A stretch of DNA of 64,000 nt. Origin: Hyphomicrobiales bacterium. Lineage in GTDB: Bacteria; Pseudomonadota; Alphaproteobacteria; Rhizobiales; Xanthobacteraceae. Made by a program: the position numbers and the translations under genes. The notes beneath the pieces are model-generated. The model was not told the DNA's origin, made no database searches, and saw only the letters and a list, made by a program, of their open reading frames with translations. Shown in pieces: positions 1 to 64,000 of the stretch (its first letter is position 1; every line of letters starts with the position of its first letter). The stretch spans positions 124,001 to 188,000 of the forward strand of contig JAFKKN010000003.1 in the NCBI GenBank assembly GCA_017305535.1, given 5' to 3'.

Positions 1-632
1 CGGTGGTCGCGACTGATATCTCTATTGCTGATGAGGTCGACTATCGCACGATGTGCTGTGACGTCCTCCGGGCAACTGACATCGCGAAGGCCGTGGATGT
101 GTGCGATGAGCTGGGCGGCATCGATGTCCTCGTCAACAGTGCTGGCATCATCAGGCGCGCGGATCCGTTGAAAATGTCTCGACAACTGTGGGACGAGATC
201 ATCGACGTCAATGTGAAGGGAGCGTTTCTCAGTTCGCAGGCGGCGGCGAAATCAATGATCCGCCACGGTCGCGGAGGATCTATTGTCAACATCGGGTCCG
301 TCAATGCCGAGAAGGTTTTCGGCGAGACAGTCGCCTACTGCACATCGAAAGGCGCGCTTCATGCAATGACCCGCGCCATGTCTCTGTCGCTCGCGCCGTT
401 CAATATCCGTGTGAATGTGTTGGCACCCGGTGCCGTCGCAGACACGAATCTGGAGCCGTCCCGCTGGCAAAGCGAACGGGAACGGGATGCGATGGTCTCT
501 CGAACCCCGCAGCGCCGGCTGGGGCAGTCTCAAGACATCGCGCCGTCCGCTCTATTTCTGGCCTCATCGCTGTCCTCCTTCATCACCGGAGCGACCTTGT
601 TTGTGGATGGGGGAAGGAGCGCGTCGGTATGA
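1..632 (+). CDS. SDR-family NAD(P)-dependent oxidoreductase, 5' truncated by window
   Basis: About 209 residues are visible, read in frame from base 3; the N-terminal Rossmann TGxxxGxG loop lies outside the window, so this is a partial gene rather than one starting at the GTG at base 3. The classical SDR remainder is clear: VLVNSAG (NNAG-type), a Ser in the NIGSVN strand, the catalytic YCTSK (YxxxK) and a C-terminal ITGATLFVDGG. It would catalyse NAD(P)-linked alcohol/ketone interconversion on an unknown substrate. Its stop overlaps the start of the next SDR (ATGA), so the two are translationally coupled. They look like diverged duplicates. Confidence 0.88.
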   Translation, partial: VVATDISIADEVDYRTMCCDVLRATDIAKAVDVCDELGGIDVLVNSAGIIRRADPLKMSRQLWDEIIDVNVKGAFLSSQAAAKSMIRHGRGGSIVNIGSVNAEKVFGETVAYCTSKGALHAMTRAMSLSLAPFNIRVNVLAPGAVADTNLEPSRWQSERERDAMVSRTPQRRLGQSQDIAPSALFLASSLSSFITGATLFVDGGRSASV

Positions 633-1342
633 GTGAATTGACCGGTAAAGTAGCGTGGGTGACGGGCGGAGGCGGAGGCATCGGCGCCGCCATCGTCAAC
701 GAACTGCGTCGGCGCGGCGCAACTGTCCGCGCAACGGATCGAGACGAGGTGGGAGGGCTAGATCGCTGTGACATGTGCGATCCCGACGAGATCGATCGCT
801 ACGCCCGCTCGCTTGTGGCTGCTCATGGGAAACTGGACATCCTGGTCAACAATGCGGGTATTCAGCGCCGCAGACAGTTTGTCGATTTCACCGAGGCTGA
901 TTTCGACGCCATTTTCGGCGTCAATGTGCGAGGCATGTTCTTTGCCAGCCAGGCGGCGGCACGCATGATGATCGAAACTGGTTGCGCCGGCTCCATCATC
1001 AATATTTCATCGGTCAATGCCACGCATGCGCAACCGGAAACGGTCCTCTATTGCGCATCAAAGGGAGCGGTCGCGACCATGACGCGAGCGCTGGCTGTCG
1101 CATTCGGCCCCCATGGCATTCGCGTCAATGCCATCGCCCCGGGAACGATCGTCACCGGCCTGAATCGGGACCGGCTCGCGAACGAGGATACTGTCGAAGG
1201 AGTTATACAGGTGACCGCCTTGGGGCGACTTGGTTTGCCGCAGGATGTGGCGCCGGCGGCAGCCTTCCTGGCAAGCGACGGCGCGGGCTTCATCACCGGG
1301 GCAACCGTCGCCGTTCATGGCGGCTGGACCCTCCAAGGATAG
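629..1342 (+). CDS. SDR-family NAD(P)-dependent oxidoreductase
   Basis: 237 residues, normal SDR length. The start at 629 is chosen because ATG overlaps the upstream stop (ATGA), GGAAGG lies just upstream, and the protein then begins with a proper beta-alpha-beta Rossmann start (TGGGGGIG near residue 13). It has NNAG, a Ser in INISSVN, YCASK (YxxxK) and a C-terminal FITGATVAVHGG. In-frame codons continue upstream to 188 but are only the antisense-free shadow of the preceding gene. Substrate unknown; likely works with the neighbouring paralogue in one oxidation or reduction pathway. Confidence 0.9.
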   Translation: MSELTGKVAWVTGGGGGIGAAIVNELRRRGATVRATDRDEVGGLDRCDMCDPDEIDRYARSLVAAHGKLDILVNNAGIQRRRQFVDFTEADFDAIFGVNVRGMFFASQAAARMMIETGCAGSIINISSVNATHAQPETVLYCASKGAVATMTRALAVAFGPHGIRVNAIAPGTIVTGLNRDRLANEDTVEGVIQVTALGRLGLPQDVAPAAAFLASDGAGFITGATVAVHGGWTLQG

Positions 1343-1375
1343 ATAGGAGAGGAGGGTTATCCTTTTTGTGAGAAT

Positions 1376-1687
1376 CTAAATTTTGTTGGAGTCGAAGATT
1401 GTACGGCAGACAAGGCCGTAGCGATTGTTGACACCGCGTGCATTCGCTTCTTCCTGCGATCGTTGCCCATCGATTCCGCTGCGCCAAGCGAGCGTGGCCT
1501 CGATGTCGGTTGTATGGATGATGGCGACGTATTTTCGTCGATCGGCTGGACCATCCGTCACCTCAAACCTTTGGACAGCCGTGACGCCGGGGGTTGCCAG
1601 GACCTCATCATAGTGAGGCCCGTGCATCCATTCTTCAAATTCGACGTTGGATGGCGCGTCGTACATCACGACTACGGCATGGCTCAT
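1376..1687 (-). CDS. Small dimeric alpha/beta-barrel-like protein (DUF4286/EthD-like)
   Basis: 103 residues starting at MSHAVVVMYD. GAGAGG sits eight bases before this ATG, so longer in-frame readings up to 1834 are rejected. The sequence pattern (N-terminal beta strand, FEEWMHGPHYDEVL helix, PGVTAVQRFEV strand) resembles ferredoxin-like dimeric barrel proteins such as the EthD and DUF4286 families. It is convergent with the SDR pair with only 33 bases between stops. Function is unassigned; family placement is by pattern only. Confidence 0.62.
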   Translation of the reverse strand: MSHAVVVMYDAPSNVEFEEWMHGPHYDEVLATPGVTAVQRFEVTDGPADRRKYVAIIHTTDIEATLAWRSGIDGQRSQEEANARGVNNRYGLVCRTIFDSNKI

Positions 1688-2328
1688 GTTCGACCTCTCG
1701 TGAGTTGCTGATCGGGCAGGTCGATCAGGTGTGCGTTCTAAAGGGGTGGTGCACGTGATGATCCAGATTGGTCGCACAGTGTGCCAAATAGGACCGATTT
1801 TCTTACGCGGCGCGAGGCGTCGCACTGCAATCACTTGGCGATAGCAACTTGCTCAACGCTATCATCGGCAAGCAATCGCGGCAGACGACGCCATTGACAT
1901 TAAACTATATCATATATATGTATTATGTCCAGGTGCTCGCTCTGACGCGCGCGGTCAGGAAAAGGCTGGTTAGTCCGCCGGATCGGGTGCTTCGTCACCG
2001 GCGTGTTTTGGCGGAGCATCGGCGATAAATATGTGCCGGCTTCTGTCGCGAAGGGCTGGACGCCTTCAAACCATTGTTCGCCCCCCGGCGCTGGCGCCAG
2101 GTCGTCGACCGGTCGTAGCCTTTGCCAGGCGCTCCATGATGTCGGTGGTGAGCGACCGCCTGACTCGACAGCCTCCGGGACGCTTGTGATCCGCTGTCCA
2201 AGGAAATCCGGCCTGGATAGGCAACGTGCATGCAGATACGGATATCGAAATGCCTCCAGCGGAATGATCGCGGTGGTCATGTCGGAGTCTATATTGCGGC
2301 GATTGTTGCGGCCTCTGTCCCGGGGTAA
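1688..2328. other. Intergenic region upstream of bioM with AT-rich palindrome
   Basis: 640 bases without a gene I can support. Open frames on both strands (for example 1900-2280 on the minus strand) have no recognisable domain and no good ribosome site. An AT-rich island at 1900-1927 contains the perfect 10-base palindrome CATATATATG (1911-1920), unusual in this GC-rich setting and possibly an operator or promoter element. I found no BioR-type box (TTATnnATAA-like) and no recognisable riboswitch here. Confidence 0.4.
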
Positions 2329-3126
2329 ATGGACACGGCCCTTTTAATGGTCAGGTGCATGTCGAGTGTCTTGCAAGAGGTTCCTTCCGCGGCTGGGATT
2401 AATGAATCGGTGCCAGTAGGTAAGATCGCTTTTGAAAGCGTGGAGGTGTGGCGCGCGAACCGCCAGCTACTGTCGGTCCCCGCGCTTCATCTCGATGCCC
2501 AGCGTATCGGCGTGATCGGCGATAATGGTTCCGGCAAAAGCACCATGCTGCGGTTAATCAACGGTCTGCTGTTGCCGAGCAGGGGGCGGGTTGTCGTCGC
2601 AGGGCTCGAGACGGCGCGTCATCGCAAGGAACTGCCGGCGCACGTCGGCTTCGTCTTTCAGAATCCCGATCACCAACTGATTTTCCCGACGGTGGGGGAG
2701 GAGATCGCGTTCGGATTGACCGAGCGCGGGATGTCCGGGCGCCAGGCGCGGCAGCAGGCGCTGGCGTTACTGGAACAGCACGGCTGCACCGGATGGGCCG
2801 ATCGCAACGTCAATGAACTGTCCGGCGGCCAGAAGCAGCTTGTCTGCATTCTGGCGGTGCTCGCGACCGAGCCTTCGATTGTGCTGATGGACGAACCCTT
2901 CTCGAGCCTCGATCTTCCAACACGATTTGTGCTGTCGCGCAAGATCATGAACTTGCCGCAGCAGATCGTGATGGCGTCGCACGATCTCGAATTGCTCGCG
3001 CGGTTCGATCGGGTGATCTGGCTCGATGCGGGCCGCATTCGTCTGGATGGTTCACCTGCCGATGTGCTACCAGCCTATCGAGGACACGCGATGATGGCGG
3101 CTGAAGCGGACCTCGTCACAGCATGA
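2329..3126 (+). CDS. bioM: Biotin ECF transporter ATPase BioM
   Basis: 265-residue CbiO/EcfA-type ABC ATPase that energises biotin uptake through BioN and BioY at the inner membrane. Visible motifs are Walker A GDNGSGKST (about residues 64-72), Q-loop FQNPDHQ, signature LSGGQKQ, Walker B IVLMDEPF and the switch His in MASHD. GGGG precedes the ATG at 2329, although ATGs at 2347 and 2359 are possible and the first 30 residues are not conserved-looking. It overlaps bioN by four bases (ATGA). The assignment to biotin rather than cobalt rests on the adjacent bioY. Confidence 0.9.
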   Translation: MDTALLMVRCMSSVLQEVPSAAGINESVPVGKIAFESVEVWRANRQLLSVPALHLDAQRIGVIGDNGSGKSTMLRLINGLLLPSRGRVVVAGLETARHRKELPAHVGFVFQNPDHQLIFPTVGEEIAFGLTERGMSGRQARQQALALLEQHGCTGWADRNVNELSGGQKQLVCILAVLATEPSIVLMDEPFSSLDLPTRFVLSRKIMNLPQQIVMASHDLELLARFDRVIWLDAGRIRLDGSPADVLPAYRGHAMMAAEADLVTA

Positions 3127-3746
3127 TGATCGACGGCCTTGCGCCAAAGACCTGGCTGCATCGTGTGCCCGCGGGTTTCAAGCTTGCGGGTTTGGCGCTG
3201 CTCAGTCTGCTGCTGCTGCCGATCGACGACTGGCGGATACTGGCCGGCGCGCTGGCGATAGTTCTTGCAATCTATGCCGGATTCGGGCGCGCCGGGTTCG
3301 AGCGGCTTGCCTTGCTGCGGCCGCTGATTCCGCTGCTCGTCATCGTCGGCGGTGTCCAGGCGCTCTCCGGCGGCTGGTACGCGGGCGCCGCCATCAGCCT
3401 CCGGCTGCTGGCAATGCTTCTACTCGCTGATCTCGTCAGCATGACCACGACGATGAGCGCGCTGATGGATGTGCTTGCGCCGTTCTTCAACCTGCTTCGT
3501 CCGCTCGGCGTCAATCCACGCAAGATGGCGCTTGCGGTGGCGCTTGTGTTGCGCTTTGTCCCGGTGTTGCTGACGCGATGGCGCGCTCGCGAGGAAGCCT
3601 GGAAGGCGAGGACTCATCGTCGCGTTCCGGTGCGGCTGGTAGCCGTGTTCCTCGCCGATATTCTTCAGTTGGCCGATCGGGTTGCGGAATCGCTCGATGC
3701 AAGAGGTTTCGATACCCCCAACGCCAATCGCCAACGCAAGAGCTGA
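3123..3746 (+). CDS. bioN: Biotin ECF transporter transmembrane coupling protein BioN
   Basis: 207-residue CbiQ/EcfT-family membrane protein that couples BioM ATP hydrolysis to the BioY substrate-binding subunit. Several hydrophobic segments are seen (roughly residues 18-55, 70-90, 95-130). The C-terminal cytoplasmic part has the expected Ala-Arg-Gly coupling signature, in REEAWKARTHRR and the later LDARGFD. Its start overlaps the bioM stop, and bioY follows after 12 bases, so bioMNY is one operon. Confidence 0.88.
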   Translation: MMIDGLAPKTWLHRVPAGFKLAGLALLSLLLLPIDDWRILAGALAIVLAIYAGFGRAGFERLALLRPLIPLLVIVGGVQALSGGWYAGAAISLRLLAMLLLADLVSMTTTMSALMDVLAPFFNLLRPLGVNPRKMALAVALVLRFVPVLLTRWRAREEAWKARTHRRVPVRLVAVFLADILQLADRVAESLDARGFDTPNANRQRKS

Positions 3747-3758
3747 TAGGAGAATGAC

Positions 3759-4313
3759 GTGGAATCGCGAGCCATTGTTCGTATTGCCCTGATGGCGGCC
3801 GTGATCGGTGTGCTGGGAATGCTTCCCGGGGTTATGCTGCCGATCGCCATGGGTGTGCCGATCACAGCGCAGACGCTCGGTGTCATGCTGGCCGGAATCA
3901 TCCTCGGTCCGCGTCACGGTGCGCTGGCGGTGCTGTTGTTCCTGTTCGTGGTGCTGCTCGGGGCGCCGCTGTTGTCGGGCGGGCGTGGCGGCCTCGGCGT
4001 GCTGTTCGGGCCGTCGGTCGGCTTCTTGCTCGGTTTCGTGCCTGCCGCCTTTGTTTCCGGCATGGTGATGGAGCAGTTGAAGAGATTGCCGGTGTTTGCC
4101 GCGGCGTTGGTGGCCGCTGTCGTCGGCGGCATCGTCGTGGAATATGCCTGCGGCGTTGTCGGCCTGATGGCGATAGCGCGCATGAGTCTGGCGCAGGCGC
4201 TTCTTGCGACAGCCATCTTCATACCCGGCGATCTCCTGAAGGCGCTGGCGACGGCTTTCGTCGCGGAGGCCTCATATCGCGGTTATCCGGCCGCCATCGC
4301 GAGCAGGGCGTGA
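3759..4313 (+). CDS. bioY: Biotin ECF transporter S component BioY
   Basis: 184-residue hydrophobic protein with about six membrane segments and the BioY family features: MLPIAMGVPITAQTLGVML (TAQT), a GAPLLSGGRGG loop and GPSVGFLLGF. BioY binds biotin in the membrane and confers specificity on the BioM-BioN module. Its stop overlaps the GTG start of the following CoA ligase (GTGA), coupling transport to the downstream acyl-CoA genes. Confidence 0.93.
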   Translation: MESRAIVRIALMAAVIGVLGMLPGVMLPIAMGVPITAQTLGVMLAGIILGPRHGALAVLLFLFVVLLGAPLLSGGRGGLGVLFGPSVGFLLGFVPAAFVSGMVMEQLKRLPVFAAALVAAVVGGIVVEYACGVVGLMAIARMSLAQALLATAIFIPGDLLKALATAFVAEASYRGYPAAIASRA

Positions 4314-5818
4314 CCGACGGCGCGACCATCACCGCAACGTTGTCGCGGCATGCCCGTGCGCGGCCGGAGGGCGTCGCCGTGATTTGCGATGGCCATGCGA
4401 TCGCGTGGCGTGAGCTCGATCAAGCCGTGGAGCGCCTTGCCGCGCATCTCGCGGAAACCGTGCCGGCGGGACGTGGTGTCGCACTGCATCTGTCCAATGG
4501 GTCGGCGCTGGCGCTCTTGTTCCTCGCGGTCGCGCGCGCGGGGCGGGAGGCGCAGGTTCTTGATCCGAGCTGGCCGATTGAGACGACGCGGCTGGCGATC
4601 GAGGAATTGTCGCCGAGTCTCGTGATCAGTCACGATCCGGCACTGGCAATCGAGGGCGACGCGCTGATCCTGGCCGATCAGCACAGCTCCTTTGAAACGG
4701 TCGCGGAGGCGATCGGCGCGAGCACCGCGTTCGAGGCGGCTCCGGAGTCCGATCCACTGACGCCGTTTTATGTCGGCTTCACCTCGGGTTCGACCGGTGT
4801 GCCGAAGGGATATCGACGCCATCATTTATCGTGGGTCGAGAGCTTTCGCGCCGGAGATCGTGAATTCGACATCGGCGTCGACGATGTCGTGCTCGCGCCC
4901 GGCGCGCTGACGCATTCGCTGTTTCTCTACGGGCTCGCGCATGGACTTTATGCCGGCGCGACGGTGATCCTGTGCCGCCAGTTCCGCCCTAACTCGGTCT
5001 GCCGGCTGATCGCGACGCATCGGGCGAGCGTGCTCTATGGCGTGCCGACCCAGCTTGAAATGATCGTGGAGGCGGCCGCGCGCGAGAACGCGTCGCCATT
5101 TGCTTCGATGCGCTGGATTCTATCTTCGGGCGCGAAATGGCAGGGCAGCGCAATGGACGATCTGCGCGCGCATTTTCCGGGCGCGCGCTTCGCGGAGTTC
5201 TACGGCGCCTCCGAACTCAGTTTCATCACGGTTGCGAAGGACGACGAAGATGTGCCGCCGGATTCGGTCGGGCGTGCATTTACCGGTGTCGATCTCTCGA
5301 TCCGGGATCATCTGGGGCGTCGTCTAGCGCCGGGTGAGGCCGGGCAGGTGTTTGTCGCCAGCCCCTTCGCTTTCATCGATTATGCCTGCGGGAGCACGGC
5401 CGCGCTCCTGCGCGACGGCGAGGCGATATCCGTCGGCGATATCGGCTTTCTCGATGCGCGCGGCTATCTGCATCTTGTCGGCCGGGCCAGCCGGATGATC
5501 ATCACTTCCGGCAAGAACGTGCATCCGGAAGAGATCGAGCGCGTGCTCGAGAGCCACCGTGCGGTGATGGCGGCCGCGGTACTGGGCGTTCACGACGATC
5601 GCCGGGGCGAGCGGCTGGTGGCGCTGCTCGATCTCGATCCTGAAGTGCCCGTTACCTCGTCCGACCTGATTGGTCATGCCCGAGGTCATCTGCCGCTCTA
5701 CAAGATCCCGCGTCGTTTTGTGCTGCCGCCGCGATGGCCGCTGACGTCGTCCGGCAAGAACGATTTCCAGGCGCTGCACCGCATCTGGGACAGCGAAGCG
5801 TGCGAGGTGCTTCCGTGA
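4310..5818 (+). CDS. AMP-forming acyl-CoA ligase linked to bioY (YhfT-like)
   Basis: 502-residue ANL-superfamily ligase that would adenylate a carboxylic acid and transfer it to CoA. The P-loop is TSGSTGVPKGY (about residues 160-170), followed by FYGASE, the VGDIGFLD motif, and the C-terminal hinge (GRASRMIITSGKN) with a late catalytic Lys in SSGKNDFQ. The GTG start overlaps the bioY stop. In Bacillus subtilis bioY (yhfU) sits beside a ligase (yhfT) and thiolase (yhfS), so this is the same association in another phylum. A role in making or recycling a pimeloyl-type biotin precursor is inference. Confidence 0.85.
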   Translation: MTDGATITATLSRHARARPEGVAVICDGHAIAWRELDQAVERLAAHLAETVPAGRGVALHLSNGSALALLFLAVARAGREAQVLDPSWPIETTRLAIEELSPSLVISHDPALAIEGDALILADQHSSFETVAEAIGASTAFEAAPESDPLTPFYVGFTSGSTGVPKGYRRHHLSWVESFRAGDREFDIGVDDVVLAPGALTHSLFLYGLAHGLYAGATVILCRQFRPNSVCRLIATHRASVLYGVPTQLEMIVEAAARENASPFASMRWILSSGAKWQGSAMDDLRAHFPGARFAEFYGASELSFITVAKDDEDVPPDSVGRAFTGVDLSIRDHLGRRLAPGEAGQVFVASPFAFIDYACGSTAALLRDGEAISVGDIGFLDARGYLHLVGRASRMIITSGKNVHPEEIERVLESHRAVMAAAVLGVHDDRRGERLVALLDLDPEVPVTSSDLIGHARGHLPLYKIPRRFVLPPRWPLTSSGKNDFQALHRIWDSEACEVLP

Positions 5819-6942
5819 GCGCAGTTTATCTCGTCGCGGCGCGTCGCACGGCAGTCGCTCCGCGCAATGGCGCGTTCAAGGCGGTCGAGGCCGACGAACT
5901 CGGCGAAGCGCCGATCCGCGCGGTATTGTCCGATGCCGGGATGGCGTCGGATGCGATCGACGATGTGATCTTCGGCAATGCGTTGTATGCCGGCGGCAAT
6001 CCGGCGCGGCTTGCCGCGTTGCGCGCCGGATTGCCGGATCATGTTCCGGCGCTGACCATTGATAGCCAATGCTGCGGCGGACTCGACGCGATCATGATGG
6101 CGGCCGAACGGATCGCCAGTGGAGGCGCCGATGCCGTCATCGCTGGCGGTGTCGAAAGTTTCAGCCGGGCGCCGTTGCGGGCGCGGCGGCCGCGCGACGC
6201 CGGCGAGATGCCGCAACCCTATGACAGGCCCCCCTTCGCGCCGTGGCCGGAGCGGGACCCGGACATGATCGCAGCCGCCGCGACGTTGGCGGAAGCGTTC
6301 AATATTCGGCGCGACAGACAGGATGCATTCGCGATCGCCAGCCACCGCAAGGCCATCAAGAATCCTTCAGGCCATGGCGAGATCGCACCGCTGGCCGGAT
6401 TGTCGCACGATGCCTTTCCCCGCGCATTGACGGAGTCATTGTGCTCGCGTTTGCCACCGATCGCGGGCGGCCCATCCTTCGGCGTGACGCGCGCAACGGT
6501 GGCGGTGGAAGCCGATGCCGCCGCCGCCGTGCTGGTGGTCTCGGAATCGATGCTGCGGCGTCTCGATGTCGCACGCCCGCTGCGCATCGTGGCGGCGACT
6601 CGATGCGGCGGAGATCCGGCAATGCCCGGATCTGCCCCGATCGCCGCGGCCCGGAAACTGCTCGCGCCCCGGCAGATCGCTCCCGAGATGATCGCGGTTG
6701 CCGAAATCATGGAAGCTTTCGCCGCGCAGGCGATCGCCTGCGCGGAGGGCATTGGCGTTGCGGAATCGGTACTTAATCGGGGCGGCGGCGGATTGGCCCG
6801 CGGCCATCCGATCGGTGCGTCGGGCGCTATTCTCGCCGTGCGGCTGTGGCATGAAATGCAGAAGGAAACCCCGGGCGCGCTGGGGCTTGCCGCGATTGCC
6901 GCGGCTGGCGGTATCGGTAGTGCGCTGCTCGTGAGGGCGTGA
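5815..6942 (+). CDS. Thiolase-family protein with altered active site (YhfS-like)
   Basis: 375 residues from the GTG at 5815, which overlaps the ligase stop (GTGA); the in-frame upstream extension to 5734 is the shadow of the ligase. The nucleophilic Cys is kept in DSQCCGGL (C86) and the His in GHPIGASG is kept. The block that is NEAF in classical thiolases reads MEAF, and the second catalytic Cys near the C terminus (CxGGG type) is Ala in IAAAGGIG. Either the chemistry differs from a biosynthetic thiolase or the protein is a condensing-enzyme relative. It is part of the bioMNY-ligase-thiolase-hydratase operon. Confidence 0.8.
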   Translation: MSAVYLVAARRTAVAPRNGAFKAVEADELGEAPIRAVLSDAGMASDAIDDVIFGNALYAGGNPARLAALRAGLPDHVPALTIDSQCCGGLDAIMMAAERIASGGADAVIAGGVESFSRAPLRARRPRDAGEMPQPYDRPPFAPWPERDPDMIAAAATLAEAFNIRRDRQDAFAIASHRKAIKNPSGHGEIAPLAGLSHDAFPRALTESLCSRLPPIAGGPSFGVTRATVAVEADAAAAVLVVSESMLRRLDVARPLRIVAATRCGGDPAMPGSAPIAAARKLLAPRQIAPEMIAVAEIMEAFAAQAIACAEGIGVAESVLNRGGGGLARGHPIGASGAILAVRLWHEMQKETPGALGLAAIAAAGGIGSALLVRA

Positions 6943-6959
6943 GGTAAAGGCGCGATGCA

Positions 6960-7457
6960 ATGAGCGAAGCAGGGGACGAGCGCGCATTGCCGGTCGTTAG
7001 CACGCCGCTGCGTGTCGCGAGCGCGATCGAACTTGTCGCCGTGGTCGGCCGCGAATTCGCACCGAGCCGATGGCTTGTGGTGACGCAGGACGAGATCGAC
7101 TGTTTTGTCGCGCTGACTGGCGACCGCAACTGGGTTCACACCGATGTCGAGCGGGCGGCGCGCGAGTTGCCGGAAGCAAAGACGATTGTGCCCGGTCAGC
7201 TTCTTCTCGCTCTCGTGCCGGGCCTGCTTCAGGGGGTCTATCAAGTAACAGGCTCAGGTCAGGGATATGCCGCGACGATCCGCAATGTCCGGTTTCGCCA
7301 GACCGTACACCCCGGCGATGTGTTCCGCCTTCGCGCGCGGTTGACCCTGGTCAGGCAGCGTCAACGCTTCGTGCAGGTCGATGCGGTATGCGATCTCGAA
7401 TTGGCGTCTGGCCAGAAGGCATTGACGTCGCAACGTACGGATATTTTTTTGACTTAG
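6960..7457 (+). CDS. MaoC-like/hotdog-fold acyl-CoA hydratase
   Basis: 165 residues with a hotdog hydratase core: the R-hydratase catalytic motif appears as TGDRNWVHTD (Asp-x4-His, about residues 54-63), followed by IVPGQLLLAL and a beta-rich C-terminal half. Such enzymes hydrate 2-enoyl-CoA to (R)-3-hydroxyacyl-CoA. It lies 17 bases after the thiolase and ends the operon. With the ligase and thiolase it supplies three of the activities of a short fatty-acyl-CoA cycle. Confidence 0.78.
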   Translation: MSEAGDERALPVVSTPLRVASAIELVAVVGREFAPSRWLVVTQDEIDCFVALTGDRNWVHTDVERAARELPEAKTIVPGQLLLALVPGLLQGVYQVTGSGQGYAATIRNVRFRQTVHPGDVFRLRARLTLVRQRQRFVQVDAVCDLELASGQKALTSQRTDIFLT

Positions 7458-7549
7458 TAAAAAGGGCAGCGAGAGTGTAATACTTCCAAGGACCGTTGCA
7501 ATCACACGTTCCCGGTTTACGAAGGATGCATTGGGATCGCCCGTTCAAA

Positions 7550-7608
7550 TTGCGGGCAACTGTAACCTTCGCGAGATTCGTTCGCGAAAAGCTGACTGTT
7601 GCCCGCAA
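7550..7608. terminator. Nested hairpin between convergent operons
   Basis: An 11-base perfect inverted repeat, TTGCGGGCAAC (7550-7560) with GTTGCCCGCAA (7598-7608), encloses a second stem TTCGCGA/TCGCGAA (7568-7574, 7582-7588). It sits between the ends of two convergent operons, as expected for a bidirectional terminator or 3'-end stabiliser. There is no long U tract on the plus strand. Confidence 0.55.
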
Positions 7609-7618
7609 AGAGGTCAGA

Positions 7619-8836
7619 TTAAACGGCGCCGAGCAAATCTCCGACTTTCTCGTAAGCCTCGCCTTTGAAGCGCATCATCTGAAACTTCTTGATCGCGGCA
7701 TAGTTGCCTGGCGTCGTGTTCATGGTGATGCCGGGGATGAGCAGCGGGGCGCGAAAATCGCGCAGGCTGGTGGCCTGCCGCAGCACGTTTTCCCGGGTCA
7801 GGACGTCGCCGCACTGGCGGATGACGTGCGCGGTCGTCGCGGCGATGGTATAACCGATGGCATAGAGGTCATCACCGCGATCCGCGTTCGGAACATAGCG
7901 ATCGAGGAACGCCATATACGCCTTCATGTCGGCCTGGTCCGCCCACAGCGGATTTCCGGGATCTTGTCGGGTGGCCAGCGCCAACACGCCCTGGACATTC
8001 TCGAAGCCGGCCGGTTTGAGGGTCGAGCGCGTCGATGAGTTGCCGGCGCCAAGAAACACCTGCGGTTTCCAGTTCAGCGCCGTCATCTTGCGCAACGCCT
8101 GGCTCGCCATCTTTGGAATGGTGATCAGGGAGACCACGTCCGCGCCGGATGCCTTCATCTGAACGATCTGCGAATCGATCGTGGGATCGCCGACCGAATA
8201 ATTGAGTTCAGACACGATCTGCGATGCGCGCGCGCCCAGACCGGCTTTAAGTCCGGACAGCGTCGCCTTGCCGGCGTCGTCGTTCTGATAGATCACCGCG
8301 ATCTTCGCATCGGGCATCGCACTTGCGATGTATCGGCCCGATATGCTGCCTTCAATCTCATAGGTCGCGCCGCCGAGCATCGTCCACGGGCTGTGCGCCG
8401 GATCGGCTAGCTTGCTCGCCGCCGCCGCGAGAAAGATCTGAGGGACCTTTCGGGTGTTCATATACTTCTGAACGGCGATATTGCCCGGCGTACCCATCGC
8501 GCCGGCGATGAACAGAACCTCGTCGCCTTCCACCAGGCGCCGCGCGGCTTCCACCGATTTCGGCGGACTATAAGCGTCGTCATAATTGATGAACTTGATG
8601 TTGCGGTCGTTAATTCCGCCCTGCTCGTTCAGCATACGGAAGTAAGCGTCCATCGCCAACGCAAGGACACCGAAGGACGACACCGGGCCGCTCAACGGGC
8701 CGAACTGTCCGATGCGAATTTCCTTGTCGCTGGCGCCGGCATCGTAAGTGCCTGCCGCGAATGCCGGGCGTTTGACCAACCCAGCCGCAAGTCCCGCCGC
8801 TGCTCCACCGAGCAGCGCACGCCTGTTCATCCTCAT
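7619..8836 (-). CDS. ABC transporter substrate-binding protein, branched-chain amino acid (LivK) type
   Basis: 405-residue periplasmic binding protein. A twin-arginine-like leader, MNRRALLGG plus a hydrophobic stretch ending AFAAG, predicts export. The mature part begins with the type I fold hallmark IRIGQFGPLSGPVSSFG and continues with the two-lobed LivK pattern. It is the last gene of the TetR-headed operon. No permease or ATPase gene accompanies it, so it must borrow a transporter or serve as an orphan sensor or carrier. The ligand is probably the organic acid that the operon catabolises (inference). Confidence 0.87.
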   Translation of the reverse strand: MRMNRRALLGGAAAGLAAGLVKRPAFAAGTYDAGASDKEIRIGQFGPLSGPVSSFGVLALAMDAYFRMLNEQGGINDRNIKFINYDDAYSPPKSVEAARRLVEGDEVLFIAGAMGTPGNIAVQKYMNTRKVPQIFLAAAASKLADPAHSPWTMLGGATYEIEGSISGRYIASAMPDAKIAVIYQNDDAGKATLSGLKAGLGARASQIVSELNYSVGDPTIDSQIVQMKASGADVVSLITIPKMASQALRKMTALNWKPQVFLGAGNSSTRSTLKPAGFENVQGVLALATRQDPGNPLWADQADMKAYMAFLDRYVPNADRGDDLYAIGYTIAATTAHVIRQCGDVLTRENVLRQATSLRDFRAPLLIPGITMNTTPGNYAAIKKFQMMRFKGEAYEKVGDLLGAV

Positions 8837-8859
8837 GTCGTACTCCCTTTGATACTGGT

Positions 8860-9840
8860 TTATTGATTGCCGTTCGTGAATGCCGCCTCGTACTGCGCGG
8901 CGAGATCATCAACGAGACCGGCGACGCTGGTGATCGCGCGCACACCCGAGACGGAATGTCCTGCGCTCCACACCTCGATCCAGCGGCGCGGTCCGTCGTC
9001 AGCGTTCTTACCGCCGAATTTTTCCTTGGCGCGGGCTTCCGACACCGATTCATCGAGATTGACGGGATCGAGACCGGCCGCGACGATCGATGGCCGCAAC
9101 ATGCTCGCGTCGAGCCCGGTGAAAGCCCTGGTCAACATCACATCGTCGAGCGTGCTGTCGACCAGCATCTGACGATAGGCATCGCTCGCCATGCTTTCGC
9201 GTGTGGCGATGAAGCCCGTGCCCATGTAAGCAAGATCGCAACCGAGCACGCGCGCCGCCGCCAGCGATGCGCCATCCGTGACACCACCCGCAAGTACGAT
9301 CGGACCATCGAACATGGCGCGAACCGCGCGCACGAAGGCGAACGGATTGGCCCAGCCGGTCTGTCCGCCGGCACCCGCCGTCAGCAGGATGAGACCATCG
9401 GCGCCGGCTTCGAGGGCTTTCTCGGCATGACGCAGCGACGCGATATCGGCGAATACCAGACAACCGATGTCATGCAGCGGCGCGACGGCGGCGGCCGGCG
9501 ACCCGACACTGGTGATCACCATCTCGACCTTGTGGCGCACGAGGCAACCGAGATCGTCCTTGAAGCGTGGCTGGCGAATGATCAGGTTCGGACAATGCGG
9601 CGCGGCGGGCCGTCCGAGATCGGCGACATTGTTCTCGATCTGGCCGAGCCACGCGTCGAGTTCTTCGACCGAACGCGCATTCGCGGTCGGGAATGCGCCG
9701 ATCACGCCCGCGCGGCACGCCGCCGTGACGAGATCGACGCCCGATACCCGGAGCATCGGCGCGGCGATCAGCGGCAGGCGAAGCCGCGTCGTAATTGCGT
9801 CCGGCAGAGTACTGCGGCGGCGGAGCGCGTCCATTGTCAT
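8860..9840 (-). CDS. Nitronate monooxygenase / 2-nitropropane dioxygenase-family flavoprotein
   Basis: 326 residues of the NMO/FabK-like TIM-barrel FMN family: IAAPMLRVSG near the N terminus, AGGVTDG phosphate-binding loop, and AYMGTGFIATRES. Family members oxidise nitronates or reduce enoyl thioesters; the surrounding CoA genes make an enoyl-CoA-related role as plausible as nitroalkane detoxification. The start (ATGACAATG) overlaps the end of the crotonase gene by four bases. Confidence 0.82.
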   Translation of the reverse strand: MTMDALRRRSTLPDAITTRLRLPLIAAPMLRVSGVDLVTAACRAGVIGAFPTANARSVEELDAWLGQIENNVADLGRPAAPHCPNLIIRQPRFKDDLGCLVRHKVEMVITSVGSPAAAVAPLHDIGCLVFADIASLRHAEKALEAGADGLILLTAGAGGQTGWANPFAFVRAVRAMFDGPIVLAGGVTDGASLAAARVLGCDLAYMGTGFIATRESMASDAYRQMLVDSTLDDVMLTRAFTGLDASMLRPSIVAAGLDPVNLDESVSEARAKEKFGGKNADDGPRRWIEVWSAGHSVSGVRAITSVAGLVDDLAAQYEAAFTNGNQ

Positions 9841-10610
9841 CTGCCTTTCCAGACCGGCTTGCGCTTTTCAGCGAATGCCTTGAGGCCCTCGGTGCGATCT
9901 TCCGAATTGAGAGCGCGCGCCGCGATCGGCATCTGCTCCGCCCATCCGGCTTCATCGGTCCAGTTGGCGGACTGGAAGATGATCTCTTTCGAAGCCGCAA
10001 GCGCGGTCGGGCCGTTGACAAGCAGTTCATTGGCAAACGCGACGGCAGCTTCAAGCGCGTGCCCCGGCTCGACCAGCCGGTTGACGACGCCGAGCCGTTC
10101 GAAGAACTCCGCCGTCTTGAACTGGCCCGACAGCGCCAGCTCCATCGCGACGTGATAAGGAATCCGCTTCGGCAGACGGAACAGTCCGCCACCAATCGCG
10201 ACAACGTTGTGCCGGACTTCCGGCAATCCCATCTTGGCGTCGCGCGCGGCGACGATGAGATCGCACGACAGGCACAGTTCCAGACCGCCGCCGACGGCGT
10301 AGCCTTCCACCGCCGCTATCAACGGCTTTCGCGGCGGTCGCTGGAATAGCCCAAAGCCGCCGCGATCTGTCACGGCGCGCTCGCCGCGCGCGACCGCTTT
10401 TAGATCAGCACCCGCCGAGAAATTTCCTCCGGCGCCGGTGATGATGCCTGCAAAGAGTTCATCCTCGGCGTCGAGCCGGTCCATCGCCGCGGAAACGCCC
10501 TGCGCGACCGCGAGATTGCACGCGTTCTTCGCTTCCGGCCGATTCAGCGTGACGACGAGAATATGTCCGCGCTGTTCGGTGAGAACCGCCTGTTCGTTAC
10601 TGTCTGTCAT
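9837..10610 (-). CDS. Enoyl-CoA hydratase/isomerase (crotonase family)
   Basis: 257 residues, standard crotonase length. The oxyanion-hole segments GNFSAGADL and AVGGGLEL are present, with catalytic-type Glu residues in GLEL and in MGLPEVRHN. It probably hydrates or isomerises an unsaturated acyl-CoA formed by the upstream ligase and SDR. It lies nine bases after the SDR and overlaps the NMO gene by four bases. Confidence 0.9.
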   Translation of the reverse strand: MTDSNEQAVLTEQRGHILVVTLNRPEAKNACNLAVAQGVSAAMDRLDAEDELFAGIITGAGGNFSAGADLKAVARGERAVTDRGGFGLFQRPPRKPLIAAVEGYAVGGGLELCLSCDLIVAARDAKMGLPEVRHNVVAIGGGLFRLPKRIPYHVAMELALSGQFKTAEFFERLGVVNRLVEPGHALEAAVAFANELLVNGPTALAASKEIIFQSANWTDEAGWAEQMPIAARALNSEDRTEGLKAFAEKRKPVWKGR

Positions 10611-10619
10611 CGACCTGCC

Positions 10620-11411
10620 TCAGAGTGCGAAGGTGAAACCGCCATTGACCGGATAGGTTTGCCCCGTGATCCAGGCGCTGGCGCCGGAAGCAAGGAACAG
10701 CACCATGTTCGCAACATCGGTCGGCTGGCCGGGACGGCGGATGACGTATTTCTCCATCATCTTCTTCAGCATTTCCGGATTGGCCTTCAATCGTGCTTCG
10801 ATCGCGGGCGTTGCGGTCGCCGCGATCGCGACGCAATTGGCGGTGATCTGATGACGCCCGAGAGAACGTGCGATCGCACGGGTGAACCCGGCGGCACCGG
10901 CCTTGGCGCCGGAGTAGACCTCGAGGCCTGCTTCACCGGCGCGACCGGCATCGGAGATGATGGTGATGATGCGTCCGCCCTGACGCTCGATCATGCGCGG
11001 GATGCATGCCGATGCGCAGTTGATGACGCCATAGAGATTCACGCCGATAAAACTGTTCCAGACCTCTGGTCCGGTTTCCCAAAAAGGCTTGCGTGCATCG
11101 GGATCGGGCACGGCACCGGCATTGCCGGCATTGTTGACGAGGATATCGATGGGGCCGAAGGCTTGCTCCGCCATGCTGACCATCTTCTTCACCGATGCCA
11201 TATCCGTGACGTCGGCCTGCGCGGCGACAGCCTTGCCACCGGCGTCGTTGATTTCCTTCGCGACCTCTTCGGCGCGCTCGAGGAAGTAATCGTTGACGAT
11301 GACGCCGGCCGCGTTGTGGGCCGCGAAATGCAGCGCAATCTGGCGGCCGACGCCCTGGCCGGCTCCCGTGATCAGCGCCACCTTGTTGTTCAGATCAAGC
11401 AGCTCACTCAT
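10620..11411 (-). CDS. SDR-family oxidoreductase, probable 3-hydroxyacyl-CoA dehydrogenase type
   Basis: 263 residues with TGAGQGVG (residues 16-23), LVNNAG, Ser in ITIISDAG and YSGAK (YxxxK). It resembles SDR dehydrogenases of acyl-CoA catabolism, although the substrate is not determined. The start overlaps the ligase stop (ATGA), and the crotonase follows after nine bases. Confidence 0.88.
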   Translation of the reverse strand: MSELLDLNNKVALITGAGQGVGRQIALHFAAHNAAGVIVNDYFLERAEEVAKEINDAGGKAVAAQADVTDMASVKKMVSMAEQAFGPIDILVNNAGNAGAVPDPDARKPFWETGPEVWNSFIGVNLYGVINCASACIPRMIERQGGRIITIISDAGRAGEAGLEVYSGAKAGAAGFTRAIARSLGRHQITANCVAIAATATPAIEARLKANPEMLKKMMEKYVIRRPGQPTDVANMVLFLASGASAWITGQTYPVNGGFTFAL

Positions 11412-12961
11412 ACGTTTCTCTCCCGTCCCTTCCAGTAGGGCTCACGCAGCTCCCGCTTGAGCAGCTTGCCCATCGTGTTGCGCGGCAATTCGTCGACAAT
11501 CGACAGCGACTTCGGCCGCTTGTAGGAGGCGAGGTGCTCGCGGCAGAAATCGATGATCGCGGTCTCGTTCGCGGCGTGCCCGGGCTTCAATTCGCAAAAC
11601 GCCTTGACCTGCTCGCCGAACTCATCGTCGGGAATGCCGATGACGGCGACATCCTGCACATCGGGATGCTTCAGGATCGCGGCTTCGATTTCCGCCGGGT
11701 AGATATTCACGCCGCCGGCGATGATCATGTCCTTGGCGCGATCGGTGATGAAGAGATAGCCGTCGTCATCCAGCATGCCGACATCGCCGACACGGAAGAA
11801 ACCGTCCGCATCGAGAGTGTCCGCGCGGAGCGGCTGGGCGTTGAGATAGCTGCGGATCGTGACGGGCGTTCTGATCCAGATCTCGCCCGATTGATTGCGC
11901 GGCAGGTTGCGTCCGTCGGCATCGCGAATGCTGATTTCGACGTGCTTGTGCGGCAATCCGCTTGAACCCGGCTTCTTTTCCTGCATCTCCGGCGGAAGGA
12001 AGCTGATCATTCCCACTTCCGTCGCGCCGTATCCTTCACCAAGTACGTCGGCGCCGAAATATCCGATGATCCATTGCTTCAGCGCATAGGGCACCGGCGC
12101 GGCGCCGACCGACAGCGCGCGGATCGAGGAGACGTCGTAGGCGGCGAGCTTATCCGGCGGCAACGCCGCGAGACGCTTGTACATGGTGGGCACACCGACC
12201 CAGTTGGTGACCTTGTACTTGTCGATCAGTCGCAGCACGCCCTCCGGATCGAACCGGCGCATCAGGATGGTCGGATTGCCGAGCTGGATCGCGCCCCACA
12301 CCTGCGACGGCCCCGCGCCATGGTGTAGCGGCAGCGTGAGCAGCGACACACCGCCAGGCTGTCCGCGGCGGGTTTGGGCCACATCCGCCAGATATTCGTT
12401 GGCCTTGGGATCGATCTGCACGCCGGGCTGAAGCACCGACACAACGCCTTTCGGCAGGCCGGTGGTGCCCGATGTATAGAGGATCAGCGGCGGCCGGCCT
12501 TTGCCGAACAGCGGGGGCCCGGCCTGTGCCTGCAACAGGTCGTCGAACGCAACGAAACCATCGACGCGCTTTCCGATCGAGACCGCGAGCTTGATCGGCA
12601 GGCCCTCGAACGCGGGCGCGAGCGCTTCCGGATCGTCGTCATCGCAGACGACGACGGTCGCGCCGCTGTTCGACAGGACGTATTGCGTCTCCGCTGGCGT
12701 GAGCCGCCAATTGAGACCGAGTAGCGAGCAGCCGAGCTTGCTGATTGCCTCGCCAAGAATCGGCCACTCGATACGGATCTGGGTGCGCGCCACGACGACG
12801 TCGCCCGCAACGACGCCGCGCGCCGCAAGACCGTGCGCCACGCGATTGGCTGCGTCGTTCAGTTCGGCCCAGGTCAATTGCCGCTCGCCTTCGATAAAGG
12901 CAACGGCATCGGGCGTGGTCTCTGCCCAGTATTCAACGGTGTTCGCTTGCGCTGTACTCAT
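11408..12961 (-). CDS. AMP-forming acyl-CoA/aryl-CoA ligase
   Basis: 517-residue ANL ligase: P-loop YTSGTTGLPKGVV, GYGATE, a VGDVGMLDDDG motif, GGVNIYPAEIE hinge region and terminal TMGKLLKREL with the catalytic Lys. It should activate the carboxylate taken into this pathway. It is the second gene of the operon, overlapping the TetR gene (ATGA) and the SDR gene (ATGA). Ligand specificity cannot be read from sequence. Confidence 0.9.
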   Translation of the reverse strand: MSTAQANTVEYWAETTPDAVAFIEGERQLTWAELNDAANRVAHGLAARGVVAGDVVVARTQIRIEWPILGEAISKLGCSLLGLNWRLTPAETQYVLSNSGATVVVCDDDDPEALAPAFEGLPIKLAVSIGKRVDGFVAFDDLLQAQAGPPLFGKGRPPLILYTSGTTGLPKGVVSVLQPGVQIDPKANEYLADVAQTRRGQPGGVSLLTLPLHHGAGPSQVWGAIQLGNPTILMRRFDPEGVLRLIDKYKVTNWVGVPTMYKRLAALPPDKLAAYDVSSIRALSVGAAPVPYALKQWIIGYFGADVLGEGYGATEVGMISFLPPEMQEKKPGSSGLPHKHVEISIRDADGRNLPRNQSGEIWIRTPVTIRSYLNAQPLRADTLDADGFFRVGDVGMLDDDGYLFITDRAKDMIIAGGVNIYPAEIEAAILKHPDVQDVAVIGIPDDEFGEQVKAFCELKPGHAANETAIIDFCREHLASYKRPKSLSIVDELPRNTMGKLLKRELREPYWKGRERNV

Positions 12962-13608
12962 TTCGCCAGACTCCGTTTGAGCATCGCGATGAAATCCTCA
13001 CCCAGGCGCGGCAGATCGATCCGCTCGGGATCGGCAAGCCATTGCGCTACCGTGCCGCGCAGAGTCGCCAGGATCAGAACACTCTGCATGTCGGGATCAA
13101 TGTCCGCGCGCACTTGTCCGGCAGCGATGCCGATCTTGATGCCTGCCGCAATCTCGGCGGCGGACGTGCGATTGAGCTCCGCGACGGTCGCCTTGATCGC
13201 CGGCGTGTTGAGCGCGCCCGCGAGCACCGCATGGAAGGCGCGAACCGTGGTCGGATTCTCAAGCGGCAATCGAAAATAATCGCGAAACGATTCGATCAGG
13301 CCGTCGTAGCCCGACGCGTCACTCCTGCGGCGACGTGTCAGGAACAACTGGACGACGTAAACGCCGAGTGCCGAGAGCAGATCGTCCTTGGTGCGGAAAT
13401 AGTGCGAGGGAAGCCCGCGACTGTAACCCGCTCTGGCACCAGCCTCGGCCAGCGTGATCGCTTCGAAACCGCCTTCGGCCACGATATCGGCAGCGGCATC
13501 CAGAATCCGGCGTTCGGCTTCGTCACGACGTGCAGCCTGCGTGCGCGCCTTGCTGGCGGGCCCCTCGGTCACCTGTTCGGAGACACGCCGCGCTGCCCGG
13601 ATCATCAC
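12958..13608 (-). CDS. TetR/AcrR-family transcriptional regulator
   Basis: 216 residues. The N-terminal helix-turn-helix is seen in RRILDAAADIVAEGGFEAITLAEAGARAGYSRG...YFRTKDDLL (split by residues 30-80), with a variable ligand-binding C-terminal part. It is the first gene of the minus-strand catabolic operon and is divergent from the DUF35/thiolase-like pair. It probably represses both transcripts from the palindrome at 13655-13672 and is relieved by an acyl-CoA intermediate (inference from family habit). Confidence 0.88.
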   Translation of the reverse strand: MMIRAARRVSEQVTEGPASKARTQAARRDEAERRILDAAADIVAEGGFEAITLAEAGARAGYSRGLPSHYFRTKDDLLSALGVYVVQLFLTRRRRSDASGYDGLIESFRDYFRLPLENPTTVRAFHAVLAGALNTPAIKATVAELNRTSAAEIAAGIKIGIAAGQVRADIDPDMQSVLILATLRGTVAQWLADPERIDLPRLGEDFIAMLKRSLAK

Positions 13609-13654
13609 CTGCCCCTGTCCGCTGTTTTCACTTGCAAAGCGTTTAGAATAATGT

Positions 13655-13672
13655 TTGTTGGTCAGTCAACAA
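13655..13672. promoter_or_regulatory. Probable TetR operator
   Basis: TTGTTG and CAACAA arms flank GTCAGT in the 83-base space between the divergent TetR operon and the DUF35 gene. The near-palindromic 18-base layout is like operators of TetR regulators that control acyl-CoA catabolism. It is the only clear inverted repeat in this short gap. Confidence 0.55.
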
Positions 13673-13691
13673 GTATTTTGGGGAGATTCCG

Positions 13692-14108
13692 ATGCAGCCG
13701 CTCAGGCTACTGAAATCACAACTATATTCGGAACGTGGCGACGAGGGGCGACTTGCCGATCCCGTTCTTCGGGGCGGTCGTTGCCGTTGTGGTTACGTAT
13801 TTTTCCCGATGCAGACCTACGGCTGCGAACGCTGCGGCAGCCATGATGACGCGCTCACGCCACAGGAGCTTTCGACGCACGGTATCCTGCTGGCCTTGGC
13901 GGTTGTGCATCTTCATGCTGACAAGAACCGGCTCGCTCCCTTCACCGTCGTGAAGGTCGCGCTCGACAATGGACCCGTCGTCCGCACGCTGCTGGCCGAT
14001 GACAGCGGCGAAATTACACTTGGGCAGCGAATGAAGGCGAAGCTGGTGCCCGTACGTCAGGGCGACGGCGAAACCGTCTACGATCTTCGCTTCACCGCAA
14101 TCGTCTAA
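13692..14108 (+). CDS. DUF35 OB-fold/zinc-ribbon acyl-CoA-associated protein
   Basis: 138 residues with an N-terminal rubredoxin-like zinc ribbon (CRCG...CERCGS, four Cys) followed by an OB-fold beta-barrel, the DUF35 architecture. These proteins act as obligate partners of thiolase-like enzymes, supplying an acyl-CoA-binding surface. GGGGAG precedes the ATG. The gene lies 18 bases before the thiolase-like gene, fitting a two-subunit complex such as the steroid side-chain aldolase pairs (ChsH2 DUF35 with Ltp2). Confidence 0.82.
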   Translation: MQPLRLLKSQLYSERGDEGRLADPVLRGGRCRCGYVFFPMQTYGCERCGSHDDALTPQELSTHGILLALAVVHLHADKNRLAPFTVVKVALDNGPVVRTLLADDSGEITLGQRMKAKLVPVRQGDGETVYDLRFTAIV

Positions 14109-14126
14109 TTTCATCGGAGCAGAACC

Positions 14127-15272
14127 ATGGCGCGCGCCCTCAATGAATTGCGGTCGGTCTATGTCGTCGGTATCGGCTGGCACCGTTACCAAAATCCGAG
14201 CGAAACGTCGTACGTCACCCTTGGGCTTGCCGCCATCCGCGAGGCCTTGGCCGACGCGCGAATTGAATGGCCGGCGGTGGAGTCGAGCTATGTGGCAACG
14301 GCGTTGCTCGGCATGGCGGCCGGTCGCCCGATGCTGCGCCACCTCGGCGCCACCGGCGCGCCGCTGCTGCACATCGAGAATGCATCGGCCTCGGGATCGA
14401 CCGCGTTCCGGCAAGCGTGCATCGAGGTGGCCAGCGGCATCAGCGACGTTGCGCTCGCGGTCGGTGTCGACAAGCGCAACATGGTTCGTCGGTCGGATAC
14501 CGGGATCGATCATCTCGCCGATGATGCCATCGTGCCCTTCACGCACTTCGCGTTGCTGACGAACGAGTACGCCGGCCGACACCACGTTTCAGTTGATGAC
14601 ATCGCTCTGGTCGCGGTCAAAAACCATCGCAACGGCGCCAGGAATCCCAATGCACAGCGTCAGCAGGATCGAACGCTCGACGAAGTGCTCGGCGGCAAAA
14701 AAGTCTCGGGCTCACTGACGGCGTTGCAATGCACGCCGATCGGTGAGGGCGCGGCCGCCGTGATCGTCGCGTCCGACGACGCAATCAAGCGCCTCGGCAT
14801 CAATCCGGATCGCGCCGTCCGCGTCACCGCATCCGTCGGACGCAGCGAGCGCGTCTATCCGCCAGGTGTCGGCTTCGATGCCGCACTGACGCGCGAGACG
14901 GTGGAGCTTGCACTTGCGGAGGCCAAGCGCACACCCGGCGACCTCGATATCATCGAACTGCATGATGCGTTTACGGTCGAGGAGCTGCATTATATCGAAA
15001 GCATCGGCTTATGCGCCGAGGGGCAGGGCATTGCGATGCTGAAAGACGGCGCGCTCGACATCGGCGGGCGTTGCGCGGTTAATCCATCCGGTGGTCTGAT
15101 CGCGATGGGGCATCCCATCGGTCCGACCGGGATCGGTCAGATTGGCGAAATTACGATGCAGTTGCGCGGCGAGGCGGGAGCACGCCAGCATCGTGACGCT
15201 CGCGTCGGGCTTGCCCACATGGTCGGCGTCGGTGCCGTCTGCTACGTGCACCTACTGGAACGTTCCGCATAA
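14127..15272 (+). CDS. Thiolase-like lipid-transfer (SCPx/Ltp) protein lacking nucleophilic Cys
   Basis: 381 residues of the thiolase superfamily, SCPx/Ltp branch. The position normally holding the acylated Cys (NACASGS) reads NASASGS, with Ser at residue 87. HDAF and GHPIGPTG (His) motifs are retained. Loss of this Cys argues against ordinary thiolysis. Together with the adjacent DUF35 gene it suggests a retro-aldolase like Ltp2, where C-C cleavage does not need the nucleophile. Substrate unknown. A short hairpin follows the stop. Confidence 0.83.
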   Translation: MARALNELRSVYVVGIGWHRYQNPSETSYVTLGLAAIREALADARIEWPAVESSYVATALLGMAAGRPMLRHLGATGAPLLHIENASASGSTAFRQACIEVASGISDVALAVGVDKRNMVRRSDTGIDHLADDAIVPFTHFALLTNEYAGRHHVSVDDIALVAVKNHRNGARNPNAQRQQDRTLDEVLGGKKVSGSLTALQCTPIGEGAAAVIVASDDAIKRLGINPDRAVRVTASVGRSERVYPPGVGFDAALTRETVELALAEAKRTPGDLDIIELHDAFTVEELHYIESIGLCAEGQGIAMLKDGALDIGGRCAVNPSGGLIAMGHPIGPTGIGQIGEITMQLRGEAGARQHRDARVGLAHMVGVGAVCYVHLLERSA

Positions 15273-15275
15273 TAC

Positions 15276-15290
15276 GTTCTCTCGGAGAAC
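15276..15290 (+). terminator. Short hairpin after thiolase-like gene
   Basis: GTTCTC and GAGAAC form a six-base stem with a TCG loop, starting four bases after the stop codon at 15270-15272. It has only a weak downstream T content, so termination is possible but not certain. Confidence 0.35.
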
Positions 15291-15488
15291 AACTTTGGCT
15301 CATTTAGGGTAGAGCATTCGCTCGCAGAATCGAGGGACGGCGTCGCTATCGCAGGCGACTTGCAACCAGATCGGCTGACGCACTAAATTAGCAGCTCCCG
15401 GGACTTCATTCGAAAGCCGGTGCGCACCACATCCGCGGTGCTGGGGGCTCGCCAGCGAGCTCTTCAACTCCAGATGGAGGAATAGATC

Positions 15489-16403
15489 TTGCATCGCCGC
15501 ATCGCCCTGGCCGCGCTGTTCGTTGTCGGTATTGCGCACACCGCTCTCGCGGCGAGCGATCCGGCGCGGTGCCGCGAGCTGACACGCAAATATCAGACTG
15601 ACAAGGCCCAGCTCTCGGCGATCGAAGTGTCGTTGACGCTGTTCGCAGCCGCCAATGCCGATTGCGCCATCCTTGCGACCGGGCTGCTCGATCAAGGCGC
15701 CTCCGTCGACGCGCGGGACCGGTTCGGCGCGCGGCCGTTGAGCCATGCCGCCCGCTCGGGCCACCTCGACATGGTCGACCTCCTGCTGGCGCGTGGCGCA
15801 CCCGTCAACGCGCGCAATCTGGCGGGATCGACAGCACTCTATTTTGCCGCGGAGCGGGGCGATGTTCCCATCGTGCAGCGACTGATCGCTCGCGGTGCCG
15901 ACGTTAACCTCACGGGACGCAGCGGAGCTTCACCGACCGCAGCCGCCGCCTATGCCGGCCGGGATAAAGTGGTCCAGTTGCTGCTGGAGCACGGCGCCGA
16001 CGGCCGCAAGCCGGACAGCACCGGCAAGCCGCCGGTCGTCTATGCGGCAGCGGGCGGCCATCTCGGCATTGTCAGGCAGTTGCTGGCGCTCGGCATCGAC
16101 ATCAACGCCCGCTATGCCAACGACCTCACGCTGCTGATGTGGGCATCCGGCCCCGACAAGGACGTTCCGGAAGCGCAGGCGGTCGACGTCGTCTCCTACC
16201 TGCTGGACGCCGGTGCAAGGGTCGACGATCGCGATGCGCGCAGACGCACCGCGCTGATGACCGCGGCGGAAGGCAACCATCCCGGGATCGTCAAGGCACT
16301 CCTCGCGCGCGGCGCCGATCCGGCGTTGACCGACAAGGCAGGAAAGCGCGCCGCCGATCTCACTGTGCTGACGGCGCTGCGCGAGGAATTGACGCGGCCC
16401 TGA
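15489..16403 (+). CDS. Exported ankyrin-repeat protein
   Basis: 304 residues from a TTG start with GGAGG eight bases upstream. The N terminus is a Sec-type signal peptide (HRRIALAALFVVGIAHTALA, cleavage after about residue 21). About six ankyrin units follow, with repeated patterns like GARPLSHAARSGHLDMVDLLLARGA and NARNLAGSTALYFAAERG (residues about 75-290). Ankyrins mediate protein binding; a periplasmic adaptor role is likely. Its stop is only six bases from that of the convergent cytochrome c gene. No partner can be named. Confidence 0.85.
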   Translation: MHRRIALAALFVVGIAHTALAASDPARCRELTRKYQTDKAQLSAIEVSLTLFAAANADCAILATGLLDQGASVDARDRFGARPLSHAARSGHLDMVDLLLARGAPVNARNLAGSTALYFAAERGDVPIVQRLIARGADVNLTGRSGASPTAAAAYAGRDKVVQLLLEHGADGRKPDSTGKPPVVYAAAGGHLGIVRQLLALGIDINARYANDLTLLMWASGPDKDVPEAQAVDVVSYLLDAGARVDDRDARRRTALMTAAEGNHPGIVKALLARGADPALTDKAGKRAADLTVLTALREELTRP

Positions 16404-16409
16404 TCGCGT

Positions 16410-16976
16410 TCAAAGCCCGGCCAGATAATCCGCCAGCGCGGTGAGATCCTCGGGCGAGGCCGCCTGCATCAGGTCGGACATGCCGGGATTGTTGGCGCGC
16501 GCGCGGGTGCGGAAATCGTCGATGGTCTTGGCCAGATAGTCGCGTCCCTGTCCGGCAAGGCGCGGCACCGTGCCATCGCCCTGGAAGCGGTCGAGATGGC
16601 AGGCCGGACACCCGATCGAAGCACTGGCGGCGAGCGCCTTCGCCGCGACGTCCTTGGGTGCGCGTGGCTGACCGAGATCGGGCCACGGCTTCTGCGAAAA
16701 ATACTCGGCGAGTGCCAGCATGTCGTCGCGTTGGAATTCGGATACCAGCGGCTCCATGATCTCGCTCTTGCGAGCGGCACTCTTGAAGTCACGGAGCTGC
16801 ATATAGATGTAGCCGGCCGTCTGCCCCCAGAGCACCGGGATGGTCTTGTCGATCGGTTTGCCGTCGGCGCCATGGCAGCCGGCGCAGACCTGCGCCTTCT
16901 CCTCGATCGTTTCCGCACGCGCCGCGGAGGCAAGCATGAGCACCACCGCCGCACAAGTCATCAGTTTGCCGAGCAT
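16410..16976 (-). CDS. Periplasmic dihaem cytochrome c (c4-like)
   Basis: 188 residues with a signal peptide (MLGKLMTCAAVVLMLASAARA) and two c-type haem sites, CAGCH (about residues 31-35) and CPACH (about residues 121-125), each with a likely downstream Met ligand. It looks like two fused class I domains as in cytochrome c4. Lying downstream of the PQQ dehydrogenase on the same strand, it is the natural electron acceptor that passes electrons to the respiratory chain. Confidence 0.88.
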   Translation of the reverse strand: MLGKLMTCAAVVLMLASAARAETIEEKAQVCAGCHGADGKPIDKTIPVLWGQTAGYIYMQLRDFKSAARKSEIMEPLVSEFQRDDMLALAEYFSQKPWPDLGQPRAPKDVAAKALAASASIGCPACHLDRFQGDGTVPRLAGQGRDYLAKTIDDFRTRARANNPGMSDLMQAASPEDLTALADYLAGL

Positions 16977-16998
16977 TTGTGTCCGTCCGGAAGAAAGA

Positions 16999-17024
16999 GA
17001 AGCGGGACCAGAGGGTCCCGCTTC
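16999..17024 (-). terminator. Hairpin between PQQ dehydrogenase and cytochrome c genes
   Basis: An 11-base stem, GAAGCGGGACC (16999-17009) with GGTCCCGCTTC (17014-17024), lies between the two minus-strand genes. On the transcribed strand it is followed by a pyrimidine-rich TCTCTTTCTT. It could partly terminate transcription after the dehydrogenase, lowering cytochrome expression relative to it. Confidence 0.6.
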
Positions 17025-17047
17025 GTCACCAATGATTTGCGGTCAAC

Positions 17048-18760
17048 TCAGTCGAGCGTGAATGCAATGATGTTGTTGCCGCGCTTGTAGTCGAGCTGGG
17101 TGTTTCCGCCCGCGCCGACCACGATGTATTGCTTCTTGCCGATCATATAGCTCGACGGAGGCGCGTTGACGCCGGCGCCGGCATGGAAGCTCCACAACTC
17201 CTTGCCGTTCGAGGAATTGTAGGCCGCGAACTTGCCATTGCCTTCACCGGTGAACACCAGACCGCCGGCGGTGGCGAGAATACCGCCGATCATCGGCTCG
17301 GGCGTCTTGACCTGCCATTTGATCTTGCCGGTGTTGTAGTTCACCGCCGTGATGTTGCCCGACTGCTGCTCGCCCGGGATCACCTTGAAGGCGCCGCCCA
17401 GCCACAGCTTGCCGTTCGGATAGGGCGAGCTCTGGACGTGATAGGTCATCGGCTGGTGCAGGTTGATGGCATAGGCCAGCTCTTGCGCCGGGTCGGTCGC
17501 GATCGGCGACCATTCAACACCGCCGTTGGCGCCCGGCAGCATCCGCGCGCCATCCTTTGTCGGCAGCGTCCACATGTTCTCCTGCGGCACCATCGCCTCG
17601 GAGAAGCGGATCAGGCTGCAATCCTTGCGATCGTGCACATAGATGTGCCCGGTCTTGCCGGCATGGATGACGCCGGGGATGACCTTGCCGTCCTTGCCCT
17701 TGACGTTGAGAAGCACCGGCGGGCTGACCGCATCGAGGTCCCACACGTCATGGGCGATGTACTGGAAGTGACAAACATACTTGCCGGTGTCGAGGTCGAG
17801 CGCGACCAGCGAGTCGGTGTAGAGGTTGTCGCCGGGACGGCTCGAACCGTCGAGGTCGGGCGACGGGTTGCCGACCACGAAGTAAATCCGCTTGGTCGCG
17901 AGATCGACCGCCGGGTTCTGCCACACGCCGCCGCCGAGCTTGGCGTAGGGATCGCCGATCTTGGCGAGCATGTCCTTCTCGGCCTGGATATCGCGGTGCA
18001 TGTCGCGGCCGGTGGCGTCCTTGGTTGCCCAGACACCGACGGAATTCTCCGGAGTGGTGTCGAAGTTCCAGACCAGTTTGCCGGTCTTGGCGTCATAGGC
18101 GCGCATGAACCCGCGGATACCGTATTCGCCGCCGTTGGTGCCGATCAGCACCTTGTCATTGACCACGGTCGGCGCCATCGTTTCGCTGTAGCCAAGCTCG
18201 GGATCGGCGATGTTGGTGCTCCAGACAACCTCACCGGTCTTGGCATTCAAGGCCATCAGCTTGGAGTCGAGGGTCGCGAGGTAAACCCGGTCATTGAGCA
18301 CCTGGACGCCGCGATTGTTGGGGCCGCAGCAATAGACCGTGATCGGCCCCATTTTATGCGCGTAATGCCAGAGCTGCTTACCGGTCTTGGCGTCAAGCGC
18401 ATAGACATGGCTGAACGACGTCGTAACATACATCACGCCGTCGACGACGATCGGCGAGGTCTCGAGCGATTCCTTGACGTCGGTCTGGAATATCCAGGCG
18501 ACGCGCAGGTTCTTCACATTGTCGCGGCTGATCTGCTTGCCGGGATAGAAACGCGTCTGGGCATAATTGCCGTTGGTGAGCAGGAAGTCCTTGGTGCTCT
18601 TGTCGGCCGTGTTGAGCTTGTCCTGGGTCACCGGCGCGATATTGACGTTGCCTATGACCGACTGCTTGTCCTTGTTGGTGATTTCCTGTGCGATGGCGGC
18701 GCTGGACAACAGGCCGGCACCAACCGCTGCGGCGATAACCGCGAGACCTTTTCTATTCAT
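17048..18760 (-). CDS. PQQ-dependent alcohol dehydrogenase, predicted lanthanide type
   Basis: 570 residues from the ATG at 18760 (GGGGGG just upstream; an ATG five codons earlier is less likely). It has a signal peptide cleaved near residue 24, then the eight-bladed quinoprotein propeller with tryptophan-docking repeats. Vicinal Cys 144-145 (YCCGP) form the ring disulphide stacking on PQQ. Metal ligands E212 (GGEYG) and N298 (VGNPS) and catalytic D341 are present. D343, two residues on (WDLDA), is the extra Asp characteristic of lanthanide-dependent XoxF/ExaF/PedH enzymes. It oxidises a primary alcohol in the periplasm; which alcohol is unknown. Confidence 0.88.
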
Positions 18761-19742
18761 ATTTCCCCCCGCCATGGCTTGGCTGACCGATGGTCGTTGC
18801 TACCGCCCTTGAAAGCTTGATCGCCTGCGGATAGCGACAATCACTGTTAGGCTGATGATACTACGACTATGGATAATCCGGGAAAAAATCCCAAATATTG
18901 TTGGACAAGTTCCATGCTACTGCAGTCCCGTGCAAAGGCAAGCCATGCGCGAGGCCAAACCTGAGCCCCCAGAGCATGCGACACCTGATGGTGGACCGGC
19001 TTGACAGCAGGGGAATTGCACCACGAATCCGGATCCCCGGCTCAAGGACAATGCCGGGCTGAACCGTGGCCGAAGGCATCGGCACAGGGCGTTCGTAGCT
19101 CTCCCGTCTTTCTCTCGTTCGGAAACCGCGCGCCGAAATACGCATTATTTAGTAAATTTGCGAACAGCAAGATGGGTGCGCGGGTCAAGATTGGCGCCTG
19201 GATACTGTGTCGTTCCGTTATGTCCCGATCGCTGATCGCGCGGGAACGGCGCTACTCTTCGTACGCTGCGACCCAAACCAGATATCGATCTCGGATAAGT
19301 AGTTACCTCGCGCCGGATACGTATCCGTAGGCGCCAGGAACAAGATATCAATTGTTCGATCTGTGGTTGGTCTTGGACCCTGCCGCGATCTTTCTCAAAA
19401 CGATACGGCGGACTTTAAGCAGGGTACGTAGCGGCGCCGGAGAATGTCTGACGACACGGCCAGGCGATCGACAATCGGAGTGCCGCATCCGCGCCGCCAT
19501 GATTTATCGTTCAGCGTCCATAACAGTCCAGTGGCCGGTGATGCTTGTGATTTCATGACGTAACGTTGTGTTCGCTCGCTGGCGTGGTGGCATTGTTTGA
19601 CGTGGATGTCGGCGGACAAGATTCAGCGCGCTGATTCGACCTTGAACTCATCTGGACCGGATTGGACATTCGCACGCTGTGTCTTCCGGTGTTGATTGCG
19701 CGCAATGCTGAAGCCAAGTTCGAGTTTACAACGTGAAGCAGG
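18761..19742. other. Intergenic region upstream of PQQ dehydrogenase and of a broken regulator
   Basis: Almost 1 kb with no gene I can support. Short open frames on either strand lack recognisable domains. Base composition is less GC-rich than the neighbours around 18840-18910 and 19130-19400. The PQQ dehydrogenase promoter should lie in its left part, where GGGA/TCCC arms flank an A-run near 18880-18893. The region may contain decayed coding DNA. Confidence 0.4.
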
Positions 19743-19754
19743 GTGAGAGGCGCG

Positions 19755-20863
19755 ATGGATGACGCTGTCCGGTTTGGCGATCTGGTGTTCGACAAGTCGT
19801 TTCTGTTTGCGCGCCGCGGCTCCAGCGCGGAGCTGAAATTTACGCGTGCGGAGCGGGCGATGTTGCTTTTGCTGACGGCCAATGCTCGCAAGATTGTCAC
19901 GCGCAACAGGTTGCTCGATGCGGCGGGCGTTCCCGTCGCCGATGCGGATATCGAGGCGATTGTCAGCAGGGCTGAAGCGTGCCATGTGGCGGCAGGCGAC
20001 GACAGGACAAGGCGTTCTCGTCGCACCGACGGACGAGCCGCTCGAATTGCGGATGCACGAGGCCGCGCGCTTGTTCGCCCGGTCGGACGAAAGCTGGGCG
20101 GAGATGAGTGATCAGCTCGCCGCCGCGCGCCGGAATCATCCCGATGATCCGCAGACCGAGCTGATGTGGGCGATGCATCTCTATGCACGCATCCTGCAAA
20201 ATCCGGCCGACCTCGACATGCGGGCCGCGCCACGAGGAAGACATCGAGCGATGCGTGTTCGATCATCTCACGGCGTTTCAGGACAATCCCATCTTCCTGC
20301 TTGGCGCATCAAAGCTGCTGCTGTTCACCGGGCGCGGGCACCTTGCGCTTGCCGAGCAACTGGCGGAGCAGGCATTCCTGTCGAGCACGGCGTTCGCGTC
20401 GGCCTTCGCCGGCCTTGGACAGATCCGGATGTGCAAGGGTGACATTCGCTCCGCGCTCGGTCTGTATGATCGCGGCATTGAACTCTCCGAGCCGGACTCG
20501 GAGTTCAGGGTTTTCCTGATGGTGTTGAAATGCGCGGCCTTGATGGCGGATGGCGACCGGCCCGGACTCGATCGGGCGGCGGCGCAGCTTTATACGCTGA
20601 AGCCCGTAACCCGTCTCCAGATCGGCTTCTTCCTGGCTCCGCCGGGACCGCTGGCGCCGGATCTCGCTTTGATCCTGAGTCAATTCGATGCATCGCGGGC
20701 GAGGCGTGCCATTCTCCATTTGAACTATGTCTTTGCGCGCCTGTTCGTGCGCGAGGATCATCGGGAGAATATCATGCGCGGCGTGATCGACCTTCTCACG
20801 ACGCGCTTAGGCGCCGACGTCGTACCGCATGACGTCCGGCGATCAGTCCCGCGCCTTGTCTGA
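19755..20863 (+). pseudogene. Winged-helix/TPR transcriptional regulator with two frameshifts
   Basis: Three reading-frame pieces join into one protein of about 370 residues. The first (from ATG 19755, GAGAGG upstream) is an OmpR/CadC-type winged helix (VRFGDLVFDKS... EAIVSR). It continues one frame later at 19972 as LKRAMWRQATTGQG, after an extra base in a GGG run (19969-19971). A second one-base insertion near 20230 moves to the frame HEEDIERCVFDHLTAF and the TPR-like C-terminal half ending at 20863. It is either a decayed regulator or carries two sequencing errors. The target is unknown. Confidence 0.75.
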
Positions 20864-20909
20864 AGCAAGGGCCGCGGAATGGCATGGTCGGAAGCGGGGG
20901 CCCGAGGCC

Positions 20910-20936
20910 AACGGACGCCGCGCGGCGGCGTCCGTT
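20910..20936. terminator. Strong GC hairpin between convergent genes
   Basis: A 12-base perfect stem (AACGGACGCCGC with GCGGCGTCCGTT) with a GCG loop, between the end of the broken regulator (plus) and the end of the amidase (minus). It fits a bidirectional terminator, though no long T tract follows. Confidence 0.5.
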
Positions 20937-21028
20937 CGTTGATGTGAAGTCGGTTGGTTCGACAAGGGCCATATCTCTGGCGATGGCCGTCGATCCTCAG
21001 ACCGCGCGATATCATCAACGCGGATGCA

Positions 21029-22453
21029 TTACCGGTTCCAGAGCTGTTTGGCGAGAATTCCTGTCTTGCTTTCGATGGCCGCGGCGGCATCGAGGCAGAG
21101 GTCTTCGCGATAACGCGAGCCGACGATCTGCACACCCACCGGCAAGCCATCGAGCAAGCCAACCGGAACGACGGCGGCGGGCAGGCCGAGCACGTTGATC
21201 GCCGAGATGAAGCGAAGGTCGTTTTGGAAGACCTCCTTGATGCGTTGCTCGCCTTTGAGGTCCGCATTGACCTCCGGCGTGCGCTTCACGGTGGTCGGCG
21301 CAAGCACGAGCGGATATTCCTCGAGAAACATCATCCAGTTGCGGATGTGGCGCGAGCGATCGCTGATCGCCTTCATGTAGCCGGCCTGATCGAGTTGCGC
21401 GGCCAGCCCGACGATGCCGTCGAAGGCCTTGTGAAAATCGGGGCTGGAGACCGCGAGCATCTGTTCTTTCTGCAAAACGCCGATTTCGGTCAGGATCAGA
21501 TCGCACCACAACTGCCAGACGCCGTTGACGTCGGGCACTTCGACCTCGCTCACCGCGTAGCCGGCATCCGCAAGGTTGTCGGCGGCCTGTTTGATCAGCG
21601 CCATCACCTCGGGGTCGGTGCTCATGTCACCGGGAATTCTGGCGAGCGCCACCTTGATCGGCTTTGGCGGCGGAGGGCCCTGGAGCGGGGCCGGCACCCA
21701 CCAGGGATCGCGCGGGTCGCGTTGAGCCATCACCTCGAGGCCAAGCCGCACGTCGCGCACTTCCCGCGCCAGCGGACCTTGAGACGACATGAACTGCGCC
21801 ATCAGCGGTCGCTCCGCCGTTGCGCTCGGGTTGAAAGCCGGAATGCGACCCTGCGTCGGCTTGATGGTGGCGATGCCGTTGCAATGCGCCGGCCAGCGCA
21901 GCGAGCCGCCGATATCGTTGCCATGGGCGATGGTGCCGATGCCCGCCGCGATCGACGCGCCGGCGCCGCCCGATGAGCCGCCGCACGTCACCTCGGGATT
22001 CCATGGATTCCGGGTCAGTCCGTGAAGCGGATTGTCAGTGAAGGCGCGGAGCGAGAATTCCGGTGTGTTGGTGAGGCCGATGATGATCGCGCCGGCCTTC
22101 TTGAGATTGGCGGTCACCGGCGAGTCGCCGGGCGCGATGTTGTTTTTAAAAGCAACGACGCCGTTCGAATTGGCCTGTCCCTCGACATCAATATTGATCT
22201 TGATCGTGACGGGAACGCCGTGCAGCGGTCCGAGCTCGCTCCCGGTTTTGTTCGCGCCGAGCGTTGCATCGGCTGCCCTGGCGGCCTTCAGCGCGCTTTC
22301 TCCCAGATCGACAACGACGGCGTTGAGCGCCGGATTCACCTGCTTCATGCGCGAAAGATGCGCGACGGTGACTTCCTCTGAACTTACGTCGCCAGCCCTG
22401 ATGGCCGCCGCCGTCTCGACCGCGGACCATTGCCATATCGGTGTTTTCGTCAC
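21029..22453 (-). CDS. Amidase-signature family amidase
   Basis: 474 residues with the full Ser-cisSer-Lys triad of the amidase signature family: K85 in VTIKIN, S161 in GGSSGGAG and nucleophile S184 in DIGGSLRWPA. It hydrolyses a carboxamide to acid and ammonia in the cytoplasm; the family is broad, so the amide is not known. It is downstream of and on the same strand as the TetR gene (43 bases apart). Released acid could feed the divergent CoA ligase (inference). Confidence 0.88.
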   Translation of the reverse strand: MTKTPIWQWSAVETAAAIRAGDVSSEEVTVAHLSRMKQVNPALNAVVVDLGESALKAARAADATLGANKTGSELGPLHGVPVTIKINIDVEGQANSNGVVAFKNNIAPGDSPVTANLKKAGAIIIGLTNTPEFSLRAFTDNPLHGLTRNPWNPEVTCGGSSGGAGASIAAGIGTIAHGNDIGGSLRWPAHCNGIATIKPTQGRIPAFNPSATAERPLMAQFMSSQGPLAREVRDVRLGLEVMAQRDPRDPWWVPAPLQGPPPPKPIKVALARIPGDMSTDPEVMALIKQAADNLADAGYAVSEVEVPDVNGVWQLWCDLILTEIGVLQKEQMLAVSSPDFHKAFDGIVGLAAQLDQAGYMKAISDRSRHIRNWMMFLEEYPLVLAPTTVKRTPEVNADLKGEQRIKEVFQNDLRFISAINVLGLPAAVVPVGLLDGLPVGVQIVGSRYREDLCLDAAAAIESKTGILAKQLWNR

Positions 22454-22496
22454 GATTCATTCTCCTTGCAATGGTTCTGCGTGATTGGGATTGCGC

Positions 22497-23144
22497 TTAC
22501 TCCCGGCGCATGATGTTCAGAAGTTTTCTGACAATCGTTGCCGGGGTCTCGCCACCAGGACGATACCAGGTAATGGTCCAGCTCATCGACCCCAGCAGGC
22601 CAAGCCGGAAGATCCGCCGATCGATTCCCTGCGGAAGGGGAAGCTCCGCGATCAATTCCTTGAACACCGATTCGTAGCTGTCGCGCAGGGACACCACCTG
22701 GTTCGGCAAATGGGACACCGACAGGTGGGAAATGAGCACGGCTGCGTAGCTGTTGTTGTCGAGCAATCCCTGGGTGTGCGCGATGCACGCCGCTTCAAGG
22801 CGTGTCCATGGATCGGTCCGGTTCGCTATCGCGGCCCTGACCGCATCAAGCGATTGCGACACCGCGAAAGCATAGACGGCAACGAACAAATCTTCCTTGG
22901 ACGGAAAGTGATGATACAGCGAGCCGGGCAGAATCTTCACCGCCGCGGCGATATCGCGCATGGAGGTGCCCTCATAACCCTTGGTGCCGAACAGCCGGGC
23001 TGCTTCGTTGATCACCACCTGCCGGCGATCATCCGGGATCTCGGACTTCTTGCTGGCGGCGCGCGGACGCGAGGTTTTCCCGGGGCGGGTCCTGCTGCTG
23101 GCTACGGTGCGGGTTGTGCGGCTTTTCGAGCCCATCGGCTTCAT
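22497..23144 (-). CDS. TetR-family transcriptional regulator
   Basis: About 215 residues from M at 23144 (longer in-frame reading to 23207 is possible but has no good ribosome site). After a basic Ser/Arg/Lys-rich N-terminal tail of about 35 residues comes the TetR HTH: EAARLFGTKGYEGTSMRDIA and the LYHHFPSKEDL hallmark. It is divergent from the ligase-P450-thiolase operon, with a palindrome between them, and probably represses both sides. Confidence 0.85.
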   Translation of the reverse strand: MKPMGSKSRTTRTVASSRTRPGKTSRPRAASKKSEIPDDRRQVVINEAARLFGTKGYEGTSMRDIAAAVKILPGSLYHHFPSKEDLFVAVYAFAVSQSLDAVRAAIANRTDPWTRLEAACIAHTQGLLDNNSYAAVLISHLSVSHLPNQVVSLRDSYESVFKELIAELPLPQGIDRRIFRLGLLGSMSWTITWYRPGGETPATIVRKLLNIMRRE

Positions 23145-23214
23145 TCGACGATCTGAGAGAGTCCCTTCATATCCGACAAAATTTACGCCGTCGACAGGAT
23201 TGCACATTTCGAAA

Positions 23215-23228
23215 CAAACGATTGTTTG
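23215..23228. promoter_or_regulatory. Probable TetR operator
   Basis: CAAAC-GATT-GTTTG, a perfect five-base inverted repeat embedded in AAACAAACGATTGTTTGGT. It lies in the 160-base gap between the TetR gene and the divergent CoA ligase and overlaps the likely promoter of the ligase operon. Confidence 0.5.
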
Positions 23229-23305
23229 GTATTGACTCCGGCCGACACCGATGCGTAACGTCGGCGCGTTGGAAAAATCTCACATTGAACGGATGAGGAA
23301 GCGTG

Positions 23306-25228
23306 ATGGGTGCTTGGGAGGTCAGAGGTCCGACGACGGGTGCATGCAAGTCCTGGCGCGACATCGACCCGGATCTCGCGAGCAGCGTCACCAGGATCAA
23401 GGCCCCGTCGGGCCGCGGCATCGCGTGGGAAGGTACCGACATCTGGGTCTATCGCGACCGGCCGCGCAACATCTCGGAATGCCTCGCCGCCAACATCGCG
23501 CGTTGGCCGGATCGCGAGGCCTATGTGTTTTATCCCGCGGGCCAGCGGATGACGTGGCGCGAGGTCGGCGCGCGGGTCGAACGCGCCGCGGCGCGGTTGC
23601 AGCACGATTTCGGCTTCAAGAAGCGCGATCGCCTTTGCCTGTTGACGGCGGGATGCCCAGAATATGTCATCAGCTATCTCGCCGTGATTCAACTCGGCGG
23701 CATCGCGGTTCCGGTCAATCTTGGGCTCACCGCGGATGGTCTCGCGGCGCAGATCAACAAGGTTGGCGCGAAGGGGCTGGTGGTTTCTCCCGATGTCTGG
23801 AACGGGAAACTCGAATCCATTCGCGCGTCTCTCGACAGTGTCGAGGCGGTTTTCTCGACCAGCGAGGACGCGCCGGCCGGCACCCTCGCTTTCTCCCGGC
23901 TGATGGCGCCGGGTGTCGCGCCATGTGTTCAGGAGCCGGTGGACGAATGGGATCTCTGCGCCATTTCATTCACATCCGGCACCACCGGCGCGCCGAAAGG
24001 CACGATGGCGATGCATACCAATGCGCTTGGCTGCGCGCAGAACGTTGCGATGGCCGCCAAGGGGCTCGGCGCGGACGACGTCAATCTCTGCATGCCGCCG
24101 CTTTACCACAACACGGCGGTCTACGCGGACTTCCTGCCCGCGCTGCTCTCGGGGGGAAAGTGCGTGATCATGGCGGCCTTCGCGCCGCTGGATGCGATCA
24201 AGCTGATCGAGGCCGAACGTGCGACCTGGGCGGTGGCGGCGCCGATCATGCTCTGGATGATGATGAACCATCCTGAGTTTCGCAATCACGATTGTTCGTC
24301 GCTCAAGAAGATCATCTTTGGCGGGCACGCGGCATCGGAGACGTTCATCAATCAGCTCAACGAACAATTCTCGCCGATCGCCATCGTCAATGCCGGCTCG
24401 GTGTCGGAGAGCACCGCGGTCGGTTTCGCGCTGCCGACCGAAGACGCGCTGCGGAAAATCACCAGTTGCGGTCTGGCGACGCCGAACACCGACATCGCGA
24501 TCTTCGACGATGATGGAAATGAAATCATCGAACCGAACGTGATCGGCGAGGTGGCGTATCGCGGCCAGCAGACGAACGCGGGATACTGGGACGAGCCGGC
24601 GAGAACGGCGGAGGTTTTCCGGCGGGATGGCTTCGTCCTCTCCGGCGACTGGGCGAAGATCGATGAGGACGGTTATCTCTGGCTGCTCGACCGCAAGAAG
24701 GACATGGTCGTGCGCGGCGGTCAGAACGTCTACTGCATCGAGGTCGAGAACAAACTGTATCTCCATCCGGGCGTTCTGCGCGCCGCCGTGGTGGGTGTGC
24801 CGGACCATATGTTCTCGGAGCGCCTGAAGGCGGTGGTTGTGCTCAAGCCTGGCCATAGCGCAACGGCGGAGGATATCCGGGAGCATTGCGCTCGGCATCT
24901 CGCGAAGTATGAAATGCCCGAATACATCGTATTCAGCAGCGCGTTGCCGACGAATCCGGCGGGCAAAACCCTCAAGCCGCCGCTGATCGACTTCTGGGGC
25001 GACGTGGGCGAGGATGCGAAGGCACGCTTCCAGGCGTTCTGCGCCAGCATGCCGTCGACGCTGCTCGACATGCCGCATCTGAAGCTCGACGGCGCGCCGG
25101 TAACCCCCCGCGATGCGCTCTCCGATCTGGAGCAGGCGACGGAAAGAGGGCGCCGCATCGTGGACGTCATCGTCGGGCAGGGCATCGTCGCGCTGACGGC
25201 GCCGAACGAAGCCCGCTTCCGCAAGTAG
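23306..25228 (+). CDS. AMP-forming acyl-CoA ligase, long form
   Basis: 640 residues, about 100 longer than typical medium-chain ligases, with an N-terminal extension of roughly 50 residues before the ANL fold and a longer C-terminal tail. GAGGAA precedes the ATG at 23306. The P-loop is FTSGTTGAPKGTMA; GSVSESTAVG, LSGDWAKIDEDG, GGQNVYCIEVE and the terminal PAGKTLKP with catalytic Lys follow. It is the first gene of a ligase-P450-thiolase operon and presumably activates the substrate for P450 hydroxylation or after it. Confidence 0.88.
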   Translation: MGAWEVRGPTTGACKSWRDIDPDLASSVTRIKAPSGRGIAWEGTDIWVYRDRPRNISECLAANIARWPDREAYVFYPAGQRMTWREVGARVERAAARLQHDFGFKKRDRLCLLTAGCPEYVISYLAVIQLGGIAVPVNLGLTADGLAAQINKVGAKGLVVSPDVWNGKLESIRASLDSVEAVFSTSEDAPAGTLAFSRLMAPGVAPCVQEPVDEWDLCAISFTSGTTGAPKGTMAMHTNALGCAQNVAMAAKGLGADDVNLCMPPLYHNTAVYADFLPALLSGGKCVIMAAFAPLDAIKLIEAERATWAVAAPIMLWMMMNHPEFRNHDCSSLKKIIFGGHAASETFINQLNEQFSPIAIVNAGSVSESTAVGFALPTEDALRKITSCGLATPNTDIAIFDDDGNEIIEPNVIGEVAYRGQQTNAGYWDEPARTAEVFRRDGFVLSGDWAKIDEDGYLWLLDRKKDMVVRGGQNVYCIEVENKLYLHPGVLRAAVVGVPDHMFSERLKAVVVLKPGHSATAEDIREHCARHLAKYEMPEYIVFSSALPTNPAGKTLKPPLIDFWGDVGEDAKARFQAFCASMPSTLLDMPHLKLDGAPVTPRDALSDLEQATERGRRIVDVIVGQGIVALTAPNEARFRK

Positions 25229-25260
25229 CGATTATTCCATCCGCTGACGCGAGGTCATGA

Positions 25261-26523
25261 ATGGCCTCGCGTTCGTCTCTGTATTCCGGAAAGGGGCCTA
25301 TCCCTGTGTTGAACCTTGATTTCGCCAACCCGGCGATCAATGCCGATCCGTTCCCGATCTTCTCGCGATTGCGGGAAGAAGATCCGGTGCACTGGTCGCC
25401 GGCGATGAAAGCATGGGTCGTCACACGTTATGACGATGTGAGGCAGATAGCGGTTGCCAATACGGAAATGTCGGCGAACCGTCTGGCGCCGTTCTTCGCG
25501 GCCGTGCCGTCCGACAGCCGGGGCGGCTACGCAAGCCTGATCACCTATCTCGGCAACTGGATGGTTTTCCGCGATCCGCCGGATCATACGCGATTGCGCC
25601 GGCTGTTCACCAAGGCTTTCACCTCCCGTTCCGTGAAGGCGCTTGAGCCCAATATCGAGCAGATCGTTGGACTCCTGCTGGACGAGATGGACCGGAAATC
25701 GCGGCAGGACGGAACGGTCGACTGGATCGCGGACTTTGCTTATCCGCTGCCTGCGACGGTGATGATGGATCTGTTGGGGGTGCCGCGAGACGAACTGATG
25801 CGAGTCAAGGACTGGTCCGACGACATCGCCCTTTTCATAGGCACCGCGCGTGCGACGGCCGACAAGTATCAACGGGCCGAGGCCGGCGCCAAGGCGATGG
25901 CGGATTACTTCCGTGGCATCCTTGTGCAACGCGCCGCCGATCCGCAAGACGATATCATCAGCCAGCTGGTGTCGGAGCAGAACGAGCGGCTGACTGACGA
26001 CGAAATCATCGCCACCTGCATCCTTCTCCTGTTCGCCGGACACGAAACCACCACCAACCTGATCGGGAACGGATTTTACTACACGATGAAATCTCCCGAC
26101 CAATGGGAGCGCCTCAAGGAGCAGCCTGCGCTGATCGATGCGGCGATCGAGGAGTGGCTCCGCTATGACGGCCCCAGCGGTGCATTGGCGCGGGTCATCA
26201 CCGCCGATGTTGCCTTCGGCGGCAAGCAACTGGCGGCGGGACAGCGTCTGTTTGCTTTCGTCAACGCCGCGAACCGGGACCCCCGGCAGTTCGCGGATGC
26301 GGATCGTTTCGATATCGGCCGCACGCCGAATGCGCACCTGACTTTCGGCCACGGCATACACTTCTGTCTCGGTGCGTCCCTCGCGAGGCTTGAGGGGCAG
26401 ATCGCCCTTCGGGCCTTGATCGAACGCTTTCCGAATATCAATCTGGCTGCAACCGGCGCGCCGCAGTGGAAGGACTCCGTGATCCTGCGCGGCATGGAAG
26501 CGCTTCCGGTACGCCTGCGCTGA
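25261..26523 (+). CDS. Cytochrome P450 (bacterial class I)
   Basis: 420-residue soluble P450. The I-helix oxygen-binding motif is AGHETT (259-264), the K-helix ExxR is E298-R301 and the haem loop FGHGIHFCLG places the thiolate Cys at 369. All essential elements are present. It hydroxylates an organic substrate using electrons from a ferredoxin system not encoded here. It lies 32 bases after the ligase and 21 before the thiolase, so oxidation is probably one step of this catabolic operon. Confidence 0.92.
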   Translation: MASRSSLYSGKGPIPVLNLDFANPAINADPFPIFSRLREEDPVHWSPAMKAWVVTRYDDVRQIAVANTEMSANRLAPFFAAVPSDSRGGYASLITYLGNWMVFRDPPDHTRLRRLFTKAFTSRSVKALEPNIEQIVGLLLDEMDRKSRQDGTVDWIADFAYPLPATVMMDLLGVPRDELMRVKDWSDDIALFIGTARATADKYQRAEAGAKAMADYFRGILVQRAADPQDDIISQLVSEQNERLTDDEIIATCILLLFAGHETTTNLIGNGFYYTMKSPDQWERLKEQPALIDAAIEEWLRYDGPSGALARVITADVAFGGKQLAAGQRLFAFVNAANRDPRQFADADRFDIGRTPNAHLTFGHGIHFCLGASLARLEGQIALRALIERFPNINLAATGAPQWKDSVILRGMEALPVRLR

Positions 26524-26544
26524 CCGGTGTGAAAGGAAATTCCG

Positions 26545-27813
26545 ATGAAAGCAACGCCGCCGGACGTCTACGTGATCGGTACGGCCTGCACCGCATTTGG
26601 AAAGCGGCCGGGCGCCAGCTTCAAGGATCTGACGCGCGAGGTCTATCTCGACGTGCTGGCGGATGCCGGAATCGGGAGTGGGCAGGACATCTCCATGGCG
26701 TGGTTCGGAAACTGCGGAATGGGGTCGTTCGGGCAACGCAACATCCGCGGACAGGTCTGTTTCTCGCCGCTGGTCAGGGAAGGCCTGTTCCCCGAGCGCG
26801 TGCCGATGATGAACGTCGAGGGCGGCTGCGCCACGGCATCGCAAGCATTCCATGGCGCCTGGAAGGATATCGCGTCGGGCGACGCCATGCTGTCGCTGGC
26901 CATCGGTGTCGAGAAGACCTTCGTTCCGGATGATCCCGCGCGCACACAGGAGGTGTTCGACGGCGGTATCGATCGCCTCGATCCAGAAGAGTGGATAACA
27001 TATTACGGCGAAGCGGGTGCGATCTGCGACAAGCCATTCGATCCAGAGAAGAAGCGCGGCACCATCTTCATGGATACCTACGCGATGCAGGCGGCGTATC
27101 ATATGAAGCGTCATGGAACGACGCAGCGTCAGATCGCGGCGGGCGCGGCCAAGAACCATATGCACGGAAGTCTCAATCCTCTGGCGCAGTACCGCTTCAG
27201 GATGACGGTCGACGAGGTGCTGGCCGATCGCGAGATCAGCTATCCGCTGACGCGCAGCATGTGCGCCCCGATCGGTGACGGAGCGGCGGCGGCGCTGCTT
27301 TGCTCGGCCGACTATCTCGCATCCTTGCCAGGGCAGATCAGGGATCGTGCCGTCAAGGTTCGTGCCTCCGCGCTGTCCGGCGGCAAGTATCGGTCCCTCG
27401 ACGAGCCGGGCCTGTCACGCATCGCGGCGGACAAAGCCTACAGGATGGCGGGGCTCTCTCCGTCCGACATCGATGTCGCGGAGGTTCACGACGCGACGTC
27501 CTTCTGTGAAATCTATCAGGCGGAAATGCTTCGGTTCTGTGCCGAAGGACAGGGCGGCGCCTATGTCGCGTCCGGTGCGACCACGCTTGGCGGAGAGCGT
27601 CCGATCAATCTCTCCGGGGGGCTTATCTCCAAGGGGCATCCGGTCGGGGCAACCGGCCTTTCGATGATTCATGAGCTTGCACTTCAGTTGCGGGGCGAAG
27701 CCGGCGAACGGCAGGCGAAAAACGCCCGGATCGGGCTCGCCGAAAACGGTGGTGGCGTCATGGGCTTCGATGAGGCCGCTTGCGCCGTCACGATCCTGGA
27801 GAAAAGGGAATAG
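26545..27813 (+). CDS. SCPx-type thiolase (acetyl-CoA acetyltransferase family)
   Basis: 422 residues of the SCPx thiolase branch with intact catalytic elements: nucleophile C95 in VEGGCATAS, HDATSF, GHPVGATG (His) and a C-terminal ENGGG loop. It should cleave a 3-ketoacyl-CoA formed after ligation and oxidation. It is the last gene of the operon with the P450 and ligase. No DUF35 partner is adjacent, unlike the thiolase-like gene at 14127. Confidence 0.88.
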   Translation: MKATPPDVYVIGTACTAFGKRPGASFKDLTREVYLDVLADAGIGSGQDISMAWFGNCGMGSFGQRNIRGQVCFSPLVREGLFPERVPMMNVEGGCATASQAFHGAWKDIASGDAMLSLAIGVEKTFVPDDPARTQEVFDGGIDRLDPEEWITYYGEAGAICDKPFDPEKKRGTIFMDTYAMQAAYHMKRHGTTQRQIAAGAAKNHMHGSLNPLAQYRFRMTVDEVLADREISYPLTRSMCAPIGDGAAAALLCSADYLASLPGQIRDRAVKVRASALSGGKYRSLDEPGLSRIAADKAYRMAGLSPSDIDVAEVHDATSFCEIYQAEMLRFCAEGQGGAYVASGATTLGGERPINLSGGLISKGHPVGATGLSMIHELALQLRGEAGERQAKNARIGLAENGGGVMGFDEAACAVTILEKRE

Positions 27814-28304
27814 CGGATATTGGCGCGGCCTTCTGTCTCGGTGGATTCGAGGGGGCGGACAATCCGTGCTTCTTGATCCATCGATGGATGTCGAAGCTTT
27901 TGTTGAAATTTCAATAGCATACGAACTCGCAGTCCGGTTCTGAATGGCGCGTCGGCGCCATGGAAGTCGGGATCGACCGCGTCGTCGGAACGCCTTGTGG
28001 CCGCATCTCCGTCCTTGACGAGGTCGTACCATTGGCCGTGGTCAGGCTGCGCGGAGCGGACGCCACGCGAATCATCGTTCGAGCACGAGCGCTTTCACCG
28101 CGGGTGTCGGCGCGCGACGTCCCGCCTCCCGCATTGCTGAATTCGTTTCGTTCGGCACGCCGGCCGATTCCGACGATCCGGGGAGGGTTGTCATGCGCCT
28201 GCAAGTCGACCTCGGGCAGCGCGGCGTGATGTTGGTTCGAAACCGCCATCCCCAAGTTCCATTTAACGATTCCGCAACATTTATGGGCCGGAAAACGTTC
28301 GTCG
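27814..28304. other. Intergenic region upstream of minC
   Basis: About 490 bases with no supported gene. Several open frames exist on both strands but show no domain and no ribosome site. AT content rises toward minC, where the CtrA-type box lies. Confidence 0.45.
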
Positions 28305-28320
28305 TTAACTCCTCGTTAAC
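28305..28320 (+). promoter_or_regulatory. CtrA box upstream of minC
   Basis: TTAA-CTCCTCG-TTAAC matches the full CtrA consensus TTAA-N7-TTAAC, 62 bases before the minC start. More TTAA half-sites follow at 28334-28344. CtrA is the alphaproteobacterial cell-cycle master regulator, so cell-cycle control of division-site selection is likely. Confidence 0.65.
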
Positions 28321-28382
28321 CGACACTGCTCAATTTAAAATTAACCAATGACAAACTTTTCGAAAGCAGAGAGCGCTCACTC

Positions 28383-29084
28383 ATGGATGCAAAGGTGGAG
28401 CCGCAACGTCAGGTTATGCGCCTCCGGGGCCGATCTTACGTTGCGTTCGTGTTCTCGCCGTTCATGCCGATCATGAACTGGCTTGAGGAGATCGACGCAA
28501 CGCTGGCGCATTCCCCTGGCTTTTTCGCGGGACGTCCGATCGTGCTCGATCTGTCGGCGGTCGAACTGAGTTCGCACGGGGTGGCGCATCTGGTTTCGAG
28601 CCTTGAGACGCGTGGCATTCGCGTTCTCGGTCTCGAAGGCATCGAGGCGGGTGGGCTCGATTCGAAATTGCCTCCGGTGCTGAGTGGCGGACGCGGTTGC
28701 GTCGTCGAGCAGGTCGAGCCGAAGAAGGTCGAAGTGCAGCCGCCGCCACCTGCGGCGCCGTCGCTGCTGCTGCGCAATCCGGTGCGGTCGGGGCAGCGGA
28801 TCGTCTTCACCGAAGGAGACGTCACCGTACTTGGCTCGGTCGGGTCCGGCGCGGAGATCGTCGCGGGCGGTTCGATCCACGTTTACGGAACGCTGCGCGG
28901 GCGAGCGATGGCCGGCATCAACGGCAATTCCGACGCGCGAATCTATTGCCAGAAGATCGAGGCCGAGTTGCTGGCCATCGATGGCTACTACCAGACCGCC
29001 GAGGACATCGGCGAAACGCTGCGCCGGCAGCCCGCACAGGCGTGGCTGGATGGCGACATCCTCAGAATCACGCCGCTGAACTAG
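28383..29084 (+). CDS. minC: Septum site-determining protein MinC
   Basis: 233 residues. The N-terminal MinC domain (about 1-105) is joined by a Pro-rich linker (PPPPAAPSL) to the C-terminal beta-helix domain with repeated GDVTVLGSVGSGAEIVAGGSI-like turns and the RGRAMAGINGN motif. MinC inhibits FtsZ assembly away from midcell and is recruited by MinD. It is the first gene of minCDE. Confidence 0.95.
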   Translation: MDAKVEPQRQVMRLRGRSYVAFVFSPFMPIMNWLEEIDATLAHSPGFFAGRPIVLDLSAVELSSHGVAHLVSSLETRGIRVLGLEGIEAGGLDSKLPPVLSGGRGCVVEQVEPKKVEVQPPPPAAPSLLLRNPVRSGQRIVFTEGDVTVLGSVGSGAEIVAGGSIHVYGTLRGRAMAGINGNSDARIYCQKIEAELLAIDGYYQTAEDIGETLRRQPAQAWLDGDILRITPLN

Positions 29085-29102
29085 CAAACAAGGGAGACAA
29101 TG

Positions 29103-29921
29103 ATGGCCAAAGTCTTGGTCGTGACATCAGGCAAGGGCGGCGTGGGAAAAACCACGTCGACGGCCGCGCTCGGCGCGGCGCTCGCGCAGCGGGGTGAGAA
29201 GGTCGTCGTGGTCGACTTCGATGTCGGCCTGCGCAATCTCGATCTCATCATGGGCGCGGAGCGGCGCGTCGTGTTCGATCTCATCAATGTGGCGCAGGGC
29301 GTTGCGAAACTCTCGCAGGCGCTGATCCGCGACAAGCGGCTCGAGAGCCTCTGGCTGCTGCCGGCGTCGCAGACGCGGGACAAGGACGCGCTGACTGATG
29401 AAGGCGTGCGCGACATTATCGCCGACCTGCGCACCAAGTTCGACTGGATCATCTGCGACAGCCCGGCCGGCATCGAGCGCGGCGCGACGCTGGCGATGCG
29501 CTACGCCGACGAGGCCGTCGTCGTTACCAATCCCGAAGTGTCGTCGGTGCGTGACGCCGATCGCATCATCGGCATGCTCGATTCCAAGACGGTGAAAGCC
29601 GAGAAGGGCGAGCAGCTCAAGAAGCATGTGCTGATCACCCGCTACGACACCAGCCGCGCGGCGCGTGGCGAGATGCTCAACATCGACGATATTCTGGAAA
29701 TCCTCGCGGTCCCGCTGCTGGGCATCATCCCCGAGAGCCAGGATGTCCTGAAAGCCTCCAACGTCGGGTCTCCGGTCACGCTGAACAATGCGTCGAGCAT
29801 GCCGGCCAGGGCTTATATCGACGCGGCGCGCCGCCTCAGCGGCGAGACGGTCGACATGGTGGTGCCGACCGAACAGCGCAGGGGATTCATGAATCGCCTG
29901 CTGGGACGGAGGGCGGCATGA
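29103..29921 (+). CDS. minD: Septum site-determining ATPase MinD
   Basis: 272-residue ParA-family ATPase with deviant Walker A GKGGVGKTT, VDFDVGLRNLDL and ICDSPAGIERGA. The C-terminal amphipathic membrane-targeting helix (RRGFMNRLLGRRA) is present. AGGGAG gives better spacing to the ATG at 29103 than to the one at 29100. It activates MinC at the membrane and oscillates with MinE. The stop overlaps the minE start (ATGA). Confidence 0.96.
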   Translation: MAKVLVVTSGKGGVGKTTSTAALGAALAQRGEKVVVVDFDVGLRNLDLIMGAERRVVFDLINVAQGVAKLSQALIRDKRLESLWLLPASQTRDKDALTDEGVRDIIADLRTKFDWIICDSPAGIERGATLAMRYADEAVVVTNPEVSSVRDADRIIGMLDSKTVKAEKGEQLKKHVLITRYDTSRAARGEMLNIDDILEILAVPLLGIIPESQDVLKASNVGSPVTLNNASSMPARAYIDAARRLSGETVDMVVPTEQRRGFMNRLLGRRAA

Positions 29922-30199
29922 GCATGAAACTCCTCAATCTGCTTCGTCGCCGCACCGGCTCCGCGCCGGTCGCCCGCGAGAGGCTGCAAATTCTGCTCGC
30001 GCACGAGCGCGGCCTGCGCAGCCAGCCCGATCTGCTCGGAATTCTGCGCGAGGAAATCCTCGCCGTGGTCTCGCGCCATGTGGTGCTCGATCCGGAGAAG
30101 GTGATCGTGCGGATGGACCGGGGCGACGCGGTGTCGACGCTTGAAGTCGACATCGAGATTCCCAACGGCTTCGAGAAGCGGTTGAAGGTCGCCAGTTAG
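29918..30199 (+). CDS. minE: Cell division topological specificity factor MinE
   Basis: 93 residues with an N-terminal membrane/MinD-binding segment (LLNLLRRR), the AHERG contact region, and the C-terminal topological domain ending in LEVDIEIP. It stimulates MinD ATPase and restricts MinCD to the poles. It overlaps minD by four bases. Confidence 0.95.
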   Translation: MSMKLLNLLRRRTGSAPVARERLQILLAHERGLRSQPDLLGILREEILAVVSRHVVLDPEKVIVRMDRGDAVSTLEVDIEIPNGFEKRLKVAS

Positions 30200-30379
30200 C
30201 GGCGCTACCCGACGTCAGGCTCGTACAATCGCTCGCGACGACAGGAGCAAATGATTTAACGCCACGATCATCACAGAGGCCGGCTGCATGCTTGCCGCAA
30301 TGTTGGTGTACCGCTCGCTCTATCGGGTGAACACCATCGATGATCGATCCCTCAAGACCCTCATTCGTGGAGATACGAC

Positions 30380-30556
30380 ATGGAACTTCTGATCCCGCCC
30401 CGTCACAGGGGAATGTTCCCATCGCTGAAGAGCCAGCTCACGAGTGAACACACCAAATGCGGTCCGATCACCTGGCATGGCTATCTTCGCGTCGTTACCG
30501 AAGATCAGGACGTGATCGACCAGCTCAAGCAGAAGCTCGACGCGCAGCCGACTTGA
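30380..30556 (+). CDS. Small 58-residue hypothetical protein
   Basis: ATG at 30380 is preceded by GGAG with seven-base spacing. The product MELLIPPRHRGMFP... ends with DQLKQKLDAQPT, predicted beta-alpha with a short C-terminal helix. It is short enough to be missed by length filters. Its position 180 bases after minE suggests its own promoter. I do not recognise a family. Confidence 0.5.
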   Translation: MELLIPPRHRGMFPSLKSQLTSEHTKCGPITWHGYLRVVTEDQDVIDQLKQKLDAQPT

Positions 30557-30607
30557 GAGTCTTCTGACTGGGCATTCGTCTTGTGGGCGGATGCGCCACA
30601 CGAAAAT

Positions 30608-30729
30608 CGTCGTCCCCGCGAAGGCGGGGACCCGGACGCCGCAGCGGTTCGGCTCCATCACCCGAGGCTAGTTTATTCTATAACAACCAAAGCCAGGGGT
30701 TATGGGTCCCCGCCTGCGCGGGGACGACG
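30608..30729. repeat. Palindromic intergenic repeat, copy 1
   Basis: Two inverted arms, CGTCGTCCCCGCGAAGGCGG... (30608-30633) and its near reverse complement (30704-30729), flank about 70 bases. Each arm can itself fold into a CCCCGC/GCGGGG hairpin. The inner segment (GCAGCGGTTCGGCTCCATCA...) is shared with the copy at 44514. It lies between the small ORF and the chemoreceptor 3' end. Confidence 0.8.
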
Positions 30730-30762
30730 CCGGTTGTTTGAACTATGAATGATACGTGATCC

Positions 30763-32457
30763 TCACGCCACCCGCACCGAGTTCAAGAACTTGTTCACCT
30801 CGGTGGTGAGCCGGGCGCTGTCGCGTGACAGGGTTTGCGCGGCCGAGAGTACCTGAGACGAGGCGGTGCCGGTTTCCGCCGCGCCGCGCTGGAGATTGCC
30901 GACATTCGACGACACTTCCTGCGCACCCTGGGCGGCGTGCTGCACGTTGCGTGAGACCTCTTGGGTTGTCGCGCCCTGTTCCTCGATGGCCGAGGCGATG
31001 GTGGAGGCAATTCCCGACAGCTTTTCGATGGCGGTGCGGATGCCATTGATGGCCGCGACGGATTCCTGCGTCGCGGATTGGATGCCGCTGATCTGCTGAC
31101 CGATTTCCCCGGTCGCCTTGGCGGTCTGTTCCGCCAGTGCCTTCACTTCCGATGCAACCACGGAGAAGCCACGGCCGGCTTCGCCGGCGCGTGCCGCCTC
31201 AATGGTGGCGTTCAGGGCCAGCAGGTTTGTCTGGCCGGCGATGTTGTTGATGATCTCGACGATGTCACCGATTCGCGAGGCCGCGCTGGAGAGTGCGCTG
31301 ACGCGTTCGGTCGCCGAATGCACCTGATCGACCGCGTCGTTTGCCATGCGGGCTGATTCCTGCACCTGTTGGCTGATCTCGCGCACGGAAGCCGTCATCT
31401 CCTCGGTCGCCGACGCGACCGAATTGACGTTGGACGAAGCTTCGTTCGAACCGTTGGCAACGCGCTCGGCGAAATCCTTGGCGTGGTCGGCGTTGGAGGC
31501 GAGCGTGGTCGCGGAGGCTTCGAGCTCAGTGGCTGCCGACGCCACCGCCTGGACGATCTCGCCGATCGCGGCCTCGAACGAGTCCGCGATCTTGGTGGTG
31601 TCGGCCTTGCGCTGCACATCGGCGCGGCGCTGGGTGGAGTGGACTTCCTCCCGGCTGAAGCGAATCAGGGTTTGCACGGTCTGAAGATTGCGCAGCGCGA
31701 TGCCGATCTCGTCGTCGCGCTTGATCTCGATGCGGTTGTCGAACTTGTCGTGTACGAGATTCACCATTGTCTCGTTGAGGTGATGCATCGGCCCCTCGAA
31801 CGCGCGCAGCGTCTGCCGCCCGGTGATGCCGCCGACGATAACCCCGGCGACGGCGAGAAGGCCCAGCGCAATGCCCCAGGTCCCTCCGACCAGGGCCGCG
31901 CCGAGCGCGCCGCACGCGAGCATGAAGACGGCTTGCAGCGTCATCATCGTCGTCAGCCGCGCCCGCATCGTTCGCGTAAACAGGCTGAAGCGGTCGAAGA
32001 ACGAGCGTTTCCGGATGATACCGGCGTCGATTCGGTAGCCGTGCGGCTTATTCTCGCGGATAGCGGCATAAACCTCTTCCGCCAGCGCACGCTGGTCGGC
32101 GGCGAGCTTGGTGCGGATCGAGGTGTAGCCGGTGACCTGTCCGTTCTCGCGGATCGGCGAAGCGGTGGCCAGCACCCAGTAGAAGCCACCGTTCTTGCGG
32201 CGGTTCTTGATCGCGCCAACCCAGGGCTTCTCGGCTTTCAACGTTTCCCAGAGATTTTCGAAGGCTTCCGGCGGCATATCCGGATGGCGGACGATGTTAT
32301 GTGCTTTGCCGATCAGTTCGTCTGTCGTGAACTCGGCCGCGTCGATGAAGTCCTCGTTGATGTAGGTGAGGCGGCCCTTGAGGTCGGTCCGCGAGACGAT
32401 GAGGGTCTCGTCGGTGACGGGATATTCGGCATCGGTAACAGGAAAGTTCTTGCGCAT
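30763..32457 (-). CDS. PAS-domain methyl-accepting chemotaxis protein (Aer-like)
   Basis: 564 residues from the ATG at 32457, where the PAS domain begins properly; the in-frame extension to 32610 is basic, low-complexity and unsupported. A PAS domain of Aer type (about 15-120; [19 protein letters not shown]) senses redox or energy state. Two adjacent membrane segments (about 170-215) and a HAMP-like linker precede the C-terminal MCP signalling hairpin with the [20 protein letters not shown] tip. It would signal through CheW/CheA to the flagella. No che genes are nearby. Confidence 0.9.
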
Positions 32458-32761
32458 AGTGGGGATCCGTCGATGACTTGAAATGGGGATATTTGGAATT
32501 TTTGGTCGAGACGCTGCGCGGCTTTGTGCGGTTTGCAGCAAGCCGTTCGTGAAAAGTCGGCGCGGTGCAACGCGGCGACATTCCGGAACGTGCACGGATG
32601 ACGCCGGCATCGTGGAACGTCAGTCGCGTCTCTCGGTCCCCGAATCTCTCGTCCGGGTGATTTCATAGGCGATAATGAACGAGCTTCGTTAAAAAAGCGG
32701 AACCGGCGGAACTCTCATTCCATGCCACAAGCGTTTTCCGCGAAAGCCGAACAGGATCGGG

Positions 32762-32783
32762 TTATTACTTAGAGAGGTGATAA
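32762..32783. promoter_or_regulatory. Possible MarR operator
   Basis: TTATTACTT and AGGTGATAA arms (seven of nine positions symmetric) flank AGAG, a 22-base AT-rich imperfect palindrome. It lies in the 605-base gap between the divergent chemoreceptor and MarR genes. Its length and composition suit a MarR dimer. The rest of the gap (32458-33062) holds no gene I can support. Confidence 0.4.
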
Positions 32784-33062
32784 TAGGACAAGTAACGACG
32801 CACGGCGGATCGATGCGTTGGCGAATACACTTTATCGCCAGCGCTATGGCGCGCGGAGGTTTTCTCTCGATCGCCGTCATCGTCGTCTTTGCTCTTCATC
32901 AAACCAATTGATGGATTTATCGGCTGGACTTTCATGCCCATGATGGACGACATGTCGGTTGAGCGTTGCGTTGCCAACACTTTTGCGGTTGTGTTCTCCG
33001 GTCGGCCTTGCGCTCGACAGGGCTGGGACTGCGTGGGGCGCGGAGCAATTGGGGAGATCGCG

Positions 33063-33548
33063 TTGGCGAAGTCGAGCGTGAAGAATTGGATCAAGCCGGG
33101 CGTGGATGGCGCTAATCTTGAGGTCGATGACTTCCTGAGCAAGCGTATCACCAGCCTCAGCGCGCTGTTGCTGCGCGTCAGCACGCGGCGTTATCTGCTT
33201 GAACACGAGATCAGCCTCCCCGAATGGCGTGCCTTGACGATATTGGTTCGCCTTGGCCCGGGGACGACGCGAGAGTTGCGCGATGCCTCGAAGATGGACA
33301 AGGGCCAGATGAGCCGGGCGCTGCTGGCGCTCGAAAAGCGCAAGCTGTTGCAGCGCAGCCAGGATGAAACGCACGAGTTGCGGCACGTGCTGCAAATCTC
33401 GGAGAAGGGTCTCCAGCTTTATCGGCGGATTATGCCGAATGCGCGCCGCGCCCAGGTGGCTTTGCTGAAGCAACTGACGATCGACGAACGCAGGACGCTC
33501 GATGTCGTGATCAACAAACTCATGGCGGCCGCGGAAGCGGACGGCTGA
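33063..33548 (+). CDS. MarR-family transcriptional regulator
   Basis: 161 residues from a TTG start at 33063 with GGGGAG six bases upstream. In-frame codons run back to 32889, but the N-terminal extension is unlike MarR proteins. The winged helix is seen in LPEWRALTILVRLGPGTTRELRDASKMDKGQMSRALLALEKRKLL (read as consecutive helices), followed by the wing RHVLQISEKG. It is followed after 22 bases by the tautomerase gene, which it probably controls. Confidence 0.85.
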   Translation: MAKSSVKNWIKPGVDGANLEVDDFLSKRITSLSALLLRVSTRRYLLEHEISLPEWRALTILVRLGPGTTRELRDASKMDKGQMSRALLALEKRKLLQRSQDETHELRHVLQISEKGLQLYRRIMPNARRAQVALLKQLTIDERRTLDVVINKLMAAAEADG

Positions 33549-33570
33549 CCGTGGGCAAAGGGAGAATCGG

Positions 33571-33915
33571 GTGCCCCATATCGTTTGTCATTATGCGCGT
33601 GACCAGAACATGCCGCCGATCCGCGACGTGCTGTCCATGCTGCACCGGGTGGCGGCGTCGACCAGCATCGTTAAAGCCGAGGACCTCAAGAGCCGGGCGC
33701 AGGCTTTCGATGACTATCTGATTGCAGGCGAGCGAAAATCGTTCTTCCACGTCTCGTTCTATCTGCTCGCCGGGCGCACGCTGGCGCAGAAGGAGCGGCT
33801 CAGCATTGAGCTCCGGCAAGCGATGGCGGAGATGATGCCGGAAGTCCACAGCATCAGCATCGACATCCGCGATATGGACCCCGATGCCTACAAGAAGCGG
33901 CTGTTGCCGGATTGA
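33571..33915 (+). CDS. 5-carboxymethyl-2-hydroxymuconate isomerase-family tautomerase
   Basis: 114 residues from a GTG start. The N terminus (V/M)PHIVCHYARD leaves Pro-1 after Met removal, the catalytic base of tautomerase-superfamily enzymes, and the length matches CHMI (HpcD) at 115-126. CHMI isomerises a ring-cleavage product in homoprotocatechuate degradation. No other hpc genes are visible, so a related keto-enol substrate is possible. It shares an operon with MarR. Confidence 0.75.
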   Translation: MPHIVCHYARDQNMPPIRDVLSMLHRVAASTSIVKAEDLKSRAQAFDDYLIAGERKSFFHVSFYLLAGRTLAQKERLSIELRQAMAEMMPEVHSISIDIRDMDPDAYKKRLLPD

Positions 33916-33982
33916 GAGGGCGAGGGAAGGTCCCGAACGCGTCCGACAGAAATCGTTCCTGGTAGAAGTGCCACACGAAAAT

Positions 33983-34116
33983 CGTCGTCCCCGCGCAGGC
34001 GGGGACCCAGAACCCCTGACGGCTGTGATCTTGCGAGGCTGTTCATCAAAGTCGATGAGCGCCGCCCGCCTCACAAGCGACACGGCGTATGGGGCCCCGC
34101 CTGCGCGGGGACGACG
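33983..34116. repeat. Palindromic intergenic repeat, copy 2
   Basis: Same outer arms as copy 1 (CGTCGTCCCCGCGCAGGCGG at 33983 on, and the reverse complement at 34092-34116), but with a different inner sequence of about 83 bases. It is preceded by CACACGAAAAT, the same leader as copy 1. It sits between the convergent tautomerase and IclR genes. Confidence 0.8.
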
Positions 34117-34181
34117 GTGAGAATGGTTCTTTGCTTCGTCGCGAAACACGAATCCAGATGCTCCTCGCAATGACGAGGCGC

Positions 34182-34979
34182 CTACACCAGCAACGGCTTC
34201 GCAGCTTCCGACATCTCTTTCAGCAACGGCAGGAAGCGGGCGATCATCTCATCGGTGCCGATGCGGTCGACATGGGCGCCGATATTGGCGGCGGCGACGA
34301 TGCCGCCGTCGTAGCGCTGGATCGGGACCGAGATCGAGCGGAAGCCTGGTTCGGCCTCGCGATCCACCAGCGAATAGCCTTGAGCGCGATCGGCGATGAC
34401 GGTGGCGATCACCGCGGCCTTGTCGGTCACGGTGTTCGGCGTCAGCGCCGTCAGCCGCGCGGCCTTGATCGTCTTGGTCAACACCTCGTCCGACAACCGT
34501 CCAAGCAGCACGCGTCCGACCGAGGTGCAGAACGCCGGCAGCCGATAGCCGATATCGATGCCGGCGGAAAACACCCGCGCCGGACTGGCGCGGGCGACGA
34601 ACACCGCCTCCCCGTCGTCGAGGATCGCCAGCGAGCAGACTTCTTTCGCCTTGGCCGACACGTCGTCCATCAGCGGTTGCATCACGCTGCTGATCTGGTT
34701 CGAGGCGAGATAGGCCGAGGCGAGCGTCAGGATGCGCGGCGTCAGCGAGAACAGCCGCTCGTCGCCGACGACGAAACCGGCCTTGATCAGCGTGTGCAGG
34801 ATGCGCCGCACCGTGGCGCGCGGCAGGTCGCAGGCTTTCGCGATGTCGCTCAGCGTCATGGGCCGGTGATCGGCGCCGAACGACTGGATCACACGCAAGC
34901 CGCGATCAAGGCTTTCGATGACTTCCGGGCCGTCGCGTCTGGCCTGCTGTTCGTCCGTGGTGCGCTTGAGTTTGGGCAT
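34182..34979 (-). CDS. IclR-family transcriptional regulator (PcaR/PobR-like)
   Basis: 265 residues from MPKLKRTTD at 34979; the long in-frame extension to 35255 is not IclR-like. An N-terminal winged helix (VIESLDRGLRVIQSF, LSDIAKACDLPRATVRR) is followed by the IclR effector domain, including YRLPAFCTSVGRVLLG and GYSLVDREAEPGFRSISVP. Members of this branch regulate aromatic catabolism and usually activate a divergent promoter. It is divergent from the Rieske oxygenase operon. Confidence 0.9.
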   Translation of the reverse strand: MPKLKRTTDEQQARRDGPEVIESLDRGLRVIQSFGADHRPMTLSDIAKACDLPRATVRRILHTLIKAGFVVGDERLFSLTPRILTLASAYLASNQISSVMQPLMDDVSAKAKEVCSLAILDDGEAVFVARASPARVFSAGIDIGYRLPAFCTSVGRVLLGRLSDEVLTKTIKAARLTALTPNTVTDKAAVIATVIADRAQGYSLVDREAEPGFRSISVPIQRYDGGIVAAANIGAHVDRIGTDEMIARFLPLLKEMSEAAKPLLV

Positions 34980-35193
34980 ACGGGCCGTTGCCGTCCGTTG
35001 GGGTGTCGATCGCGGTGAGGGGATCACGAATCGCGCGATTATGCACCAGCGCGACGCGGCCGTCGCATCGCGGCCGACGAAGAGTGCGTGCCGCACCCCC
35101 CGAAACCATCGCCCGCCGCGACGAACGACCGGATTGGAAATCGGGCTTGCGTCTGCTCCAATCTGGAGGCACTCTAAATCAAATCGGACGTTT

Positions 35194-35208
35194 GTTCGCC
35201 TATCGAAC
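35194..35208. promoter_or_regulatory. Probable IclR operator
   Basis: GTTCG-CCTAT-CGAAC is a perfect 15-base palindrome in the gap between the IclR gene and the divergent Rieske operon, about 65 bases before the Rieske start. It has the 15-base GTTCG...-type layout I recall for PcaR sites in pseudomonads, so IclR binding here is likely. Confidence 0.55.
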
Positions 35209-35272
35209 GAGGCGAGACGAGGAAGCCTGAGGCCGAGGGGCAGGCCCTGCGGCACCGGAGGAGAACGCCATC

Positions 35273-36631
35273 ATGATGAGCCAGCAGCAGAACGATCTCA
35301 TCACCCTGACCGGTCCCGGCACCGCTTGCGGCAAGCTGATGCGGATGTACTGGCAGCCCGCCGCGCTGGTCGACGAATTGGAAGGCGAGCGGCCGATCAA
35401 GCCCGTCACCCTGCTCGGCGAAAAGCTGGTGCTGTTTCGCGACGAAAGCGGCCGCTACGGCCTGATGGACCGGCACTGCCCGCATCGCGGCGCCGACCTC
35501 GCTTTCGGCCGTCTCGAAGACGGCGGCGTGCGCTGTTCGTTCCATGGCTGGCTGTTCGATGTCGACGGCCAGTGCCTCGAGACGCCGGCGGAGCCGGCTG
35601 GCTCGGTGCTGTGCAAGAACATCAAGCAGCGCGCTTATCCGGTGGTCGAGAAGGGCGGCATCCTGTGGGCCTATATGGGCGAGGGCGAGCCGCCGGCATT
35701 CCCGGAGATCGATTGCTTCGCCGCGCCGGACGCCTACACCTTCGCCTTCAAGGGTCTGATCGAATGCAACTGGTTGCAGGCGCTGGAGGTCGGTATCGAT
35801 CCCGCGCACGCGTCATTCCTGCATCGCTTCTTCGAGGACGAAGACCCGACCGCCGCTTACGGCAAGCAATTCCGCGGCGCCTCCGCCGACAGCGAAATGC
35901 CGATGACCAAGGTGCTGCGCGAATACGATCGCCCGATCATCAATGTCGAGCAGACCGAATACGGCCTGCGGCTGATCGCGCTGCGCGAGATCGATAGCGA
36001 GCGCACCCACGTCCGCGTCACCAATCAGCTGTTCCCGCACGCCTTCGTCATTCCGATGAGCACCGAGATGACGATCACGCAGTGGCACGTGCCGGTGGAT
36101 GACACTCATTGCTACTGGTACGCGATCTTCACCAGCTACGGCGCGCCGGTGGACAAGCAGAAAATGCGCGACCAGCGCCTCGAACTCTATGAGCTGCCGG
36201 ACTATGTCTCGCGCAAGAACAAGTCGAACGATTACGGCTTCGATCCGCACGAGCAGGCGACCGAAACTTACACCGGCATGGGCACCGACATTAATGTGCA
36301 CGACCAGTGGGCGGTGGAGTCGATGGGCGCGATCCAGGATCGCACCAAGGAACACCTCGGCCAGTCCGACAAGGCGATCATCCAGTATCGCCGCCTGCTG
36401 CGGCAGGAGATCGAGAAAGTCTCGTCCGGCGGCAAGCCGTTCATGTTCCTCGACGCCGCCAACGCCCGCAGCATTCAGGGGCCGGCTACCATGGACGGCA
36501 TCGGGCCGACGCGGGGCTGGGAGATATACTGGATGGAAGTCGACGTGAAGCGGCGGCGCGGCGCGCCGTGGACGGCGGCGGTGCCGTCGGATATCGCCAA
36601 AAAGGCCCCGCACCTCGCGGCCGCCGAATAA
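35273..36631 (+). CDS. Rieske non-haem iron oxygenase, terminal oxygenase alpha subunit
   Basis: 452 residues of the phthalate-dioxygenase/VanA-like single-subunit type. The Rieske cluster ligands are C69 and H71 (CPHRGA) with C88 and H91 (CSFHGW). The mononuclear iron His residues are H179 and H184 in GIDPAHASFLH. GGAGGAG precedes the start (ATG at 35273 or 35276). No beta subunit, ferredoxin or reductase gene is adjacent, so electrons come from elsewhere. It could hydroxylate a ring or oxidatively demethylate or dealkylate an amine. First gene of the operon. Confidence 0.92.
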   Translation: MMSQQQNDLITLTGPGTACGKLMRMYWQPAALVDELEGERPIKPVTLLGEKLVLFRDESGRYGLMDRHCPHRGADLAFGRLEDGGVRCSFHGWLFDVDGQCLETPAEPAGSVLCKNIKQRAYPVVEKGGILWAYMGEGEPPAFPEIDCFAAPDAYTFAFKGLIECNWLQALEVGIDPAHASFLHRFFEDEDPTAAYGKQFRGASADSEMPMTKVLREYDRPIINVEQTEYGLRLIALREIDSERTHVRVTNQLFPHAFVIPMSTEMTITQWHVPVDDTHCYWYAIFTSYGAPVDKQKMRDQRLELYELPDYVSRKNKSNDYGFDPHEQATETYTGMGTDINVHDQWAVESMGAIQDRTKEHLGQSDKAIIQYRRLLRQEIEKVSSGGKPFMFLDAANARSIQGPATMDGIGPTRGWEIYWMEVDVKRRRGAPWTAAVPSDIAKKAPHLAAAE

Positions 36632-36667
36632 GCCTCACGCTGCGCGATTTCAGCAAAGGGAATTGTC

Positions 36668-38104
36668 TTGAGTTTCGTCAGAAAGCACGGCCTCTGGTCC
36701 GATGAGCAGCACGAGGCCGCGATCCGTTTGGCGCGGATGGTCGAGGAGCAGCAGCTGGAAACCGTCCGGCTGTCGTTTCCGGATCAACACGGCATCCTGC
36801 GCGGCAAGACATTGATTGCCGGCGAGGCGGTGCGGTCGCTGGAAAGCGGGTGCAGCATCACCACCACGATGCTGGCGAAGGACACGTCGCACAAGACGGT
36901 GTTTCCGGTGTTCACCGCCGGCGGTGGTTTCGGCATGACCGAAATGCAGGGCGCCGCCGACGTGTTGATGGTGCCCGATCCCACCACCTTCCGCGTGCTG
37001 CCGTGGGCGCCCGCGACCGGCTGGGTGATGTGCGATCTCTATTTCGCCGACGGCCGCCCGGTGCCGTTCGCGACGCGCGGCTTCTATCGCTCGGTGCTGG
37101 AGAAGCTCGCCGCGCGCGGCTACGAGTTCATGGCCGGGCTCGAGGTTGAGTTTCACATCTTCCGTCTCGCCGATCCGAAGATGCAGCCGCACCATGCCGG
37201 GCAGCCGGGCGAACCGCCAGACGTGACGCTGCTGTCGCACGGCTATCAGTATCTCACCGAACAACGCTACGACATGATGGAGCCGGTGCTGGAAGTGCTG
37301 CGGCGCGACGTCATGGCGCTCGGCCTGCCGCTGCGCTCGATGGAGGTCGAGTACGGCCCGAGCCAGTGCGAATTCGTGTTTCAGCCGACCGTCGGCCTCG
37401 CGCCGGCGGACACCATGGTGCTGTTTCGCAGCGCGGTGAAGCAGATCGCGCGCCGTCACGGTTGCCACGCCACCTTCATGTGCCGCCCGCGCATCCCCAA
37501 CGTGATGTCGTCGGGCTGGCATCTGCATCAGTCGCTGGTGTCGACCACAACCGGCGAGAACGCCTTCATGTCGAAGGTGGAGGGCGAGCCGCTGTCGCCG
37601 CTCGGCAAGCATTATCTCGCCGGCCTGCTCGATCATGCCCGCGCCGCCACTGTGTTCACCACGCCGACCATCAACGGCTACAAGCGCTATCGTTCCTATT
37701 CGCTGGCGCCGGATCGCGCGATCTGGGGCCGCGACAATCGCGGCGTGATGCTGCGCGTGCTGGGCGGCCCGAACGATCCGGCGACGCGATTGGAAAACCG
37801 CGTCGGCGAGCCGGCGGCGAATCCGTATCTCTACATGGCGTCGCAGATTCTCTCCGGCCTCGACGGCGTCGACCGCAAGCTCGATCCCGGCCCCGATGCC
37901 GACACGCCCTACGAGACCAAGGCCAGCCTGCTGCCGAAATCGCTGCGCGAAGCGGTGTTCGCGCTCAAGGACGATCCGTTCTTCCGCGAGGCGATGGGCG
38001 CCGAGCTTGTCGACTACTACGTTTTTATCAAGAATGCCGAGATCGACCGTTTCCAGGCCGAAGTGACGGAATGGGAGCAGCGCGAGTACTTCGAGATGTT
38101 TTGA
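36668..38104 (+). CDS. Glutamine synthetase-like gamma-glutamyl-amide ligase
   Basis: 478 residues from a TTG start with AAAGGGAA upstream. Glutamine-synthetase fold metal and ATP residues are visible: E159/E161 (GLEVEF), E228 and E235 (EVEYGPSQCEF), H285/H287 (SGWHLHQ) and the NGYKRYR block. It lacks the DLSDTFE-like hallmark and adenylylation loop expected of nitrogen-assimilating GlnA. Such GlnA-like enzymes ligate glutamate to amines (aniline, isopropylamine, putrescine). Following the Rieske gene by 36 bases, it probably glutamylates the amine substrate of this operon. Confidence 0.85.
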   Translation: MSFVRKHGLWSDEQHEAAIRLARMVEEQQLETVRLSFPDQHGILRGKTLIAGEAVRSLESGCSITTTMLAKDTSHKTVFPVFTAGGGFGMTEMQGAADVLMVPDPTTFRVLPWAPATGWVMCDLYFADGRPVPFATRGFYRSVLEKLAARGYEFMAGLEVEFHIFRLADPKMQPHHAGQPGEPPDVTLLSHGYQYLTEQRYDMMEPVLEVLRRDVMALGLPLRSMEVEYGPSQCEFVFQPTVGLAPADTMVLFRSAVKQIARRHGCHATFMCRPRIPNVMSSGWHLHQSLVSTTTGENAFMSKVEGEPLSPLGKHYLAGLLDHARAATVFTTPTINGYKRYRSYSLAPDRAIWGRDNRGVMLRVLGGPNDPATRLENRVGEPAANPYLYMASQILSGLDGVDRKLDPGPDADTPYETKASLLPKSLREAVFALKDDPFFREAMGAELVDYYVFIKNAEIDRFQAEVTEWEQREYFEMF

Positions 38105-38178
38105 TGCACGCGGACCCACACAAACGACCCGCGGCGTGCCATAACCACAACGACACAAAAACACGGAGAGGGAGTGCG

Positions 38179-39354
38179 ATGAAAAAATCAGCAACATTGC
38201 TGTCGGCGGCTGTCGCCATCGGCCTGATGACCGGCGGCGCGTCGGCGGACGTGATCAAGGTCGGCGTGATCGGCACGATGTCCGGGCCCTACGCGCTGTT
38301 CGGCAAGAACTTCAAGATGGGCATCGACGCCTGGGTCGCCGAGCACGGCAACAAGGTCGGTAATCACACGGTCGAATTCATCTATCGCGACGAGGAATCG
38401 CCCAACCCGGCGAAGTCCAAGGCGCTGGCGCAGGAATTGCTGGTCAAGGACAAGGTGCAGTATCTCGCTGGCGTCTATTTCACGCCGGACGCGATGGCGA
38501 TCGCGCCGCTGCTGGACGAATCCAAGACGCCGCTGGTGGTGATGAACGCCGCCACTTCCGCCATCGTGCAGAAGAGCCCCTATATCGTGCGCACCTCGTT
38601 CACGATGTGGCAGAACACCGTGCCGGCCGCCAAGGTTGCCAAGACTAACGGCTCCAAGAAGGTCGCCATCGCGGTGAGCGATTACGGCCCGGGCCTCGAC
38701 GCCGAAGCGGCTTTCAAGAAGACCTTCGAGGCCGAGGGCGGTCAGGTGGTGGAAGCTATCCGCATGCCGCTCAACACCACGGACTTCGGCCCGATCATGC
38801 AGCGCATCAAGGATTCCGGCGCCGACACCATCTTCACGTTCCTTCCCGCCGGTCCGCCGACGCTGGGCTTCGTCAAGGCGTATATCGACAACGGCCTCAA
38901 GGCCGGCGGCGTCAAGCTGATGTCCACCGGCGACGTGGTGACCGAGCCCGACCTGCCGACCATCGGCGACGCTGGCATCGGCATCCTCTCGACCTATCAC
39001 TATTCGGTGTCGCACGACTCGCCGGAGAACAAGGCGTTCCTTGCGCAGATCGTGAAGGACGGCGGCAAGCTCGACGAAGTCACCATGACGTCGGTAGCGG
39101 CCTATGACGGCGCGCGCGTCATCTACAAGATGATCGAGGCGACCGACGGCAAGCGCGATCCGGCGAAAGCGGTCGATGCGGTCAAGGGCATGAAGTGGGT
39201 CAGTCCGCGCGGCCCGGTGTCGATCGATCCGGACACCCGGCACATCCGCCAGAACGTCTATCTGCGCACGGTCGAGAAGGTCGACGGCAAATTGATCAAC
39301 AAGGAGATCAAGACCTTCGAGGCGCAGCCCGACTGGGCCTTGAGCAGCAAGTAA
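38179..39354 (+). CDS. ABC transporter periplasmic substrate-binding protein (LivK type)
   Basis: 391 residues with a signal peptide (MKKSATLLSAAVAIGLMTGG, cleavage near ASA) and the type I binding fold start IKVGVIGTMSGPYALFG. It should capture the compound for the LivHMGF system encoded after the amidohydrolase. GGAGAGGGAG gives a strong ribosome site. A GT-rich hairpin follows the stop, a common arrangement that keeps binding protein in excess over the permeases. Confidence 0.92.
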   Translation: MKKSATLLSAAVAIGLMTGGASADVIKVGVIGTMSGPYALFGKNFKMGIDAWVAEHGNKVGNHTVEFIYRDEESPNPAKSKALAQELLVKDKVQYLAGVYFTPDAMAIAPLLDESKTPLVVMNAATSAIVQKSPYIVRTSFTMWQNTVPAAKVAKTNGSKKVAIAVSDYGPGLDAEAAFKKTFEAEGGQVVEAIRMPLNTTDFGPIMQRIKDSGADTIFTFLPAGPPTLGFVKAYIDNGLKAGGVKLMSTGDVVTEPDLPTIGDAGIGILSTYHYSVSHDSPENKAFLAQIVKDGGKLDEVTMTSVAAYDGARVIYKMIEATDGKRDPAKAVDAVKGMKWVSPRGPVSIDPDTRHIRQNVYLRTVEKVDGKLINKEIKTFEAQPDWALSSK

Positions 39355-39398
39355 CGCTGACGCATGTAACGGCTCCCGTTCTCGCGGCGGTTCGCTTT

Positions 39399-39433
39399 TC
39401 CACACGCCCCAGCCTCATGTGTGGGTGTGTGGA
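39399..39433 (+). terminator. Intra-operon hairpin after substrate-binding protein gene
   Basis: TCCACACGCCC (39399-39409) pairs with GGGTGTGTGGA (39423-39433), 11 base pairs with one G-T. It lies between the binding-protein stop and the amidohydrolase start, and there is no T run. It is more likely an mRNA stabiliser or partial terminator than a full stop. Confidence 0.5.
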
Positions 39434-39508
39434 GGACGTGGATCGCCGGGAGGTACGGGAGCTTCACGTTTCCCGACGAACCGCACTTCACCACGTCAGG
39501 ATTGTCTT

Positions 39509-41149
39509 GTGATCGATCGCGCGGGCTCGCTGCGGCTCATCAACGGACGGATCTATCGCTTCGCCGCGGATCGCTCCCCGGCGGAAGCCGTGGTCGTGCG
39601 CGACGGCAAGGTGGCGTGGGTCGGTGCGACGCGCGACGCGCCCGCCGCCGCCGACACCATCGACTTGCAGGGCGCGACCGTGCTGCCCGGCCTCACCGAC
39701 GCGCATATTCATCTGTTCGCGATCGCTTACGGGCGGTTGCTGGTCCCGCTCGGCCGTGCCCATGCGGCATCGGTGGGAGATGTTGTCGCGCGTATCAGGG
39801 CACAGGCGGCCACGACGCCGAAGGGCGAATGGGTGCACGCGGCGGAGTTCGACGAAAATCATCTCGCCGAACACCGTTATCCGACCCGCGACGAACTCGA
39901 TGCCGCGATCCCGGATCATCCGGTGCTGATCCGCCGCTTCTGCGGCCACATCGCCATCGTCAACGGCGCGGCGTTACGCGCGCTCGAGATCGACGAGGGC
40001 ATCTCCGAGGTACAGGGCGGCGTGTTCGGCCGCGGCGCGGATGGCCGCCTCGACGGCAGCGCCACCGAAGCCGCCGCCGAATTGATCTTCCGCCGCCTGC
40101 CGCCGATCAGCCACGCGACGCTGGCGCAGTCGCTGCATGCCACCATCGACGATTGTCTGCGCATGGGAATGACGGCGGCGGTGGAAGCCGCGGTGGGGTT
40201 CACCAGCGGCTTCGACGAGGAGTTCGCGGTGTGGCGGGTGGCGCGCGGCGACAGCGTGCATCTGCCGATGCGGCTCGGCTTCATGCATCAGCTCGATCCG
40301 GAGGAGGCGGTCGCGCGCGGGCTCGTGCCGACGCGCGATCCGGACTGGCAGGAGATGACGCTGAAATTCTTCGCCGACGGCATCGTCGGCGGACGCACCT
40401 CCGCTGTCAGCGAAGACTATTGCGATACGCCGACGCGCGGCTTCTTCATGCGGCCCGAAGCCGACCTGAAACGCGTCATCGTCGCTGCGCATGAGGCCGG
40501 CTGGCAGGTCGCGGTGCATGCCACCGGCGACCGCGCGGTGGCGTGCGTGATCGATGCGTACGAGGCCGGGCAGGGGCGCGTGGCATGGCCCGACCCGCGC
40601 CATCGCATCGAGCACTTCTTCTGCCCGCCGCGCGATGGTTTTGCGCGGATGCAGCGGCTCGGCGCGCTGATCGTGATGCAGCCGAGCTTTCTCACCCGGA
40701 TGCGCCGCTCCATCGAGCAGGCGTTCGGGCCGCGCCGCCACGACAAGTATCCCGGCCGCTCCGCGCTTGCCGCCGGCGTTCATTACGTTGCCAGTTCCGA
40801 CGCGCCCACCGGCCTGACCTCGCCATGGGCCGGCATGGCCGATGCGGTGGATCGCGGTTTGCCCGATGGCGAGCCGATCGGCCCGAACGAGGCACTGACC
40901 CCGCGCGAGGCCGTCGCGGCCTATATCCATGGCGGCGCCTATGCGATGAAGCAGGAGAGCTGGCGCGGCGTGCTGGCGCCGGGCATGGCGGCCGACCTGA
41001 TCGTGCCGGATCGCGATCCGTTGACCGATGCTGCGCCTGACCTTCGCGGCGTCAACGTGCTAATGACCATGGTTCGCGGCGTGATCCATCACGACGCGGC
41101 CTTTTCACGAGCCGGCCGCAACGCTGTCGCGCCGGCGGGACGCGTGTGA
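39509..41149 (+). CDS. YtcJ-type amidohydrolase (amidohydrolase family 3)
   Basis: 546 residues from a GTG start at 39509 (CAGGA upstream); the in-frame run to 39419 overlaps the hairpin and is rejected. The N-terminal small beta domain (LINGRIYRF, GKVAWVGATRDA) leads to metal motif DAHIHL. Later elements are HATGDRAV, RIEHFFC and SSDAPTG, and the C terminus has APGMAADLIV. It hydrolyses a C-N bond of an amide, carbamate or cyclic amide. It could deglutamylate the product or open a ring. It overlaps the next permease gene by four bases. Confidence 0.88.
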   Translation: MIDRAGSLRLINGRIYRFAADRSPAEAVVVRDGKVAWVGATRDAPAAADTIDLQGATVLPGLTDAHIHLFAIAYGRLLVPLGRAHAASVGDVVARIRAQAATTPKGEWVHAAEFDENHLAEHRYPTRDELDAAIPDHPVLIRRFCGHIAIVNGAALRALEIDEGISEVQGGVFGRGADGRLDGSATEAAAELIFRRLPPISHATLAQSLHATIDDCLRMGMTAAVEAAVGFTSGFDEEFAVWRVARGDSVHLPMRLGFMHQLDPEEAVARGLVPTRDPDWQEMTLKFFADGIVGGRTSAVSEDYCDTPTRGFFMRPEADLKRVIVAAHEAGWQVAVHATGDRAVACVIDAYEAGQGRVAWPDPRHRIEHFFCPPRDGFARMQRLGALIVMQPSFLTRMRRSIEQAFGPRRHDKYPGRSALAAGVHYVASSDAPTGLTSPWAGMADAVDRGLPDGEPIGPNEALTPREAVAAYIHGGAYAMKQESWRGVLAPGMAADLIVPDRDPLTDAAPDLRGVNVLMTMVRGVIHHDAAFSRAGRNAVAPAGRV

Positions 41150-42018
41150 CCATGCAGACGATCCTGAGCATCGGCCTCGACGGCATTTCCTACGGCATGG
41201 TGCTGTTCATCATCTCCATCGGCCTGTCGATCATGATGGGGCTGATGCGGGTGGTGAATCTCGCGCACGGCGCGTTCGCCATGATCGGCGGCTATCTCGC
41301 CTCCTATGCGATGCGCGATCTCGGCGCCGGCTACGCGCTCGCCATCGTGGTTGCGGTGATCGGCACCATCATCATCTCGATCCCGCTGGAAATCCTGCTC
41401 TATCGCCGCATCTACCGGAAGTCCGACGCGCTGACGCAATTGCTGCTGACCATCGGCATCACCTTCGTCATCATCGGCCTCGCCAATTTCATCTTCGGGC
41501 CGACGCTCAAAGCGATCCCGTTGCCGAACGCGTTGAGCGGCCCGCTCGACATCGGCTTCCGCATGATTCCGACCCATCGCGTCTTCGTCATCGTCTGCGG
41601 CGTGATCACCGCGCTGGCGCTGTGGCTTCTGATCGACAAGACCGAATTCGGCATCCGGCTGCGCGCGTCGGTCGATAACAGCGACATGGCGGATTCGCTC
41701 GGCATCCGCACCGAATGGATTTATGCGGCGACCTTTGCCTTGGCGGTCGGCCTCGGCGCGTTCGGTGGCGTGGTCGGCGCGGAATTGCTGCCGATCGAAC
41801 CGTTCTACGCGCTGCGCTACATGGTGACGTTCCTCGTCGTCGTCTCGGTCGGCGGCGCGGGCTCGATCGCCGGCGCGCTCGCGGCCTCGCTGCTGCTCGG
41901 CCTTGCCGATACGACGGGAAAGTATCTCGCGCCGGAATACGGCGAGTTCTTCTTCTATCTCGCGGTGATTGTCATCGCCTTCCTGTTCCCTCGCGGACTG
42001 TTCGGGCGGGCGCATTGA
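41146..42018 (+). CDS. ABC transporter permease LivH-type
   Basis: 290-residue inner-membrane permease of the branched-chain amino acid family with about eight hydrophobic segments and the conserved MRVVNLAHGAFAMIGGY and GGAGSIAGALAASLLLG blocks. The GTG start overlaps the amidohydrolase stop (GTGA); ATG at 41152 is an alternative. It works with LivM and the two ATPases below. Substrate specificity comes from the binding protein at 38179. Confidence 0.93.
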   Translation: MTMQTILSIGLDGISYGMVLFIISIGLSIMMGLMRVVNLAHGAFAMIGGYLASYAMRDLGAGYALAIVVAVIGTIIISIPLEILLYRRIYRKSDALTQLLLTIGITFVIIGLANFIFGPTLKAIPLPNALSGPLDIGFRMIPTHRVFVIVCGVITALALWLLIDKTEFGIRLRASVDNSDMADSLGIRTEWIYAATFALAVGLGAFGGVVGAELLPIEPFYALRYMVTFLVVVSVGGAGSIAGALAASLLLGLADTTGKYLAPEYGEFFFYLAVIVIAFLFPRGLFGRAH

Positions 42019-42019
42019 C

Positions 42020-43017
42020 ATGACTGGCCTGTCCACATTGGCGAAGACCTCCGACCGCGCCTTTCCGTTCGCCGCCGAACTGATGGGCATCGTCTCCATT
42101 GCCGCGCTCGGCGTGCTTGGTTTCCTGCTGTTTCCCGACGACCTCGCGTTCCTGACGCGGCTGATCGGCATCACGCTGCTGGTGCTGTCGCTCGATCTCG
42201 TTACCGGCTATTGCGGCGTCGCCACGCTCGGCCACGCCGCGCTGTTCGGCGTCAGCGCCTACGCGGTCGGCAATGCCTGCATCGGTGGCATCCGCGAACC
42301 GATCCTGCTGCTCGGCGTCGGCATCGTCGCCGGCACCATCACGGGCGCGATTTCCGGCGCGCTGATCACGCGGTTTCGCGGGCTGCCGCAACTGGTGCTG
42401 TCCATCGCCATCGGGCAACTGGTCGCAGCCCTTGCCAACAAGCTGTCGTCGGTGACCGGCGGCAGCGATGGCCTGTCCGGGATCACGCCAGATCCGGTGC
42501 TGGGGTTGTTCCGTTTCGATATGTACAGCCGCACCGCGTTCGTGTTCTCGCTGGTCGTGCTCGCCGTCGTCTTCGTGCTGCTGCTGCGCTTCGTGCGCTC
42601 GCCGTTCGGGTTGTTATGTCGGGGCATTCGCGACGACGACCTGCGCGCGCAGATGATCGGCGCGATGGTCTATCCGCGCCTTGTCATCATGTATGCCGTG
42701 TCGGGCGCGGTGGCCGGCGTCGGCGGCGCGTTGAACGCGATGACGGCGGGTGTGGTCGGCCTCGACAGCGTCTCGTTCGAGCGCTCCGCCGAAGTGCTGG
42801 TGATGCTGGTGCTCGGCGGCGCGGGCAATCTGTGGGGCGCGTTGTTCGGCTCGGTGGTGTTCCAGATTTTTGAGCACATCGTCTCCGCCACCAATCCGTT
42901 CCACTGGATGACGCTGGTGGGTCTGTTGCTGATCGCCATTGTGCTGTTCGCGCCGCGCGGCCTCTCGCACGGCGTCGCGGTGCTGTGGTCGAAAATTTTC
43001 AGGCGAGGAGGGCGGGC

Positions 43018-43021
<4 letters not shown>
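42020..43021 (+). CDS. ABC transporter permease LivM-type
   Basis: 333 residues starting at ATG 42020 (GGGCGGG upstream, two bases after the livH stop). It has about nine membrane segments, YCGVATLGHAALFGVSAYAVG and the GGAGNLWGALFG loop typical of LivM. It pairs with the LivH-type permease. The stop overlaps the LivG-type start (ATGA). Confidence 0.93.
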
Positions 43022-43762
<741 letters not shown>

Positions 43763-43782
<20 letters not shown>

Positions 43783-44476
43783 GGTCGCTGGCCTGAGCGC
43801 CGGATATGGGCCGACCCAGATCGTGCAGAACATCACCTTCGATGTTCCGGCCGGCGGGCGGCTCGCCATTCTCGGCCGCAACGGCGTCGGCAAGACCACG
43901 CTGCTTGCGACGCTCATGGGGTTGTCAACGCGCCATGCCGGCAGCGTGCGCATCGGCGATGTCGACATCACGCGCCGCCGCACCTCGGCGCGGGCGCTGG
44001 CCGGCGTCGGCTACGTGCCGCAAGGTCGCGACGTGTTCGCGTCCCTCACGGTCGAGGAAAATCTCGCCACCGGATTGAAGGGGCGTGGGCGTGCCGCGTT
44101 GGCCGAGGCTTACGAGATGTTTCCGCGTCTTGGCGAACGGCGCCGGCATCTCGGCGGACAACTCTCCGGCGGCGAACAGCAGATGCTGTCGATGGCGCGC
44201 ACCATGCTGGGCAAGCCGTCGCTGCTGTTGCTCGACGAACCGCTGGAGGGGCTGGCGCCGGTGATCTGCGACGAGTTGATGGCCATGATCACGCGGCTGG
44301 CGTCCTCCGGCGACGTCACCGTGGTGCTGGTCGAACAGCAGATCGAGCGCGCACTCGATTTCGCCGATCGTGTGCTGATCCTCGAACGCGGCCGCGAAGT
44401 CTGGTCAGGCGCACCGGACGCGCTGCGCGCCGATCGCGCTTTGATCGAGCGCTTGCTCGGTGTGGGGATTCATTGA
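43763..44476 (+). CDS. ABC transporter ATP-binding protein LivF-type
   Basis: 237 residues with Walker A GRNGVGKTT, YVPQGRDVFASLTVEEN, signature LSGGEQQ and LLLLDEPLEGLAP. GGAG gives eight-base spacing to the ATG at 43763, better than the ATG at 43757. It overlaps the LivG-type gene by about 20 bases, completing the operon that starts at the Rieske gene. Confidence 0.92.
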
Positions 44477-44513
44477 GCGGCACGTTATGCGCGCGACATC
44501 GCGACAAATTCGG

Positions 44514-44634
44514 CGTCGTCCCCGCGCAGGCGGGGACCCATACGCCGCAGCGGTTCGGCTCCATCACCAAGGCGAGTTTATTTTTATAACAACCAACGCC
44601 AGGGATTCCGGGTCCCCGCCTGCGCGGGACGACG
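44514..44634. repeat. Palindromic intergenic repeat, copy 3
   Basis: Same design as copy 1: arms at 44514-44539 and 44610-44634, with the inner sequence CGCAGCGGTTCGGCTCCATC, then AGTTTATT and ATAACAACCAA, shared almost base for base with 30608-30729. The right arm has lost one G. It is located between the convergent LivF-type and luciferase-like genes. Confidence 0.82.
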
Positions 44635-44647
44635 GTTTTCGGGAGTG

Positions 44648-45628
44648 CTACCGCATCGCCTGCGCGATCAGTTCGAACGAATGCAGCCGTGCGGTGTGAT
44701 CGAAGATATCGGAGACGATCATCAATTCGTCGGCGGCAGTTTGTTCGACGAGGCTGGCTGCGTTCGCGCGCACCGTCTCGAGATCGCCGACGATGGTGCA
44801 TGCGAGCATCTGCGCCACCTGCGCTTTTTCCATCGGCGTCCAATAGGTTTCGATGTCGTCGATCGGCGGCTTGCTGAGGCCGCGTGTGCCACGGAAGATG
44901 TTGGTGAACGACATCTGCTGCGTGGTGGCGAGCCGCTTTGCTTCAGCATCCGTATCGGCCGCGATGATGTTGACGCCGACCACGGCATAAGGCTTCGCCA
45001 GTTGCGCGGAGGGTTTGAAGCGCGCGCGATAGATTTCCAGCGCCGGGATCAATTGCGCCGGCGCGAAGTGCGAGGCGAACGCGTAAGGCAGGCCGAATTC
45101 GGCCGCGACCTGCGCGCCGTAGGTCGAGGAGCCGAGGATCCACAGCGGCACATGGGTGCCCGCCGCCGGCACTGCCTGGATGCGCTGGCCCGGCGCGATG
45201 TCGGCGAAGTAGGCCTGCAATTCCAGCACGTCGTGCGGAAAGTTGTCGCTGTTGGTCAGGCTGCGGCGCAGCGCCTGCATGGTCAGTTGATCGGTGCCGG
45301 GCGCGCGGCCGAGCCCGAGATCGATGCGGCCGGGAAACAGCCGTTCCAGCGTGCCGTAATGTTCGGCGATGACGATCGGCGCATGGTTCGGCAGCATCAC
45401 GCCGCCGGCGCCGACGCGGATGTGCTTGGTGCCGGCGGCGATGTGAGCGATGGCCACCGAGGTCGCGGCGGAGGCGATGCCGGCCATGTTGTGATGCTCG
45501 GCCACCCAGAAGCGGGTATAGCCCCAGCCTTCCGCATGGGCGGCGAGATCGCGGGCATTGTCGAGCGCGCCGCGCGCATCGGTCGCCTCGGTGACGCGAA
45601 CGAGATCGAGAATCGAATAGGGGACCAT
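44648..45628 (-). CDS. Luciferase-like flavin-dependent monooxygenase (MsnO8-type LLM)
   Basis: 326 residues from MVPYSILDL at 45628; the extension to 45835 runs through a repeat. The bacterial-luciferase TIM barrel is indicated by [44 protein letters not shown] and [10 protein letters not shown]. Such enzymes use reduced flavin and oxygen to oxidise diverse organics. It is convergent with the uptake operon, so a link to that pathway is only by proximity. Confidence 0.88.
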
Positions 45629-45756
45629 CGCGAATTCCGTGAAGGTATCCTGCGGAGCCGCAGAGAGGAGGTGTGTCTCCCATCTAGGCATGCCGCGCGA
45701 AAATTGCACGCGCGCCGGTCGCAATATTGTTATGCGCGGATTGGCAACACGAAAAT

Positions 45757-45917
45757 CGTCGTCCCCGCCAACGGGTCGGCGCGAAGCGCCGCCCGATGAC
45801 AGGCTCCGGCGGGGACCCATTACCCCCGGCTTCAATTATTGCTGTAAGCGCGGACAACAAACGTTTTTCGTATCACGGCGGCTGCGGAGTCTGGGTCCCC
45901 GCCTTCGCGGGGACGAC
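45757..45917. repeat. Palindromic intergenic repeat, copy 4, with enlarged left arm
   Basis: The left arm begins CGTCGTCCCCGCC but its small loop is replaced by about 37 bases containing another hairpin (GGGTCGGCGCG...CGCCGCCCGATG), then closes with GGCGGGGACCC. The right arm at 45893-45917 is standard. It is a composite element within the 320-base gap between the LLM and SDR genes, which holds no gene. Confidence 0.72.
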
Positions 45918-45948
45918 TCTGAGATAACGCCGTTGTGTCGGTCCAACG

Positions 45949-46737
45949 CTACCCGTTCTTGCCCTCCCGGCGCAGCGTCGGCAGGCCGATGCCGGCGGCG
46001 TCGAAGCCGCCGTCGACCGCGAGTAACTGCCCGGTGATGTAGCTCGCGCGTTCGCTGCACAGGAAGAAGATCGCCTCCGCCAGTTCGTCCTCCAGCCCGT
46101 AACGGTTGAGCGGAATGGCGTCGTGATAGTCGGCGCGGATCGCCGGCGAGTGCACGGCCTTGGCCATCGCGGTATCGACCGGCCCCGGCGCCACCGCGTT
46201 GACGCGGATGCCGAGCGAGGCGAGCTCGACCGCCGCCTGCTTGGTGAGGTGTGCGAGCCCAGCCTTGCTGGTGCCGTAGGCGACACGCAATGTCGAGGCG
46301 CGCAGCCCGGAGATCGAGGTGATGTTGACGATGGCGCCGCCGCCGTGTTCGCGCATCAAGGGTGCCGCCGCCTTGATACAGAGGAACGGCCCGGTGAGGT
46401 TGACCGCGAGCACGCGGTCCCATTCGTCGTCGGCGGTTTCCAGAATCGGCTTGAACACCGCGACGCCGGCATTGTTGACCAGCGCGTCGAGGCGGCCGAA
46501 GCGCTCCATGATCCGCGCCATCGCGGCGTTCACTGCTTTGGCGTCGGAGACGTCGCAATGCAGCGTCAGCACGTTGACCGGATCGGCGAGAGACGCGGCG
46601 GCTTCGCGCAACTGCGCATCCTCGATATCGATCAGCGCGACGGCCCAATCCTCGGCGAGAAAGCGTTTCGCGGTGGCGAGGCCGATGCCGCGCGCGGCGC
46701 CGGTAATCAGCGCGACTTTGGTGATGCTGGTGGTCAT
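45949..46737 (-). CDS. SDR-family NAD(P)-dependent oxidoreductase
   Basis: 262 residues with TGAARGIG (about 13-20), ALVNNAG, Ser in VNITSISG, AYGTSK (YxxxK) and a C-terminal YITGQLLAVDGG. It has the conserved fold and catalytic triad, but the substrate is unknown. It is transcribed on the same strand as the LLM gene but separated from it by a repeat, so it is probably independently expressed. Confidence 0.9.
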   Translation of the reverse strand: MTTSITKVALITGAARGIGLATAKRFLAEDWAVALIDIEDAQLREAAASLADPVNVLTLHCDVSDAKAVNAAMARIMERFGRLDALVNNAGVAVFKPILETADDEWDRVLAVNLTGPFLCIKAAAPLMREHGGGAIVNITSISGLRASTLRVAYGTSKAGLAHLTKQAAVELASLGIRVNAVAPGPVDTAMAKAVHSPAIRADYHDAIPLNRYGLEDELAEAIFFLCSERASYITGQLLAVDGGFDAAGIGLPTLRREGKNG

Positions 46738-46846
46738 GATCAGCCCGATGCGAGAGACGATGCGCGGGTCTTAGCGCGTGTTCTCGTGGCGGGGAACAGG
46801 ATTTTGTATTGGGCGGCGGCGGACGGACGCGGCTTGACGTGTTTCG

Positions 46847-46938
46847 CCGTCATGGCCGGGCTTGTCCCGGCCATCCACGTCTTACGGCTATGAAAATAAA
46901 CAAGACGTGGATGGCCGGAATAAATCCGGCCATGACGG
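46847..46938. repeat. Long palindromic repeat of a second family
   Basis: Arms of 37 bases (46847-46883 and 46902-46938) containing GTCATGGCCGG and ATCCACGTCTT pair almost perfectly across an 18-base AT-rich loop. Each arm also has an inner CCGG..CCGG self-complement. This is different in sequence from the CGTCGTCCCC repeats and looks like a mobile or structural repeat characteristic of Bradyrhizobiaceae. Confidence 0.78.
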
Positions 46939-46967
46939 AAAGAAAGATATGCGGATTGAACGAGAAT

Positions 46968-47081
46968 CTATCTCACATAAAACACGCACACCGCGATCAC
47001 CAGCAGCGCGGTGACAGCCATGACGTGAGACAGCATGTGCGCGAGCGTGCCGGTGCTCGCGCGTTTCGTGGCATCGTTCAT
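46968..47081 (-). CDS. Small 37-residue membrane protein
   Basis: MNDATKRASTGTLAHMLSHV followed by a single hydrophobic segment (about residues 21-36). GGGGAGGA lies close before the ATG at 47081. It is below usual gene-size limits but has the good ribosome site and one-pass topology of real small proteins. Function unknown. Confidence 0.55.
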   Translation of the reverse strand: MNDATKRASTGTLAHMLSHVMAVTALLVIAVCVFYVR

Positions 47082-47388
47082 GATGTCCTCCCCAGTGGGT
47101 TTGAGCTCGCTTGGCGCGAGCCAAAGTGGTTCGGGCATGACTCGTCGCAGCACGAATGCGCGAGCCAAACTTGATGAGAATTTTACGCAGAACGCCCCTT
47201 CGACCTGCTCCGCCGCGCTTGTGTCCCCACGGCCGAAGCAATGACGAAAGCGTGATCAATCAATGCGGCGAGAATTTGTTGCGATGGAACCCGCAACGTG
47301 CGGCGTGAAATGCATGCGCGCTATCTGCGTTGCAGCAAGTGCAAGAAGTGATTGTCAATTCTGACTCGGACTTGAACTGCGGGTGCGT
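47082..47388. other. Intergenic region between small membrane protein and HxlR gene
   Basis: 306 bases with no supported gene, repeat or strong hairpin; composition is typical of the surroundings. Confidence 0.4.
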
Positions 47389-47922
47389 TCACGCGCGTTT
47401 TGTCGCGCGCGAATTTTTTGTCTTGTCTTTTGTCTTGCGCGCCATCGCGTCTTCATATGCGGCCTGTAAGCGTTCGCTCACCGAAGGGCCGCGCGTCTTG
47501 CGCGGTTTGATGCCGAGATGGCGCGCGCGCAATTCGTCCATGAAATCCGCACGCATTTTGGGGCCGCCGTCGCGCAGCACTTGCGCACGCACGCCGAGTT
47601 CTTCGCTGACCGGCAGATACTTGTATCCCCACGCGCCCATCTCGGCGAGGATCGGCAACAGCGCGATGCCTTTCTCCGTCAGGCTGTAGATGCCCTTTTG
47701 TTTATGTGTGGGGTCGTCCTCGCGGGTGAGAATGCCTTCGCTCATCAAGGTCTTCAGCCGGTCGGCGAGAATGTTCGACGAGATGCCCTCGTTGGATTTC
47801 GTCAGCAGTTCGCGAAAGTGGCGGCGGTTGCCGAAGATGATGTCGCGAATGATCAGCAACGTCCATTTATCGCCGATCACTTCCAGCGTGAGATTGATCG
47901 GGCAGTCGGAGCGTTCGTTCAT
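47389..47922 (-). CDS. HxlR-family transcriptional regulator
   Basis: 177 residues. The HxlR winged helix is plain: CPINLTLEVIGDKWTLLIIR, FRELLTKSNEGISSNILADRL and the wing HKQKGIYSLTEKG. The usual N-terminal Cys is at position 7. The C terminus is an unusually long basic tail (about 60 residues). It is divergent from a RibD-like reductase gene, with paired inverted repeats between; members sense quinones, aldehydes or redox state. Confidence 0.88.
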   Translation of the reverse strand: MNERSDCPINLTLEVIGDKWTLLIIRDIIFGNRRHFRELLTKSNEGISSNILADRLKTLMSEGILTREDDPTHKQKGIYSLTEKGIALLPILAEMGAWGYKYLPVSEELGVRAQVLRDGGPKMRADFMDELRARHLGIKPRKTRGPSVSERLQAAYEDAMARKTKDKTKNSRATKRA

Positions 47923-48033
47923 ACCCTCCTCCCGTGAGCGCTTGCGAACGGCGGGAAGGGGCGACCGGCTTCGCGAAGCGAGGGCAACGGGGCCTTTCTT
48001 TTTGTGATGACGTCAAGGGGCCCCCACCCTCGA

Positions 48034-48073
48034 CCCCTCCCCGCCACGTCGCTTCGCGACGTCGGGGAAGGGG
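48034..48073. repeat. GC-rich hairpin repeat
   Basis: CCCCTCCCCGCCACGTCGC pairs with GCGACGTCGGGGAAGGGG across a TTC loop, with minor bulges. It lies upstream of the HxlR/reductase operators and is of the short palindromic repeat class found repeatedly between genes here. Confidence 0.55.
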
Positions 48074-48117
48074 AGCAAATCACGCCGATCGTCATTGCAC
48101 CCTCTCTTCTCAAACCG

Positions 48118-48169
48118 CTTGCATTTTCGCATCGGTCTGACTACGCTGCAACCGGTTGCAAAATGCAAG
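48118..48169. promoter_or_regulatory. Nested inverted repeats, probable HxlR operator
   Basis: CTTGCATTTT (48118-48127) and AAAATGCAAG (48160-48169) are perfect reverse complements. Just inside the right arm is a separate 14-base perfect palindrome, TGCAACCGGTTGCA (48147-48160). This lies between the divergent HxlR and reductase genes, just upstream of the latter's ribosome site. Confidence 0.6.
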
Positions 48170-48186
48170 TGGTGTGGGAGCGTGGC

Positions 48187-48741
48187 GTGGCGCGTCTGAT
48201 CGTGTGGAACCTGATGACGCTGGACGGCTACATGGAAGGGCCGAACCATGACCTCTCATTTCATTCCGACGTCTGGGGCGCTGAACTCGAACAATTGTCG
48301 ATCGCGCAGTTGCGGGCCGCCGGCGCGTTGATGTTCGGCCGCCGCACTCACGATCTGATGGCGTCCTACTGGACGAACGCAGGCGGCGAGGCCGCGGAGG
48401 TGGCGGATTTCATGAACGAGCTGCCGAAGTTCGTGTTCTCGCGTTCCGTTACGCAGTCGGGCTGGCGCAATGTGCAGGTGTTCGGGGGCGATGCCGTCGC
48501 GGCCACGGAGCGGCTGAAGCGCGAGACCGACAAGGACATTCTCATTTTCGGCAGCGCCGATCTCGCGTCGCAACTCGGTGCCGCAGGGATCATCGATGAA
48601 TACCGCATCGGTATCTGTCCGCTGCTGCTCGGCAGCGGCACGCCGCTGTTCAAACAGGGCGCGCCGCAGAAGCTGCGCCTGCTCGAGGCCAAGGCCTATG
48701 GCACCGGCATCGTCGTCAATCGTTACGCGCCGCAAGCCTGA
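48187..48741 (+). CDS. RibD C-terminal/dihydrofolate reductase-like protein
   Basis: 184 residues from a GTG start with GGGAG six bases upstream; the ATG at 48163 lies inside the operator and is less likely. The fold is DHFR-like: WNLMTLDGYMEG at the N terminus, LMFGRRTHDLM, VFSRSV, and the ILIFGSADLASQL nucleotide-binding loop. Members reduce diverse substrates with NADPH; many are uncharacterised YyaP/YwjB-like. It leads a possible detoxification cluster with GST and SnoaL genes. Confidence 0.82.
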   Translation: MARLIVWNLMTLDGYMEGPNHDLSFHSDVWGAELEQLSIAQLRAAGALMFGRRTHDLMASYWTNAGGEAAEVADFMNELPKFVFSRSVTQSGWRNVQVFGGDAVAATERLKRETDKDILIFGSADLASQLGAAGIIDEYRIGICPLLLGSGTPLFKQGAPQKLRLLEAKAYGTGIVVNRYAPQA

Positions 48742-48800
48742 TCGCGATGTGACGGCGTGCCGCGTCACGCCGCATTGCCAATGATTCGATGGAGAACGTG

Positions 48801-49454
48801 ATGTCGCTAACGCTCTATATGCATCCGCTGTCGTCCTATTGTCACAAGGCGATGATCGCTTTGTATGAAAACGCGACGCCGTTCACGGCGGTCTCGGTCA
48901 ATCTCGGCGATCCGGACGAGCGCGCGATGTTGCTGAAACTGTGGGGCGTCGGCAAGTTTCCGGTGTTGGAGGATGATGCGCGCGGCGAGGTTGTCCCGGA
49001 GTCCAGCATCATCATTGAGTATCTCGATCGGCATTATCCGGGCGCGACGCGGCTCATTCCCGCGGATGGCGATGCGGCGCGCGCGGTGCGCTTTGCCGAT
49101 CGCTTTTACGATCTGCACATTCACAACCATATGCAGAAAGTCGTCGGCAATCGGCTGCGGCCGGCCGGAGCCAAGGACCCGCATGGCGTCGAGGATGCCA
49201 AGACCCGGATGCGCGCCGCCTACGATATCGCCGAGCGCGAGATGGCGTCGCTGGGCTGGGCGGCCGGTGACGATTTCTCGATGGCGGATTGCGCGGCGGC
49301 GCCGGCGCTATTCTACGCCGCGAAGGTGTTGCCTTATGCGGATACTCATCCGCATCTCGCCGCCTATCTGGAGCGGCTGAAGGCGCGGCCGTCCTATGCG
49401 CGGGTGCTGAAGGAGGCGGAACCTTACTTCCATATGTTCCCGCAGGAAGGTTGA
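48801..49454 (+). CDS. Glutathione S-transferase family protein
   Basis: 217 residues from MSLTLYMHPLSSYCHK (start at 48801; GGAG upstream). Thioredoxin-like N-terminal domain with SSYCHK, cis-Pro GKFPVLED and glutathione-contact PESSIIIEYL; all-alpha C-terminal domain after about residue 85 with WAAGDDFSMADCAA. It conjugates or reduces electrophiles with glutathione. Confidence 0.9.
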   Translation: MSLTLYMHPLSSYCHKAMIALYENATPFTAVSVNLGDPDERAMLLKLWGVGKFPVLEDDARGEVVPESSIIIEYLDRHYPGATRLIPADGDAARAVRFADRFYDLHIHNHMQKVVGNRLRPAGAKDPHGVEDAKTRMRAAYDIAEREMASLGWAAGDDFSMADCAAAPALFYAAKVLPYADTHPHLAAYLERLKARPSYARVLKEAEPYFHMFPQEG

Positions 49455-49456
49455 TC

Positions 49457-49843
49457 ATGGAAGGCCGGCGCGCCGCGTTCATTCGTCGTCTGTTTGATTG
49501 CTATCATCGGCGCGACCGGGATGGCCTGGCCGCGATGATGACGGAGGATTTCCGCCTCGCCACGCCTTACGACGAGAGCATCGACAAGGCGCGGTATTTC
49601 GAGCTGTGCTGGCCCGCCAGCGTGCAGATCCGCGAGAACATCATCGAGCGGATTTTCGAGAATGGCGATGCCGCCTATGTGACCTATTGTTGCACCACGG
49701 TCGATGGCCTCGTGTTCCGCAACACCGAGTTCTTCAGCTTCGCCGGGGAACAGGTCCGCGCTATCGACGCCTACTTCGGCGCCTCCTATCGCGACGGCGT
49801 CTTCGTGCCGCAGGCCTGGCATACACCGCCGAAGGCGGACTGA
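49457..49843 (+). CDS. SnoaL-like/NTF2-fold protein
   Basis: 128 residues starting two bases after the GST stop. The helix-plus-curved-sheet pattern (FIRRLFDCYHRRDRDGLAAMMTEDF ... VFRNTEFFSFAGEQVRAIDAYFG, split) fits SnoaL/NTF2-like proteins, which include isomerases, hydrolases and binding proteins. Cotranscribed with GST; function unknown. Confidence 0.8.
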   Translation: MEGRRAAFIRRLFDCYHRRDRDGLAAMMTEDFRLATPYDESIDKARYFELCWPASVQIRENIIERIFENGDAAYVTYCCTTVDGLVFRNTEFFSFAGEQVRAIDAYFGASYRDGVFVPQAWHTPPKAD

Positions 49844-49946
49844 GCGGCGCCAAAAAATCGTCGCGGACAATGTCGGCGCCGTCGTCGCCCGTTCGTCTTC
49901 ATTGCAAGCGCCGGTTGATGCCGGTCCCGATTAATGGAGAAAAACG

Positions 49947-50366
49947 ATGCGTTTCATGGTGATGGTGAAGGCGAACCGGGATACCGAGGCCGGCGTGATG
50001 CCGAGCGAGGCGATGCTGGCCGAGATGGGCCGCTTCAACGAGGAAATGGTCAAGGCGGGCGTGATGCTTTCCGGCGAAGGACTGCACCCGACCGCGAAGG
50101 GTGCGCGGATTCGCTTCTCCGACGATGGCGTCACCGCGGTCGATGGACCGTTCCCGGCGGGCGGCGATCTCGTCTGCGGCTTCTGGATGATCGAGACCGC
50201 CTCGCGCGAGGAAGCCATCGCCTGGATGAAGCGCGCGCCCTTCGCGCCCGGCGATGAACTTGAACTGCGTCAGGTATTCGAAGCCGAGGATTTCGGCGAA
50301 GCCCTCACCCCGGAACTGCGCGAGCAGGAAGAACGTTTGCGGGCCGAGGTTGCGGCAAGGCGGTAG
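49947..50366 (+). CDS. YCII/DGPF-domain protein, copy A
   Basis: 139 residues of the YCII-related family: MRFMVMVKANRDTEAG at the N terminus, GEGLHPTAKGARI, and the VDGPFPAGG (DGPF) motif. The fold is a dimeric ferredoxin-like barrel; the function is unclear. It is paralogous to the next gene at 50589, with a palindromic repeat between them, so the pair likely arose by tandem duplication. Confidence 0.85.
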   Translation: MRFMVMVKANRDTEAGVMPSEAMLAEMGRFNEEMVKAGVMLSGEGLHPTAKGARIRFSDDGVTAVDGPFPAGGDLVCGFWMIETASREEAIAWMKRAPFAPGDELELRQVFEAEDFGEALTPELREQEERLRAEVAARR

Positions 50367-50378
50367 CAACACTCACTG

Positions 50379-50509
50379 CGTCGTCCCCGCGAAGGCGGGG
50401 ACCCATACGCCGTGTCGCTGATGATGCAGGTGACGCTGATAATTGTTGACCGGCGACCCCTCGACCGCAACCGTCAGGGGTTATGGGTCCCCGCCTTTGC
50501 GGGGACGAC
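50379..50509. repeat. Palindromic intergenic repeat, copy 5
   Basis: Arms at 50379-50404 and 50485-50509 of the CGTCGTCCCCGC family, with a different 80-base core. It lies between the two YCII paralogues. Confidence 0.8.
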
Positions 50510-50588
50510 CGCGATCGTGGTGCACTTGCGCTAAAACGACTTCAACGCACGTCATCATTCCGCAATCCAACCCCAAAGGACCAACCCC

Positions 50589-51008
50589 ATGCGTTTCATG
50601 ATGCTGATGATCCCGAAAGGCTACGAGACCGCGCCGCCCGACGTGAAGCTCGATCCGGAGCGGGTCAAATCGATGATGGCTTACAACGAGGCGCTGCAAG
50701 CGGCCGGTGTGCTGCTGGCGCTCGATGGCTTGCATCCGCCGTCGATGGGCGCGCGGGTGTCGTTCGAGGGCGGCAAGCCGCTGGTGACCGACGGTCCGTT
50801 CGCGGAAGCCAAGGAAGTGCTCGGCGGCTACTGGATGATCAACGTCGCCTCGCGCGACGAGGCGATTACCTGGGCCAAGCGCTGTCCGGCCTCCGAGAAC
50901 GAGGTCATCGAGATCCGTCAGGTTCAGGAAATGGCGGATTTCGATCCCGAGGTGCAGGCGGCGGCTGCCAGGATGCCGGACTTGCAGGCGGCGGTGCGGG
51001 GTAACTGA
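50589..51008 (+). CDS. YCII/DGPF-domain protein, copy B
   Basis: 139 residues, same length and layout as copy A: MRFMMLMIPKGYETAPP, LALDGLHPPSMGARV, TDGPFAEAKEVLGGYWMI. Identity to copy A is moderate, indicating an old duplication. Such genes often accompany ECF sigma factors, but none is nearby. Confidence 0.85.
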   Translation: MRFMMLMIPKGYETAPPDVKLDPERVKSMMAYNEALQAAGVLLALDGLHPPSMGARVSFEGGKPLVTDGPFAEAKEVLGGYWMINVASRDEAITWAKRCPASENEVIEIRQVQEMADFDPEVQAAAARMPDLQAAVRGN

Positions 51009-51129
51009 GCCGTTTCAGCGCGATTGCGTAGCAATTCCGCCTGCCCCGATATCGCCACGGGATCGCCGCAAGAGTCCCGGGCTAAATTCGGCAATGATTT
51101 CAGCCGCTGATAACCACCGAAATATCTAG

Positions 51130-51178
51130 CCTTTTCGCCGGCCTCATGTAAAAGCCCTTAACATGAGCTGGCGAAAGG
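51130..51178. promoter_or_regulatory. Long imperfect inverted repeat spanning the TetR start codon
   Basis: The left part (51130-51149, CCTTTTCGCC then CTCATGT) pairs with the right part (51161-51178, ACATGAG then GGCGAAAGG) across an 11-base loop. The perfect core is CTCATGT/ACATGAG. It could be a TetR autoregulatory operator or an RNA hairpin that hides the start codon at 51163. Confidence 0.55.
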
Positions 51179-51894
51179 ACCGCCGCGGCGCTGAGCGCGG
51201 CTATCACCACGGCAACCTCAAGGAGGCGCTGCTGCAAGCGGCGCTGGACTTGATCGCGGAGAAGGGCCCGGCCGGGTTCACCTTCGCCGATGCCGCGCGC
51301 TCGGCCGGCGTTAGCCCCGCCGCGCCCTATCGCCATTTCCGCGACCGCGACGAACTGTTGTCCAGCATCGCCCAGCGCGGGTTCGAATTGTTCGAGGCGG
51401 TGCTCACCAAGGCGTGGGACGATGGTCGCCCCGATACCGTCACCGCGTTCGAACGGGTAGGGCGGGCCTATCTCGATTTCGCGCGCAGCGAGCCGGCCTT
51501 CTATTCGGCGATGTTCGAATCCGGCGTGCCGATCGATGTGAACCCGACGTTGATGGTGGCGAGCGAGCGCGCCTTCAACATCATTCGCGCCGCCGCGGAG
51601 CGGCTCGCCGCGCTGGCGCCCCCCGGCGTCGCGCGGCCGCCGGCGATGATGATGGCGCTGCATATCTGGTCGATGTCGCATGGCGTCGCTTCGCTGTTCG
51701 CACGCGGCGATTCCGCGCGGCGCAAGCTGCCGATGTCGCCTGATGAGCTGCTCGAAGCGGGCGTGTTGATCTATCTGCGCGGCCTCGGTTTCCCGACCGA
51801 CCAGCGGCCGCCGGCCGATGCAACCGCCGCGCCGCGCACGCCGCCGGGGCCTCCGGGGCCGCCGCCCGGGCCGTGGGGCAAATCACCGAAGTAA
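51163..51894 (+). CDS. TetR-family transcriptional regulator with WHG-type C-terminal domain
   Basis: 243 residues. HTH: ALDLIAEKGPAGFTFADAARSAGV and APYRHFRDRDELL. The C-terminal domain is the TetR_C (WHG) type, with the motif ALHIWSMSHGVASLFA. The last 40 residues are a low-complexity Pro/Gly tail (PPGPPGPPPGP). The gene's own start lies inside an inverted repeat, which suggests autoregulation. Confidence 0.88.
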   Translation: MSWRKDRRGAERGYHHGNLKEALLQAALDLIAEKGPAGFTFADAARSAGVSPAAPYRHFRDRDELLSSIAQRGFELFEAVLTKAWDDGRPDTVTAFERVGRAYLDFARSEPAFYSAMFESGVPIDVNPTLMVASERAFNIIRAAAERLAALAPPGVARPPAMMMALHIWSMSHGVASLFARGDSARRKLPMSPDELLEAGVLIYLRGLGFPTDQRPPADATAAPRTPPGPPGPPPGPWGKSPK

Positions 51895-52216
51895 TTTGTT
51901 TCGGTGCCGTCGCCGCCTGGAGTTCTCGGCGCAAGCGTCTTTGAGAGACTCTGAAAATTGTTCGATCCGCAATCGCGGATCTGGAACATTCGCGCCTCGC
52001 GCGCTTTCCCTTGATCGCTCCGACCTGCATTGCGCGGCTTCGCGTTGCCGACCGCGTGATGTTGTTCGTGCCGGTCTTGAAGGTCGCGATCCTGGAGATC
52101 AATTCCAATGTTGAGTGTTGTGACGAACCAACCTTGGGACGCGTCTTGGCCCTGATCGACCTGCGACAAATAATCTCGTGATCGCCGCGGTCCTCGCTTG
52201 ACAAAAACTCGGAACG

Positions 52217-52253
52217 GGCTACGTATGTAAATGTTATTTACATTCACGTAGCC
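52217..52253. promoter_or_regulatory. 37-base near-perfect palindrome upstream of DUF2852 gene
   Basis: GGCTACGT-ATGTAAAT-GTT-ATTTACAT-TC-ACGTAGCC: two consecutive eight-base arms on each side, with a 3-base centre and one 2-base bulge. It lies 20 bases before the DUF2852 start, ahead of the GGGAGATGATAA ribosome site. The ATGTAAAT core looks like a dimeric repressor operator. The preceding gap 51895-52216 holds no supported gene. Confidence 0.6.
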
Positions 52254-52273
52254 GCCACCCAGGGAGATGATAA

Positions 52274-52753
52274 ATGACCCCCACCGCTGACGTTCATCGC
52301 TGGAACGGCCCGACGGAGGGCCATTACCGGCGTCCAGGCTTGTTCGAGTCGCCTTGGCATCCTGGCTGGATCGCCTTGACAGTGCTCGGTTTTATCTTCT
52401 GGTGGCCGGTTGGCCTCGCACTTCTCTTCTACACACTCGGGAGCAGGAAAATGGGTTGCTGGAGCCATAACGACCGTTGGTCGAACAAGATGGAGCGGAT
52501 GCAGTACAAGATGGAGCGGATGCGTGACCGCATGGAGCGTCGCGGCTTCGGCTTCGGTCCGCCGTCGAGCGGCAACCGCGCCTTCGACGAATACCGCGTC
52601 GAGACGCTGCGTCGCCTCGAGGAAGAACAGAAGGAATTCAAGGATTTCCTCGAGCGTCTGCGCCACGCCCGCGACAAGGAGGAGTTCGACCAGTTCATGG
52701 CGCAGCATCGAACGCGCCCGACTCCGCCGTCGGACGGTCAGCCGCAGGCGTAA
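52274..52753 (+). CDS. DUF2852 membrane protein
   Basis: 159 residues, with one or two membrane segments at about 30-55 (WIALTVLGFIFWWPVGLALLF), then a Met/Arg-rich charged segment (MERMQYKMERM) and a coiled-coil C terminus. It matches the alphaproteobacterial DUF2852 family, whose role is unknown. It is monocistronic, between the 37-base palindrome and a strong terminator. Confidence 0.85.
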   Translation: MTPTADVHRWNGPTEGHYRRPGLFESPWHPGWIALTVLGFIFWWPVGLALLFYTLGSRKMGCWSHNDRWSNKMERMQYKMERMRDRMERRGFGFGPPSSGNRAFDEYRVETLRRLEEEQKEFKDFLERLRHARDKEEFDQFMAQHRTRPTPPSDGQPQA

Positions 52754-52783
52754 GCACTTCTCGTTGTAAACGATCGTTACATC

Positions 52784-52819
52784 GCCGCCCATCCGCGTCC
52801 CGGATGGGCGGCTTTCTTA
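52784..52819 (+). terminator. Rho-independent terminator after DUF2852 gene
   Basis: GCCGCCCATCC and GGATGGGCGGC form an 11-base perfect stem with a GCGTCCC loop (52784-52812), followed by TTTCTTA. It separates the DUF2852 gene from the tol operon. Confidence 0.82.
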
Positions 52820-52862
52820 TTTGAGGGAAATTTTCCGTGAGGTTGATCGGAAAACGGCTTTG

Positions 52863-52878
52863 ATAACCTCGCGTTAAC
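52863..52878 (+). promoter_or_regulatory. Near-consensus CtrA box upstream of tolQ
   Basis: ATAA-CCTCGCG-TTAAC differs from TTAA-N7-TTAAC at one base. It lies 215 bases before the tolQ start, in the 270-base gap that should carry the tol promoter. Confidence 0.4.
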
Positions 52879-53092
52879 CATGGCGGGCGCTTGGTTGGAC
52901 CCGGGAAAAACCAGCGTCAGCCCTCGTTTTGACACGTTGGCAGGGGATGCAGGACCCGGCTTTGGACGGGCCCCCCATGCGAATTGGCAGAACCGGCGTT
53001 GGCAGACGACGCGGTATGGCGCGTGATCGCGGACCGCGAGACGCGCCACTCCCGGGAATGATTGGGACACTTGCGTTGAGAGGATACCGCTT

Positions 53093-53806
53093 ATGAATCC
53101 GGCCGATGTGGCGCAGTCAGCTTTGCCGCTGGCCTCCTCCGACGTGTCATTGATTGCGCTGTTCTTTCAAGCCCATTGGGTGGTGAAGGCGGTGATGCTT
53201 GGCCTGTTGGCCTGCTCGGTGTGGGTCTGGGCCATCGCCATCGACAAGATCCTGCTCTACGGCCGCACGCGACGGGCGATGGACCGTTTCGAGCAGGCGT
53301 TCTGGTCGGGTGAGTCGATCGAGGAGTTATATCGCTCGCTCGCGTCCAAGCCGACGCAATCAATGGCGGCCTGCTTTGTCGCCGCGATGCGCGAGTGGAA
53401 ACGCTCATTCGAAAGCCAGGCGCGTTCGTTCGCCGGCCTTCAGATGCGGATCGAGAAGGTAATGAACGTTTCGATCGCGCGTGAGATCGAGCGGCTCGAG
53501 CGCCGCTTGCTGGTGTTGGCGACCGTCGGCTCCGCCGGCCCCTTCGTCGGTCTGTTCGGCACGGTCTGGGGTATCATGTCGAGCTTCCAGTCGATCGCGG
53601 CCTCGAAGAACACGTCGCTGGCTGTCGTGGCCCCCGGTATCGCGGAAGCGCTGTTCGCGACGGCCGTCGGCCTTATCGCCGCCATCCCGGCGACCATTTT
53701 TTACAACAAATTCACGGCAGAGGTGAACCGGCAGGCGCAGCGCCTGGAGGGATTTGCCGACGAATTCTCCGCAATCCTGTCGCGCCAGATTGACGAGCGC
53801 GCGTAA
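53093..53806 (+). CDS. tolQ: Tol-Pal system inner-membrane protein TolQ
   Basis: 237 residues, three membrane segments (about 30-55, 140-165, 180-205) and the MotA/TolQ/ExbB channel signature (LATVGSAGPFVGLFGTVWG). With TolR it forms the proton-driven motor that energises TolA during outer-membrane constriction at division. First gene of the tol operon. Confidence 0.95.
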   Translation: MNPADVAQSALPLASSDVSLIALFFQAHWVVKAVMLGLLACSVWVWAIAIDKILLYGRTRRAMDRFEQAFWSGESIEELYRSLASKPTQSMAACFVAAMREWKRSFESQARSFAGLQMRIEKVMNVSIAREIERLERRLLVLATVGSAGPFVGLFGTVWGIMSSFQSIAASKNTSLAVVAPGIAEALFATAVGLIAAIPATIFYNKFTAEVNRQAQRLEGFADEFSAILSRQIDERA

Positions 53807-53836
53807 GCGTGAGGGGCCAATTGTGAGCACCGCATC

Positions 53837-54286
53837 ATGGGCATGAACATCGCGGGAGCATCGGGCGGCGGACGCGGCCGGCGTCGGCGCGCGGCGCCGA
53901 TGGCGGATATCAACGTCACTCCGATGGTCGACGTCATGCTGGTGTTGCTCATCATCTTCATGGTGTCAGCGCCGCTATTGACGGTTGGCGTGCCGCTCGA
54001 TCTGCCGCAGACCCAGGCCAAGAGCCTCGATCAGGACAAGAATCCCCTGACGTTGTCGGTCAATCTCAAGGGCCAGGTGTTTCTCAACGATACCGAGATC
54101 GCCATCGACGAACTGGTGCCGAAGCTGAAAGCGATCACCGAAGCGCGTGCCGGTATGGACGAGCGAATTTTTGTACGTGGCGACAAGAAGGTTGATTACG
54201 GCACCGTCATGAAGGTGATGGGGCGGCTGTCGTCCGCCGGATTCCGTCGTGTCGCCTTGGTGACCGAGGTGGAGCAGGGAAGCTGA
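53837..54286 (+). CDS. tolR: Tol-Pal system protein TolR
   Basis: 149 residues. Cytoplasmic start, then a single membrane helix with the proton-path Asp in ITPMVDVMLVLLIIFMV-type segment (NVTPMVDVML), and a periplasmic ExbD/TolR domain. ATGs at 53837 and 53843 are both possible. It lies 30 bases after tolQ and two before tolA. Confidence 0.94.
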   Translation: MGMNIAGASGGGRGRRRRAAPMADINVTPMVDVMLVLLIIFMVSAPLLTVGVPLDLPQTQAKSLDQDKNPLTLSVNLKGQVFLNDTEIAIDELVPKLKAITEARAGMDERIFVRGDKKVDYGTVMKVMGRLSSAGFRRVALVTEVEQGS

Positions 54287-54287
54287 G

Positions 54288-55232
54288 GTGAAAGTCGACA
54301 AGACCCTCGTCGCGTCGGTAGCCCTGCACGTGCTCGTGATCGGGTGGGGTCTCGTGTCGTTTTCAGCTCGCTCGCTGGAAGCGCCGCCGCCGGAGTCGAT
54401 GCCGGTCGATATCATCTCCGCCGATCAATTGTCGAAGATCACCGCCGGCAGCAAGACCGGCGAGAAGGAAAAGCCGAAGCCTCTGGTCGAGAAGGTCGCC
54501 GAGGCGAAACCGGTCGACGATACCGCCGGCAAGATCACCGAAAAGCCCGAAGTAAAGACCGAGGCCGCGCCCGAGCCGCCGCCGAAGCCGGTGGAAAAGC
54601 CCGTCGAGAAAAAGCCTGATCCGCCGAAGCCGGTCGCCGAGCACAAGCCAAAGGACGAGCCGAAGCCGATTGAGAAGAAGCCTGATCCGCCGAAGGTCGA
54701 TCCGATCGCGGAGGCACTGAAAAAGGACGAGGCCAAGAAGCCGACGCCGAAGCCGCAGGCCAAGGCGGCGCCGCCGAAGCCGCCGGAGCCGAAGCGTGAG
54801 CGCACCTTCGATCAGTCTAAGATCGCTGCCTTGCTCGACAAACGCGATCCGACGCGCCACGCCGCGACGGGCGAGCAGCTCAACTCAACGGCGTCGCTTG
54901 GCGCCGCGCACGGCACTGCTGCCACCCTGTCGCAATCCGAACTCGATGCCTTGCGGGCACGGCTAACCAAATTGTGGAACGTACAGGCCGGCACCGAGCA
55001 TCCGGAAGAACTGATTGTCGATATCCGCATCCGTCTGACGCCCGACAAGCGGCTGGCGGCTCCACCGGAGATCGTATCCCGTGGCTCGTCGCCGCGTTAT
55101 CGGGCGGCTGCGGATGCCGCCATGCGCGCGGTGTTGCAGGCTCAGCCTTACGATATGCTGCGGCCCGGGACTTACGATCAGTGGAAGGATATGATTGTCA
55201 CATTCGATCCGCGCCAGATGTTCAACGGCTAA
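54288..55232 (+). CDS. tolA: Tol-Pal system protein TolA
   Basis: 314 residues from a GTG start immediately after tolR. An N-terminal membrane anchor (LVASVALHVLVIGWGLVSF) is followed by a long Lys/Pro/Glu-rich periplasmic stalk (about 55-175) and a globular C-terminal domain (RLTPDKRLAAPP, ADAAMRAVLQAQPY) that contacts TolB and Pal. Sequence is typical of the divergent alphaproteobacterial TolA. Confidence 0.92.
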   Translation: MKVDKTLVASVALHVLVIGWGLVSFSARSLEAPPPESMPVDIISADQLSKITAGSKTGEKEKPKPLVEKVAEAKPVDDTAGKITEKPEVKTEAAPEPPPKPVEKPVEKKPDPPKPVAEHKPKDEPKPIEKKPDPPKVDPIAEALKKDEAKKPTPKPQAKAAPPKPPEPKRERTFDQSKIAALLDKRDPTRHAATGEQLNSTASLGAAHGTAATLSQSELDALRARLTKLWNVQAGTEHPEELIVDIRIRLTPDKRLAAPPEIVSRGSSPRYRAAADAAMRAVLQAQPYDMLRPGTYDQWKDMIVTFDPRQMFNG

Positions 55233-55264
55233 TGTTTTACCGATACTCCTGAAGTGAGCGAGCG

Positions 55265-56617
55265 ATGCCCCTGATGTCATCTTTTCCGTCCGCAATGTCG
55301 TTGACTCGCCGGCACGCACTGATCGGCGGCGCGGGTGTCGCCGCCGGCCTTTTGCTGCCGTCGCTGGCGCGGGCGCAAACCCGCTTGCAGGTGACGGAAG
55401 GCAACGTCGCGCCGCTGCCGATCGCGATTCCGAATTTCGTTCCGGGCACGCCATCGGACGGCGAGGTCAGCAACGGTGTGGCGCAAGTCATTACCAATAA
55501 CCTCAAGCGCAGCGGCCTGTTCGCGCCGATCGATCAGGCGGCTTTCATCGAGAAAATCACCAATATCGATTCAGCGCCGCAGTTTGCGAACTGGAAGAGC
55601 ATCAACGCGCAGGCGCTGGTCACCGGCCGTATGACGCGGCAGGGCGATGGCCGGCTCAAGGCTGAATTTCGCTTGTGGGATGTCGCGTCGGGGCAGCAAC
55701 TGACAGGTCAGCAATACTTCACGTCGCCGGAATACTGGCGGCGCATCGCTCACATCATTTCCGACCAGATCTATGAACGCCTCACTGGCGAAAAGGGCTA
55801 CTTCGACAGTCGCGTGGTGTTTGTCGATGAGAGCGGCACGGCGCAGCGTCGCGTCAAGCGGCTGGCGCTGATGGATCAGGATGGCGCCAACGTGCGCTAC
55901 CTGACCCGTGGTTCCGATCTGGTGCTGACGCCGCGGTTCTCGCCCTCGACGCAAGAGATCACCTATATGGAATTCGGGCAGGGCGATCCGCGGGTCTACC
56001 TGTTCAATATCGAAACCGGACAGCGCGAGATCGTCGGTAATTTCCCCGGCATGTCGTTCTCGCCGCGATTCTCTCCGGATGGTCAGCGCATCATCATGAG
56101 CTTGCAGCAGGGCGGCAACTCGAACCTGTTCGTCATGGATCTCCGCTCGAAGTCGACGACGCGGCTGACGGACACGCCGGCCATCGACACCTCGCCGTCC
56201 TATTCGCCGGACGGGGCGCGGATCTGCTTCGAGTCCGATCGCGGCGGAAAGCCGCAGATTTACCTGATGCCCGCCGGCGGCGGCGGTGCGCAGCGTATCT
56301 CGTTCGGGGAGGGGAGCTACTCGACGCCGGTGTGGTCACCGCGTGGCGACTATATTGCCTTCACCAAGCAGGGCGGGGGACAGTTCGCGATCGGGATCAT
56401 GAAACCCGATGGATCGGGCGAGCGCATTCTGACATCCGGCTTCCACAACGAAGGTCCGACGTTCGCGCCCAACGGTCGCGTCGTGATGTTCTTCCGCGAT
56501 CCAGGTGGCGGCGGCGGACCCTCGCTTTACACCGTGGATATCTCCGGCCGAAACGAACTGAAGGTGCCGACGCCGGGTTATGCCTCCGATCCCGCATGGT
56601 CGCCGCTGTTATCGTAA
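55265..56617 (+). CDS. tolB: Tol-Pal system beta-propeller protein TolB
   Basis: 450 residues. An RRHALIGG leader with a hydrophobic stretch ending LARAQT is twin-arginine-like. It is followed by the TolB N-terminal domain and a six-bladed propeller with repeats such as [24 protein letters not shown] and [10 protein letters not shown]. It is periplasmic and links TolA to Pal. pal itself does not follow directly. Confidence 0.95.
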
Positions 56618-56803
56618 ACGATCCGTTAACGCACTCAACTGCCACGTGCGAATAACGACCGATTGTCCGTAGTCAACTGAAACGGCGGTTGTATCGCGAC
56701 ATTTGGCGGGACATCGCAATATCTTGGTAACGATGTTCGCTCAGGAAGACTTCATCTGCACGCGGTATGACTGTGGGGCCTAAACAGGGTCCGCGCGCAG
56801 ACG

Positions 56804-59128
56804 ATGCAGTTGTTCGAAACAAAAAGACGGCACCAGGACGAACGGTTGTCGCCGACGATTTATGCGGCGCTCGTGGATTCGCTGTTCATGAATCCCGCGC
56901 CGATGATCTTTGGCGCGTTCGGCCCCGCGATCGCGGCCGCCGTCGTTGCTTTCGTCACGGGTGATATCTGGTGCTGGCTCAGCGTGCCGCTGTTCATCGC
57001 GGTCGGGATCGCACGCGCCTATCAGATGTATCGCTACAAGCGGCGGAATGCGGGCCTGACCGTCAGCGAGGCCGTTGTCTGGGAAAAGCGTTATCGGATC
57101 GGCGCCATCGCCTATGGCCTTGCCCTCGGTATCTGGGGCGTGACGGTGTTGATGCGCACCGACGACGCGGCCGCGCATATGCTGTGCGTGACGACGGTTG
57201 TCGCCTACACCTCCGGCGGAGTCGGCCGGACATTCGGACGTCCGAATATTTTCCATCTTCAGGTGCTTCTGGGATGCGGTCCGGTTTTCATCGCCCTGAT
57301 AGCATTCGGCGGCATCTATTATTATGCACTTGCGCTGCTCAGTTTCGTGTTCTTCGCGGCGATCCGCCGGCTGACGTCGAGCCTGCAACGCATCTATGTC
57401 AACGCCTGGATCGCACGCGAGCGCGAGGCGGCGCTGGTCAGTCAGTTCGATACCGCATTGAACAACATGCCGCACGGTCTGTGCATGTTCAATGTCGACG
57501 GGCGTCTCGCGGTAATGAACCATCGTTTCAGCGAGATGATGGGATTGCCCGGAGAAGTCGTGCTGCGCGGCGTCCATGCGCGTGAGATTGTTGCGGAGTG
57601 CCGACGTTCGGAAATTCTCGCGGAAGACAGCGCGAACCTGATCCTGTCGGAGATCGAAAATTCGCAGGCCGGAGAGATCATCACGGTGGAGCCGCATGCG
57701 GGGATGCGGGCGCTGTCGTGGACTTTCCAGCCGATGGCCGGTGGCGGCAGCGTCGTGCTGGTCGAAGACATCACCGAACGGCGCATGGCCGAAGCCAAGA
57801 TCACGCATCTGGCGCGGTTCGACGAACTCACCGGCTTGCCTAATCGGGTCAATTTCCGCGACGAGATCGAACGCTTGTTGGCTCAATCGCAAGGCTCGAC
57901 GTCAGCATTGCTGTTTATCGATCTCGATCAGTTCAAGCAGGTCCACGATACGCTGGGTCATCCATGCGGCGACCGGCTGCTGTGCATGGTCGCCGACCGG
58001 CTGCGCGAAATGATGCGGGCGGACGATTTTGTCGCTCGTTTCGGCGGTGACGAATTCGTCGTGTTCCAGCGCAACATCACCTCGAACGAGGATGCCGCCA
58101 GCCTGGCGCGGCGCATCGTCGAGCGATTGAGCGAGCGCTACGAGATCGACTTGCATCTCGTCGAGATCGGCGCCAGCGTTGGCATCGCCGTCACCTCGCC
58201 ATCGATCAGCGCCGACGTTCTGCTCAAGAATGCCGATATGGCGCTCTATCGCGCCAAGGCCGACGGCCGCGGTACCTTCTGTTTCTTCCGCGAGGAAATG
58301 GCGGAGACGGTGGAAGCGCGCCGCATCCTCGAACTCGATCTGCGGCGGGCATTGGCCGACGAAGAGTTCGAATTGTACTATCAGCCACTGGTCAACTTGA
58401 AGTCAGGGCGAATTCTGACGTGCGAAGCGCTGCTGCGCTGGAATCATCCGGAGCGTGGGACGGTGTCTCCCGTTGACATCATTCCGGTCGCCGAGGATAT
58501 GGGCCTGATCGTCGATCTTGGTCGCTGGATTTTGCGCAAGGCCTGCATGGAATGCATGAAGTGGCCGGACGGTGTCAGCGTCGCGGTCAATTTCTCGTCG
58601 CAGCAGTTCCATCAGCGTGATGTGCTCAGCGAGGTTCGTTACGCTCTGGAGGTGTCGGGATTGCCCGCGAAGCGCCTCGAGGTCGAAATCACCGAATCGT
58701 CGCTGCTGCGCAATACGCAGTGGACCCGCCACGCGCTGACGCAATTGAACAATGAAGGCGTGCGAATTTCGCTCGACGATTTCGGGACCGGCTATTCGAG
58801 CTTGAGTTATCTGCACAATTTCCCGCTTCACAAGGTGAAGATCGACCGCTCGTTCCTTGAAGGGATCGACACCGATCGTCCCTTGACGCTGCTTCGCGGC
58901 GTTGCACGGCTTAGCGCCGATCTCGGCATGTCCGTGGTGGTCGAAGGCATCGAGACGAACGAGCAGCTTGAACTGATCAGCGCGGATGGCACCGTCACCG
59001 AAGCGCAGGGATATCTTTTCAGCCGGCCGGTTCCGGCAACGGCGATCCGTCAATTGCTGAGTGCTTCGCACGGGCGTCGACCGTCCGAAAACAATCTTGT
59101 CGCATTGCCGTCGCGATCGACGGGGTAG
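56804..59128 (+). CDS. Membrane PAS-GGDEF-EAL cyclic-di-GMP protein
   Basis: 774 residues. Several N-terminal membrane segments (about 25-190) lead to a PAS domain (about 215-335), then a GGDEF domain with intact FGGDEF and an EAL domain with intact EALLRW, the ITESSL Glu, DDFGTGYSSL and VVEGIET. Both synthesis and breakdown of c-di-GMP are therefore possible. It lies between tolB and pal, an unexpected place for a signalling protein. Confidence 0.93.
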   Translation: MQLFETKRRHQDERLSPTIYAALVDSLFMNPAPMIFGAFGPAIAAAVVAFVTGDIWCWLSVPLFIAVGIARAYQMYRYKRRNAGLTVSEAVVWEKRYRIGAIAYGLALGIWGVTVLMRTDDAAAHMLCVTTVVAYTSGGVGRTFGRPNIFHLQVLLGCGPVFIALIAFGGIYYYALALLSFVFFAAIRRLTSSLQRIYVNAWIAREREAALVSQFDTALNNMPHGLCMFNVDGRLAVMNHRFSEMMGLPGEVVLRGVHAREIVAECRRSEILAEDSANLILSEIENSQAGEIITVEPHAGMRALSWTFQPMAGGGSVVLVEDITERRMAEAKITHLARFDELTGLPNRVNFRDEIERLLAQSQGSTSALLFIDLDQFKQVHDTLGHPCGDRLLCMVADRLREMMRADDFVARFGGDEFVVFQRNITSNEDAASLARRIVERLSERYEIDLHLVEIGASVGIAVTSPSISADVLLKNADMALYRAKADGRGTFCFFREEMAETVEARRILELDLRRALADEEFELYYQPLVNLKSGRILTCEALLRWNHPERGTVSPVDIIPVAEDMGLIVDLGRWILRKACMECMKWPDGVSVAVNFSSQQFHQRDVLSEVRYALEVSGLPAKRLEVEITESSLLRNTQWTRHALTQLNNEGVRISLDDFGTGYSSLSYLHNFPLHKVKIDRSFLEGIDTDRPLTLLRGVARLSADLGMSVVVEGIETNEQLELISADGTVTEAQGYLFSRPVPATAIRQLLSASHGRRPSENNLVALPSRSTG

Positions 59129-59293
59129 TGGTTTTTTGATTCCGACCTTTGCAAGGAGGCTCCCCGAACGGGCCTCGATTATTGATATCGGATCGTTGGA
59201 ATTCCCGCAGTGCAACTGAGTGAGCAACACGCGCCTCGATCGCGCTTGTGCACACAGCATTAACCTTACTGCTTTGATAGCTTTGCACTTCGC

Positions 59294-59309
59294 TTAAGAA
59301 AGCATTAAC
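59294..59309 (+). promoter_or_regulatory. CtrA box upstream of acyltransferase gene
   Basis: TTAA-GAAAGCA-TTAAC matches the CtrA consensus exactly and lies 48 bases before the acyltransferase start. Another TTAAC half-site is near 59263. Expression timed by the cell cycle is suggested. Confidence 0.62.
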
Positions 59310-59357
59310 TTTTGTAAATGCACCGCGCGTTGCTCAGGACTGCGCAGGAATCTTGCG

Positions 59358-60098
59358 ATGAGTCAGGCTGAACAGACCCGGGGTCGCCAGTTCGAACGTG
59401 GCATCGAACTTCTCGATCGCGTCGACTATCAGTTGGCGGAAACCGACGCCGAGAAGGACGAGATTTATCGCCTGCGTTATCGCGCCTATCTTCAGGAAGG
59501 CGCCATCCTGCCGAACCGTGATCACAAGATCAGCGATCGGTTCGACGACCTGCCGAACAGTTGGATATTCGGCATTTGTCTCGACGGAGAGCTCGTCAGC
59601 TCGCTGCGCATTTCCGTTGCCTCACCTGAGCATCCGGTCACCCCTTCGGTGGAGGTGTTTCCGGAGTTGCTGAAACCTGAGCTGGCCAAGGGCAAGGTCA
59701 TGGTGGACCCGACGCGTTTTGTCGCGGAGCCCGCGCGCGCCAGCCGGTTTCCCGAATTGCCCTATATGACGCTGCGGTTGGCCTACGTCGCTTGCCAATA
59801 CTTCAATGCGGACATCGGATTAGCCTCCGTGAGGGCGGAACATCAGGCATTCTACCGCCGGATCTTCCTCCGCACCCTCGCGCCGCCGCGCGACTATCCC
59901 GGCCTGATCAAGCCGATCAGTCTGATGGCGATTGATTTTCCGGATCAGCGGGACAAGGTTTTCGCGCGTTTCCCTCACTTGCGCTCAAGTTACTTCGAGC
60001 GTCGGATGTTGTTCGAGCGACGACACTCGCGGAACCCATCTATCGTGCGATTGCCCGAACGGCCGTTCGAACGCGCCTCGATCGTCCCGAGGTCATAG
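59358..60098 (+). CDS. FeeM/LuxI-like GNAT acyltransferase
   Basis: 246 residues. The pattern (YQLAETDAEKDEIYRLRYRAYLQEGAI, then GICLDGELVSSLRISVASP and DPTRFVAEP) resembles the N-acyl amino acid synthase FeeM and autoinducer synthase fold, where an acyl chain from acyl carrier protein is transferred to an amine. Bradyrhizobium-type genomes carry such genes next to GGDEF/EAL proteins. Product unknown; a signal molecule or lipid is possible. CtrA box upstream. Confidence 0.72.
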   Translation: MSQAEQTRGRQFERGIELLDRVDYQLAETDAEKDEIYRLRYRAYLQEGAILPNRDHKISDRFDDLPNSWIFGICLDGELVSSLRISVASPEHPVTPSVEVFPELLKPELAKGKVMVDPTRFVAEPARASRFPELPYMTLRLAYVACQYFNADIGLASVRAEHQAFYRRIFLRTLAPPRDYPGLIKPISLMAIDFPDQRDKVFARFPHLRSSYFERRMLFERRHSRNPSIVRLPERPFERASIVPRS

Positions 60099-60362
60099 GT
60101 TTCGGCGAAACTCGCATTCCGGAAGGGATTGTCGGTCCGCGCCAATCCCGGGCGCCTGCTTCCGGGTCGCGCCGCGCAGGCTCATATTCCCATTCACTTT
60201 CATGCCATATTTGCTCGCCATTAACCATCCCGTCCGGTTGTTGGTGGCTGACGGCATTTGATTGGTTCTGGCAACGTCTCATCAAGGTTGATGGAACGTT
60301 CGCTTAACCAACCCCCTGTAGACCGGGTCATCAGACAAAATCGTGAGCGTGGAGGCTCCGGA

Positions 60363-60860
60363 ATGACCTATCAAAAGCGATTCCTCCAGGGATTGAAGTT
60401 GGCGGCTGTGCTGGCAGTGGCGCTGTCGATGGGCGCCTGCGCCAACAAGAACGGGCTTGGGGCTGACGGAGCAGGCATGGCTGGCGCCGCGACGCCGGGC
60501 AGTCAGCAGGATTTCGTGGTGAATGTCGGCGATCGCGTCTTCTTCGAGAGCGACCAGACCGATCTCACTCCGCAGGCTGTCGCGACGCTGGAAAAGCAGG
60601 TGCAGTGGCTGCAAACCTACAATCGCTACTCCTTCACGATCGAAGGTCATGCGGACGAGCGCGGCACGCGTGAATACAACATCGCACTCGGCGCGCGTCG
60701 TGCCCAGGCGGTGCGATCGTTCTTCATCTCGCGCGGCATTCCGGCCCAGCGGATGCGCACCATCTCCTACGGCAAGGAGCGGCCGGTCGCGGTTTGTAAC
60801 GATATCTCATGCTGGTCGCAGAACCGCCGCGCGGTCACCGTGTTGAACGCTAGCTCCTGA
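60363..60860 (+). CDS. pal: Peptidoglycan-associated lipoprotein Pal
   Basis: 165 residues from the ATG with GGAGG eight bases upstream. Lipoprotein signal with Cys near residue 24 (SMGAC), then an OmpA-like peptidoglycan-binding domain (VFFESDQTDLTPQAVATL, EGHADERGTREYN, RMRTISYGKERP). It anchors the outer membrane to peptidoglycan and works with TolB. Confidence 0.95.
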   Translation: MTYQKRFLQGLKLAAVLAVALSMGACANKNGLGADGAGMAGAATPGSQQDFVVNVGDRVFFESDQTDLTPQAVATLEKQVQWLQTYNRYSFTIEGHADERGTREYNIALGARRAQAVRSFFISRGIPAQRMRTISYGKERPVAVCNDISCWSQNRRAVTVLNASS

Positions 60861-60888
60861 TCCGTGCGATCACCGGGTTGATTTTTGG

Positions 60889-60917
60889 CCGGCGCCTTCG
60901 GGCGCCGGTTTTGTTTT
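60889..60917 (+). terminator. Rho-independent terminator after pal
   Basis: CCGGCGCC-TTCG-GGCGCCGG, an eight-base perfect stem with a stable UUCG-type loop, followed by TTTTGTTTT. It is the strongest intrinsic terminator in the window, ending the pal transcript before cpoB. Confidence 0.88.
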
Positions 60918-61106
60918 GACGATGAATCGTCGCAGCAGAAAACGAAGATCTGATTTTGCCAGAAGCGTCAGTGCGCGCTATTATTTAGGGGATCACGGGT
61001 GCGATCTATCCGGTGATTTGAGCCGAATCCGTGTAGTCACATTTTTGGCGTACTCCGACCCTCAAGCTCGAGTTCCAGAACGGCGCCATTCATTCGTCAG
61101 GCTAAC

Positions 61107-62138
61107 ATGTCAGTCAGAACTGCAAAGCTCGCGTTTCCTCAAATCGCGCGCGTCACGGTCGTGGCCGCGGCGCTTGCGATATCCTCGTCGTCGGTACTTG
61201 CGCAAAACTATGACGATGACAACGGCGATCCGGCGATGAGGGTCGAGCAACTGGAGGGTCAGTTGCGACGGCTCACTGGCCAGAACGAGGAATTGCAGCA
61301 CCGTAATCGCATGCTCGAGCAGCAGCTCCAGCAGTTGCAAGGTGCTGCCGGCGGCCAACCCGCTGGCGCGTCGGCGAATGTCGCGGGCTCCCCACCTGTT
61401 CAGCAGGTCGCCCCGGCTGGAGCCGGCTACGGACAGCCGCCGCAGCGTCAACCGTCGTATGGCCAACCGTCCACACAGTCATCCGTCGCGGGTCAGCCCT
61501 CGGGTCCGCAGGAGCAGGTGCCGATCGCGCGCGGGCCAGGCCGCGGCGACGCATTTGATCCGAGCCGCAATCCCAACGCGCCGGGGGCGCCGCGTGTTCT
61601 CGGCAGCACGCAGCAGGTCCCGGCCAGCCAGCAAGCTCCGGTCGGTGCGCCCGGCGGCCGCGATGCCGGCGAACCGCTCAATCTGTCCAATGTCGGGAGC
61701 CCGTCGCAGTCCGACAACGGTGGCGGGGGAGGGTTGACCACCTTGCCGCCTTCGGCGTCGCCGCGCGATGAATTCGATCTCGGCATCGGTTACATGCAGC
61801 GCAAGGACTATGCGCTGGCCGAGGAGACCATGCGCAATTTCAGCCGTCGTTACCCGAACGACCGGCAGGTGGCGGATGCCCAGTATTGGGTCGGCGAAAG
61901 CCTGTTCCAACGTCAGAAGTATCGCGAAGCCGCCGAATCTTTCCTTGCCGTCACCTCGAAGTACGATACCTCGGCGAAAGCGCCGGACGCGTTGCTGCGG
62001 CTGGGCCAATCGCTCGCGGCGCTGAAGGAAAAGGAAGCGGCCTGCGCCGCGTTGGGCGAGGTGGCGCGGAAATATCCGCAGGCGTCGCGCGGCATCAAAC
62101 AAGCGGTGGATCGCGAGCAGAAGCGGGTGAAGTGCTGA
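61107..62138 (+). CDS. cpoB: Tol-Pal system-associated TPR protein CpoB (YbgF)
   Basis: 343 residues. Signal peptide (cleaved near VLAQ), an N-terminal coiled coil (about 45-75; EQLEGQLRRLTGQNEELQHR), a long Pro/Gln/Gly-rich linker and C-terminal TPR repeats (YMQRKDYALAEETMRNFSRR, VGESLFQRQKYREAAESF). CpoB coordinates peptidoglycan synthesis with Tol-driven outer-membrane constriction. Confidence 0.93.
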   Translation: MSVRTAKLAFPQIARVTVVAAALAISSSSVLAQNYDDDNGDPAMRVEQLEGQLRRLTGQNEELQHRNRMLEQQLQQLQGAAGGQPAGASANVAGSPPVQQVAPAGAGYGQPPQRQPSYGQPSTQSSVAGQPSGPQEQVPIARGPGRGDAFDPSRNPNAPGAPRVLGSTQQVPASQQAPVGAPGGRDAGEPLNLSNVGSPSQSDNGGGGGLTTLPPSASPRDEFDLGIGYMQRKDYALAEETMRNFSRRYPNDRQVADAQYWVGESLFQRQKYREAAESFLAVTSKYDTSAKAPDALLRLGQSLAALKEKEAACAALGEVARKYPQASRGIKQAVDREQKRVKC

Positions 62139-62276
62139 GCTTGAGGAACTGCGTCGGTTGACGGCCGATCCCGATATCTCCGCCCAAGATTTCAGGATGG
62201 TCAGATTTCAAGGACGCATGCCGGCTCATGACCTTGCGCCTGGATTGTGCCATCGTCCCGCTTCGCGGGGGTGATG

Positions 62277-63326
62277 ATGTCGGACGATCAGTCGCCAATT
62301 TCGGCTAGCGAAGCCAGGTCGCTATTCGCGGAGTGGAAGCAGTCTCCGTCGTTGATTCTTGCTGTGTCGGGTGGCCCGGACTCGGTCGCGATGCTTTGGC
62401 TCGCTGCCCGCTGGCGCCGTGCATTGAAGCGCGGACCCCGACTTGTCGCGGTTACCGTCGATCATCAGTTGCGCCCCGAGGCTGGACGAGAGGCGGCCGG
62501 CGTCAAGCGATTGGCGCGAGACCTTGGCGTTGAGCATCGCACCTTGCGGTGGCGCGGCGCCAAGCCTGCGACCGGAGTGCCGGCAGCAGCGCGCGACGCG
62601 CGTTATGCCTTGTTGCTGAAGGCCGCGCGTCAATGCGAGGCCGCCCATATTCTCACGGCTCATACCCGCGACGATCAGGCCGAAACGTTCCTGATGCGAA
62701 TGGCTCGCGGGAGCGGCATTGCAGGCTTGGGGGCGATGGCGCGGCAGTCGCCGCGCCAAGGTGCGATCGTCGTGCGGCCCTTGCTTGACGTGCCGAAGGC
62801 GCGGCTGCTGGCGACGCTCGACAAAGCGGGGGTCCCGTATGCGTTCGATCCAACCAACATCGATGCCAAATATACTCGCCCGCGGTTACGGGCCTTGATG
62901 CCGCTATTGGCGGCCGAGGGATGCAACGCGCGCAATCTGGCCCGGCTGGCCGGCCGGCTGGGGCGCGCCAATGCGGCCTTGGAGTTGATGGCCGATGGCG
63001 CCGAACGATTTTTTGCACTCCGTGATGGCGGGGCGCCGCAGCCCGGTTTTGATTTTGATGCATTTGTCGCACTGCCCGAGGAAATCAGGGTTCGTGTCCT
63101 GCTGCGGGCGATCGGTCGCGTGGGTACCGAGGGGGTCCCTGAACTTGGCAAGGTCGAGGCTTTGCTAGGGGCTATTGAAGCCGCGGGGTCGATCTCCGGA
63201 AAACCTGGAACCGCCGGCCGGCTCCGACAAACTCTCGCCGGTGCCCTGATCACCGTCGCGAGGGGGCGTATTCGCGTCGAGTCTGCGCCGCCGCGGCGGA
63301 AGGCCGGGCCAAACCGGGGCGGATAA
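62277..63326 (+). CDS. tilS: tRNA(Ile)-lysidine synthase TilS
   Basis: 349 residues; starts at GTG 62271 and ATG 62274 are also possible. PP-loop ATP-pyrophosphatase motif SGGPDS, with HQLRPEAGREA and the HTRDDQAETFLMRMARGSG core. It modifies the wobble C of tRNA-Ile(CAU) to lysidine, an essential step in decoding AUA. It is followed by ftsH as in most related genomes. Confidence 0.93.
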   Translation: MSDDQSPISASEARSLFAEWKQSPSLILAVSGGPDSVAMLWLAARWRRALKRGPRLVAVTVDHQLRPEAGREAAGVKRLARDLGVEHRTLRWRGAKPATGVPAAARDARYALLLKAARQCEAAHILTAHTRDDQAETFLMRMARGSGIAGLGAMARQSPRQGAIVVRPLLDVPKARLLATLDKAGVPYAFDPTNIDAKYTRPRLRALMPLLAAEGCNARNLARLAGRLGRANAALELMADGAERFFALRDGGAPQPGFDFDAFVALPEEIRVRVLLRAIGRVGTEGVPELGKVEALLGAIEAAGSISGKPGTAGRLRQTLAGALITVARGRIRVESAPPRRKAGPNRGG

Positions 63327-63513
63327 AAGCGTCGGAGATCGGCTAGATAGTGACGATAATTGCCATTATTTGAACCCAGAATGCATTCAATGGCATCCAG
63401 ATGCGCTAAATAGTCCTGACCAGTTCCCTTGGCAGGGGCTGAAGCGACACTTAAATTAAGAATATCCGTCCAAGGCAGGAGGTCGCGCGACGCGCGGCCA
63501 CGAAGGAATCTCG

Positions 63514-64000
63514 ATGAACGCCAATCTGCGCAATTTCGCCCTCTGGGTCATCATCGTCTTGCTGCTGTTGGCCTTGTTCACGCTGTTTCAGAACCCCGGC
63601 CAGCGCACCTCGTCGCAGGACATCTCGTTCTCGCAACTCCTCACCGAAGTCGACCAGAATCATGTTCGCGACGTTGTGATCCAGGGGCCGGAGATCCACG
63701 GCACCTTCACCAATGGCGCGAGCTTCCAGACCTATGCCCCGAACGATCCGGGGCTGGTGAAGAAGCTGTACGATGCCAAGGTCCAGATCACCGCCAAGCC
63801 GCCCGGTGACAACGTGCCGTGGTTCGTGTCCTTGCTGGTATCGTGGCTGCCGTTCATCGCCTTGATCGGCGTGTGGGTGTTCCTGTCGCGGCAGATGCAG
63901 GGCGGCGCCGGCAAGGCGATGGGTTTTGGCAAGTCGCGAGCAAAGATGCTCACGGAAGCCCATGGGCGCGTCACCTTCGAGGATGTTGCCGGCGTCGACG
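63514..64000 (+). CDS. ftsH: ATP-dependent zinc metalloprotease FtsH, 5' part
   Basis: 162 residues to the window end; AAGGAA precedes the ATG. First membrane helix at about residues 7-25 (WVIIVLLLLALFTLF), periplasmic domain (SFSQLLTEVDQN), second helix at about 105-125 and the start of the AAA domain (RVTFEDVAGVD). Walker motifs and the HEXXH protease site lie beyond the window. It degrades membrane and regulatory proteins. A CCTTGG...ACTTAAAT stretch near 63428-63456 may be a sigma-32-type promoter, but this is weak. Confidence 0.95.
   Translation, partial: MNANLRNFALWVIIVLLLLALFTLFQNPGQRTSSQDISFSQLLTEVDQNHVRDVVIQGPEIHGTFTNGASFQTYAPNDPGLVKKLYDAKVQITAKPPGDNVPWFVSLLVSWLPFIALIGVWVFLSRQMQGGAGKAMGFGKSRAKMLTEAHGRVTFEDVAGVD

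Follow-up and report, generated by a model that had tools for sequence, protein, structure and literature searches.

A candidate operon for p-aminobenzoate oxidation that pairs a Rieske oxygenase with a glutamine synthetase-like ligase in Xanthobacteraceae

Background

Which compound is served by an operon that couples a Rieske oxygenase to a glutamine synthetase (GS)-like ligase and a Liv-type transporter? We address this question for a locus of a Hyphomicrobiales bacterium (Xanthobacteraceae), within the stretch of 64,000 nucleotides of contig JAFKKN010000003.1 that was analysed (the window), to which all positions refer. IpuC is one GS-like protein that glutamylates amines. PuuA is another, and in the aniline and 1-naphthylamine pathways a GS-like ligase glutamylates the amine before the Rieske oxygenase acts (PMC11335346). 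In the sad operon of Hydrogenophaga intermedia PBC, a Rieske gene (sadA, named 4-aminobenzenesulfonate 3,4-dioxygenase) is joined to a GS-like gene (sadB) and a ferredoxin gene (sadC); the sections of PMC5632844 drawn on here name no beta subunit, report the operon from Hydrogenophaga strains presumed to be little exposed to xenobiotics, and favour a natural compound similar to sulfanilate as its probable original substrate.

The window operon resembles sad in having the Rieske gene directly with the GS-like gene and without a beta subunit, but it differs in carrying a Liv transporter and an amidohydrolase, and no ferredoxin or reductase match is found within the window. We take SadA to be a single subunit and sadD to encode a reductase. 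Novosphingobium resinovorum SA1, which degrades sulfanilate, also has an orthologous pair (oxygenase 83%, ligase 74% identity) on its plasmid pSA3. This pair served as the sequence reference in place of SadA and SadB of strain PBC (WP_009515254, WP_009515256). An earlier note on this DNA had called the pathway undescribed, which is too strong given the published sad genes (PMC5632844) and the SA1 pair. The comparison suggests that what is new here is evidence on the natural substrate of the oxygenase-ligase pair, the pair itself having already been described.

Results

Gene content of the locus

Open reading frames are present at the positions given below, and their families match over the Pfam cut-offs, confirming the operon genes that the earlier note had named. 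The order is a divergent IclR regulator, Rieske oxygenase, GS-like ligase, binding protein, amidohydrolase and LivHMGF. The regulator, of the PcaR/PcaU/PobR subfamily (34182..34979, minus strand; PF01614, PF09339; TIGR02431 310 bits, cut-off 284.75), is divergent as the note had it, but from its ATG start it ends at 34979 and does not extend to 35255. Lying between divergent genes, the 293 bp gap that follows (34980..35272, unstranded) is the likely operator/promoter region; its palindromes are short, and a promoter scan returned no sigma-70 consensus.

On the plus strand, the Rieske oxygenase alpha subunit (35273..36631; PF00355 and PF19301, LigXa_C) is followed by the predicted GS-like amine--glutamate ligase (36668..38104; PF00120, Gln-synt_C, 271.9 bits; TTG start uncertain), the Liv-type periplasmic binding protein (38179..39354; Peripla_BP_6) and an Amidohydro_3 (YtcJ-type) amidohydrolase (39509..41149; PF07969 6.6e-80; start uncertain), for which NCBIfam yields no name over cut-off. 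Two permeases, LivH-type (41152..42018) and LivM-type (42020..43021), both match PF02653 (BPD_transp_2), and two ATPases match PF00005 (ABC_tran): LivG-type (43018..43782, start about 43018, also PF12399) and LivF-type (43757..44476), which closes the gene run. A tenth gene extends the cluster leftward (about 33571..33915, plus strand) and encodes a small CHMI-like 5-carboxymethyl-2-hydroxymuconate isomerase of the tautomerase type (PF02962 4.2e-8, zero NCBIfam matches), which keeps the Pro after the start codon and is 64% identical to the copy that adjoins the oxygenase-ligase pair in SA1.

Relation of the ligase to known enzymes

In a tree of 49 proteins, whose PuuA and GlnA branches the software flags as long, the window ligase lies in a group of 35 rows (support 100/100) together with NpaA1 and the ligase of pLME1, which we take to be a chloroaniline plasmid. 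This group is apart from the genome's own GlnA, E. coli GlnA and PuuA, and the sister order of the window ligase group and NpaA1 within it is weakly supported (80/61). The phylogenetic comparison proposed in the earlier note is thus answered in part, with grouping beside NpaA1 and the pLME1 ligase and away from PuuA; the clustering with true GlnA that the note had named as refuting did not occur, and its view of the ligase as not GlnA-like is borne out. A true GlnA or PuuA identity is ruled out by the tree. Identities are 46% to NpaA1, which is also the nearest PDB match (7e-136), 51% to the pLME1 ligase and 28% to PuuA.

Residues lining the NpaA1 pocket give a more specific picture (numbering of NpaA1, checked on seven residues). 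The window ligase keeps the amine-binding E232 and E234, but the position of F75 is Lys in all 17 oxygenase-paired ligases and Phe in all three aniline-type rows. Of the 17 paired ligases, 16 have Lys or Arg at position 80 and 16 have Arg (versus His) at position 206; the pocket loop is basic. By its sequence the ligase falls with the aromatic-amine glutamylating enzymes of the NpaA1 type, and its grouping and the two glutamates agree with the organic-amine glutamyl ligases (GoaS class of PMC11335346). The amine substrate that the earlier note had proposed appears likely from this placement and from the gene layout, which is not that of the aniline systems. The ligases of the AtdA1-A5, TdnQ, DcaQ and NpaA1-A5 systems share the 35-row group, but on the reference plasmids those systems include a protein resembling glutamine amidotransferases, and their oxygenase has alpha and beta subunits. 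By Pfam neither an amidotransferase nor a beta subunit is encoded among the genes of 33571-44476 (ten proteins scanned), in agreement with the note.

Pairing of the oxygenase and the ligase

The oxygenase has its Rieske motif at residue 69 and an iron site D176-H179-H184; its structure model is poor (mean pLDDT 42). It is present in 92 of 198 sampled genomes of the family. Among 80 related loci, some of which end at contig edges, an oxygenase match lies at most 2 kb upstream of the ligase and on the same strand in 79, the sole miss being a ligase 118 bp from a contig end. This association is beyond chance, and an IclR match adjoins the pair in 70 of the loci. The remaining genes are more variable: the isomerase is found in 17 loci, the amidohydrolase at the same position in 16, a reductase in 17 and a ferredoxin in six. 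The window-type binding protein occurs in 21, whereas 54, mostly Bradyrhizobium, carry a different and oppositely oriented Liv system, and five have none in sight. The gene-order search suggested in the earlier note therefore recovers the pair but not the whole order, and we dropped the idea of a universal operon. The SA1 pair shares the small isomerase after the ligase, has a reductase and a ferredoxin nearby, and retains an amidohydrolase remnant of 59 residues (63% identity). The window genome's own ferredoxin and reductase candidates (44% and 42% identity) are encoded outside the operon.

Transport and ring cleavage

The window binding protein is akin to RPB_2270 and RPA0985 of Rhodopseudomonas, with PDB matches to 4f06 (2.6e-212) and 4evs (8e-209), respectively. 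It is 81% identical to the copy in locus L185, an orthologous operon with the order IclR-Rieske-GS-SBP-LivHMGF, and over 370 aligned residues that copy differs from PDB 4f06 only at the first (369 identical). The known ligand of RPA0985 is 4-hydroxybenzoate, as in the title of entry 4evs, with a thermal shift of 29.5 C (PMC3223731), and salicylate also interacts with a binding protein of this type; the string "aminobenzo" is absent from the main text of PMC3223731. Binding proteins of other Liv systems lie nearest to 4evq in locus L011 (9e-55) and to 4ey3 in Polaromonas (7e-109), both solved with 4-hydroxybenzoate according to their entry titles; as the comparison was made without a random Liv protein control, these matches are hints only.

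A link to protocatechuate is seen at two levels. In seven of the 80 loci, all from Afipia, pcaHG lies behind livF, and in L006, the sole locus scored, both genes pass the TIGR02422/TIGR02423 cut-offs. TIGR02422 alone cannot fix the substrate, because the sca PcaH of SA1 passes it too (335 bits). The PcaH of the Afipia operon has 88% identity to its chromosomal counterpart in the window genome, which carries pcaG-pcaH-pcaF, and 58% identity to the SA1 sca PcaH. Across the family, pcaH or an over-cut-off ligA is present in 90 of 92 oxygenase-bearing versus 52 of 106 oxygenase-free genomes (odds ratio 47, from raw genome counts not corrected for kinship), the two exceptions being G503 and G532. 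The catechol 1,2-dioxygenase model shows the opposite pattern, with none of the 92 oxygenase-bearing genomes and 14 of the 106 others.

Discussion

From the genes, orthology, synteny and co-occurrence described above, we infer the reactions and the substrate as follows. p-Aminobenzoate (4-aminobenzoate), a ring amine and precursor of folate, is the carboxylate twin of sulfanilate. Because the transporter, ring-cleavage and regulator evidence points to it, this soil-bacterial operon probably takes up p-aminobenzoate, or a para-carboxylated aniline very like it, and oxidises its ring (probability about 0.66). The binding protein and LivHMGF would import p-aminobenzoate, judging from the relatives that bind 4-hydroxybenzoate, and the ligase, by analogy with NpaA1, would couple the amino group to glutamate using ATP, giving a gamma-glutamyl conjugate. 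Supplied with electrons by a ferredoxin and a reductase from other parts of the genome, the oxygenase would then dioxygenate carbons 3 and 4, and the nitrogen would leave, probably as glutamine, as it does in the aniline pathway, the presumed product being protocatechuate, which chromosomal pcaHG and pcaF could handle. The PcaR/PobR-type IclR protein would govern the operon, its effector probably being a related aromatic acid. The amidohydrolase may act ahead of the ligase, hydrolysing an amide to yield the free amine, or it may strip off the glutamyl group. The small isomerase has no place in this scheme.

On present sequence evidence the substrate is most likely narrowed to a carboxylated aniline, with p-aminobenzoate favoured. 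The protocatechuate link, the carboxylate-binding protein and the basic ligase pocket would suit any carboxylated aromatic amine, and 3,4-dioxygenation of 3-aminobenzoate would yield protocatechuate too; the amidohydrolase in 16 loci even suggests an amide form. Another such compound (3-aminobenzoate, an amino-hydroxybenzoate, or an N-acyl aminobenzoate whose amide the amidohydrolase would cleave) is nevertheless a rather unlikely choice, given the strong stabilisation of RPA0985 by a para-substituted ligand (PMC3223731) and a para amine implied by the name of sadA (PMC5632844). A non-amine acid such as 4-hydroxybenzoate, with another role for the GS-like protein, would agree with the ligand of the close binding protein relative, but becomes very improbable in view of the amine-binding glutamates and of a pair that stays together even where the transporter differs.

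Sulfanilate, converted to 4-sulfocatechol as in the sad operon, has in its favour the pSA3 pair, which shares its plasmid with 4-sulfocatechol pathway genes, namely a 4-sulfomuconolactone hydrolase (607 bits, cut-off 500) and a PcaHG pair, and PMC5632844 cites a sulfanilate-degrading Bradyrhizobium. None of the 198 family genomes has that hydrolase over the cut-off, however (150 have weaker relatives), and together with the PcaH identities this led us to drop sulfanilate as the main reading of the natural substrate; an oxygenase found in 92 genomes is also unlikely to be dedicated to a synthetic sulfonate, and we regard the compound as improbable. A relative of the hydrolase in the window genome shows 40% identity. 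Aniline or chloroaniline, with catechol as product, could be argued from the ligase identities to NpaA1 and the pLME1 protein, but is the least probable substrate of all: the pocket loop is basic and not aromatic, the transporter is of an acid-binding type, and the aniline layout itself is ruled out by the missing beta subunit and amidotransferase and by the lack of catechol 1,2-dioxygenase in the 92 genomes.

If the p-aminobenzoate reading is true, it suggests what an enzyme pair familiar from the degradation of an industrial dye compound does in nature. It would also give a substrate to a gene carried by almost half of the family genomes sampled, and would tie the turnover of a folate precursor to the protocatechuate pathway. 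More tentatively, the operon might act on p-aminobenzoate and its amides, e.g. folate breakdown products, the amidohydrolase freeing p-aminobenzoate for glutamylation and oxygenation to protocatechuate; it would then be a common operon of Bradyrhizobium, Afipia and Rhodopseudomonas and the natural parent of sulfanilate-degrading systems, which we consider possible but doubtful. Alcaligenes aquatilis QD168 is reported to grow aerobically on p-aminobenzoate through genes that the authors were unable to identify (PMC6460240). Such growth is also reported for Cupriavidus metallidurans CH34 (PMC8879955), and a 4-aminobenzoate pathway via 3-oxoadipate is modelled in all Ralstonia strains of PMC10470067; the literature searched, as far as its accessible sections go, gave no gene-level aerobic route.

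At the right end of the region (within 44648-46737, minus strand), a flavin monooxygenase-like gene and an SDR gene appear to lie outside the operon. The former has zero matches in the compared oxygenase-ligase loci. The SDR has matches of 30-44% in these loci and, in locus L161, one of 65% located 2.7 kb upstream of the oxygenase.

The operon and its surroundings

In the window, a tightly packed run of plus-strand genes (35273-44476) encodes a Rieske oxygenase (35273-36631), a GS-like ligase (36668-38104, with an uncertain TTG start codon), a Liv-type binding protein, an Amidohydro_3 amidohydrolase, LivH, LivM, LivG and LivF, and divergent from it on the minus strand is an IclR regulator (34182-34979) that passes the PcaR/PcaU/PobR model. 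The earlier note had named these genes in this order, and that observation is confirmed. Its interpretation as an undescribed amine pathway is only partly right: the operon setting is new, but the enzyme pair itself is of a known kind.

Left of the IclR gene, and absent from that earlier list, lies a gene for a small CHMI-family isomerase (33571-33915, plus strand). We assign it to the cluster because a 64% relative directly follows the ligase on pSA3, a plasmid of Novosphingobium resinovorum SA1, and because it is kept in 17 of the 80 related loci compared (the best 80 of at least 568 in a scan of genome contigs). It is preceded by a MarR regulator (33078-33548), whose conservation in the near loci L003, L004 and L033 is 81-83%; the division-site genes MinC, MinD and MinE (28449-30199) also lie left of the operon. 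The minus-strand genes to the right (44648-46737), for a flavin enzyme and an SDR (45949-46737), do not recur with the pair: the flavin enzyme has no match in the loci compared, and the SDR has matches of 30-44% plus a single one of 65%. In genome G336, this last relative is encoded 2.7 kb upstream of the oxygenase (locus L161, 12629-13387).

The oxygenase-ligase pair as the stable unit

The pair is retained across genomes and loci while its neighbours change, which identifies it as the stable unit. Among 61 relatives, own genome included, the ligase is found at 48% identity or more in 19 genomes, all remaining matches being at 36% or less. Of these 19 genomes, 18 have the oxygenase within a 1.5 kb flank of the ligase; the sole miss, G015, carries it on another contig. 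The contig scan listed 595 pattern matches, 568 of them encoding a relative, and in the best 80 of these at least 568 loci an oxygenase match stands upstream of the ligase in 79, the remaining locus ending at a contig edge. In the same 80, the window-type binding protein (21/80), isomerase and reductase (17/80 each), amidohydrolase (16/80), pcaHG (7/80) and ferredoxin (6/80) come and go. The oxygenase itself occurs in 92 of 198 family genomes and 22 of 47 genera (E <= 1e-130); in a phylum-wide sample of 398 genomes, 21 have it (E <= 1e-100).

Polaromonas and Caballeronia share the order GntR, oxygenase, ligase, ferredoxin, reductase, and their clusters also contain an amidotransferase or gamma-glutamyl hydrolase. 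Nitratireductor sp. OM-1 is an exception to the pair layout, with the ligase on the opposite strand; on its plasmid (L117) the oxygenase is 83% identical and the ligase only 52%, a Rid-family hydrolase adjoins the ligase, and creatininase, cytosine deaminase and hydantoinase genes are nearby. Beside the pair of a Bradyrhizobium locus (L011, 11467-21104), an opposite-strand group encodes a mandelate racemase-like protein, a Liv system, a flavin reductase, a fumarylacetoacetate hydrolase and a two-cupin protein; the group may represent a gentisate-type pathway.

Relationships and predicted pocket of the ligase

The own genome has two GS-domain proteins: the window ligase and a second one, scoring 473 bits, which falls with E. 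coli GlnA. In a maximum-likelihood tree of 49 proteins the window ligase belongs to a 35-row group (support 100/100) that also holds NpaA1, the pLME1 plasmid ligase and ligases of SA1, Methylobacterium and Bradyrhizobium. GlnA and PuuA stand outside, on long branches that the tree program warns may be misplaced. The tree supports the earlier note in that the GS-like protein is not GlnA-like, and sets it apart from PuuA also. Inside the group, support is weak (80/61) for the split between the window-ligase group and NpaA1.

NpaA1, described as a 1-naphthylamine glutamylating enzyme (PMC11335346), is the nearest solved structure (8wwu, 7e-136), and the ligase keeps its amine-binding residues E232 and E234. 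The ring-lining loop, which in NpaA1 comes from the neighbour subunit, is changed in the alignment of oxygenase-paired ligases. In NpaA1 numbering, position 75, a Phe in NpaA1, has Lys in all 17 oxygenase-paired rows and Phe in the three aniline-type rows. Position 80 carries a basic residue (Lys or Arg) in 16 of the 17 and none in the aniline-type rows, and position 206 has Arg in 16 of the 17 and His in the aniline-type rows. These changes suggest a pocket suited to an anionic ring substituent.

Substrate and product

The binding protein matches PDB entries 4f06 (2.6e-212) and 4evs (8e-209). By its title, 4f06 is ligand-bound RPB_2270 of R. palustris HaA2, the ligand being, we take it, p-hydroxybenzoic acid, and 4evs is RPA0985 complexed with 4-hydroxybenzoate; p-aminobenzoate has NH2 in place of the OH. 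The operon at L185 (IclR-Rieske-GS-SBP-LivHMGF; oxygenase 85%, ligase 81%) encodes a binding protein that differs from 4f06 only in the first of 370 aligned residues. For RPA0985 with 4-hydroxybenzoate, a thermal shift of 29.5 C is reported, and the protein is classed with those for benzenes bearing a single carboxyl group, salicylate interacting too (PMC3223731).

Strain SA1 is described as a sulfanilate degrader (PMC5632844, PMC7142613), and its pSA3 pair, 83% (oxygenase) and 74% (ligase) identical to that of the window, probably catalyses the first step of sulfanilate breakdown. The sad operon of Hydrogenophaga intermedia PBC, encoding a sulfanilate 3,4-dioxygenase, was identified via transposon mutagenesis, and a natural compound has been suggested as its original substrate (PMC5632844). 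The pSA3 pair lies about 40 kb from sca-type genes. Isomerase, reductase and ferredoxin genes are nearby, as is a remnant, 59 residues long, of the amidohydrolase. Also on pSA3 (L114/L191), within about 15 kb of the pair, are folP, bioD and a biotin aminotransferase gene; folP encodes dihydropteroate synthase, an enzyme using p-aminobenzoate. The 4-sulfomuconolactone hydrolase scores 607 bits in SA1 and is over the cut-off in none of the 198 family genomes, 150 of which have weaker relatives.

In seven of the best 80 of at least 568 loci, all Afipia, pcaH and pcaG follow livF, and in L006 both score above the cut-offs of their models, TIGR02422 and TIGR02423. TIGR02422 alone cannot separate protocatechuate from sulfocatechol enzymes, because the sca PcaH of SA1 passes too (335 bits); the L006 PcaH shares 88% identity with the PcaH encoded on the chromosome of the window genome, versus 58% with that of SA1. 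Across the 198 family genomes, in statistics that ignore kinship, pcaH or an over-cut-off ligA is present in 90 of 92 oxygenase-bearing genomes versus 52 of 106 without the oxygenase, and catechol 1,2-dioxygenase (E <= 1e-60) in 0 of 92 versus 14 of 106. The two oxygenase-bearing genomes with neither gene are G503 and G532; within the genus of G532, other genomes with the oxygenase do have ligA. The neighbourhood of the pair in Methylobacterium nodulans and in Caballeronia insecticola includes genes for a nitroreductase and a DUF4863 protein, the latter presumably the 4-hydroxylaminobenzoate lyase of 4-nitrobenzoate breakdown.

Proposed pathway

There is good circumstantial evidence that the operon serves to convert p-aminobenzoate to protocatechuate. 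The substrate would be imported, its para amine gamma-glutamylated at the expense of ATP, and the conjugate 3,4-dioxygenated with loss of the nitrogen side to give protocatechuate, which could enter the beta-ketoadipate route through the pcaG, pcaH and pcaF that the genome carries. The glutamylation-first order is taken from the naphthylamine and aniline systems, whose oxygenase is reported to be inactive on the free amine (PMC11335346). In the open-licence literature searched we found no paper linking these genes to p-aminobenzoate. Growth on it is described for Cupriavidus metallidurans CH34 (PMC8879955) and for Alcaligenes aquatilis QD168, where the authors did not identify the genes (PMC6460240).

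The window operon has no ferredoxin or reductase genes, which stand beside the pair in some relatives; candidate electron donors are encoded elsewhere in the own genome (a 44% ferredoxin and a 42% reductase). The amidohydrolase carries an HxH metal motif; it could act on an amide to release the amine, or cleave off the glutamyl group. Tardiphaga and some relatives encode a second protein of the same Pfam family directly upstream of the oxygenase (L069, 6873-8564, with an apparent signal sequence; also L057, L074, L082, L177 and L184).
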